38,247 bases of DNA from Gemmatimonadetes bacterium SCN 70-22 (GTDB taxonomy: Bacteria; Gemmatimonadota; Gemmatimonadetes; Gemmatimonadales; Gemmatimonadaceae), in the NCBI GenBank assembly GCA_001724275.1, contig MEDZ01000045.1, positions 1 to 38,247 of the forward strand, in the 5' to 3' direction. The position numbers were made by a program, and so were the translations under genes. The notes under the pieces are model-generated. The model was not told where the DNA came from. It saw nothing but the letters and a program-made list of their open reading frames with translations, and did not search any database. Positions 1 through 38,247 of this stretch are shown here, in pieces. Positions within the stretch are counted from its first letter, which is position 1. Every line of letters starts with the position of its first letter.

Positions 1-13
1 GGGCGCCCTCCGC

Positions 14-628
14 TCAGGCATTGAGGGCGTCCGGCTCGCCGCCCCAGCGCCTGACGAGTGCGTGCTCGACGTCCAGGTGATCGAGGATGCGGGCGACCAC
101 GAAGTTGACGAGGTCGTCGATCCCGTGGGGCTGGTGGTAGAAGCCGGGCGAGGCCGGCATCACCACCCCGCCCGCCTGGGTGAGGCGGAGCATGTTCTCG
201 AGGTGGATCGCGCTGTAGGGCGTCTCCCGGGGGACGACGATGAGGCGGCGGCGCTCCTTGAGCATGACGTCGGCGGCGCGCTCCACGAGCGAGCGCGACG
301 TCCCTTGCGCGATGGACGCGATGGTCCCCATGGAGCAGGGACAGATGACCATGCCGTGCATCCGTGTCGACCCCGAGGCGGGCGAGGCGCCCCGGTCCTT
401 GTCGTCGAAGTACGTGACCCAGCGGTCGAAGGCCTCCGCGCCGACGTGGGCGCGGAGGGCGGCGAGGTCGGCCAGCCCCAGCTCGGTGTGGAGGAGGCGG
501 AAGCCGTGGCCGGAGACGACGAGCCAGACGCGTCGCCGGGCCGCCACCAGCGACTCGAGGAGGCGGACGGCGTAGGGGGCGCCGGACGCGCCGGTGACGG
601 CGAGGACGATGGGAGGCGCCGCGTTCAC
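14..628 (-). CDS. ubiX: UbiX-family flavin prenyltransferase
   Basis: A 204-residue protein that would prenylate FMN to make the prFMN cofactor needed by UbiD-type decarboxylases. The N-terminal flavin-binding TGASGAPYA motif is at residues 12-20, CPCSMGTIASIA at 96-107, PRETPYS at 133-139 and MPASPGFYHQP near 147-157; all are hallmarks of the family and the length is normal. The frame stays open upstream, but I chose GTG at 626-628 because it overlaps the ubiA stop by 4 nt (GTGA) and puts the beta-1 strand right at the N-terminus. It is the last gene of the quinone operon and lies beside its client enzyme UbiD. I see nothing degraded. Identity is confident; which decarboxylase it serves is inferred from the neighbour. 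Confidence 0.93.
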   Translation of the reverse strand: MNAAPPIVLAVTGASGAPYAVRLLESLVAARRRVWLVVSGHGFRLLHTELGLADLAALRAHVGAEAFDRWVTYFDDKDRGASPASGSTRMHGMVICPCSMGTIASIAQGTSRSLVERAADVMLKERRRLIVVPRETPYSAIHLENMLRLTQAGGVVMPASPGFYHQPHGIDDLVNFVVARILDHLDVEHALVRRWGGEPDALNA

Positions 629-1578
629 CGGCCGAATCCCAGCGTCGGGCCCGCGTGATAGGCGTGGAGCACGCGTTCCAGCAGCACGATGAGGAAGAAG
701 ACGATGCTGATGACGCCGTTCATGGTGAAGAAGGCGGCATCGAGCTTCGAGAGGTCGCCGGGGGTGACGAGGGAGTGCTCGTAGAGGAGGAGGGCGGCGA
801 CGGTCAGGACGGCGGCACCATACAGCAGGGCGCCGTCGGTGACGACGCCGACCAGGGCGAGCGCGAGGACGGTCGTCAGGTGCAACCCCCGCGACAGGGC
901 AATCGCGCGGCGGGCGCCGAGGGCGACCGGGATCGAGTGGAGCCCGTGCTGGCGGTCGAAGGCCTCGTCCTGCAGGGCGTAGAGGATGTCGAAGCCGCCT
1001 CCCCACGTGGTCACCGCCAGCGACAGGGCCAGCGGCATCCACCACGGCGACGGCCACGCCCCGGTGACCGCGAGGTAGCCCCCGACAGGCGCAATCGACA
1101 TGCCGGCACCCAGCACCAGGTGCGACCAGCGGGTGAAGCGCTTGGTGTACGAGTAGAAGCAGACCCACGCCAGGGCGACCGGCGCGAGCAGTCCGCAGAG
1201 CGGGTTGAGGCTCCAGGCGGCGTAGATGAAGAGCGCCGACGACACCGCCACGGCCACCGACGCCTCGCGCACCGTCATCGCCCCGCTGGGGATCTCCCGC
1301 ATGGAGGTGCGCGGGTTGCGGCTGTCGATGTCCCGGTCCACGATCCGGTTGAACCCCATCCCGGTGAAGCGGGCGCAGGTGAAGGCCAGGACCACCCACC
1401 CCAGCATGGCGAAGGTGACCGGCGCCCGGTACGACGCCAGCGTGACCCCGACGAGGGCGAAGGGGAGGGCGAAGACGGTGTGCGGGAGCTTCACGAAGTT
1501 GGCGTACTTCACCAACCGCGTGCTCCCTTCGAAGGTCTGCCCCTCGCGCACCGGCACCGGCGCGGGCGCGCGTGTCAC
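625..1578 (-). CDS. ubiA: UbiA-family prenyltransferase (menaquinone or ubiquinone branch; MqnP-like possible)
   Basis: A 317-residue integral membrane aromatic prenyltransferase with about eight or nine hydrophobic segments. Both Mg-diphosphate Asp-rich motifs are visible: N77-x3-D81-x3-D85 and D204-x3-D208. It would attach a polyprenyl chain to a hydroxybenzoate or, in the futalosine route, to a 1,4-dihydroxy-6-naphthoate precursor. The start is GTG at 1576-1578, giving a 4-nt overlap with the ubiD stop; the open frame upstream of it is antisense coding noise. The gene lies between ubiD and ubiX. No genes of the chorismate-to-futalosine steps are in the window, so the choice between UbiA and MqnP rests only on the likely Gemmatimonadota origin, where menaquinone is expected. 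Confidence 0.92.
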   Translation of the reverse strand: MTRAPAPVPVREGQTFEGSTRLVKYANFVKLPHTVFALPFALVGVTLASYRAPVTFAMLGWVVLAFTCARFTGMGFNRIVDRDIDSRNPRTSMREIPSGAMTVREASVAVAVSSALFIYAAWSLNPLCGLLAPVALAWVCFYSYTKRFTRWSHLVLGAGMSIAPVGGYLAVTGAWPSPWWMPLALSLAVTTWGGGFDILYALQDEAFDRQHGLHSIPVALGARRAIALSRGLHLTTVLALALVGVVTDGALLYGAAVLTVAALLLYEHSLVTPGDLSKLDAAFFTMNGVISIVFFLIVLLERVLHAYHAGPTLGFGR

Positions 1579-3092
1579 CGCCCGTCTCCCGCGGCCCCGC
1601 GCCCGTCTATCCCCAGCTTCGCCCACATCGCGTCCACGCGCCGCTTCGTCGCCTCGTCCATCTCGATCACCTTGGGCCAGTTGCGCGTGAACCCCTCTTC
1701 CGGCCACTTGCGGGTGGCGTCGATCCCCATCTTGCTCCCGTAGGTGAAGGCGCGCGAGGCGTGGTCGAGGACGTCGACCGGCCCCATGGTGAAACGGGTG
1801 TCGCGCTCGGGATCGATGTTGTTGAGCGCCACCCACCACGCCTCCTGCGGATTGCGCACGTCGACCTCCTTGTCGACGATCACCAGCACCTTGGCCAGCG
1901 ACATCAGCCCCTGTCCCCACATGGCGTTCATGACCTTGTACGCCTGCCCGGGATACTGCTTGTCGATCGACACGAAGACGAGGTTGTGGAAGATCCCCTC
2001 GGCGGGCATGTGATAGTCGACGATCTCCGGGATCGTGAGCTTGAGGAGCGGCAGGAAGATGCGCTCCGTGGCGTGGCCCAGGTAGAAGTCCTCCATGGGC
2101 GGACGTCCGACGATGGTGGTGCCGTACACCGCGTTCTTCCGCATCGTGACCGCCGTGACCCGCACGCGCGGGTAGAGGTCGGCCTCGGAGTAGAAGCCGG
2201 TGTGATCCCCGAACGGCCCCTCCACCACGAGCGCCTCGGCGGGGTCGATCTCGCCCTCGATGACGATCTCCGCGTCCCACGGGACGTCGAGGTCGCACGT
2301 GAGCGCCTTCACGAGGCGGACCGGCTCCTTGCGCAGGAAGCCGGCGAAGAGGAACTCGTCGATGTTGGGGGGGAGCGGCGCCGAGGCGGCATAGACGCTC
2401 GCGGGGTCGGCGCCGACGACGATGCAGACCGGCATCTTCTCCCCCTTCTCCGCCATCTCGCGCCAGTGGGCGGCCCCCACCTTGTGGCGCTGCCAGTGCA
2501 TCGCCACCGAGTCCTTCCCCAGCTGCTGCACCCGGTACATCCCGACGTTGCGGATTCCGCGCTTCGGGTCCTTCGACGTCACCATGGTGAGGGTGATGAA
2601 GGGGCCGCCGTCCTCGGGCCAGCAGGTGAGGATCGGAAGGCGGTCGAGGTCGATCTGGTCACCGGTCCAGACGACTTCCTGGCACGGCGGCCGTCCGCCC
2701 TTCACGCGCGGCGGGAACTTCCCGACCTCGAGGAGGCGCGGGAGGAGGGAGAGCTTCCCGAGCAGGCCGTCGGGGACCTTGAGGTCCAGCATCTGCGTGA
2801 TGCGGCCCCCGATCTCGTCCATCGTCTCCACGCCTAACGACATCGCCATCCGCCGGTACGACCCGAAGAGGTTGATGGCCACCGGGTACTCCGACCGCGT
2901 CCCGTCGCGCAGGACGGGATGCTCGAAGAGGAGGGCCTTGCCGCCGCCCGGCATCTTGCTCACCCGGTCCGCGATCTCGCACAGCTCCAGGTGGACCGAG
3001 ACGGGATGCGAGATGCGGACCAGCTCGCCCGCCCGGTCGAGGGCCGCGATGAAGCTCTGGAGATCGTCGAACGGCATCGAGGAAGTCGTCAT
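1575..3092 (-). CDS. ubiD: UbiD-family prFMN-dependent decarboxylase (menaquinone biosynthesis, MqnL-like possible)
   Basis: A 505-residue protein, close to the usual 490-500 of UbiD. It opens with the typical N-terminal segment (LQSFIAALDRAGELVRI) and carries the conserved core around GPFGDHTGFYSE and ERIFLPLLKLTIPEI. It would decarboxylate the prenylated aromatic acid made by the adjacent UbiA, using prFMN from UbiX. The ATG at 3090-3092 overlaps the ubiE stop (ATGA), so translation is probably coupled along ubiE-ubiD-ubiA-ubiX. It contains one of the rare TTA leucine codons of the window, in the CGTTAGG context at 2833-2839. Family assignment is firm; the exact substrate (octaprenyl-hydroxybenzoate or a naphthoate) is not decided by the sequence. 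Confidence 0.94.
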   Translation of the reverse strand: MTTSSMPFDDLQSFIAALDRAGELVRISHPVSVHLELCEIADRVSKMPGGGKALLFEHPVLRDGTRSEYPVAINLFGSYRRMAMSLGVETMDEIGGRITQMLDLKVPDGLLGKLSLLPRLLEVGKFPPRVKGGRPPCQEVVWTGDQIDLDRLPILTCWPEDGGPFITLTMVTSKDPKRGIRNVGMYRVQQLGKDSVAMHWQRHKVGAAHWREMAEKGEKMPVCIVVGADPASVYAASAPLPPNIDEFLFAGFLRKEPVRLVKALTCDLDVPWDAEIVIEGEIDPAEALVVEGPFGDHTGFYSEADLYPRVRVTAVTMRKNAVYGTTIVGRPPMEDFYLGHATERIFLPLLKLTIPEIVDYHMPAEGIFHNLVFVSIDKQYPGQAYKVMNAMWGQGLMSLAKVLVIVDKEVDVRNPQEAWWVALNNIDPERDTRFTMGPVDVLDHASRAFTYGSKMGIDATRKWPEEGFTRNWPKVIEMDEATKRRVDAMWAKLGIDGRGAAGDGR

Positions 3093-3835
3093 TTCACCCC
3101 TACATGAATGGCGGCCACGCCGAACGTGAGGTCACGGTACCGCACGTCGGTGAAGCCCGCGTCGCGCATGCGCTGGGCGAGCTCCTCCTGCACGGGAAAG
3201 TTGGCGACCGACCGCGGGAGGTACGCGTAGGCGGTCCGGTGGCCGCTGATCACCCCGCCGATCCATGGCAGGACGTGGTGGAAATAGGCGTGATAGGCGG
3301 CGCGCACCACGGCGCTCCGCGGCGTGGAGAACTCGAGGATCACGAAGCGGGCCCCGGGCCTCAGGACGCGGTGCACCTCGCGGAGCCCGGCCCCGAGGTC
3401 GGCGAGGTTGCGGATCCCGAAGGCGACGATGGCGCCGTCCAGCGCCTCGGCGCGATAGGGGAGTTCGAGCGCATCGCCGTTGACCGCGGCCAGCGCCGTG
3501 CGGGGCGCCTTCCCCGCCCCGGCCCGCAGCATCGGGAGGGCGAAGTCGGTCCCGAGCACGAAGCCGCGAAAGCCCGGCACGCGGACGAGCTGCGTCCCCA
3601 CGTCGAGCGTCCCCGCGCACAGGTCGAGGTAACTCCCCTCCGGCGCGCGCGTCCACCCCAACTCGCGAATGGCCGCCGTGCGCCACCGCTTGTCGATGTT
3701 GAAGCTCAGGAGGTGATTGAGGAGATCGTAGCGCGGGGCGATCTCCGAGAAGATGCGGCGGACGTAGGCACGCTTGACGGCGCCACCCTCGGCGGCGGCG
3801 CGCGCCTCTGCCGCATCGAGATCGGTCGAGGTCAT
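3089..3835 (-). CDS. ubiE: UbiE/MenG demethylmenaquinone C-methyltransferase
   Basis: A 248-residue class I SAM-dependent methyltransferase. SAM motif I (LDLCAGTLDVG) is at residues 70-80, an acidic residue of motif II follows in GTDFA, and the UbiE signature regions appear as PRYDLLNHLLSF near the N-terminus, EFSTP, and YRDLTFGVAAIH at the C-terminus. It would carry out the final ring C-methylation of menaquinone. I chose the ATG at 3833-3835; the frame runs on upstream for 41 residues, but that part lacks family similarity and extends across the divergent promoter region. This is the first gene of the quinone operon and is divergent from an ECF sigma gene 131 bp away. No Shine-Dalgarno sequence is obvious. 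Confidence 0.93.
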   Translation of the reverse strand: MTSTDLDAAEARAAAEGGAVKRAYVRRIFSEIAPRYDLLNHLLSFNIDKRWRTAAIRELGWTRAPEGSYLDLCAGTLDVGTQLVRVPGFRGFVLGTDFALPMLRAGAGKAPRTALAAVNGDALELPYRAEALDGAIVAFGIRNLADLGAGLREVHRVLRPGARFVILEFSTPRSAVVRAAYHAYFHHVLPWIGGVISGHRTAYAYLPRSVANFPVQEELAQRMRDAGFTDVRYRDLTFGVAAIHVGVK

Positions 3836-3966
3836 GAGGGCCGTAAGTTGAGTGGACGCCGTACCCCGGGCAAGCGCATGTCCTAGACCGGGTTGGGCGC
3901 ACTCGATAGCTTCCCAACTTCGCGAGCGGAGTGCGGGTTCCCGCGGCGCGTCGCGCACCCCCCGAG
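3836..3966. promoter_or_regulatory. Divergent promoter region between ubiE and the ECF sigma gene
   Basis: A 131-bp gap between two genes that start away from each other, so at least two promoters must lie here or in the gene starts. I see no near-consensus -35/-10 pair that I would defend. Only position and orientation support the call. Confidence 0.45.
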
Positions 3967-4569
3967 ATGGCCGCCCTCCTCGACCTACGCAACCTCCCAG
4001 ACGCCGATCTCGTCGCGCTCGCCCAGGAAGGGCGCGAGGCGGCCTACCGGGAACTGGTGCGCCGGTACGAGCGCCCGGTCTTCTCCCTGATCTTCCGCAT
4101 GGTACGCGACCGCGAGGCCTCCGAGGACCTCGCCCAGGACACGTTCATCAAGGTCCTGAACCACATCGACAAGTACCGTCCCGAGTTCAAGCTCTCGAGC
4201 TGGCTCTTCAAGATCGCCAACAACGTGGCGATCGATTACCTGCGCAAGCGCCAGCTGGACACCATCTCCATCGATGGCTCCCCACACGCCCTCTCGGCGG
4301 CCGAGGTGGAGGCGACGTCGTTCGACGTCGTGGCGCGCCAGGAATCGGCGCTCGAAGAGATGGAGGCGCGCGAGCTCGGGAGCGCCATCGAGCGGGCCAT
4401 CCAGGGGCTCCGTCCCGAGTACCGCGCCAGCATCATGCTGCGCCACGTGGAAGGGCGGTCGTACGAGGAGATCGCCGCCACGCTCGACCTGCCATTGGGA
4501 ACCGTTAAGACCTACATCCACCGCGCCCGGCATCAGCTGCGCGATGCCCTCGAGAGCGTGCGGGAATGA
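3967..4569 (+). CDS. ECF-family RNA polymerase sigma factor
   Basis: A 200-residue sigma-70 factor with only regions 2 and 4. Region 2 covers about residues 27-95 and includes the core-binding/-10 segment with DLAQDTFIKV at 54-63 and WLFKIANNVAIDYLR. Region 4 (about 139-190) ends in the helix-turn-helix LDLPLGTVKTYIHRAR. It should direct RNA polymerase to a small stress regulon. The gene is followed after 49 bp by a membrane anti-sigma factor, the classical arrangement, so activity is probably controlled by release from the membrane. ATG at 3967 was chosen over an in-frame upstream ATG at 3931 because the family begins near here. Its closest ECF subgroup cannot be set by eye. Confidence 0.93.
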   Translation: MAALLDLRNLPDADLVALAQEGREAAYRELVRRYERPVFSLIFRMVRDREASEDLAQDTFIKVLNHIDKYRPEFKLSSWLFKIANNVAIDYLRKRQLDTISIDGSPHALSAAEVEATSFDVVARQESALEEMEARELGSAIERAIQGLRPEYRASIMLRHVEGRSYEEIAATLDLPLGTVKTYIHRARHQLRDALESVRE

Positions 4570-4606
4570 CTGAAACCCTTCGCCGAGTCGCTGCGTAAGA
4601 GCCATC

Positions 4607-4611
4607 GGAGG
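4607..4611 (+). promoter_or_regulatory. Shine-Dalgarno GGAGG that fixes a TTG start
   Basis: A perfect GGAGG lies 7 nt before the TTG at 4619. It is the strongest reason to start the anti-sigma gene at this rare codon, since no ATG or GTG precedes the zinc-finger motif in frame. Confidence 0.7.
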
Positions 4612-4618
4612 CACTCAC

Positions 4619-5209
4619 TTGGACCACCGGCATCTACTTCCCGACGAGATCGATCTCCTCCTCGATGGCGAGGAGGGGTTCGGCGTGACCCCGCTCAAGG
4701 CGCACCTGGCGCAGTGTGCGGGGTGCCGTGCCGAGTACGAGGCCCAGCGCGAGGTCTCGCTGGCGCTCGAGGCACTGCCACATATCGCCCCGTCGGCGCG
4801 CTTCACCGAGAAGGTGATGGCCAGCGTGCATGTCTTCGAGCCGTGGCACGTCACCTTGCGTGACCACCTCCTGCGCGCCCTCCCCCGCACACAGGTCGGG
4901 CGGGCGGTCGTCTTCGGGACCGGTGGGGTGATGGCCGTCACCATGACCGCCCTCACCGTCTGGCTGGCGCACCGCGCCGATGCCGTCCTCTTCCTCGGGG
5001 CGCTCGTCGGGCAGCGGACCCGGGAGGCGGTGGCCGGCGGCGTGCACGAGGCGGTGGTCTCGACGGTCGGCCAGGGGGCGGCCAGCACGGTCGCATCGAG
5101 CGGGATGGCCGGAGTGGCGATCGCGGCCTCCGTCGTCGCCATCGCCATCCTCGGAACCGCCTTCGGGCTCAAGACGCTGGCGTCTGCCTCTCGCAGTCGG
5201 AGGAGCTAG
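4619..5209 (+). CDS. Membrane anti-sigma factor with zinc-binding (ZAS) domain
   Basis: A 196-residue protein. The N-terminal cytoplasmic part has the ZAS motif H29-x3-C33-x2-C36 in HLAQCAGC, which in this family binds zinc and clamps the partner sigma factor. A transmembrane segment lies near residues 96-117, a second hydrophobic Ala/Ile/Val segment near 163-184, and a short basic tail follows. It starts with TTG behind a strong GGAGG. Its place directly after the ECF sigma gene makes that sigma its probable partner. The loop between the two TM segments (about 118-162) is small and Ala/Gly/Val-rich, with no recognisable sensor domain. It is followed 1 nt later by the bactofilin-like gene, so the three probably form one operon. 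Confidence 0.85.
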   Translation: MDHRHLLPDEIDLLLDGEEGFGVTPLKAHLAQCAGCRAEYEAQREVSLALEALPHIAPSARFTEKVMASVHVFEPWHVTLRDHLLRALPRTQVGRAVVFGTGGVMAVTMTALTVWLAHRADAVLFLGALVGQRTREAVAGGVHEAVVSTVGQGAASTVASSGMAGVAIAASVVAIAILGTAFGLKTLASASRSRRS

Positions 5210-5210
5210 C

Positions 5211-6419
5211 GTGCGTCCCTTCATGTTGCGCCGCGCCGCGATGCTGCACCTCACGCTGGCGGCGCTCTCGCCCGTCGTCCTGGTCGCCCAGCGCGGAACC
5301 GACACGGCGGTCGTCACGATCGGCGGAGCCAAGGCCACCGTCGTGACCGGGGAGGATGGAAGGGTCGAGAGCGCGGCGATCGCGCCGAGGGCGCAGCCCG
5401 CCGATTCGGGGCAGCCAGCGGGGCGCGCCACGGCCACGCGACCCACCGCCGACAGCCTCACGCTGGGTGGGCGGGTGATTCCGGCAGGGACCACGGTCGA
5501 GGGGCCGGTGGTGGTTGCCGGGGGCGACCTCGAGGTGCGCGGGACGATCCAGGGGACGGCCGTCGCCATCGCCGGCGACGTCGTGGTGCACAGTGGGGGG
5601 CGGGTGACGGGCGACGCCATCGCCGCCTTCGGCGACGTGACACTGGACGGCGGGACGGTGGGAGGGGCGATGCGCTCGATGACCGGGCGTTGGGGGGAGA
5701 GCCTCCGATCGAGCATGCGCGGCACCGGGCTGGAGCCGACGAAGCGTTCGCCCTTCCAGTTCGCCCTCGGGTGGTTCGGGGTGATGCTCCTGATCGCCCT
5801 GGGGGTCCTGGTCTTCGCCAGCAGCTACCTGGACGGGGTCGTGGACGTGCTGCGGGAGTCGTTCTGGCGCTCGTTCTTCGTGGGGATCGCCGGCGAGCTG
5901 GGGATCCTCCCCGCCATCCTGGTGCTGGTGGTGGGGTTGGCGATGACGGTGATCGGCGCCTTGCTGATCCCCTTCGCGGTGGTGGCGATGGTGCTGGCGG
6001 TCGCCGGGCTGGCGACGCTGGGGTTCATCGCCGTCGCGCAGCTGACCGGGGGGAGCATCGGCGGGCGTTCCGCCGCGCGCCTGTCGGCACGGGGGGGGGC
6101 GCTGCGGGCGGTGCTGCTGGGCGTGAGCCTGTACATGGGGCTCTGGCTGGTGGCCACGGCGTTGGGCGCCGTGCCGGTGGCCGGGGTCGCGTTGCGCCTG
6201 GCGGCGCTCCTGGTCACATACGTGGCGGTGACGGCGGGCTTCGGCGCCGCCCTGTTGTCGCGCGGCGGGACGCGGCGCGACGCGGCGGTTCCGCAGGCCC
6301 CGGCCGCCGCGCTCGACGCGGCCAGCTGGCAGACCCCGACCCCGGTGACCGGTGTGGTCGCGGCGCGGCGCCCGGCGGTTGCCCCCAGGGGCGAGGCGGG
6401 AGGGAGCGGACGGCGTTAG
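5211..6419 (+). CDS. Exported protein with bactofilin-like repeat and multi-TM C-terminal half
   Basis: A 402-residue protein starting at GTG 5211, with GGAGG 7 nt upstream (5199-5203). Residues 1-27 look like a signal peptide ending VLVAQ. Residues about 81-152 are a run of short Gly/Val-rich turns (GGRVIPAG, EGPVVVAGG, GTIQGTAVAIAG, GRVTGDAIAAFG), the repetitive beta pattern seen in polymer-forming bactofilin domains. A linker is followed by about five TM segments (near 183-204, 222-268 as two, 299-350 as two) and a Pro/Ala-rich tail. The polypeptide therefore displays a bactofilin-like beta-helix outside the cytoplasm, anchored by a membrane domain. It follows the sigma/anti-sigma pair directly and may be a regulon member or sensor. 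Its function is unknown. The stop codon lies inside a CGTTAGG motif. Confidence 0.75.
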   Translation: MRPFMLRRAAMLHLTLAALSPVVLVAQRGTDTAVVTIGGAKATVVTGEDGRVESAAIAPRAQPADSGQPAGRATATRPTADSLTLGGRVIPAGTTVEGPVVVAGGDLEVRGTIQGTAVAIAGDVVVHSGGRVTGDAIAAFGDVTLDGGTVGGAMRSMTGRWGESLRSSMRGTGLEPTKRSPFQFALGWFGVMLLIALGVLVFASSYLDGVVDVLRESFWRSFFVGIAGELGILPAILVLVVGLAMTVIGALLIPFAVVAMVLAVAGLATLGFIAVAQLTGGSIGGRSAARLSARGGALRAVLLGVSLYMGLWLVATALGAVPVAGVALRLAALLVTYVAVTAGFGAALLSRGGTRRDAAVPQAPAAALDAASWQTPTPVTGVVAARRPAVAPRGEAGGSGRR

Positions 6420-6424
6420 GCGCC

Positions 6425-6456
6425 CGCCGCCCCGCCGGGCGCCCGGCGGGGCGGCG
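6425..6456. terminator. Loopless 32-bp perfect GC palindrome at a convergent gene end
   Basis: Positions 6425-6440 and 6441-6456 are exact reverse complements with no spacer. The element fills the 43-bp gap between the plus-strand bactofilin-like gene (stop 6419) and the minus-strand GyrI-like gene (stop 6463). A bidirectional transcription terminator is the simplest reading, although no T-run follows on either strand. Confidence 0.6.
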
Positions 6457-6462
6457 CGTCGC

Positions 6463-7008
6463 TCAGGCGGCCCAGATGCCGCCCCCCGTCGCGCCCTGCC
6501 GCCCTCGGCGCGGGACGTAGATGAACGTCAGCACCTGCTCGAAGAGGGTCGAGGCGGGGTCGCAGACGTACTCCTCCCAGACGGGGGCGAGCCGCTCCCA
6601 GTCGGCGTCCGTCGCGAGGATTCCGCGAGCCACGAGCCACTCGACCACGCGGGCGTAGGTGTCGGCGAGGGCGCGACAGGAGCCGTGGTGCGAGAAGCGC
6701 CAGGCGGGGGTGCCCGGGAGGTCGGCGAACCGAATCGTCGGGGTGGGGACCACCGGGCGCGCGGGAAAGGCTACCGGGAGCGCGAGGAGGGGGGGGCGGA
6801 GGGAGTGACTCCGTGGCGATCGGATGAGGCGAGGGTGCTCGAGCACCGCGAGGCCGAAGCGCCGGGCGAATCCCATGAGCCTCCCGAACCCTCGCCCCAG
6901 CGCGGCGTCGAGCGTCTCGTCGCTGAGGCGTGGGGGGACATCGGTGATGATGGCGGAGACCGGTTCGACGTGGATCTCGACGACCTCGAGCGTGCGCGTA
7001 GTGACCAT
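6463..7008 (-). CDS. GyrI-like small-molecule-binding (AraC effector-binding) domain protein
   Basis: A 181-residue soluble protein made of a GyrI-like/AraC-type effector-binding fold without any DNA-binding domain. It starts EVVEIHVEPVSAI, has the characteristic middle segment HHGSCRALADTYARVVEWL after residue 106, and ends PVWEEYVCDP followed by TFIYVP, the usual order in this family. Stand-alone members bind diverse small hydrophobic ligands or inhibit gyrase; the ligand here is unknown. The ATG at 7006-7008 has a G-rich Shine-Dalgarno (GGGGGAG) upstream. The open frame continues further upstream, but that part covers a tandem-repeat region and is not protein-like. It is monocistronic and divergent from SusC pair 1. 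Confidence 0.78.
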   Translation of the reverse strand: MVTTRTLEVVEIHVEPVSAIITDVPPRLSDETLDAALGRGFGRLMGFARRFGLAVLEHPRLIRSPRSHSLRPPLLALPVAFPARPVVPTPTIRFADLPGTPAWRFSHHGSCRALADTYARVVEWLVARGILATDADWERLAPVWEEYVCDPASTLFEQVLTFIYVPRRGRQGATGGGIWAA

Positions 7009-7449
7009 GGCGTGCTCCCCCCCTGGCGGACGGAGATGAATACGCGTGACGCCGCTGGTGGTTCCCACTGCAGGATGCGTGCAGCGGCGCGGTTGGCGGG
7101 CTGGACCGCGCGCCGAGGACCATCGCACGGGGGAGGCGCGAGCGGGGACGCAGCGCACCGAGGAACATTGCGTGACAGAATATCGCGCGGCAGAACATCG
7201 CGCGACAGAACGTCGCGCGGCGGGACGGATGCGCGAGCGCGGCGGCGCTCGTGGCACCGACGGTGCGGTGCCTAACAGCGGCTTAGCGTGCCGTGCCCGG
7301 TCGTGCGCCGGATTCCCTATTGCCGCGCGCCATCCCTCGCCTTACGCTAGCGATGCGTGCGCCCCATCCCGGCGGCTCGCGCGTTGCCGTCGCCCCGCGG
7401 CGTTTTCGGCAGCTGCAATGCGATCTCCACCATTCCAACCGACTCGCGT
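7009..7449. promoter_or_regulatory. 441-bp divergent intergenic region upstream of SusC pair 1
   Basis: No gene is supported here. It holds a four-copy degenerate 15-bp tandem repeat (7163-7222), a hairpin of 7-bp stem and 4-nt loop (7234-7251), a 6-bp inverted repeat with a 1-nt loop (7254-7266), and a CCTAACA copy of the motif described in the findings (7271). The promoters of both flanking genes should lie in it; I cannot place them. Confidence 0.5.
7163..7222. repeat. Four degenerate 15-bp tandem repeats
   Basis: Units begin at 7163, 7178, 7193 and 7208. The shared pattern is GAACATCGCGCGRCA, with one to four mismatches per copy. The array lies 228 bp upstream of the susC-like start. Confidence 0.8.
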
Positions 7450-10400
7450 ATGCCTACTCTCCGTCGGTCCCTCCAGAGTCGCGCTCCGGCCCCCGCGCCT
7501 GTGACAGGCGAGGCGCGCCGGCGCGCCAGGAACACGCTCGCCTCGTTCACGCTCCTCGCGGCGCTCGCCGCCCCACTCGCCGCACAGCAGGGAACGGTGG
7601 GCGGTGTCGTGGTGAGCGCCGCCAGCGGCGCCCCCGTCCCCGGTACGCAGGTCTTCGTGGCCGGCACCGCCACGGGGACGACGACCGACGCCAACGGCCG
7701 CTTCCGCATCGGCGGGCTTTCGGGTGACAGCGTCACGCTGTCGATCCGCCGCATCGGCTTCCAGGCCGCGACGCGCCGCGCGCGCGTGGGCGACGTGGAG
7801 CTCCGCATCGGCATCGTCGAGCGCGCGCTCGAGCTGAGCCAGGTCGTCGTGACGGGGACCGCCGGGAACGCCGAGAAGAAGGCGATCGGCAACGTGGTCA
7901 CGACCGTCAACGCCGCGGACATCGTCGCCACGCAACCGGTGCGCTCGTTCCAGGAGCTGCTCACGGGGCGTGCCGCCGGCGTCAGCGTCATCGGGAGCTC
8001 GGGACAGGTGGGGTCGGGGTCGCGCATCCGGGTGCGCGGGGCTTCGTCGCTCTCCCTCAACAACGACCCCCTCATCTACGTGGACGGCGTGCGCGTGGAC
8101 AACACGCAGGCGTCGGGGCCGACCAGCCAGGCGTTCGGATCGGCGCCGATCTCGCGCTGGAACGACTTCGACCCCGATGACATCGAGAGCATCGAGGTCA
8201 TCAAGGGGCCGGCGGCCGCCACGCTGTACGGGACCGAGGCGTCGAACGGCGTCGTGCAGATCGTCACCAAGCGCGGCGCGGCGGGGCGCCCGGTGTGGAG
8301 CTTCGGGACGCGCCTCGGCGCCAACCAGGTGCCCGACTGGAAGAACCGCTTCTACACCAACTACGGCGCCATCCCGCTGACCGGGAGCGCGACCGCGCTC
8401 GACACGGTGACCCTGAGCCCGGCGCAGCTGAACGACTCGCTGCACGCGGCGTTCGGCAACGACATCCTCCGCACCGGACTCCTCCAGGAGTACAACGCGA
8501 GCGTGAGCGGCGGCAATGCCGCGGTGCGCTATTTCGTGGGCGGCAACTACGAGGAGAACCAGGGGGTCGAGCGCGCCAACCGCCTCAACCGGGCCAATGT
8601 GCGCGCCAACATGACCATCACGCCGAGCGAGAAGTGGAGCGTGCAGTCATCGATGGGGTACACCACCGGGCGCACGTACGTCCCGTACGAGGCGGGCGGC
8701 GGCGGCCTCACGTGGGCCACCTACTTCTCGTCGCCGGGCTTCCTGTTCAGCGGGCGCAATCCCGGCAATCCGCAGCTAGGGTTCCGGTCGGGACCGCCGA
8801 ACATCTACTGGGAGGCGTACAACGTCTTCCAGGACGCCGACCGCTTCACGGGAAGCACGCAGATCACCCACTCCCCGGCGAAGTGGTTCAACCACCGCCT
8901 CATCGTCGGCCTCGACCGCCTGGCCGAGACGAACCACGACCAGGGGCAGCGGAACGACGACCTGGCGGCGAAGTATGCCTCGTTCTCCAGCGTCGGCGGG
9001 ACGACCAAGGGGTACGTCTCCATCGGGACGCGTGACGTCACCTACAACACGGTCGACTACTCGGCCAACGCCACCTTCACCTTCGGTGACTGGACGAGCA
9101 CCTCCTCGGCGGGCGGGCAGTACTACGCGCGCCGCTCGACCGTTCGTTCCTTCTACGGCCAGGAGTTCCCGGCGTCGGGGCTCATCTCGCTGCGCGCCGC
9201 CGCCATCCAGCGCACCGACCAGGACGACGTCTTCGACAACAACACGATCGGCGGCTACCTGCAGGAGCAGATGAGCTGGAACGACCGGTTGTTCCTGACG
9301 GCGGCCCTCCGCGCCGACGACAACTCGGCGTTCGGGACCAACTACCCGGTGGTGAAGTACCCGAAGTTCAGCGCCTCGTACGTCCTCAGCGAGGAGCCGG
9401 CGATCAAGCTCCCGTCGTGGGTCAACACGCTGCGCGTGCGCGGTGCCTTCGGCGGGAGCGGCCTGCAGCCGGGCGCCTTCGACGCCATCCGGACCTACAA
9501 CTCGGTGGGTGGCGTGGTCACCCCCGCCAACGCCGGCAACCCCGACCTCGGCCCGGAGCAGAGCTACGAGCTGGAGCTCGGCCTCGACGCCGGGCTGTTC
9601 GACGACCGCTACGGCATCGAGTTCACGTATTTCAACGGCTACACCAAGGACGCGATCCTCTCACGCCAGGCTCCGCCGTCTGCCGGGTTCCCCGGGCTCC
9701 AGTTCTTCAACGCCGGGCAGGTGGACCGCAAGGGCCTCGAATGGCTGGTGCGGGCCCAACCGATCCGCAGCGGAAGGCTCACGCTCGACCTCGCGCTCAG
9801 CGGCTCGACCAACTCGTACAACATCAAGGACCTGGGCGGCAACAAGGTCGTGTCGCTGTCCGGCCAGATCCAGCACGTCGTGGGCTACGCCCCCGGCGCC
9901 TGGTGGGATCGCCGGGTGGTGAAGGCCGACAAGGATGCGAACAACAAGGCCATCAACCTGCAGTGTGACGACGGCAAGGGCGGGATGGTGGCGTGCGCCA
10001 GCGCGCCGCGCGTCTTCCTTGGCAACTCCGTCCCCACCTACGAGGGATCGTTCACCACGGGGCTCACCCTCTGGCAGAACCTGCGCATCAACGCCTTCGT
10101 CGACTGGCGTGGCGGCTACAAGAAGCTCGACGGCAACCGGCGCGTGCGCTGCAACCTGTTCTCGCTCTGCCGCGAGAACTACTACCCGCAGGACTACGAC
10201 GCCGTGACGCTCGCCGAGGTGCAAGGCGGGACGGCATACACGTACAACCTGGTCCAGGACGCGAGCTTCCTCCGCTTCCGCGAGCTCTCGGCGTCGTACG
10301 CGCTCCCCAACAGCCTGGCCTCGTACTTCCGGGCCTCGCGGGCCACGATCACCCTCGCCGGCCGCAACCTGGGGATGAGCACCAGGTACAAGGGGATGGA

Positions 10401-10512
10401 CCCCGAGGCGTCGTTCAACGGCGGCTCGCGCGGCGGGGCCTTCGGCCAGTGGGAACAGAACGTCCTGCCACAGGTTCGCCAGATCGTGACCACCATCAGC
10501 CTGAGCTACTGA
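7450..10512 (+). CDS. SusC/RagA-family TonB-dependent outer-membrane transporter (pair 1)
   Basis: A 1020-residue SusC-like receptor. In order it has a signal peptide (hydrophobic core about 30-46, ending PLAAQ), a carboxypeptidase-regulatory-like beta-sandwich beginning GTVGGVVVSAASGAPVPG, a TonB plug with GRAAGVSVIGSSGQ, SRIRVRGASSLSLNN and PLIYVDGVRVDN, then a long 22-strand barrel ending in aromatic LSY. SusC proteins import large oligomers with the help of the SusD lipoprotein and TonB-ExbBD energy. The SusD partner starts 3 nt after the stop. I start at ATG 7450, which leaves a normal leader; an in-frame upstream ATG at 7357 would give an odd 31-residue extension. No clear ribosome-binding site is seen. 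The substrate is unknown. Confidence 0.93.
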   Translation: MPTLRRSLQSRAPAPAPVTGEARRRARNTLASFTLLAALAAPLAAQQGTVGGVVVSAASGAPVPGTQVFVAGTATGTTTDANGRFRIGGLSGDSVTLSIRRIGFQAATRRARVGDVELRIGIVERALELSQVVVTGTAGNAEKKAIGNVVTTVNAADIVATQPVRSFQELLTGRAAGVSVIGSSGQVGSGSRIRVRGASSLSLNNDPLIYVDGVRVDNTQASGPTSQAFGSAPISRWNDFDPDDIESIEVIKGPAAATLYGTEASNGVVQIVTKRGAAGRPVWSFGTRLGANQVPDWKNRFYTNYGAIPLTGSATALDTVTLSPAQLNDSLHAAFGNDILRTGLLQEYNASVSGGNAAVRYFVGGNYEENQGVERANRLNRANVRANMTITPSEKWSVQSSMGYTTGRTYVPYEAGGGGLTWATYFSSPGFLFSGRNPGNPQLGFRSGPPNIYWEAYNVFQDADRFTGSTQITHSPAKWFNHRLIVGLDRLAETNHDQGQRNDDLAAKYASFSSVGGTTKGYVSIGTRDVTYNTVDYSANATFTFGDWTSTSSAGGQYYARRSTVRSFYGQEFPASGLISLRAAAIQRTDQDDVFDNNTIGGYLQEQMSWNDRLFLTAALRADDNSAFGTNYPVVKYPKFSASYVLSEEPAIKLPSWVNTLRVRGAFGGSGLQPGAFDAIRTYNSVGGVVTPANAGNPDLGPEQSYELELGLDAGLFDDRYGIEFTYFNGYTKDAILSRQAPPSAGFPGLQFFNAGQVDRKGLEWLVRAQPIRSGRLTLDLALSGSTNSYNIKDLGGNKVVSLSGQIQHVVGYAPGAWWDRRVVKADKDANNKAINLQCDDGKGGMVACASAPRVFLGNSVPTYEGSFTTGLTLWQNLRINAFVDWRGGYKKLDGNRRVRCNLFSLCRENYYPQDYDAVTLAEVQGGTAYTYNLVQDASFLRFRELSASYALPNSLASYFRASRATITLAGRNLGMSTRYKGMDPEASFNGGSRGGAFGQWEQNVLPQVRQIVTTISLSY

Positions 10513-10514
10513 CC

Positions 10515-11816
10515 ATGACGCCTTCAACGCTCCAGGGGCGCACGTCCCGCGCGATGGGCGCCGCCTATCGCCTGGCGCGGCACGTCGCCGCCGCCGCGCT
10601 GCTCACGCTCCCGCTGGTGGCGTGCAGCGACGAGATCGACCAGCTCCTCAGCGCCGAGAGCCCCGCGCGGCTGTCGGAAAGCGGGCTCCTGCAACCTTCC
10701 AACGCCGCGCTCCTGGTGGCCAGCTCGGTGGCCGACCTCGAATGTGCACTCGGCTCCTACATCGTGGCGGGCGGGCTTGCCGCCGGTGAGCTGGTGGACG
10801 CCACGCAGACCGCCTCGCGCTGGTCGTACGACCGGCGCGAGGTCCTCCCGACCGACGCCCACTACTCGACCTTCTCCTGCGAAGGGTTGGGGGTGTACAC
10901 GCCGATCAACACGGCGCGCCACACCAACGACCAGGCGACGAAGAAGCTCGAGGAATGGACCGACCAGCAGGTCGCCAACCGCCAGCGCTTCATCGCCACG
11001 ACGGCGGCGATGGCCGGGTATGCCACCCTGTACCTGGGCGAGGGCTTCTGCTCGGCGACGATCAACGTCGGCCCCGAACTCACCTCCGACCAGGTCTTCG
11101 ACTCGGCGGTCGTGCGCTTCACCAAGGCCATCACCGCGGCCACGGCGGCCAACGACCAGAACGTGCTGAACCTGGCGCGGGTCGGGCGCGCGAGAGCCTA
11201 CCTCGACCGCGGCAACAAGGCGGCGGCCGCCGCCGATGCGGGGGGCGTCCCCGTGTCGTTCGTGTACAACGCGGAGCACAACACGCTGTCGACGCGACGG
11301 CAGAACCGCGTCTTCACGCAGAACAACCAGGGGCTCGCGGTGACGATTGCCGCGCCGTACCGGAACCTGACGGTGCAGGGAGTCGCGGACCCGCGCGTCC
11401 GCATCACCAACGCCAACCGGCTGGCCTCGGACCAGGTGAACCCGCTCTACACCCAGAACAAGTACGGGTCGCTCACCGCCCCGACGCCGATCGCGACGGG
11501 GATCGAGGCCCAGCTGATCCTGGCCGAGGCGCAGGGAGGGGCAAGCGGCATCTCGATCCTGAACGCGTTGCGCGCCCGCGCGGGCGTCGCCCTCCCGCCG
11601 CTGACGGCGGCGGAGGAGGCGGCGTTCGCCACGACGCTCGCCGAGGAGCGCAATCGCGAGCTCTTCCTGCAGGGGAACCGCTGGTACGACCTCAAGCGGC
11701 TCAACCTCCCGCAGGTCCCGGCCGCGGGGACGCCGTATGCCAAGGGAGGCACGTACGGGAACCAGCGGTGCTGGCCGCTTCCCGACGCTGAGAAGCTGGC
11801 CAACCCCAACTTCTGA
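10515..11816 (+). CDS. SusD/RagB-family outer-membrane lipoprotein (pair 1)
   Basis: A 433-residue lipoprotein. The lipobox LVAC puts the acylated cysteine at residue 37 after an N-region with several arginines. The C-terminal third shows the family ending: EAQLILAEAQGG, then ERNRELFLQGNRWYDLKRLN and a final Trp-Pro-Leu-Pro segment. SusD proteins cap the SusC barrel at the cell surface and capture ligand. At 433 residues it is shorter than typical Bacteroidetes SusD (about 500-550), as is common outside that phylum. It is translationally close-coupled to susC (ATG 3 nt after the stop). The middle region has low similarity to anything I recognise, so ligand class cannot be stated. Confidence 0.9.
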   Translation: MTPSTLQGRTSRAMGAAYRLARHVAAAALLTLPLVACSDEIDQLLSAESPARLSESGLLQPSNAALLVASSVADLECALGSYIVAGGLAAGELVDATQTASRWSYDRREVLPTDAHYSTFSCEGLGVYTPINTARHTNDQATKKLEEWTDQQVANRQRFIATTAAMAGYATLYLGEGFCSATINVGPELTSDQVFDSAVVRFTKAITAATAANDQNVLNLARVGRARAYLDRGNKAAAAADAGGVPVSFVYNAEHNTLSTRRQNRVFTQNNQGLAVTIAAPYRNLTVQGVADPRVRITNANRLASDQVNPLYTQNKYGSLTAPTPIATGIEAQLILAEAQGGASGISILNALRARAGVALPPLTAAEEAAFATTLAEERNRELFLQGNRWYDLKRLNLPQVPAAGTPYAKGGTYGNQRCWPLPDAEKLANPNF

Positions 11817-11880
11817 GGGACGGCGCCGGCGGCGCGCGGTGGCGCCCCCGGCGTGTGGCGGGACCGGCAGGTGCAATCAG

Positions 11881-11942
11881 GCAGGGGGCGAGCCCGCGGG
11901 CTCGCCCCCTGCAGGGGGCGAGCCCGCGGGCTCGCCCCCTGC
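11881..11942. terminator. Two tandem perfect palindromes between convergent genes
   Basis: A 30-bp unit (11881-11910) is repeated exactly at 11911-11940, followed by GC. Each unit plus two bases forms a perfect 32-bp palindrome centred on CGCG, and the whole 62-bp block is itself a palindrome. It lies between the susD stop (11816) and the opposing GHL10 stop (11947). A double bidirectional terminator or a REP/BIME-like element is the likely reading. Confidence 0.7.
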
Positions 11943-11946
11943 CCCG

Positions 11947-13575
11947 TCATGGCGCACGCCACACGGTCGCCGCGCTCGTGTTCCCCGCCAGGTCCACCGC
12001 CTGCACCACGATGCCGTCGGTCCGCGCCCCATCGACGGCGGCAGGGACGCGCATCGTCCCGAGCGCCGCATGCACCCGGCGGCCGAACCAGCGGATCTCG
12101 TCGCTCGACGAGCGCGTGCGCCAGCGTACGAACCACCAGCGCAGCGGCTCCGCCGACGGCGACGCGAGCGTCACCCGCCACTCGGCGGGGCTGGCCGGCG
12201 CGACGTCGAGAGCGGGAGGGGCGGGCGGGGTGTCGTCGATCCAGGTGAGGGGCGGGGCGAGCGCGGAGGTCGCGAACGCTCCCGACGCGAGCGTGCCGAA
12301 CAGGTTGTCGCGGTTGGCGAAGACGGAGCCGGCGCGGAAGAGGATCGTCCCCGGCGCCCCGCCCCGCTGCCGCACCGCGGCCACCTGGCTCACGATCTCG
12401 TTGGCCGTGTACGCGCTCGCCGACCCGTCGGCCACGCGATAGGCGGCGAGGCCGGGCCAAACGTGGCGCCCCATCGTGTTCTGCGCCAGCCACCAGTCCA
12501 GCAGGGCGTTGAACGGCTGCCCCGAGGAGCCGATGGCCCAGTAGAGCTGCGGGGCGAGGTAATCCACCCAGCCGCGCTGCAGCCAGAGGCGCGAGTCGGC
12601 GTAGAGCTCGTTCCAGGCGTCGAGCCCCGTCACGCCGACGGGGAACCCCGGGCGCCAGATCCCAAACGGCGAAATGCCGACACGCACCCACGGCTTGCGC
12701 TGCTTGACCTCGCGGTACATCCGCTCCACGAAGCGGTTGATGTTCTCGCGGCGCCAGTCGCCCCTGGCCAGCGTACCGCCGCCGCGCGTGTAGCGGGCAT
12801 AGGTCGAGTCGTCGGGAAAGACGAGGGCGCCGCTGCTGTTCGGATACGGATAGAAGAAATCGTCGATGTGGAGGGCGTCGATGTCGTAGCGCTGCACCAC
12901 GTCGTTCATGACGGCGATGGTGTGGTCCTGCACGTCCTGCTCGCCGGGATCGAACCAGAGGCCGACGCCGTTGCCGGTAACGCGGTCGCGCGGGATGCGC
13001 CGGAGGTCGGGGCGGAGGGCGGCGAAGTGCGTGGGAGCGAGGCGCGCCGTGTCGCTGGCGTTGCCGGCGCGGAAGGGGTTGAACCAGGCATGCACCTCGA
13101 GGCCGCGGGCGCGCGCCGAGTCGATCGCCAGCTGCAGCGGGTCGTAGCCGGGGGCCACGTCGGTGCGCCCGGCGAGGGCGGTGGCCCACGGTTCGGTGCC
13201 GCCGGCGTACAGGCGCTCGCCGTTCACGCGCACCTGGAAGACCACGGCGTTGGCGCCGAGCTGCGCCGCCCGGTCGAGAAGGGAAACCAGCTCGGCGCGC
13301 TGTTCGGCGGCGGTCAGCGTGGTGCGCGAAGGCCAGTCGAGGTTGGCCACCGTCGCGATCCAGACGCCCCGGAACTCACGAAGGACGGCCGGGACGGTGA
13401 AGGCCGTGTCGCGCGGCGTGGGCGGCGGGGGGGTGGTTCCGGGACCGGTGGGCGAGTCGTCGCCGGAACAGGCGGCGAGCACCAGGGCAAGGGCGCCGAT
13501 GACGCGCCGTCCGAGGCGACGACGAGCGGAAGGTGCGAGTTGTCGAATGCGCATGCGGGGCGAAGAATGACGCAT
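11947..13575 (-). CDS. GHL10/DUF187-family glycosidase-like lipoprotein (YngK/DigH relative)
   Basis: A 542-residue lipoprotein: Arg-rich N-terminus, lipobox LAAC with Cys36, a Pro/Thr linker, then the GHL10 TIM-barrel domain (about 67-430) that begins with the signature EFRGVWIATVANLDWPS and includes GLEVHAWFNPFRAGN, DALHIDDFFYPYP and VGISPFGIWRPG. A C-terminal fibronectin-III-like domain follows (about 445-542). Members cleave glycans; E. coli DigH acts on peptide-free peptidoglycan strands. The lipobox and FN3 tail fit action at the outer or inner leaflet facing the periplasm. It converges on SusC/SusD pair 1, hinting at a shared glycan substrate (inference). A second in-frame ATG at 13554 would still leave a usable signal sequence; neither has a clear Shine-Dalgarno. 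Confidence 0.88.
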   Translation of the reverse strand: MRHSSPRMRIRQLAPSARRRLGRRVIGALALVLAACSGDDSPTGPGTTPPPPTPRDTAFTVPAVLREFRGVWIATVANLDWPSRTTLTAAEQRAELVSLLDRAAQLGANAVVFQVRVNGERLYAGGTEPWATALAGRTDVAPGYDPLQLAIDSARARGLEVHAWFNPFRAGNASDTARLAPTHFAALRPDLRRIPRDRVTGNGVGLWFDPGEQDVQDHTIAVMNDVVQRYDIDALHIDDFFYPYPNSSGALVFPDDSTYARYTRGGGTLARGDWRRENINRFVERMYREVKQRKPWVRVGISPFGIWRPGFPVGVTGLDAWNELYADSRLWLQRGWVDYLAPQLYWAIGSSGQPFNALLDWWLAQNTMGRHVWPGLAAYRVADGSASAYTANEIVSQVAAVRQRGGAPGTILFRAGSVFANRDNLFGTLASGAFATSALAPPLTWIDDTPPAPPALDVAPASPAEWRVTLASPSAEPLRWWFVRWRTRSSSDEIRWFGRRVHAALGTMRVPAAVDGARTDGIVVQAVDLAGNTSAATVWRAP

Positions 13576-13698
13576 CGCGCGGCAGTTCGGGAGGACTACG
13601 CGCCAAGCGCGCCTCGAAGCGCGAGCCGCACGACCAGGCGCCAGGCGCGCCCCGAAGCGCCCTCCGCTGGCGGTGCCCTCCCCTTCGCCGCCACGGCG

Positions 13699-14163
13699 TC
13701 AACGCGTCGCGCCCCCCCGCCGCTTGCACACCTCCGCCAGGCGTTGCAGCTCCTCGCGATAGATGCGGGGGAGCGTGCGCTCCGTGATCCACCGCTCGAC
13801 GGCCCCCCGCAGGCCGGCGACGAGGGGGAAGATCGTCTCGATCGTCACGCGCGTCTCAGCGGGACGGGTCGGATCGAAGAGGAAGTTCGTGATGGCTCCC
13901 GTCTCTTCGATGACTTCCACGAGCTTGCGTCCAGGCTCGGGCTCGGTGATGTCGGCGACCAACTCACGCGTGATGCCGAGAATCGTCATCGTGAAGCGCA
14001 CGCGCGTCCCGGCGCCGACGCCGCCCGCCTCGACGACGAGAGGGCCGAACACCTTCGGGGGAACGATCAGGGGGTGCCCCTCGCGGTAATCCGCCACGAT
14101 GCCGTAGCACGTGGCGGCCGAAGCGGGGATGAGGTCGGAGACGGAGACAGTGTACGTGGCCAT
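13699..14163 (-). CDS. SRPBCC (START/polyketide-cyclase-like) family protein
   Basis: A 154-residue single-domain protein with the helix-grip pattern: strand VSVSDLIPASAATCYGIVADY with helix alpha-1, conserved HPLIVPP, alternating strands RVRFTMTILG, RELVADITE and TRVTIETIFP, and a long C-terminal helix GAVERWITERTLPRIYREELQRL. Such proteins bind hydrophobic ligands or act as cyclases, dehydratases or lipid carriers; no catalytic residues let me choose. The ATG at 14161-14163 is clear. It stands alone on the minus strand with an inverted repeat (14190-14197 / 14201-14208) 27 nt upstream of its start. Confidence in the fold class is good; role unknown. Confidence 0.78.
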   Translation of the reverse strand: MATYTVSVSDLIPASAATCYGIVADYREGHPLIVPPKVFGPLVVEAGGVGAGTRVRFTMTILGITRELVADITEPEPGRKLVEVIEETGAITNFLFDPTRPAETRVTIETIFPLVAGLRGAVERWITERTLPRIYREELQRLAEVCKRRGGATR

Positions 14164-14482
14164 CGGTCGATTCGGCGTGGCGAAGGGAACGTGGCGCGGT
14201 GCGCCACGGGGAAATCAGCGCCCTCCCGGCGTGAGGCGCGTGGGTCGAACGACCCGGGCCTCGGCGCCCGCTCCGATATGGTAACCGAGGTGTGCCCACG
14301 CGAGGGCGGCAGCGCGGCTGCGTCGACGACCGGGGGCACCGGACGCGGCGCGCAGGGGTGTCCTAACGGGAGTCCATGAGGCGCTGTCCGGATACGGAGG
14401 GCCGAATGCCCCCCCTCACGCTGACAGACGCCGCCGAATCGCCCCCCTACTGTCTTCCCACCACCGGAGACAGGAGGACCCC
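14164..14482. promoter_or_regulatory. 319-bp divergent intergenic region
   Basis: Contains promoters for the SRPBCC gene (minus) and the secreted unknown (plus). Visible elements are an 8-bp inverted repeat with a 3-nt loop (14190-14208), a 6-bp one (14242-14255) and a CCTAACG motif (14362-14368). I see no gene or RNA. Confidence 0.45.
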
Positions 14483-15124
14483 ATGCGGTCCCGATTCCTC
14501 GCGTTGACCGTCGCCCTGACTCTCCCCCTGGCGTTCCCACTCGTCGCCGAGGCCCAGGCAAACCGCCCCGCGCGCGAGCTGGAGCGCTTCGAGGTCGGCG
14601 GCCTCCCCAAGGCGCCAGCGAGCGAACTGGAGAAGGAGATCTTCCTCCTCCTCCGCGTGCACAAGAAGGGCGACTATTCCGACGCCTCGCGCATCCACCT
14701 CAAGCTCGCCCAGTACTACAAGGAGCACGGGGAGGAGCTGATGGAGGACCTGTGCAACCAGAAGGCGATGGAGGCGTGGGCGGCGGCGTCGGGCGAGCGG
14801 CCGGCGTCGGCCGGATCGCCGGGATCGCCTCCCTTCGAGCCGCAGAACACCTTCGCGCGGCGGTTCAGTCACTCCGACGAGATGAAGATCCTGCACACCT
14901 GGGAGTTCTTCTCCGACGGGACGTATTCGCACGTGCTGGCGACGGCCGACCAGCCGGGCGGCTTCGGCCCACGCGAGCGCGGATGGTACACGCTCACGGG
15001 CGACCAGATGCGGCTCTGGCAGTTCAAGCCGCGTGGTGATCGCACAGTACGCGTCGAGTTGCTGGGCGCCGAGGGAAGGGACGGGGCGATCCTCGACGGC
15101 GCGCGGATGGTCGTCGTGCCGTAG
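14483..15124 (+). CDS. Secreted protein of unknown function
   Basis: A 213-residue protein with a clean signal peptide (MRSRFLALTVALTLPLAFP, ending AEAQ at about residue 25). After it come a charged helical part (about 30-95: ELEKEIFLLLRVHKKGDYSDA, a TPR-like or coiled pattern) and a C-terminal beta-rich part (about 118-213) with WEFFSDGTYSHVL, GWYTLTGDQMRLWQFKP and VRVELLG. That resembles the small beta-barrels that detect or bind a ligand, but I do not recognise the family. AGGAGG at 14472-14477 lies 5 nt before the ATG, an unusually strong site for this window, suggesting good expression. It precedes SusC pair 2 by 322 bp and is probably a separate transcript. Confidence 0.7.
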   Translation: MRSRFLALTVALTLPLAFPLVAEAQANRPARELERFEVGGLPKAPASELEKEIFLLLRVHKKGDYSDASRIHLKLAQYYKEHGEELMEDLCNQKAMEAWAAASGERPASAGSPGSPPFEPQNTFARRFSHSDEMKILHTWEFFSDGTYSHVLATADQPGGFGPRERGWYTLTGDQMRLWQFKPRGDRTVRVELLGAEGRDGAILDGARMVVVP

Positions 15125-15446
15125 CGCCGGACCGGTGCATCGAAGTCCCGCAACGGCCACCCGTCGCCGCTGAGCGCTCGCGGCCGACGTGAGTGACGAG
15201 CCGTTGCGGGCGCGTCATGAACGGTAGGACACCCTCCGGTCGTTCCTACACCGTTCGTCCGCCTGGCAGTGCCACTCGCCCCAATCGCATGGTGACGCGT
15301 GCGCGCGCCTACCTACGTGCCCCGTGCAGGCGGGCGCGCGTGGGGCTCCCTCGCGCGCCCGCGCCTGACGAGTCGCGTCGGGCCGTCGCCGCCGCGTGAA
15401 GCCGGCGCGACGCTGCGCCCACGCACCCTCATCATCCGGAGGACAC
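15125..15446. promoter_or_regulatory. 322-bp intergenic region upstream of SusC pair 2 with two inverted repeats
   Basis: No gene is supported. An 11-bp perfect inverted repeat, CCCGCAACGGC at 15147-15157 with its complement at 15200-15210, is 42 nt apart and starts 22 nt after the preceding stop. A second, imperfect one (15219-15229 with 15244-15256, a 2-nt bulge) follows. The first could end the upstream transcript; the second may be an operator. Confidence 0.45.
15438..15442 (+). promoter_or_regulatory. Shine-Dalgarno GGAGG for the second susC-like gene
   Basis: GGAGG ends 4 nt before ATG 15447 and fixes that start over the in-frame upstream codon at 15396. Confidence 0.65.
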
Positions 15447-18434
15447 ATGCGACAGCGTCCTTGTCAGGGACTGGCCGTGATCATCATCCTCATCGCGGCC
15501 GCCCCGGTGGCGCACGCGCAGGGGAGCGGGACCATCACCGGCCGGATCACCGATCGCGCGACCGGCGCACCACTCGGCGACGCCCGCGTCACGCTCGTCG
15601 GTGTGCAGCGCGACGTTCGCACGAGCGAGACCGGGCAGTATCGCCTCACCGCGGTCACTCCTGGCATGGCACGCCTTCGCGTGCTGCGACTGGGGTACGC
15701 GGCGGCGTTGGACTCCGCCGTCGTCACGGCAGGAGGGGAGGTGACCGTCGACATCGCGCTCACCGCCACGATCACCCGGCTCGACCAGGTGACCATCAGT
15801 GCCACCGGCGCCACCGAGCGCCAGCGCGAGACCGGCAACAGCATCGCCGCCCTGCGGACCGACTCCATCCCGAGGGTGATCGTGAGCGGGGTGAACGACC
15901 TGCTCTCCTCGCGCGCGGCGAGCGTGACCGTCACGCAAACGAGCGGGACCAGTGGCACCGGTTCGCGCATCCGCATTCGCGGGTCCAACTCCGTGTCGCT
16001 GTCCAACGAGCCGCTGGTCATCATCGATGGCATCCGGTCGGTGACCGATCCGGGCGGCTCGACGATCAGCCTGGGCGGGCAGAACCCGACGCGGCTGGAC
16101 GACCTGAACCCCGACGACATCGAGGACATCGAGATCATCAAGGGGCCCGCGGCGGCGGCGCTCTACGGCACGGCCGCCGCCAATGGCGTCGTCCAGATCA
16201 CCACCAAGCGCGGCAAGTCGGGCCGGACGCGCTGGAGCTTCTACGGCGATGGCGGGCGGGTGGAGGACGTGTTCGACTACCCGGCCAACTTCGCGCGCGT
16301 GGGGACGCGCCCCAGCGGCGCCCGCACCACGGCGTGCACACTCGTCGATGTCGCCGACAACCGCTGTACCCCGAAGCCCGACTCGCTGGTCCACTGGACG
16401 CCGATCGAGGACGCCTCGGTCTTCGTGCGCGGGTGGCGGTCGAACTACGGCCTGAGCGCGGCGGGCGGCACCGACCGCACGCAGTATTACCTCGGCGGCG
16501 ACTACACCCGCGAGCAGGGGGTGTACTCCAACAACAGCGTGCGCAAGCAGGGGATTCGCGCCAACATCACCGGCCAGCTGAGCCCGCAGGCGGAGTTCTC
16601 GGCGAAGCTCGGCTACCACCAGGTGCGGGCGCGCCTTCCGCAGAACGACAACAACGACCTGAGCCCGATCGCCAACAGCGTCCTCGGCTCGGCGTTCGAC
16701 AATCCGGATACGCGCGGGTACATCTTCTATCCGCCGGCGCTGTACAGCCAGATCGGCGTCGACCAGGCGGTGGATCGCGTGACCGCCTCGCTCAACGGGA
16801 CGTGGCGCCCGCTGGGATGGCTGTCGGCCACGGGGCTTGGCGGGGTGGACTACGCGGGGCGCAGCGACCAGTCCGTCCTCCCCCCCGCCCTGATCGCCGG
16901 CCCCGACGAACGCACGCTCGGGCAGCGGCAGTCGAACCCCTACGGGCTCTGGACCTACACGGGGAATGCCAACGCCACGGCGACCTGGCGCCCCGTGGCC
17001 AGCATCGAGGCCAACAGCTCGCTCGGCACGCAGTTCAACCGCGAGATCGTGCACGGAACGCAGGCCTTCGGCCAGGGCCTGGCGGCCGGGACCGGTTCGC
17101 TCGGCGGGACCACCAGCGGCTTCGCCGTCAACGAGCAGAACCAGGAGATCGTGACGCTCGGCGTCTTTGCCCAGCAGCGCATCGCCTGGCGCGACAAGCT
17201 CTTCCTCACCGCGTCGCTTCGCGGCGACGACAACAGCAACTTCGGGCAGGACCTCGAGTTCGTCACGTATCCCGCCGCCTCGCTATCGTGGGTGGTCAAC
17301 GAGGAGTCGTGGTTCCCGCGGACGAACCTCGTGTCGTCGTTGCGCCTGCGGGCCGCCGCCGGCCAGTCGGGGCAGCGCCCCGGCTTCCGCAATGCGGTCA
17401 CGTTCTACAACACCATCGCGTACCGCCGCGCGGGGAGCGACGTGGGCGGGGTGGAGCTGGCCAACAACGTCGGCAACGCGACGCTCAAGCCGGAGAAGTC
17501 GACCGAGTTCGAGGGAGGGGTCGACCTGGGACTGTTCTCGGGGCGCGCTTCGCTGGAGTTGACGGCGTATCGCAAGACGACGCGCGACGCGCTCATCCAG
17601 CGCAACCTGCCGCCGTCGACGGGGGCCGCGACCCGCTACGAGAATCTCGGCGAGGTGACCAACAACGGCTACGAGGCCTCGCTCCAGGCCACCCTGGTCG
17701 ACACGCGCCCCGTGCGCCTCGACGTCAACGTGGTCGGATCGACGAACACCAACCGGCTCGTCACGTTGGGCGCCGGCGTCGACACGATCTTCTTCGGGCT
17801 CGGCGCGCTGGACGGCAACTTCGCGCAGCGCGTGGCCGAGGGGCACCCGGTGGGGGGCTACTGGCAGACGCCGTACACCTACGCCGACGCCAACGGCGAC
17901 GGGATCATCACCGCTGGCGAGGTGACGCTGGGGAACGACGTCACCTACCTCGGGGCGCCGCTCCCGAGCCGCGAGATGTCGATCACGCCGTCGCTCACGA
18001 TCTTCCGCCGGGTGCGCCTGACGGCGCTGCTGAACCACCGCGGCGGCTTCAAGATCTACAACGCCGGCGGCGAGTTCCGCTGCGCGGTCTTCGTGCGCTG
18101 CCAGGAGGCCTACGCCCCCGGCTCGTCGCTGGCGCTGCAGGCGCGCCGCGTGGCGGGGTTGCTCGGGACGAGCGCCGGCTACATCGAGGATGCCAGCTTC
18201 TGGAAGCTGCGCGAGGTGTCGCTGACCTTCGATGCCCCCGGCGAGTGGGCGCGCCGCCTGCGCTCCTCGTCGCTCAGCCTCACGATCGCCGGGCGCAACC
18301 TGGCGACGTGGACCGACTACACGGGCTTCGACCCGGAGATCAACTACAACGGCACCTCCAACTACAGCACCGCCGAGTTCTTCACCCAGCCGCCCGTCCG
18401 GTACCTGACGGCGCGCGTCGCGCTCGGGTGGTGA
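15447..18434 (+). CDS. SusC/RagA-family TonB-dependent outer-membrane transporter (pair 2)
   Basis: A 995-residue SusC-like receptor: short signal peptide ending APVAHAQ (about residue 25), carboxypeptidase-regulatory-like domain (GSGTITGRITDRATGAPLG), TonB plug (QVTISATGAT, SRIRIRGSNSVSLSN, EPLVIIDGIRS, IEIIKGPAAAALYGTAA), then a full barrel ending VALGW. Organisation matches pair 1, but the two differ clearly in the plug and barrel, so they should handle different cargo. The barrel contains DANGDGIITAGE (about 814-825), an EF-hand-like Ca2+ loop usual in SusC family members. The start is set by GGAGG 4 nt upstream. The SusD partner follows after 5 nt. Confidence 0.93.
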   Translation: MRQRPCQGLAVIIILIAAAPVAHAQGSGTITGRITDRATGAPLGDARVTLVGVQRDVRTSETGQYRLTAVTPGMARLRVLRLGYAAALDSAVVTAGGEVTVDIALTATITRLDQVTISATGATERQRETGNSIAALRTDSIPRVIVSGVNDLLSSRAASVTVTQTSGTSGTGSRIRIRGSNSVSLSNEPLVIIDGIRSVTDPGGSTISLGGQNPTRLDDLNPDDIEDIEIIKGPAAAALYGTAAANGVVQITTKRGKSGRTRWSFYGDGGRVEDVFDYPANFARVGTRPSGARTTACTLVDVADNRCTPKPDSLVHWTPIEDASVFVRGWRSNYGLSAAGGTDRTQYYLGGDYTREQGVYSNNSVRKQGIRANITGQLSPQAEFSAKLGYHQVRARLPQNDNNDLSPIANSVLGSAFDNPDTRGYIFYPPALYSQIGVDQAVDRVTASLNGTWRPLGWLSATGLGGVDYAGRSDQSVLPPALIAGPDERTLGQRQSNPYGLWTYTGNANATATWRPVASIEANSSLGTQFNREIVHGTQAFGQGLAAGTGSLGGTTSGFAVNEQNQEIVTLGVFAQQRIAWRDKLFLTASLRGDDNSNFGQDLEFVTYPAASLSWVVNEESWFPRTNLVSSLRLRAAAGQSGQRPGFRNAVTFYNTIAYRRAGSDVGGVELANNVGNATLKPEKSTEFEGGVDLGLFSGRASLELTAYRKTTRDALIQRNLPPSTGAATRYENLGEVTNNGYEASLQATLVDTRPVRLDVNVVGSTNTNRLVTLGAGVDTIFFGLGALDGNFAQRVAEGHPVGGYWQTPYTYADANGDGIITAGEVTLGNDVTYLGAPLPSREMSITPSLTIFRRVRLTALLNHRGGFKIYNAGGEFRCAVFVRCQEAYAPGSSLALQARRVAGLLGTSAGYIEDASFWKLREVSLTFDAPGEWARRLRSSSLSLTIAGRNLATWTDYTGFDPEINYNGTSNYSTAEFFTQPPVRYLTARVALGW

Positions 18435-18439
18435 TCGCC

Positions 18440-19795
18440 ATGACCCATCACGGAGACACTCCGCGCATGCCTGGACACATCTTCATCCGCCGAAGCGCGA
18501 TGGCCCTCGCCGCGCTGGCGCTCGTCGGCTGCAACCCCGACCGGGTGCTCGAAGTCGACGACGTCGACGTCGTGCGTCCCGGGAGCCTGGCCGGCAAGAG
18601 CGCGCTCCCCGCGCTCCGCACCGGCGTGCTCGGCTCGTTCCAGATCGCCTATTCGGGCGGCGGCGACCTCGCCAACGGAGGGCACGAGGGGCTCATCAAC
18701 CTCGGCGGCCTCTTCTCCGACGAGCTGGTCGACGCCGAGACGTTCAGCGATCGCATCAACCTCGACGCGCACCGGGTGACGGCGGCCAACGGCTCGATGG
18801 TCGCCCTCTTCCTCGACCTGAGCCGTGCCCGGGCGGCCGCGTCGGCGGCCGCGCGCAAGTACGCGCAGTTCGATCCGGGCTCCGACGGGCACGCGGAGAT
18901 GATCGCCATCGACGCCTTCGCGCACATCCTCTTCGGCGAGCACTACTGCTCTGGCGTCCCGTTCAGCACCATCACCGACGACGAGGCGCTCGTCTACGGC
19001 GATCCGCTGGCGCGCGACGAGATCTTCCAGGTGGCGGTCGCGAAGTTCGACTCGGTCATCGCCATGGCTCGGGCGATCCAGGACGGCGACCTCGAGGCGC
19101 TCGCGCGCGTGGGCAAGGGGCGCGCGCTGGTGAACCTCGCGCGCTGGAGCGAGGCGGCGACGGCGGTGGCCGGCGTATCCACAAGCTTCCGCTACGTCAT
19201 CGAGTCGTCGACCAACTCCAACCGCCAGCGCAACGGCATCTGGCACTACTTCTACAACGGGGCGTCGTTCAGCGTCGCCGATCGAGAGGGCGGCGTTGGG
19301 CTCCCGTTCGCCTCGGCGGGCGATCCGCGCATCGGTGCGCTGGACACGGGTGGCCCCGGCTTCGACGGCGAGACGAGGCTCATCATCGCGCGAAAGTATC
19401 CCGAGGCGTCGACGCCGACGGTCCTGGCCGACGGCGTGGAGGCGCGGCTGATCCAGGCCGAGGCGGCGCTTCGCGCCGGCGACGCCCCCGCGATGTTCGC
19501 GACACTCGACGCCCTGCGGCTGGGGATCGGGCTTGGCCCGCTGGCCGATCCGGGGACGCCGGGCGCGCGCGAGGACCTCCTGTTCTCCGAGCGCGCGAAC
19601 TGGTTGTACCTGACGGCGCATCGCACGGGTGACCTGCGGCGCCTGGTACGGCAGTACGGGCGTCCGGTCGCGTCGGTCTACCCGTCGGGCGCCTACTTCA
19701 AGGGTGGTGTCTACGGATCCGACTACGTCATCCCCGTGTCGGCCGACGAGCGCAACAATCCCAGGTTCCAGGGGTGCATCGACCGCGATCCGTGA
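18440..19795 (+). CDS. SusD/RagB-family outer-membrane lipoprotein (pair 2)
   Basis: A 451-residue lipoprotein with lipobox LVGC (Cys31 from the ATG at 18440). Family features are the N-terminal segment after the cysteine, the helical EVDDVDVVRPGSLAGKSA region, EARLIQAEAALRAGD in the TPR-like core and the C-terminal ERANWLYLTAHRTGDLRRLVRQYG. An internal ATG at 18467 with GGAG upstream would give a shorter leader and is an alternative start; both keep the lipobox. It would capture ligand for the adjacent SusC. As with pair 1 no degradative enzyme is fused or immediately downstream, so the nutrient is unknown. Confidence 0.9.
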   Translation: MTHHGDTPRMPGHIFIRRSAMALAALALVGCNPDRVLEVDDVDVVRPGSLAGKSALPALRTGVLGSFQIAYSGGGDLANGGHEGLINLGGLFSDELVDAETFSDRINLDAHRVTAANGSMVALFLDLSRARAAASAAARKYAQFDPGSDGHAEMIAIDAFAHILFGEHYCSGVPFSTITDDEALVYGDPLARDEIFQVAVAKFDSVIAMARAIQDGDLEALARVGKGRALVNLARWSEAATAVAGVSTSFRYVIESSTNSNRQRNGIWHYFYNGASFSVADREGGVGLPFASAGDPRIGALDTGGPGFDGETRLIIARKYPEASTPTVLADGVEARLIQAEAALRAGDAPAMFATLDALRLGIGLGPLADPGTPGAREDLLFSERANWLYLTAHRTGDLRRLVRQYGRPVASVYPSGAYFKGGVYGSDYVIPVSADERNNPRFQGCIDRDP

Positions 19796-19830
19796 GGTGG
19801 CGTGAGACCTTCTCACCGGAGGGGGAGAAC

Positions 19831-19875
19831 GGCAGGCGTCTCGCGGCGCGCCGTGTCGCGCCGCGGGCGCCTGTC
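19831..19875. terminator. Long hairpin between convergent susD-like and SAM hydroxide adenosyltransferase genes
   Basis: Inner stem GCGGCGCG (19843-19850) pairs with 19857-19864 across a 6-nt loop; outer stem 19831-19838 pairs with 19868-19875 with one G-T wobble and a small internal loop. Its position 36 nt after the susD-like stop supports a terminator. Confidence 0.5.
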
Positions 19876-19911
19876 GTCACGCCCGCGGGGGTCCCGCCCG
19901 CGGTCGCCGCC

Positions 19912-20670
19912 TCATGGATGCTGGCCGCGGTACCAGACGACGGTGGCCCCGCGCGCGAGGCCGAGGACGGCCGCGGCGCTCCCCTCGCGCACCGCGATCT
20001 CGAGGAGGCCGCTGGACCCGCTGATGGCCACCGGCGCGCCGGCGGCGACGTCGGCGTAGGTCGCGCGAATGGGGACCGGGCGTCCGCCAGCCGCAACGAC
20101 GCCGCTGCGCGCCCCCAGCAGGTTGGTGATGGCGTTGCCGAAGCGGTCGATGGCGATCACCTCGCCCACCACGGCCCCGTCCTCGCGGCGCACCGCCTCG
20201 CGCGTGCGGCGCATCACCGGGGCGTCGAGCGGCGCGCCCAGGTGGTCGAGCGGCATGCCCAGCGCCAGCGCCGCCGCCGCCGGGGCGAAGACGTCGCGCC
20301 CGTGGAAGGTGCGCGACGCCGACGGGGGGACGGCCAGCCCCACCGCCCGTGCCCCCGCCAGGAGCAACGCGGGCGACAGCACGCCGTTGTCCGGCCCCAC
20401 CAGGAAGCGCCGGTCGCTCTCCACCGCCATGCACCGGCGCGGTGTCCCGACGCCGGGATCGACCACCGCCAGGTGCACCGTCCCCTCCGGAAAGCGCCGC
20501 CAGTACCGCGCCAGGGTGAGCCGCGCCAGCTCGATGTCCTGGGGCGGGATGTCGTGCGCGAGGTCCACCAGCGTCGCCTCGGGGGCGAGCGAGAGGAGGA
20601 CCCCCTTCATCTCCGCCACGTAGCCGTCGGCGGTCCCGAAGTCGGTGAGCAGGGTGACGATGGGGCGCAT
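19912..20670 (-). CDS. S-adenosyl-L-methionine hydroxide adenosyltransferase (DUF62 family)
   Basis: A 252-residue enzyme that splits SAM with water into adenosine and methionine. Family motifs are TDFGTADGYVAEMKG at residues 9-23, VVDPGVGTPRR around 69-79 and VGPDNGVLSP at 91-100, with IDRFGNAITN in the C-terminal domain. The Asp-Arg-His set of the hydroxide-using members is present (D71, R78, H123 in FHGRDVF), whereas fluorinases and chlorinases of the same fold change these. So hydrolysis, not halogenation, is expected. The ATG at 20668-20670 shares one base with the preceding MATE stop. It ends the nrnA-mrp-MATE operon; no shared pathway is obvious beyond SAM and nucleoside housekeeping. 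Confidence 0.9.
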   Translation of the reverse strand: MRPIVTLLTDFGTADGYVAEMKGVLLSLAPEATLVDLAHDIPPQDIELARLTLARYWRRFPEGTVHLAVVDPGVGTPRRCMAVESDRRFLVGPDNGVLSPALLLAGARAVGLAVPPSASRTFHGRDVFAPAAAALALGMPLDHLGAPLDAPVMRRTREAVRREDGAVVGEVIAIDRFGNAITNLLGARSGVVAAGGRPVPIRATYADVAAGAPVAISGSSGLLEIAVREGSAAAVLGLARGATVVWYRGQHP

Positions 20671-22106
20671 CACACAGTCTTGCGCTTCCACCGCCCGCTC
20701 CGCCAGAGGAGCATCATCGCCACCCCGCGCCCGGCGGCGGTCACCGAGATGGCCCACCAGATCCCGACCGGCCCCCAGAGCGCCGCCCACCACGCCGCCA
20801 GCGGGATGCGGAGCGCCGTCAGCGCCGTGGAGGTGATCATCGGCGGGACGGTGTCGCCCGCCCCGCCCAGCGCCCCCTCCAGCACGATCTCCGCCGGGAG
20901 GAGAAGCTGCGACAGCGCGTTGATGCGCAGGTACATCGCCGTCTCGTCCACCACCGTGGGGTCGTTGGTGAAGGCCAGCGCCAGGCGTTCGGGGATGGCC
21001 AGCGAGGCGGTCGCCATCACGAGGGCGGGGAGCATCCCGAAGCCCATCGTGATCCACCCGGCGCGCTCGGCGCGCGCCACCTGCCGGGCGCCGAGGTTCT
21101 GTCCGACGATGGCGGCGGCCGCCGCGCCGAAGCCGACGCCGATCATGTAGAGCCAGCTCTCGATGCGGTGCCCGAGGCCGAGCGCGGCCAGCGCCGGCGT
21201 CCCGAAGTGCGTCGTGGTGCGGGTCATCGCGACGTAGATGAACGAGAAGATCACCCCGGTCACCGCCGTCGGGAGGCCGATGCGGAGGACGCGCGACACC
21301 ACGGCGAGGGTGGCCCCCAGCTCACCGCGGTGCGCGAGGCGCCGCGCCGTTTCGGCCGACCCGGACATGACGTACGGCGCCCCTTCCGACAGGTGCAAAG
21401 CCTCGCTCCCCACCCGGCGCCCGGGGGCGCGCAACATCCCGCGCCGGCGCAGGAGCCAGGTGCCGATGGCGAAGGCGGCGCCACGCGTCGCGACCAGCGC
21501 CACCGCCGCTCCCGTGATCCCCAGGCGCGGCGCGCCCCACCACCCGAGGATCAGCACCGGGTCGAGCAGGAGGGTGCAGGCGACGGAGACGGTGAGGAGG
21601 ACCAGCGGCGTGCGCGTGTCGCCCGAGGCGCGGAAGGTCGCGTCGACGCAGAAGTAGCCGTAGATGAGCGGAAGGCCGAGGAAGTAGGTGCGCAGGTAGT
21701 CGCGGGCGAGCGCGGTGACCTCGGGCGGCGTCTGCATGAAGGCGAAGAGCGCGTCCACCGAGAGCGCCCCCGCCACCCCCACCACGAGCCCCAGGGCGAG
21801 CGTGAAGAGAATCGCCCCGCCGGCCACGCGCGCCGCCTCGTCCGGATTGCCCTCGCCATGCCGACGCGCCGCGAGCGCCGTGACGCCCAGCGCGACCCCC
21901 TCGGCGATGGCGACGACGAGCCAGACCCAGAAGACGCCGGTCGAAACCGCGGCCAGCCCCTCGGGACCGATGCGCGTGCCGACCCAGTACGCGTCCATCG
22001 ACGCGAACAGGGTCATGAGGAGGTTGGACGCGACCGCCGGGAGGGCGACCCGGCGGATGACCCGGGGGAGGTGGTCGTCGACCAGCGCCCCGCTGGCCAG
22101 GCTCAC
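20670..22106 (-). CDS. MATE-family multidrug/toxin efflux transporter
   Basis: A 478-residue membrane protein with 12 predicted TM segments in two similar halves, each beginning with the MATE pattern (PAVASNLLMTLFASMDAYWVG in the first, GLPTAVTGVIFSFIYVAM in the second) and the family GxxxGAAxAxxVGQNLGA segment in the second half (GVGFGAAAAAIVGQNLGA). It would export cationic drugs or metabolites against Na+ or H+. I chose GTG at 22104-22106 because it overlaps the mrp stop (GTGA) and begins just before TM1; the longer frame adds 78 non-conserved residues. Translation is probably coupled to Mrp upstream and to the SAM hydrolase downstream. Confidence 0.92.
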   Translation of the reverse strand: MSLASGALVDDHLPRVIRRVALPAVASNLLMTLFASMDAYWVGTRIGPEGLAAVSTGVFWVWLVVAIAEGVALGVTALAARRHGEGNPDEAARVAGGAILFTLALGLVVGVAGALSVDALFAFMQTPPEVTALARDYLRTYFLGLPLIYGYFCVDATFRASGDTRTPLVLLTVSVACTLLLDPVLILGWWGAPRLGITGAAVALVATRGAAFAIGTWLLRRRGMLRAPGRRVGSEALHLSEGAPYVMSGSAETARRLAHRGELGATLAVVSRVLRIGLPTAVTGVIFSFIYVAMTRTTTHFGTPALAALGLGHRIESWLYMIGVGFGAAAAAIVGQNLGARQVARAERAGWITMGFGMLPALVMATASLAIPERLALAFTNDPTVVDETAMYLRINALSQLLLPAEIVLEGALGGAGDTVPPMITSTALTALRIPLAAWWAALWGPVGIWWAISVTAAGRGVAMMLLWRSGRWKRKTV

Positions 22107-23230
22107 GCCACGGCGCCCAACAACGAAGCCACTCGCTCGGCCAGCGCGGCGAGCGCCCGGGCCGCCGGCGACTCCGCGTCGGCCAGCACCACGGGGCGCC
22201 CCGTCTCTCCCCCTTCCATCACCCGCGGGTACAGCGGCACCTGCGACAGGAGCGGGAGGGCGCACTCCTCGGCCAGGCGCTGCCCGCCCCCCGAACCGAA
22301 GAGCGCCGTCGGCTTGCCGCAGTGCGGGCACTCGAACCACGACATGTTCTCGACGATGCCCAGCACCGGGACGCCGGTGCGCTGGAACATCTTGACCCCG
22401 CGCAGCGCGTCGCCGACCGCGACCTCCTGCGGCGTGGTGACGATGATCGCCCCCGTCACCTGCGTGGCCTGCACCAGCGAGAGCTGGGCGTCGCCCGTTC
22501 CCGGCGGCATGTCGACGATGAGGAAGTCGAGCGCGCCCCAGTTCACGTCGCGCAGGAACTGCGTGGTGATCTTCATGACGATGGGGCCACGCCAGATGGC
22601 CGGCTGGTCGCGCTCGATCAGCAGCCCCAACGAGATGAGCTTCACCCCATGCGCCTCGTGCGGGATGATCTTCTCGTTCTCGACCATGGGCGCGCCCGCG
22701 ACGCCCATCATCCGCGGGATGTTGGGGCCGTAGATGTCGGCATCCATGAGCCCCACCCGGAGCCCGCGCCTGGCCAGCGCGACCGCCAGGTTCACGGCGA
22801 CGGTGGACTTCCCCACCCCGCCCTTCCCCGACGACACGGCGACGATGCGCCCCAACTGCGGATAGGCGACGGGCGGCGGCACGCTCGGGCGCGGCGCGGC
22901 CGGGCGATCGTCCATCACGGGGAGGGCGCGCGCCCCGCCGGCGGCGGGCTGCCCCCCGCGCGCGGCGCGACGCCCCGGCGCCACCTCCGATGCGTCGCGC
23001 AACTCCACCTGCACATTCGTGACCCCTTCAACCTCCTCCACCGCCCGGCGCACGTCGCGCACCAGCGTGGCCTCGTCCTCGGGCGAGAGGACCACCGTCA
23101 GGTGCACCCTCCCCTCGAGCGTCGTCCCGATGTCACGCACCAGCTGGCTGGTGAGGACGTCCTCGCCCGTGCGAGGGTTGCGGATGGCGGAGAGCGCCCG
23201 CCCGATGCGTTCCTGCAGCGTGGTGGCCAT
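22103..23230 (-). CDS. apbC: Mrp/ApbC iron-sulfur cluster carrier ATPase
   Basis: A 375-residue P-loop ATPase that binds and delivers Fe-S clusters. An N-terminal DUF59/MIP18-like domain (about residues 5-80, with LTSQLVRDIGTTLEG) is joined by a Pro/Ala-rich linker to the Mrp ATPase: deviant Walker A GKGGVGKST at 135-143, MDADIYGPNIPRMMG, IVDMPPGTGD near 238-247 and the cluster-binding C301-x2-C304 (CPHC). Length and domain order are standard. The ATG at 23228-23230 follows the nrnA-like stop by 54 bp. It supports Fe-S assembly, for example for quinone, molybdenum or nucleotide enzymes nearby, but no direct partner is coded here. Confidence 0.94.
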   Translation of the reverse strand: MATTLQERIGRALSAIRNPRTGEDVLTSQLVRDIGTTLEGRVHLTVVLSPEDEATLVRDVRRAVEEVEGVTNVQVELRDASEVAPGRRAARGGQPAAGGARALPVMDDRPAAPRPSVPPPVAYPQLGRIVAVSSGKGGVGKSTVAVNLAVALARRGLRVGLMDADIYGPNIPRMMGVAGAPMVENEKIIPHEAHGVKLISLGLLIERDQPAIWRGPIVMKITTQFLRDVNWGALDFLIVDMPPGTGDAQLSLVQATQVTGAIIVTTPQEVAVGDALRGVKMFQRTGVPVLGIVENMSWFECPHCGKPTALFGSGGGQRLAEECALPLLSQVPLYPRVMEGGETGRPVVLADAESPAARALAALAERVASLLGAVA

Positions 23231-23284
23231 ATGTCGTGCGTGATGAGCTGGTCGATGAAGGAAGGGGAGCAGCAGACGACGGCG

Positions 23285-24358
23285 TCATTCCGTCGATGCC
23301 GGGACGGGCTCGCCCACATAGGCGCGGGCCGCCTCGACGACCCGGTCGCGGACCGCCTCGAGCGTCCCCGGGATCAACGCCCCGGAGGCCTTGGCGTGCC
23401 CGCCCCCCCCGAAGTCGCGCGCGAAGCGGTTGACGTCCACGTCGCCCGTGCTCCGGAAGGAGACCTTCACCTTGCCGTAGCCCAGGTCGCGGAAGAAGAG
23501 CGCGAGCCGCGTCCCGGCGATGGAGCGCGGGTGCTCCACGATCCCGTCCAGGTCCTCGGGGCTCACCTCGTAGCGCTCCAGCGCATCGGCGGTGACGCAG
23601 ATCCACGAGATCCCGTGCACCGGGTCGTGCCCCAACGACTGCAGCGAGTCGCGCAGCAGGAGGAGGCGTCCGGTGGAGACCGACGCATAGATGCGGCGAT
23701 ACATCTCCTCGGGATCGACACCGCACTGCAGCAGCGTGGCCGCGATGGCGTGGCAGCGCGGCGTCGTGTTCGAGTAGCGGAACCCCCCGGTGTCGGTCAG
23801 GATCGCCGTGTACAGCGCCTGGGCGATGGGCGGCGTGATCTCCAGCTCCAGGACCGACGCGAAGTCGAAGAGGAGCTCGCCGGTGGCGCAGGCGTCGGTG
23901 TCGTCCAGCACGATCTCTCCCGCCGGCTCGTCGGTCGGGACGTGGTGGTCGATGACCATGCGCGGGACGGTCATGGCGCGCACGGTGTCGGCCAGCGCCC
24001 CCAGCCGCCTCATGTCGCTCACGTCGAGCGCGATCACGGCGTCGACGCCCTTGAGCCCCGCCGCCCCCTTCGCGGTCCGGTCGGTGATGTCGCCTCCCAG
24101 CAGGTAGCTGAAGATGGAGGGCCAGGGGGTCGGGTTCACCACCCGCACCTGCACGCCCAGCTGGGGGAGGAGCCGGGCGAGCGCGGAGACGGAGCCCGCC
24201 GCGTCGCCATCGGCGTTGATGTGCGTCGTGAGGGCAACCAGCGGCGTGTGCTTGAGCGTGTCGGCGATGCGCAGGATGGCTTCGCGACGCGCGGGAGGGA
24301 CGGTGAGCAGTCCGGTCAGTGGCACGGAAGGTGGGGACAAGCGAAAGCGGCGCTCCAT
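23285..24358 (-). CDS. DHH/DHHA1 phosphoesterase, NrnA-like (oligoribonuclease / PAP or c-di-AMP-type hydrolase)
   Basis: A 357-residue soluble phosphoesterase. The DHH domain shows HINADGDAAGS at 46-56, DVSDMRRLG at 112-120 and DHH at 137-139; the C-terminal DHHA1 domain has GGGGHAKASG at 317-326. These Mn-dependent enzymes degrade nanoRNA or 3'-phosphoadenosine 5'-phosphate, and some hydrolyse cyclic di-AMP. The ATG at 24356-24358 lies inside a strong hairpin; a GTG at residue 12 (24325) is a plausible alternative, and the first 11 residues are not conserved. It heads the nrnA-mrp-MATE-SAM hydrolase operon. There is no separate GGDEF or DAC domain, so nanoRNA/pAp turnover is the default role. 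Confidence 0.88.
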   Translation of the reverse strand: MERRFRLSPPSVPLTGLLTVPPARREAILRIADTLKHTPLVALTTHINADGDAAGSVSALARLLPQLGVQVRVVNPTPWPSIFSYLLGGDITDRTAKGAAGLKGVDAVIALDVSDMRRLGALADTVRAMTVPRMVIDHHVPTDEPAGEIVLDDTDACATGELLFDFASVLELEITPPIAQALYTAILTDTGGFRYSNTTPRCHAIAATLLQCGVDPEEMYRRIYASVSTGRLLLLRDSLQSLGHDPVHGISWICVTADALERYEVSPEDLDGIVEHPRSIAGTRLALFFRDLGYGKVKVSFRSTGDVDVNRFARDFGGGGHAKASGALIPGTLEAVRDRVVEAARAYVGEPVPASTE

Positions 24359-24370
24359 CCGGAGCGCCGC
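24347..24370. terminator. 10-bp perfect hairpin over the nrnA-like start codon
   Basis: GCGGCGCTCC at 24347-24356 pairs with 24361-24370 around a 4-nt loop. On the minus strand it is followed by TTTCGCTTGT, so it could end the upstream permease transcript (stop at 24428). It also covers the ATG at 24356-24358. Confidence 0.5.
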
Positions 24371-24427
24371 TGGTAAAGTAACAGCTTCGCCGGGGCAACG
24401 GCTGTGCCCGCGCCCCAGTGGAAGCCG

Positions 24428-25903
24428 CTAGTAGACCGTCCCCGCCCGCTCGGCCGCCTGCACCCGCGAGTGCTTTCGGCCGTAGAGGAAGTAGATCGCC
24501 AGCCCCAGCGCGAGCCAGATCAACAGCCGGAGCCAGGTGTCGGCGGGGAGCCCGTACATCATGTAGCCGCAGATCAGGATCGAGAGGATCGGGACGAGCG
24601 GGACGAGCGGGGTCCGGAAGGGGCGATGCAAGTTGGGCGAGCGATAGCGCAGCACGAGGACGCCGGCGCTCACGATCACGAAGGCGAGGAGCGTCCCGAT
24701 GGAGACGAGCTCGCCCAGGAGCCCGATCGGGAAGAGCCCGGCGACGACCATGGCCACCGCCCCGGTGATGATCGTCGAGATGTAGGGGGTCTGGAACTTG
24801 GGGTGGACCTTGCCGAAGACCGGCGGGAGGAGACCGTCGCGCGACATCGCGTAGAAGATGCGCGGCTGCCCCAGGAGCATGACGAGGACGACCGACGCGA
24901 GCCCGGCAATGGCGCCGAGGGCGATGAGCGGCTTGAGCCATTCGAGCCCGGGCCCGGCCTTGGCGATCGCGACGTAGACCGGGTCGGGGACGTTGAGCTC
25001 GCTGTAGTGCGCCACGCCGGTCATCACCCTGGCCATCAGGATGTAGAGCACGGTGCAGACCGTGAGCGAGCCGAGGATCCCGATGGGGAGGTCGCGCTGC
25101 GGGTTCTTCGCCTCCTGGGCGGCCGTCGAGACGGCGTCGAAGCCGATGTAGGCGAAGAAGATCACCCCGGCGGCACGCACGACCCCGCTCAAGCCGAAGT
25201 GGCCGAAGGTGCCGTCGTTAGGCGGAATGAACGGCTCCCAGTTGGACGGCGTCACGTACATGAAGCCGAAGCCGATGACCAGGAAGACGATCGTCACCTT
25301 CACGAAGACGATCAGGTTGTTCAGCTTGGCCGACTCCTGGATGCCCACCACCAGGAGCGTGGTGAGGATCGCGACCAGGAACATCGCCGGGAGGTTGATG
25401 ATCGCCCCGCTCGGCACCAGGGTGTGCGTCCCGACGACGTTGAAGGGAGCGTTGCTCAGCGACGCCGGCAGGGTGATGCCGGTATAGTCGCGCAGGAACG
25501 AGGTGAAGTAGCCGGACCATCCCACGGCGACGGTCGAGGCGGCGAAGAGATACTCGAGGATCAGGTCCCACCCGATGATCCAGGCCACCAGCTCGCCGAG
25601 CGTGGCGTAGCCGTACGTGTACGCGCTCCCGGCAATGGGAATCATCGACGCGAATTCCGCGTAGCACAGCCCGGCGAAGAGGCACCCGGCGCCGGCCAGG
25701 ATGAACGAGAGGACGATGGCCGGCCCCGCATACTGCGCGGCCGCCGTCCCCGTGAGGACGAAGATCCCGGCGCCGATGATCGCCCCGATGCCGAGGAGGG
25801 TCAGGTTGAGGGCGCCGAGCGATCGCTTGAGCGTCGGCTCTCCCTCGGTCCCCTCCGCCTCGCGCATGAGGAGGTCGAGGCTCTTCTTGGAAAGCAATCC
25901 CAT
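24428..25903 (-). CDS. APC-family amino-acid permease (cationic/branched-chain type, YfnA/YhdG-like)
   Basis: A 491-residue transporter of 12 or more TM segments. It begins LKRSLGALNLTLLGIGAIIGAGIFVLTG, the APC signature with the GAIIGAGIF unwound helix of TM1, and has ARVMTGVAHY and FFAYIGFDAVSTAAQEAKNP around TM6-7, hallmark of the cationic amino-acid transporter branch. It would import amino acids by cation symport. The ATG at 25901-25903 has GGAG upstream at good distance. It stands alone, with a perfect TTGACA -35-like box 111-116 nt upstream and a hairpin 31-56 nt upstream of the start. Substrate not decided. Coding sequence contains a CCT AAC pair in the CGTTAGG motif (25216-25222). 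Confidence 0.93.
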   Translation of the reverse strand: MGLLSKKSLDLLMREAEGTEGEPTLKRSLGALNLTLLGIGAIIGAGIFVLTGTAAAQYAGPAIVLSFILAGAGCLFAGLCYAEFASMIPIAGSAYTYGYATLGELVAWIIGWDLILEYLFAASTVAVGWSGYFTSFLRDYTGITLPASLSNAPFNVVGTHTLVPSGAIINLPAMFLVAILTTLLVVGIQESAKLNNLIVFVKVTIVFLVIGFGFMYVTPSNWEPFIPPNDGTFGHFGLSGVVRAAGVIFFAYIGFDAVSTAAQEAKNPQRDLPIGILGSLTVCTVLYILMARVMTGVAHYSELNVPDPVYVAIAKAGPGLEWLKPLIALGAIAGLASVVLVMLLGQPRIFYAMSRDGLLPPVFGKVHPKFQTPYISTIITGAVAMVVAGLFPIGLLGELVSIGTLLAFVIVSAGVLVLRYRSPNLHRPFRTPLVPLVPILSILICGYMMYGLPADTWLRLLIWLALGLAIYFLYGRKHSRVQAAERAGTVY

Positions 25904-25933
25904 CGTGGGCGTCTCCGGTCGAGAAACGTGAAA

Positions 25934-25959
25934 CGGGCGATCGTCGCCACGATCGCCCG
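25934..25959 (-). promoter_or_regulatory. Leader hairpin upstream of the amino-acid permease
   Basis: An 11-bp perfect stem (25934-25944 with 25949-25959) and a 4-nt loop lie 31-56 nt before the permease ATG. On the minus strand the hairpin is followed by GTTTCACGTTTCTC, a weak T-rich stretch, so it may be an attenuator, or a second terminator of the gene before. Confidence 0.5.
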
Positions 25960-26013
25960 AGGGACGCGCGCTGTGCCGCAGAGCGGGGCAAAGTGCGCCT
26001 CCTTGAACAGCGT

Positions 26014-26019
26014 TGTCAA
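26014..26019 (-). promoter_or_regulatory. Candidate -35 box (TTGACA) for the permease
   Basis: A consensus TTGACA on the minus strand. At 17 nt the -10 position reads GCACTT, a poor match, so the promoter is tentative; the box is striking in DNA this GC-rich. Confidence 0.3.
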
Positions 26020-26032
26020 GCTGACATACGTG

Positions 26033-26066
26033 AACGGCGCGGGCTCCGTTGGGAGCCCGCGCCGTT
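26033..26066. terminator. 15-bp perfect hairpin downstream of the His/Met-rich membrane protein gene
   Basis: Stem 26033-26047 pairs exactly with 26052-26066; the loop is GTTG. It lies 59-92 nt after the stop at 26125 (minus strand). No T-run follows. Confidence 0.6.
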
Positions 26067-26124
26067 GCGCGCGTGGGTCAGCGAACCCGAGAGGCCGGCT
26101 GGGAGCGTTCCGGCGACGGGGGGG

Positions 26125-27192
26125 TCAGTGCTGGTGCCCTCCGAGTGGCGCCGGTGCGATCCCCGTGTCACGCGTCGCCCCCCCTCCCTCCGCCGGCGGG
26201 GCCATGCCGGGCATCGCGCTCATGTCGTGCGCGGCGCCACCCTGCTCGTGCGCGAGGTGGTCGCCTCCCATCATGTGCGAGAAGACGCCGTAGGAATTCG
26301 GGACGAGCCAGACGTGCAGCATCTCCGCCGAGGGGCCGCGGTTCATCCCCGCGGGGCAGGCCCCGCTCGCCTCGCGCCTGGCGCGTGGCGTCCCGATGGA
26401 GTCCATGCAGAAGAAGGTCTCGGGGTGGAAGTGCCACTTGGTGAGCGGCCCGCCCACCTGCGGCCCGTGCTGTCCCCGGCGCATCATGAACATGAAGCCG
26501 ATGAGCTGGCGCCTCCCCGCCCCGTCCCGACGGAAGACGAGCGCCTCGGGACGCGCGGGGTCGACGACGGCACTGTCCTCCATGTACGCGGGGTTGACGA
26601 GGTGCTCCATCGCCGCCCCCTCGTCGTCGCCAAGGAAGGTGGCGTTGATGGAGAAGCCGCCCGCCCGCTGCACCGCGTCGTAGTCGGCGAAGGCCGGCGC
26701 GGCCCGCATCACGCGCGTCACGAGGTCGTGTGCCGCCGCCAGCTGTTGCTCGTTAGGGAGCACGTCGAGGTCGAAGGCGGAGCGCTCGACCGAGACCTCG
26801 AGCCCGTGCACCGTGGTGTACAGCACCGCGCCGTCCGCGCCGCGCGACACCTCGCCATGGCCGAACGGCATCTCCTCGCGGAGCCGGACGAACTGGACCG
26901 GGGTCGGCGTGCGATTGCGGCGCGACAACACGCCGAGCCCGGCGACGGCCAGGAAGGCAGCGCCGACCGCCACGAACACCCCGACGCGGCTGGCGAGCGT
27001 CATCGGCGGATGGTGTGCCCCGGGCCGCAGGACCGCCGCCAGGGCCAGGAGGAGTCCGGCGGCGATCACGATCGCGGCCGCCGTGGCACCGACGCCCAAC
27101 GGGACGACCCCGGCGCGCCAGGTGTCGAGGGTCATTACCCACAACAGCAAGGCGATGCCGATGCTGGTGAGCAGGAGTGAGCGATTCAGCAT
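26125..27192 (-). CDS. Membrane protein with three N-terminal TM segments and a His/Met/Cys-rich extracytoplasmic domain
   Basis: A 355-residue protein of unrecognised family. TM segments are near residues 5-20, 28-55 and 67-90; the rest is probably periplasmic. The outer domain is followed by a cluster of potential metal ligands: WHFHPETFFC (253-262), Cys279, His293 in EMLHVWLVPN, then HMMGGDHLAHE (306-316) and a tail with HDMSAMPGM and terminal GGHQH. Met/His clusters of this kind often bind copper; that is an inference. The ATG at 27190-27192 starts just before TM1; the longer frame adds 37 residues of non-membrane noise. It is monocistronic between guaB and the permease, with a strong hairpin after it. 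Confidence 0.7.
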   Translation of the reverse strand: MLNRSLLLTSIGIALLLWVMTLDTWRAGVVPLGVGATAAAIVIAAGLLLALAAVLRPGAHHPPMTLASRVGVFVAVGAAFLAVAGLGVLSRRNRTPTPVQFVRLREEMPFGHGEVSRGADGAVLYTTVHGLEVSVERSAFDLDVLPNEQQLAAAHDLVTRVMRAAPAFADYDAVQRAGGFSINATFLGDDEGAAMEHLVNPAYMEDSAVVDPARPEALVFRRDGAGRRQLIGFMFMMRRGQHGPQVGGPLTKWHFHPETFFCMDSIGTPRARREASGACPAGMNRGPSAEMLHVWLVPNSYGVFSHMMGGDHLAHEQGGAAHDMSAMPGMAPPAEGGGATRDTGIAPAPLGGHQH

Positions 27193-27308
27193 GGTCGGTG
27201 ATTTCGCAAGTTCGGGGCCAGACCGCGCGCCGCGACGACCCGTCCGACGATGCGAAGCCGGCCCTCCCCGCCCCACGCTCTGGAGGCGGCCGACCACCCA
27301 CAAGGCAA

Positions 27309-27336
27309 GCCGGCTCGCCGCACGCGACGAGCCGGC
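27309..27336. terminator. 9-bp hairpin downstream of IMP dehydrogenase
   Basis: Stem GCCGGCTCG at 27309-27317 pairs with 27328-27336 around a 10-nt loop. On the minus strand it lies 30-57 nt after the guaB stop (27366) and is followed by TTGCCTTGT. A terminator of guaB is likely. Confidence 0.55.
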
Positions 27337-27365
27337 CGGGGCCGCAGCGCCGCGCGCGGGGCGCG

Positions 27366-28943
<1,578 letters not shown>

Positions 28944-28953
28944 TCAAGCGGAC

Positions 28954-28989
28954 GCGGCGGGTGCCACGCGGCGGGTGCCACGCGGCGGG
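28954..28989. repeat. 14-bp tandem repeat, about 2.6 copies
   Basis: GCGGCGGGTGCCAC at 28954-28967 and 28968-28981 is followed by its first 8 bases. It lies in the gap between guaB and the next minus-strand gene. Confidence 0.75.
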
Positions 28990-28992
28990 AGA

Positions 28993-29499
28993 TCACGACG
29001 GCGACGGGTTCTCCTCGGAGTCGCCCGCCCCGCTCGCCCCCCTCGCCCCGCTCGCCCCGCCCGCTGCGCTCGCCGCATCGCTCGCAGGATGGACGGCCGG
29101 GTCGCCCGGCGCCGCGGCCGCGGCATCGCCCCCCGGGCGTGTCGCGGGCTGGCCCCCCGCCTGAGCCGTCCCCGCCACTCCCTTGGCCACGTCGCTCGCC
29201 GTGGTCACGATGTCGCTGGCCACCGACTTCCCCGCCGCCGCGACCCCGCTCAACACACCGACCGCCTGGTTCAGCAGCCCCATGGTCTGCGAGATCGCCG
29301 ATGCGGAGACCTTCCCGGCCCGCAGGGTGTCCTCGATCCCCTCCGTGAAGCGGGTGAAGAGCGACGCCGGCGAGGCTTCCTTGACCCCGTGGCGCGAGGC
29401 GATGAAGTCGACGTAGTCGAGGACCGCGTAGCCCTTGTCGTCGCTCAGCGTGTCGAGCTGGCGCAGGATGCGGTCGCGCAGGTGCGGGGAGAGGGGCAT
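28993..29499 (-). CDS. Small protein of unknown function with Ala/Gly/Ser-rich tail
   Basis: A 168-residue protein. Residues 1-40 are helical and charged ([33 protein letters not shown]), a pattern like small DUF2281-type regulators. The middle (about 58-112) is a weakly amphipathic Ala/Gly/Val/Ser region, and the last 60 residues are low-complexity Ala/Gly/Ser/Pro. I see no signal peptide, no strong TM segment and no catalytic motif. ATG at 29497-29499 is clear. Its upstream DNA has GGAGACGGGA repeats. Base composition is like its neighbours. Real gene status is supported by the long N-terminal conserved-looking part; function unknown. Confidence 0.6.
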
Positions 29500-29521
29500 G
29501 GGGCGCTCGAGACGGGAGACG

Positions 29522-29549
29522 GGCCGGAGACGGGAGGCCGGAGACGGGA
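29522..29549. repeat. 14-bp tandem repeat, two copies, of the GGGAGAC type
   Basis: GGCCGGAGACGGGA at 29522-29535 and 29536-29549, just upstream of the small unknown gene. GGGAGAC also occurs at 29514-29520. The same heptamer forms a four-copy array at 36209. Confidence 0.7.
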
Positions 29550-29666
29550 GTGCCCGCCGCTGGGGCGCGGCGGGCGAGGCTCCCGTCCGGTCAATCTACG
29601 ACGCCACCGGCGCGCCGGGTTTCAGGGATCCGACGACGCGGGCTCGGCGGCCCGGGACGCACCACG

Positions 29667-29749
29667 CAGCCGCGCCAGCGCCTCAGCCGCGCCAGCGCCT
29701 CAGCCGCGCCAGCGCCTCAGCCGCGCCAGCGCCTCAGCCGCGCCAGCGC
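29667..29749. repeat. 17-bp tandem repeat, almost five copies, overlapping a gene's 3' end
   Basis: The exact unit CAGCCGCGCCAGCGCCT starts at 29667, 29684, 29701, 29718 and 29735 (last copy truncated at 15 bp). The final copy on the plus strand overlaps the last codons of the M15 peptidase gene, so the array continues that coding end beyond its stop. Confidence 0.9.
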
Positions 29750-30762
29750 GCGCGCTTGCCCCGCGCGTCGATGTGGGCGTACGACGCGCCCCCTTGGAAA
29801 TACACCCCCAGTCCCCCCACCAGGTCGGGGTATTTCTGCTCCACGATCTCGACCGCCAGCTCGAGGAGGCGCACGTCGCGGCTGTCGATACGCCCGTCGC
29901 GGTTGGCGTCGATGGCCACGTCGGCCGCGTCGCCATACTGGTGGCGCGAGTCGCCCGCGGCGCGGGGGACGCGCCGGTTGTACAGCGGGGTGCGGAAGCC
30001 GGAGTGCACGTCCACCTGGACGGGGGCGTCGCTGCGGCCGCGGTTGAAGCTCGCGATCTCGTCGAAGACGAGCTCCAGCTTGTCCAGCAGGCGCCCGTCG
30101 ACCGCCGCATAACGAGGCCAGCGCGTCTGCTCGTCATGCGTGATGAAGTCGCCCACGCGCATGTGGGCCGAGAGCGGGAGGTCGGCCTGCGGCTCGTTGA
30201 TCTCGAGGAAGCCGCGCGGTCGCTCGTCGCCTCCCCCCCACCGCTCCCCGCGGTAGTAGCCGATCTTGTAGCCCTTGAGCGAGCCCCCCTGCTTCTCCTC
30301 GAAGGGGACCATCACGGCGAGCGTCAGGCTGTCGATGATGGTGCGCCCGCCGGCGTTGACCACCGCCAGCTGATAGAAGCCGGGGCGCGACGGTGCGGTG
30401 AGCGTCCCCCCCTCGGTGCGCGCCGAGTCGAGCGGCGCGAGCTCGCCCAGCGGAATCCACTCGAAGGCCACCGACGACGGCGCGGCGCGCAGCTCCAGCG
30501 GGAACTGGACGCGCTCGCCCGGCAGGGCGAAGCGCATGTGCACCGCGCGGCTCCGCCCCAGCGCGCTGGCGGCCAGGCGGGCATCGGGCGGCGGGGGAGG
30601 GGGCGCGTCGACGGCGCGTGGGCCGAAGGCGGCGTCGGCCTGGCGCAGCGCCAGCAACGACCCCAGCGCGAGGACGGTGAATGCGATGACCGGGATGAAG
30701 CGAGCGAGGCGCGATGCCGGCTCCAGCTCCTGCTCCTGCTGCTCCTGCTGCTCGTCGTGCAA
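29734..30762 (-). CDS. Membrane-anchored M15/YcbK-like peptidase with EF-hand insertion
   Basis: A 342-residue protein. A Gln/Glu-rich cytoplasmic start is followed by one TM segment (about 19-39), a Pro linker, a beta domain (about 75-160) and a C-terminal DUF882/M15_3-type metallopeptidase domain with [10 protein letters not shown] (253-262), zinc ligands H274 and D281 in RHQYGDAAD and H330-x-D332 in HIDARG. Such enzymes trim peptidoglycan cross-bridges or stems. Between the ligands sits a canonical Ca2+ loop, D285-x-N287-x-D289-G-x-I-D293-x-x-D296. TTG at 30760-30762 was chosen since GGAGG lies upstream (30774-30778) and no ATG or GTG precedes the TM; TTG at 30783 is the alternative. It follows its paralogue after 5 nt. 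Its stop at 29734 lies in a tandem repeat. Confidence 0.82.
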
Positions 30763-30767
30763 CGCGC

Positions 30768-31697
30768 CTAGATCCTCCCCCAACGCGCGCGCTGACCGCG
30801 CACGTCGACATGAACGAACGGCCCGTGGGCGCTCGTCGCCCTGTACAGCCCGGCCCCGCCGATGAGGTCCGGATGATCACGCTCGATCCGCTCGACCGAC
30901 TCCAGGACGATCTTCGCGTCGCGCAGGTCGACACGCCCGTCGCGATTGAGGTCGTCCATCGCGCCATCGCGATCGTTGTCGACGAAGACGTCGGCGGCGT
31001 CGCCGTACTGGTGGCGCGAATCCATCGCCCTCCCCCCCTTGGGCCCCACCCCCTTCACATTGTACTGCGGCGTGCGGAATCCCGACATCACCTGCATGTG
31101 GCTCACGGCATACCCGCGCCGCTGCAGGTCGGTGATGAGGAGTTCGAGCTTGTCGACCAGCGCCTCACGCAGCACCAGATACTTGGGCCAGGTGGCCTCC
31201 TGGTCCTTGGTGAGGAAGTCGCGCAGGCGGAAGTGGTCGGAGAGCGGGGTATCCTGGTTCTCCGTCGTGACCTGGATGAACCCCTCGGGCGACTTGTCGC
31301 GCATCCACGACACGCGCGACTCGCCAGGCCAGAAGCCGATGCGATACGTCCCCACCTTCCCGCGCTCGCGCGCCTGGAATGGGAGGAGGTTGATGAAGGC
31401 GAAGCGGCGCCCGGACACGGAGTCCGTGGCCTGGTAGATCCCCGGACGCGTGGCGGCCGACTCGCCGAACAGGTCGCGCAGGATGCGGATGCCCCCGGTT
31501 CGCCTGGGCGAGACGAGGCGGGCCTTGAGCTTCCCGCTCCTCCCGGCGAGGGTGTCGCTGAGGATCGCGCGATCGGACGCGGGGAGGCTGTCCCCCCCGC
31601 CCGCCACGGACGCTGCAGCCGGGCGAAGTGGGAGCGCCAGGGTGGCGAGGGTCAGGAGTGCGGAGCCGGCGCGCGTGCCGAAAGTCAGTCCCTTCAC
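30768..31697 (-). CDS. Secreted M15/YcbK-like peptidase with double EF-hand-like insertion
   Basis: A 309-residue paralogue of the gene after it. A signal peptide (about 1-29, ending RPAAAS) replaces the TM anchor. The catalytic domain has SGFRTPQYN (205-213), ligands H229 and D236 in RHQYGDAAD, and H296-x-D298 in HVDVRG, so the whole set is present. Two overlapping Ca2+ loops lie between them: D240-x-D242-x-D244 and D249-x-N251-x-D253-G-x-V-D257-x-x-D260. The upstream beta part (about 55-150) resembles that of the paralogue. The start is GTG at 31695-31697. The conserved end ARW is shared with the paralogue. It is probably the first gene of the pair, downstream of the transpeptidase cluster. 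Confidence 0.85.
30774..30778 (-). promoter_or_regulatory. Shine-Dalgarno GGAGG supporting a TTG start
   Basis: GGAGG (minus strand) lies 11 nt before TTG 30762 in the short gap after the first peptidase gene. It makes this rare start codon more likely than the TTG at 30783, which precedes the site. Confidence 0.45.
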
Positions 31698-31904
31698 GTA
31701 GGCGATGTCCCGTCGACTGGTAGACGTCGTGATTCTCCTGATGCGACGCCGTCGAGGGGGACCGGGTCACCAGGGTGGCGAGGGTGCGGTGGTGAGGGGG
31801 ATCGCCCTTGGGATCCACATCGGGCGATAGCGAAACATCGGTGATTCAGGTGCCGCGCGGGACCCTGCGGAGATCACCCGGAAAAGCTGCATCTAACCGC
31901 ATGG

Positions 31905-32762
31905 TCAGTAGATGAAGACCGGGGTCCCGATCGGCACGATCCTATACAACGTCTCGATGTCTTCGTTCCGGAGTCGCACGCATCCGTGGCTGGCGGCGTT
32001 GCCGATGGACGACGGGACGTCGGTTCCGTGGAGGGCGTAGCCGTCGCCCAGGTTGAGGCGGTGCGTCCCGACCACTCCGGGGAAGCGGCGCTGGTTGGTC
32101 CCGAAGGGAGGGATGATGACCTTGCCGTTGACGATCAGGTCCTTCCCCTCCCCCGCCTCGAGGACCTCCTCGGTCCCGTCGGCGTGCCGCTTCACGACGT
32201 TGCTCCCGCTCACGGCGAGCACGACGCCGTTGCCGAGCGGGATCTCTTCGCCGCGCTTGAGGGGGAGGAGGGCGGCCTTCTTCTTGTGCGCCACCTCGAC
32301 ATAGTGCCAGTCGGGCGGGACCCACGCCGGGTCGCTCTCCTTGCTGATGACGACGAGGCGTCCGCGCGGGGTCTCGAACTTCCACTGGTTCCCCCCTCCC
32401 TTGGCGAGGACCTTGCCGGTTCCCGTGGCCACCCGCGTGGTGAACAGGAGCGAATCGCCCGCGCGGTACCAGAGCCGGCGGTCGGCGATGCTCACGACGA
32501 TGTACGGCTTTCCGGCGATGGAGTCGATCGGGGCCTCGACGATGGTCTGCAGCGAGTCCGAGACGAGGCCGACCTTGCGCTTCACGTCCTCGAGGACCTC
32601 GAGGTTGTCGTTGAAGACCATCCGCGCCAGGTCGCGCCGATAGCGCGCGGACGCGGTCGCCGCCCCCAGCCCCGCCGAGGAGACGAGGAGGAGGAAGAGG
32701 AGCCCGAAGAGGACCCGCGCCGGCGTGCCGCCGTGCTTCAGGAAGTGGCGAACCTCGGTCAT
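31905..32762 (-). CDS. L,D-transpeptidase (YkuD domain), membrane-anchored
   Basis: A 285-residue enzyme with an N-terminal TM segment (about 15-34), a short helical stalk, and a YkuD catalytic domain (about 85-285). The catalytic motif is complete: H245 in ALHGTD, then SHGCVRLRN with H259, nucleophile C261 and R263. It would cross-link peptidoglycan stems 3-3 or attach envelope proteins. A large segment (about 140-225) between first strand and active site is longer than in small YkuD enzymes. The ATG at 32760-32762 overlaps the stop of the upstream degenerate paralogue (ATGA), so the two are translated together. The promoter is probably before that partner. Confidence 0.92.
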   Translation of the reverse strand: MTEVRHFLKHGGTPARVLFGLLFLLLVSSAGLGAATASARYRRDLARMVFNDNLEVLEDVKRKVGLVSDSLQTIVEAPIDSIAGKPYIVVSIADRRLWYRAGDSLLFTTRVATGTGKVLAKGGGNQWKFETPRGRLVVISKESDPAWVPPDWHYVEVAHKKKAALLPLKRGEEIPLGNGVVLAVSGSNVVKRHADGTEEVLEAGEGKDLIVNGKVIIPPFGTNQRRFPGVVGTHRLNLGDGYALHGTDVPSSIGNAASHGCVRLRNEDIETLYRIVPIGTPVFIY

Positions 32763-33463
32763 TCGTAGAAGTACACCGTGATGCCCGGGGTGATGTTGGG
32801 AGCGATGGCGCGCAAGTCGCTTCGCGAGACGCGCACCGCCCCGGGGATGACGTAGGCACTATCGGCCAGGACGCCGGAATCCGGAGGGGCGTAGATCACC
32901 GTCCCCCCGCTCAGGACCAGGGCGCCGGCTCCCAGCGCCCCCGCGATACTCCGCTCGTGGGGGACGGGGAGGGAGCGGTCGTGAAAGATCCAGGTGGGGA
33001 CCTCCCAGCCGTCGCGCGGGCCCAGGACGCGCTCCACCGAGCGGGCGCCACGCGGGGTGACGACGCGGACCGTGTCCGGCGGCGTCCCCACCGTCCGCTC
33101 GCCTCCCAGCCGCACGTGCATCTCGCGGAGGAGGGCGCCGTCGCGCTCGAGGCGCATCAGCGCGCTGTCGACCGAGACGGAGAGGTGCAACTCCCGGTCG
33201 CCCGCCGCCTGGCGGCGGAGGAGCTCGAGCATGATCCCCAGGCGATTCTGGTCCGAGGCGGCGAGCATGTCGGTGCGCTGCCGCTCGGCGTCGGTCATCT
33301 CCTCGCGCAAGCGGGCCGCCTCGCGCGTGTAGCGGACGTAGCGTGCGACCAGGAGGGCGTCGCCCACGACGAGGAGGGCGATGAGCGTGGCCAGGACGGC
33401 GACGGTGCGCGGGTACTTTCGGTGCAGGGCGGTCCAGGGGCCTTCGCGTGCGCGTCCACTCAT
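32759..33463 (-). CDS. Degenerate L,D-transpeptidase-like membrane protein (putative pseudoenzyme)
   Basis: A 234-residue protein: TM segment about 18-41, a charged coiled coil (about 46-85) and a C-terminal domain (about 90-234) that lines up with the neighbouring YkuD enzyme. Matches include TPRGA with TPRGR, WEVPTW with WVPPDW, and the ending PGAVRVSRSDLRAIAPNITPG with HGCVRLRNEDIETLYRIVPIG. The catalytic Cys becomes Ala209, the preceding His of SHGC becomes Pro207 (VIPGAV), and HGTD becomes APPD. It is thus unlikely to be catalytic and may steer or inhibit its partner. I start at ATG 33463; an in-frame ATG at 33487 has no better ribosome site. The alignment is by eye and moderate. Confidence 0.78.
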   Translation of the reverse strand: MSGRAREGPWTALHRKYPRTVAVLATLIALLVVGDALLVARYVRYTREAARLREEMTDAERQRTDMLAASDQNRLGIMLELLRRQAAGDRELHLSVSVDSALMRLERDGALLREMHVRLGGERTVGTPPDTVRVVTPRGARSVERVLGPRDGWEVPTWIFHDRSLPVPHERSIAGALGAGALVLSGGTVIYAPPDSGVLADSAYVIPGAVRVSRSDLRAIAPNITPGITVYFYE

Positions 33464-33537
33464 TCCGGCTTGGGGCGTGTGATACATTGCGACGTTCGAC
33501 TGCCCGACGATACCACCCTTCCGGCTCCCCAGCCAAG
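33464..33537. promoter_or_regulatory. 74-bp divergent promoter region
   Basis: Short gap between the divergently starting transpeptidase-like gene and gpmI. Both promoters must fit here or reach into the genes. I see no convincing -10/-35 boxes. Confidence 0.35.
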
Positions 33538-35076
33538 ATGCCCCGTCCTTCAACTCGCCCGGTCGTCCTCGTCGTGCTCGATGGCTTCGGCCATCGCGAG
33601 GCGCGGGAGGGAAACGCCGTGGCCATGGCGAACATGCCCACGTGGACCGCGCTCTGGTCGCGCGCGCCGCGCACGCTGCTGGAGGCGTCGGGGGTGGCGG
33701 TGGGGCTCCCGGCGGGGCAGATGGGGAACAGCGAGGTGGGGCACCTGAACCTGGGCGCGGGGCGCGTGGTGAAGCAGGACCTGGTGCGGATCGGCGAGGC
33801 CATCGCCGACCGGTCGTTCTTTTCCAGGCCCGCGTTCGTCGACGCCTGCGCGCACGTCAAGCGCACCGGGGGGACGTTGCACCTGCTGGGGCTCGTCGGC
33901 GACGGCGGGGTGCACGCGCTGGACCAGCACCTCTTCGCCCTCCTGGACCTCGCCGAGCAGCAGGGGGTGGCCAAGGTGGCGATCCACGCGCTCATGGACG
34001 GGCGCGACACCCTCCCCACCAGCGGGCTGGGGTACATGGAGCGGGTCCTGGCGGCGGCGCGCGGGCGCGCGCAGGTGGCGTCGTTAGGGGGACGGTACTT
34101 CGGGATGGACCGGGACCGTCGCTGGGAACGCGTGAAGAAGTGGTACGACTCGGTGATGGGGGTGGGCCCGGCCACCGAGGATCCCCTGGCGGCGATCCGC
34201 GCGGCGTACGCGCGCAACGAGACCGACGAGTTCCTCACCCCGATGGTCGTCACGCGGGGGGGCGTCCCGGTGGCGCCGATGCGCGATGGCGACGCGGTGA
34301 TCGGCTTCAACTACCGGTCGGACCGGATGCGCCAGATGGTGCGGGCGCTCACGCAGCCCGGGTTCGACGGCTTCGACGTCAGCTCCCGCCCGCGGCTGCA
34401 CCTGGCGACGATGACGTCGTACGACGAGACCTTCTCGTTCCCGGTCGCCTTTCCCCCCTTCTCGATGGCCCGCATCGTGGCCGAGGTGGTGTCGGAGACC
34501 GGGATGACGATGTTCCGCACCGCGGAAACCGAGAAGTACCCGCACGTGACCTATTTCTTCAACGGCGGGATCGAGGTCCCCTTCGCGGGCGAGGTGCGCA
34601 ACCTGGTGCCCAGTCCGAAGGTCGCGACCTACGACCTCCAGCCCGAGATGTCGGCGCGCGGGGTGACCGACGTGTTGTGCGAGGCCATCGGGAGCGGCTC
34701 GTACGACTTCACGCTGTGCAATTACGCCAACGCCGACATGGTGGGGCATACGGGGTCGATACCGGCGGTGATTTCGGCGCTGGAGTGCGTGGACGAGTGC
34801 CTGGGGCGCGTGGTGCGCGCGGCGGAGAAGGCCGGCGCTCGCCTCCTCGTGACCGCCGACCATGGCAACTGCGAGGTGATGATCGATCCGGCCACCGGGG
34901 GACCGCACACCGCGCACACCACCAACCCCGTCCCGTTCGTCGTCCTCGACCCCGAGGGCGACCGCCCGCTGCGCGGGGGCGGGGCGCTGTGCGACGTGGG
35001 CCCCACCGTGCTCTCGATGCTGGGCATCGAGCAACCGACCGAGATGACGGGGCGCTCGCTGCGCCTCCCTTCCTGA
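33538..35076 (+). CDS. gpmI: 2,3-bisphosphoglycerate-independent phosphoglycerate mutase
   Basis: A 512-residue alkaline-phosphatase-superfamily glycolytic enzyme. It has the Mn-binding start VLVVLDGFG with D15, catalytic Ser65 in MGNSEVGH (62-69), DGRDTLPTSG, and the metal site TADHGNCE near the C-terminus. The length matches the family. It interconverts 3- and 2-phosphoglycerate. The ATG at 33538 was chosen; the frame opens further upstream, but the family begins at the conserved P-V-V-L-V-V-L-D strand. A TTA leucine codon (CGTTAGG, 34082-34088) interrupts otherwise CTG/CTC usage. It is followed 12 nt later by the beta-barrel gene. Confidence 0.96.
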   Translation: MPRPSTRPVVLVVLDGFGHREAREGNAVAMANMPTWTALWSRAPRTLLEASGVAVGLPAGQMGNSEVGHLNLGAGRVVKQDLVRIGEAIADRSFFSRPAFVDACAHVKRTGGTLHLLGLVGDGGVHALDQHLFALLDLAEQQGVAKVAIHALMDGRDTLPTSGLGYMERVLAAARGRAQVASLGGRYFGMDRDRRWERVKKWYDSVMGVGPATEDPLAAIRAAYARNETDEFLTPMVVTRGGVPVAPMRDGDAVIGFNYRSDRMRQMVRALTQPGFDGFDVSSRPRLHLATMTSYDETFSFPVAFPPFSMARIVAEVVSETGMTMFRTAETEKYPHVTYFFNGGIEVPFAGEVRNLVPSPKVATYDLQPEMSARGVTDVLCEAIGSGSYDFTLCNYANADMVGHTGSIPAVISALECVDECLGRVVRAAEKAGARLLVTADHGNCEVMIDPATGGPHTAHTTNPVPFVVLDPEGDRPLRGGGALCDVGPTVLSMLGIEQPTEMTGRSLRLPS

Positions 35077-35088
35077 CCCACTGACGTG

Positions 35089-35781
35089 ATGACGAAGCGA
35101 ACGCTCGCCCTTCTGGGGCTGATGATCCTGACGCCGGCCGCCGGCATGGCGCAGGTCGGGTACGAGCCGCGCAAGTCGCCGTACCGCGACCTCGAACACC
35201 GCCAGGAGCTGACCTTCCTGGGAGGCCACTTCAAGGCGCGGGTCGACCCGGCCCGGGTGGCGCCGGTGAGCGGGCCGGCGTTCGGGGCGCACTACGAGTT
35301 CCGGATGACGGGGCCGGCGTACTTCACGGCGAACACGATGCTGGTCGTCAGCGAACGGCGCGTCATCGACCCGACCAAGCTGATCGCCGAGCGCGACCAG
35401 GGGGTGAAGTCGGTGACGATGCTCCTGACCGACATCGGCTTCGCGCTCAACCTGACGGGGTTCAAGTCGTGGCACGGGCTGGTGCCGTCGTTAGGCGGCG
35501 GGCTCGGGATGGGGGCCGGCTTCGACTCCCCCGACGTCGGCGGCTACAAGTTCGGCTACCCGTTCGTCCTCACCTTCCGCCCGTCCATCAAGTTCGCCCC
35601 GAAGGGGAACTGGCAGGGGCGCATCGACGCCACCAACTACTTCTACCGCATCCGCTACCCCGACTCGTACTTCACGAAGTCGACCGCCGACCCCACCGTC
35701 CTGGACCTGGCGTCGGACCGCAACGTCTGGACGCGCAACCTCGGCCTCACGGCGGGGATCACCTACAGCTTCGGGCGCTGA
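35089..35781 (+). CDS. Small outer-membrane beta-barrel-like protein
   Basis: A 230-residue protein with a signal peptide (MTKRTLALLGLMILTPAAG, ending MAQ). The mature part is made of alternating hydrophobic/polar strands (YEFRMTGPAYFTANTMLVV, YPFVLTFRPSIKFA, FYRIRYPDS, LGLTAGITYSFGR) and ends in a typical barrel C-terminus with aromatic residues. It probably forms an 8- to 10-strand barrel; no family name is clear. GTG at 35086, three bases earlier, is an alternative start. Contains a TTA-Gly pair in CGTTAGG (35489-35495). The neighbours gpmI and the PTPS-like gene suggest no shared pathway. Confidence 0.72.
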   Translation: MTKRTLALLGLMILTPAAGMAQVGYEPRKSPYRDLEHRQELTFLGGHFKARVDPARVAPVSGPAFGAHYEFRMTGPAYFTANTMLVVSERRVIDPTKLIAERDQGVKSVTMLLTDIGFALNLTGFKSWHGLVPSLGGGLGMGAGFDSPDVGGYKFGYPFVLTFRPSIKFAPKGNWQGRIDATNYFYRIRYPDSYFTKSTADPTVLDLASDRNVWTRNLGLTAGITYSFGR

Positions 35782-35782
35782 C

Positions 35783-36205
35783 GTGGCGCGCGGCTACCTC
35801 ACCCGGCGCGTCACCTTCGCGGCGGCGCACCGCTACCGCCGGCCGGAGTGGGACGAGGCGCGCAACGCCGCGACCTTCGGGCTCTGCGCCCGCCCCAACT
35901 ATCACGGCCACACCTATCGCTGCGACGTCACGGTGGCGGGGACCATCGACGAGGTCACCGGCTTCGTGGCCGACCTCGGGGTGCTCGACGAGGTGCTGCG
36001 GCGCGAGGTGCACGAGCGCTACGACCACCGCAACATCAACCTCGACATCCCCGAGTTCGCCGAGGGGCGACTGGTCCCCACCGGGGAGAACCTGGCGCGG
36101 GTGATCTTCGGCCAGGTGCAAGGAGCGCTGGCGGGGGTGCTGGAGGTGGTCGAGGTGCGGGTGGCGGAGGACGAGACGCTCTGGTCGAGCTATCGCGGGG
36201 AGTAG
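35783..36205 (+). CDS. 6-pyruvoyl-tetrahydropterin synthase / 6-carboxytetrahydropterin synthase family
   Basis: A 140-residue T-fold enzyme. Zinc ligands are His16 (FAAAHRY) and His41/His43 in HGHTY; the catalytic Cys is C35 in LCARPNYHGH. The spacing Cys-x5-HGH matches PTPS-type members rather than the Cys-x3-HGH of typical QueD. Residues near EVRVAEDETLWSSYRGE close the site. It converts 7,8-dihydroneopterin triphosphate to a 6-substituted tetrahydropterin. The role may be queuosine or pterin cofactor synthesis; no partner gene is near to decide. GTG at 35783 lies 1 nt after the preceding stop, so coupling is likely. A GGGAGAC array follows. Confidence 0.85.
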   Translation: MARGYLTRRVTFAAAHRYRRPEWDEARNAATFGLCARPNYHGHTYRCDVTVAGTIDEVTGFVADLGVLDEVLRREVHERYDHRNINLDIPEFAEGRLVPTGENLARVIFGQVQGALAGVLEVVEVRVAEDETLWSSYRGE

Positions 36206-36208
36206 GTC

Positions 36209-36236
36209 GGGAGACGGGAGACGGGAGACGGGAGAC
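36209..36236 (+). repeat. GGGAGAC tandem array, four copies (G-quadruplex-prone)
   Basis: GGGAGAC at 36209, 36216, 36223 and 36230, followed by GGG at 36237-36239. This gives five GGG tracts spaced by four bases on the plus strand, in the gap between the PTPS-like gene and fdhD. Confidence 0.85.
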
Positions 36237-36313
36237 GGGCGGGGAGGGGGGCGGCGGAGCGGGCTCGGCGCGTGGCGGGTGCGCGGGGGCGCGTGGCGGG
36301 GCAGATTTCGGGC

Positions 36314-37066
36314 ATGAGCGACAGCGCCCCTTCCCTCCCCACTCCGCCCCGCCTCGACGCGGTGGAAGAGACACCGGTCTGGCTCGAGCTCAACGGGACG
36401 CCGGTCGTCACCTGGATGTGCACCCCGGACGCCCTCGACGACCTCGTGATCGGGTGGCTCTTCGGCGAGGGGTACATCGAGTCGGTGCGCGACATCGTGC
36501 GCATGCGCCCCTGCACGCGGGAGTTGGGGTTCTGGGTCGACATCGCCCCGGCGCGGGTGGCGGCGGTGGATGGCACGTCGCGCCGGCGCATCCTGGCCTC
36601 GGGGTGCGGGGCGGTGACCGCCTTCCTCGGCTCGCTGGCCGACGTCCCCCGGCGCGGCGGGACGGTTCCGGACATCGACACGCCGCGGCTGCGGGCGGTG
36701 TTCAAGGAGCTGTTCGCGCGCGGCGAGCGTTACAAGGACACCGGCGGCGTGCACGCGGCGGCGCTCACCGACGGGGTGGCGCTGTTCCACCACGCCGAGG
36801 ACATCGGGCGGCACAACGCCGTCGACAAGGTGCTGGGCGCCGCGTTGCAGGCGGGGCGCGCGCCGGGCGACCTGATCCTCCTGGTGACGGGGCGGATCTC
36901 GGGCGAGCTGGCGTTCAAGGCGGCGCGTGCCGGCGTGGCGGCGGTGGCCACGCCGTCGGTGCCGTCGACCATCGCCGTCGAGATCGCCCGGGCCGCGGGG
37001 ATGCTCCTCATCGGGCGCGCGGTGAGCGGGGCGCCGCAGCTGCACCTCCCCGGCGGGGCTCGTTAG
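36314..37066 (+). CDS. fdhD: FdhD, formate dehydrogenase accessory sulfurtransferase
   Basis: A 250-residue protein that transfers sulfur from the cysteine desulfurase to the molybdenum cofactor of formate dehydrogenase. The family core is visible: DLVIGWLFGEGYI, ASGCGAV with Cys98 (the E. coli pair C-x2-C is reduced to one Cys here), YKDTGGVHAAAL, and EDIGRHNAVDK, with VTGRISGELAFKAARAGV later. The ATG at 36314 was chosen; the frame extends upstream, but that part is outside the family. The stop is inside CGTTAGG, and the mob fusion starts at the next base. No formate dehydrogenase gene is in the window. Confidence 0.94.
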   Translation: MSDSAPSLPTPPRLDAVEETPVWLELNGTPVVTWMCTPDALDDLVIGWLFGEGYIESVRDIVRMRPCTRELGFWVDIAPARVAAVDGTSRRRILASGCGAVTAFLGSLADVPRRGGTVPDIDTPRLRAVFKELFARGERYKDTGGVHAAALTDGVALFHHAEDIGRHNAVDKVLGAALQAGRAPGDLILLVTGRISGELAFKAARAGVAAVATPSVPSTIAVEIARAAGMLLIGRAVSGAPQLHLPGGAR

Positions 37067-38239
37067 GTGGCGGCGCGCTGCACCGGCGTGATCCTCGCCG
37101 GCGGGGGGGCGACGCGCTTCGGCGGGCTCCCCAAGGGGCTGGAGCGGGTGGGAGGGCGGCGGATCATCGACCGCGTCGCCGACGCCCTGCGCGCCGCCAC
37201 CGACGATCTCCTCCTCATCGCCAACGACCCGCGCGCGGGGGATTGGCTCCCCGGGGTCCGGGTGGCGGGCGACCTCCGCCCCGGGGAGGGGAGCCTGGGG
37301 GGGCTGCACGCCGCGCTGGCCCATGCCGGGGGCGCGGTGCTGGTGGTGGCGTGGGACATGCCGTTCGTGAGCGGCGCGCTGCTGCGGCGCCTGCGGGCGT
37401 TGGGCGAGTCGGGCTTCGACGCCGCCGTCCCCGAGAGCGACTCGCGCCGCGGGGTGGAGCCGATGTGCGCGTGGTACGCCCCGCCGTCCCTGGCCGCCAT
37501 CGAGCGCGCCCTCGACCGCGGCGACCGGCGCGTGGTCTCGTTCTTCGACGACATCCGGGTGGCGCGCCTCCCGGCCGAGGAGGTGGCGCGCTTCGGCGAT
37601 CCGGCGCGGCTCTTCCTCAACGTGAACACGCCGCTCGAGCATTCGCAGGCGAATGCCGGGGAAGACGAGAAGACGGGCGGACGCGAAAGCCAGCGCGGCG
37701 CGCCGCCGATGCTGTCGATCGTGGGGAAGAAGAACGCGGGGAAGACGACGCTGGTGGTGCAGCTGGCGGCGGAGCTCCGGCGGCGGGGGGTGCGGGTGAT
37801 GACCATCAAGCACGGATCACACACCTTCAACCTCGACCCGGCCACGACCGACACCTACCGCCACTTCCACGAGGGGGAGGCGGAGCGGGTGGCGATGGTC
37901 TCGCCCGACCGCTTCGCGCTCGTGTTGCGGTGGAGCGAGGAGCTGGGGCCCGAGGAGGTGGCGGCCCGCTACATGGGCGACGCCGACCTGGTGCTGTGCG
38001 AGGGGTTCAAGGCGTCGGCGCTTCCCAAGGTGGAGATCGCACGGCGCGCCGCGCACGCGCGCGCCCTCTTCGAGGACGGATCGATCGACCCGACGACGCT
38101 GCTCGCCGTGGTCACCGACGCGCCGGGGGTGATGGGCGGGGTGCCCGCCTTCGACCTCGGCGCGCGCGACTGGCTCGCGCGCCTGGCCGACTTCGTCGAG
38201 GAGTGGCGGCGCGGGCGAGGGAGGGCGCAGGCGGGGTGA
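37067..38239 (+). CDS. mobA: MobA-MobB fusion: Mo-cofactor guanylyltransferase and GTP-binding protein
   Basis: A 390-residue fusion. Residues 1-200 are MobA: LAGGGATRFGGLPKG (10-24), the nucleotidyltransferase loop, and WDMPF (96-100) as the metal-binding Asp. From Met215 the MobB part starts MLSIVGKKNAGKTT with Walker A GKKNAGKTT (220-228), then IKHGSHTFNLD and CEGFKASALPKVEI. Together they would attach GMP to molybdopterin for enzymes such as formate dehydrogenase, in line with FdhD just before (stop TAG, then GTG start at 37067). A Gln/Asn/Gly-rich linker (about 202-212) joins the two. The usual MobA Gly-Gly-Asp is changed to Gly-Gly-Leu-Pro, within family variation. Confidence 0.93.
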   Translation: MAARCTGVILAGGGATRFGGLPKGLERVGGRRIIDRVADALRAATDDLLLIANDPRAGDWLPGVRVAGDLRPGEGSLGGLHAALAHAGGAVLVVAWDMPFVSGALLRRLRALGESGFDAAVPESDSRRGVEPMCAWYAPPSLAAIERALDRGDRRVVSFFDDIRVARLPAEEVARFGDPARLFLNVNTPLEHSQANAGEDEKTGGRESQRGAPPMLSIVGKKNAGKTTLVVQLAAELRRRGVRVMTIKHGSHTFNLDPATTDTYRHFHEGEAERVAMVSPDRFALVLRWSEELGPEEVAARYMGDADLVLCEGFKASALPKVEIARRAAHARALFEDGSIDPTTLLAVVTDAPGVMGGVPAFDLGARDWLARLADFVEEWRRGRGRAQAG

Positions 38240-38247
38240 GGGGTGAG

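Follow-up and report, generated by a model that had tools for sequence, protein, structure and literature searches.

Do the Ca2+-type loops that lie between the zinc ligands of two neighbouring M15 peptidases gate the active site, or do they hold it in shape? The two genes, called A and B below, are found in a window of 38,247 nucleotides (the whole stretch of DNA analysed) from Gemmatimonadetes bacterium SCN 70-22. A first-pass annotation had described two M15-type peptidases with such loops near the metal ligands, and proposed Ca2+-gated or Ca2+-stabilised cleavage of peptidoglycan.

Two paralogous peptidases and their loops

The features of the two genes are the following, in window coordinates.

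30768..31697, minus strand: gene A, 309 aa from a GTG start; exported peptidase of the M15 type, with a Sec-type signal peptide as judged by eye
30990..31013, minus strand: HQYGDAAD of A, zinc ligands H229 and D236; invariant in 62 sequences
30945..30980, minus strand: first loop of A, D240-N251, Ca2+-type; degenerate in part of the relatives
30918..30953, minus strand: second loop of A, D249-D260, Ca2+-type; positions 1 and 12 invariant; dockerins matched here by profile
30876..30926, minus strand: F-hand helix of A after the loop, residues 258-274; from DSSP on the AF2 model
30804..30818, minus strand: FVHVD of A, third zinc ligand H296, and D298; from the alignment
29734..30762, minus strand: gene B, 342 aa from a TTG start; M15 paralogue anchored in the membrane, with TM helix, Ig-like domain and M15 domain
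29920..29943, minus strand: HQYGDAAD of B, zinc ligands H274 and D281; from sequence and alignment
29875..29910, minus strand: single loop of B, D285-D296, Ca2+-type; first ligand 4 residues past the zinc Asp
29767..29781, minus strand: YAHID of B, third zinc ligand H330, and D332; from sequence

A and B are neighbouring paralogues, with 39% identity across 237 aligned columns. The start of B is the TTG at 30762, and a GTG stands at the same position in one relative (L006). Against Pfam PF05951 (Peptidase_M15_2/DUF882), A scored 29.5 bits, above the gathering cut-off of 27, and B scored 19 bits, below it; all 62 aligned relatives match this family at E <= 0.1. The zinc set HxxGxAxD ... HxD is present together with SG[FY]R, and its ligands are invariant across the 62 sequences. 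Both open reading frames are real M15-type peptidases with the H...D...HxD set, as first annotated, and the SGFRTP motif is found in each of them.

The same genome holds two more two-loop paralogues outside the operon, L001 (G000:C9) and L003 (G000:C3), which brings its loop-bearing M15 genes to four; some 8 kb separate the C3 paralogue from the second YkuD gene of this genome. A perfect 17-bp tandem repeat (4.9 copies, window 29667-29749) covers the last codons and the stop of gene B, and adds stops in other frames. Elsewhere in the window, at 9993-11816, an open reading frame matches SusD_RagB (6.4e-8), which is known above all from Bacteroidota.

Loops were searched for with the pattern D-x-[DN]-x-D-G-x-[hydrophobic]-[DNST]-x-x-[DN]. 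They lie between zinc ligands 2 and 3, and their coordinates bear out the annotated count of one loop in the anchored protein and two overlapping ones in the secreted protein. The first annotation was right to place them near the zinc ligands, but it set them directly after the first ligand block, and the true anchor is the Asp, the second zinc ligand. Similarly, both loops of A exist, with three residues in common, but they are unequal: the invariant second loop is the counterpart of the B loop, and the first is a degenerate, 9-residue tandem copy of the second. When the residues were shuffled, 24 (A) and 11 (B) of 200,000 sequences had the motif, approximately 1 in 10,000, and a six-frame scan of the window gave four occurrences, three of them in A and B; a chance motif is thereby ruled out. 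A further EF-hand-like loop, DANGDGIITAGE, was noticed at window position 17886 on the plus strand, within an open reading frame (15299-19795) that has no Pfam family.

E. coli MepK (YcbK) shares with A and B the motifs SG[FY]R, HxxGxAxD, GGxGxY and FVHxD, and its gene also adjoins an L,D-transpeptidase (LDT). Unlike A and B, it lacks their extra N-terminal regions and is loop-free, with 32 residues from the Asp to the His motif (FHIEGIALSNIR...) versus 46 in B and 57 in A. The short turn that had been ascribed to YcbK at this place is thus confirmed.

Conservation and distribution of the loop

The family was collected with an alignment (A1) that ends before the loop, so that the search was not conditioned on it. 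This loop-free core recovered 130 distinct members in 80 public-genome loci. A strict or loose loop was recognised by regular expression in 126 of them, and the remaining four also keep the ligand positions (three have Ser/Thr at position 8, and one segment was clipped by the pattern). Among the members examined, no loss of the loop was seen.

For the one-loop type, segments were cut out at a constant distance from the zinc Asp, and all 37 distinct ones have D, G and D at positions 1, 6 and 12. For the two-loop type, D is present at positions 1 and 12 in 70 of 70 distinct second loops and at position 5 in 69, in a count where the regular-expression anchor itself demanded D at position 1; in a MAFFT alignment, made without that condition, D249 and D260 are invariant in 62 sequences. 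Altogether, positions 1 and 12 are fixed in 107 distinct segments, and positions 4, 10 and 11 are free to vary. These segments display the EF-hand/F-hand set of oxygen ligands at 1, 3, 5, 9 and 12, Gly at 6 and a hydrophobic residue at 8, with an exiting helix in the models, and neither A nor B reaches the Pfam EF-hand or dockerin cut-offs. As judged from sequence, the loop is the mark of a family.

The ligand positions are frozen while 4, 10 and 11 vary; this sign of selection gives good support to a Ca2+ site near the active site, and of the two roles first suggested, stabilisation is the better half. It could also be that the loop is a former Ca2+ site, kept as an acidic surface or protein-binding element. 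Degeneration of the first loop of A, whose position-1 Asp is kept in 47 of 59 distinct relatives and lost in 12, would fit such a fate; yet the ligand positions are kept in 107/107 segments next to variable spacers, a pattern not easily accounted for if no metal binds, and we consider a vestigial loop improbable.

Outside the family, none of 32 inter-ligand segments from M15_2/M15_3 proteins carries the loop. Viral contigs supplied 16 of these segments and Acidobacteriota 2; the remaining 14 come from E. coli MepK, plasmids and phages. The first annotation held that its gating idea would lose its point if the loops folded far from the active site and were widespread in unrelated M15 proteins; in this sample the insertion is not widespread. 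In Gemmatimonadota, the family was found in 90 of 200 sampled genomes, nearly all those of the window's own taxonomic family being positive. In Acidobacteriota it was found in 8 of 199, with the second loop intact, and two other genomes of this phylum have loop-free MepK-like proteins. In a tree, the rows with the loop group together, apart from those without it (support 97/95), and the one-loop and two-loop types require one change each. This is consistent with a single gain of the loop, as far as sequences can tell, without proving it. A search of plasmids gave no match at E 1e-3, and at E 10 solely loop-free DUF882 proteins among the parsed loci (L218 and L226 left out). One record, L035, is labelled 'Candidatus Kuenenia', but both the synteny and the 'phylum' neighbours of its locus are those of Gemmatimonadota; taken to be mislabelled or misbinned, it was rejected as evidence that the family had passed into Planctomycetota.

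Predicted structure and known Ca2+ sites

Metal-free AF2 models, built on 62-sequence alignments, have a mean pLDDT of 86 for A and 90.3 for B, and of about 95-98 over the loops. In the model of A, the loop stands between strand 234-239 and helix 258-274 with a pLDDT of about 97, and B is alike: the strand bearing the zinc Asp leads into the loop and then into a core helix, a strand-loop-helix unit of F-hand type in these models. In B, the first loop ligand is estimated from strand geometry (4 residues x ~3.3 Å) to lie at most ~13 Å (C-alpha) from the zinc Asp. Structure matches place the Ig-like domain of B at residues 64-160 and the M15 domain at 204-349, in a 349-aa numbering. Among solved folds, 1LBU, a zinc DD-peptidase, comes first with Z 9.0 and 10.0, and LysECD7 and ChiX follow. 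The S. albus G enzyme 1LBU shares the fold and a SRHMYGHAAD-type block with A and B and has DD specificity; it is not known to have a comparable Ca2+ loop.

Sequence searches of solved structures with the single proteins gave no useful relative; a profile search gave 1LBU and dockerins, and the stretch over which the family profile aligns with dockerin sequences is precisely the loop and helix. Pfam Dockerin_1 also matches 21 of 62 family members at E <= 0.1. These matches could suggest a docking module for a cohesin-like partner. The resemblance to the type I dockerin F-hand is indeed local, with loop, following helix and D1/N3/D5/G6/D12 pattern. However, dockerins carry two repeats of 22 residues and pair with a cohesin, whereas A and B have one loop-helix unit inside a catalytic fold, the second repeat is absent, and no cohesin (PF00963) was found in the genome. 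We therefore rejected the docking module, the least credible of the readings considered. A literature search returned nothing joining an M15 peptidase with dockerin and calcium, nor DUF882 with calcium.

For gating there is a precedent. In the phage T5 endolysin EndoT5 (M15C), Ca2+ fixes a loop and opens the active site (PMC10487532), so that one M15 enzyme is already known to be controlled by Ca2+ through a loop that lies between these zinc ligands. Applied to A and B, shifts of Ca2+ occupancy in the cell would open or close the active site through the loop, and peptidoglycan cleavage would follow the Ca2+ level of the envelope; EndoT5 has the same zinc M15 fold and an EF-like loop between ligands 2 and 3, and the B loop begins 4 residues past the zinc Asp. 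Several points speak against it. The EndoT5 loop (~residues 113-122) comes after a helix, just before H133, whereas the A/B loop precedes the helix; no Ca2+ loop of EndoT5-type position, just before the third zinc ligand, was found in A or B, whose loop comes after the Asp strand and does not resemble that of EndoT5 in sequence. Regulation by Ca2+ is missing in the EndoT5 orthologues RB43 and RB49, whereas the loop of the A/B family is invariant. In the metal-free AF2 models the loop is rigid and confident; because AF2 places it metal-free, these models are no evidence on Ca2+ dependence. The compartment that receives exported proteins normally holds more Ca2+ than the cytosol, and A and B are exported to it. 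From this analysis, gating appears less likely than a structural Ca2+ site, and we rate it as unlikely.

Another Ca2+ centre is known in the Hedgehog N-domain and BacHh (M15A). Hedgehog is a documented LAS-fold relative (PMC4102407) that shares with A and B the LAS/M15 fold and has Ca2+ near zinc, as is predicted for A and B; the match of A to its N-domain (Z about 6) is within the range rated a common arrangement. Its Ca2+ ligands (Shh E90-D132, PMC8052667) are N-terminal to the zinc ligands, whereas the A/B loop lies between ligands 2 and 3. No centre of this type was found in A or B, the sole conserved acidic loop found being C-terminal to the zinc Asp.

Gene neighbourhood and proposed function

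The conserved order around the pair is iPGM, 264-aa protein, YkuD L,D-transpeptidase, A, B, 168-aa protein and IMPDH. The flanking features in the window are these.

32759..33553, minus strand: conserved 264-aa protein upstream, function unknown; from synteny
31905..32762, minus strand: YkuD L,D-transpeptidase, directly upstream of A; Pfam 2.6e-24, SHGCVR catalytic motif intact
28993..29499, minus strand: conserved 168-aa protein downstream, no Pfam family; from synteny
27366..28919, minus strand: IMP dehydrogenase, closing the conserved cluster on its downstream side; assigned from sequence

Among operon-type loci with sufficient upstream sequence (n=46), 37 have the transpeptidase directly upstream of A and 42 have B; an adjacent LDT is missing in the other nine. 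For family members outside the operon, an LDT was nearby in 2 of 12. Seven loci (L046, L041, L088, L058, L073, L045 and L081) have an A-B cluster near iPGM without the transpeptidase and the 264-aa gene; the LDT half of the cluster has apparently been lost there.

In E. coli, ldtD, which encodes an L,D-transpeptidase, adjoins mepK. MepK, an endopeptidase with LD specificity, supports growth when the cross-linking is done by LDTs (PMC12729407). It is mainly the parallel between the LDT-A-B synteny and the E. coli ldtD-mepK pair that leads us to propose an LD-peptidase function. Substrate specificity itself is a guess, because A reaches 19.6 bits against the MepK equivalog model NF053624, whose cut-off is 185 bits, and B has no match. 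A and B could instead be DD-carboxypeptidases or L-Ala-D-Glu endopeptidases, as the nearest folds would allow: 1LBU is a DD-peptidase, LysECD7 an endolysin, and ChiX acts on L-Ala-D-Glu. Against this, every member matches DUF882/M15_2 (E <= 0.1), to which MepK belongs, and the LDT neighbour favours LD chemistry; we hold such other chemistry to be rather doubtful.

Our preferred reading, with a probability of roughly 0.6, is that both proteins are exported, MepK-like M15 zinc enzymes, peptidoglycan peptidases of the L,D type, with a predicted structural Ca2+ latch that is constitutive, not a dynamic switch. A would be set free in the periplasm, and B would stay fixed to the inner membrane. After export, the loop would act as an F-hand (dockerin-like) site and take up Ca2+; the bound ion would pin the zinc-Asp strand to the core helix, and the pinned strand would let the active-site scaffold fold and stay rigid outside the cytosol. 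There, A and B would probably act on the 3-3 cross-links that the neighbouring L,D-transpeptidase forms, by trimming or cutting them. The sequence, the zinc set, the conservation of the loop, the spread of the family, the gene surroundings and the fold as predicted are direct results of the analysis; Ca2+ occupancy, substrate and latch role are what we infer. A bolder proposal is that transpeptidase and peptidase form a Ca2+-responsive pair, in which envelope Ca2+ would set peptidase activity, hence 3-3 cross-link turnover in Gemmatimonadota, by way of a Ca2+ site with an origin of its own, separate from those in EndoT5 and Hedgehog although the fold is shared; we see it as a long shot.

A literature search on the Gemmatimonadota cell wall gave five papers, none of which, going by its title, deals with that wall. 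The loop marks out a family, spread over two phyla, that is poorly captured by present Pfam and NCBIfam models, and in Gemmatimonadota this family is tied to L,D-transpeptidases. On sequence evidence, the place of the loop seems to be the third where an M15/LAS zinc peptidase has acquired a Ca2+ site close to its metal centre, EndoT5 and Hedgehog/BacHh having the other two. The family also gives a simple mutational test of whether such a loop is a latch or a switch.
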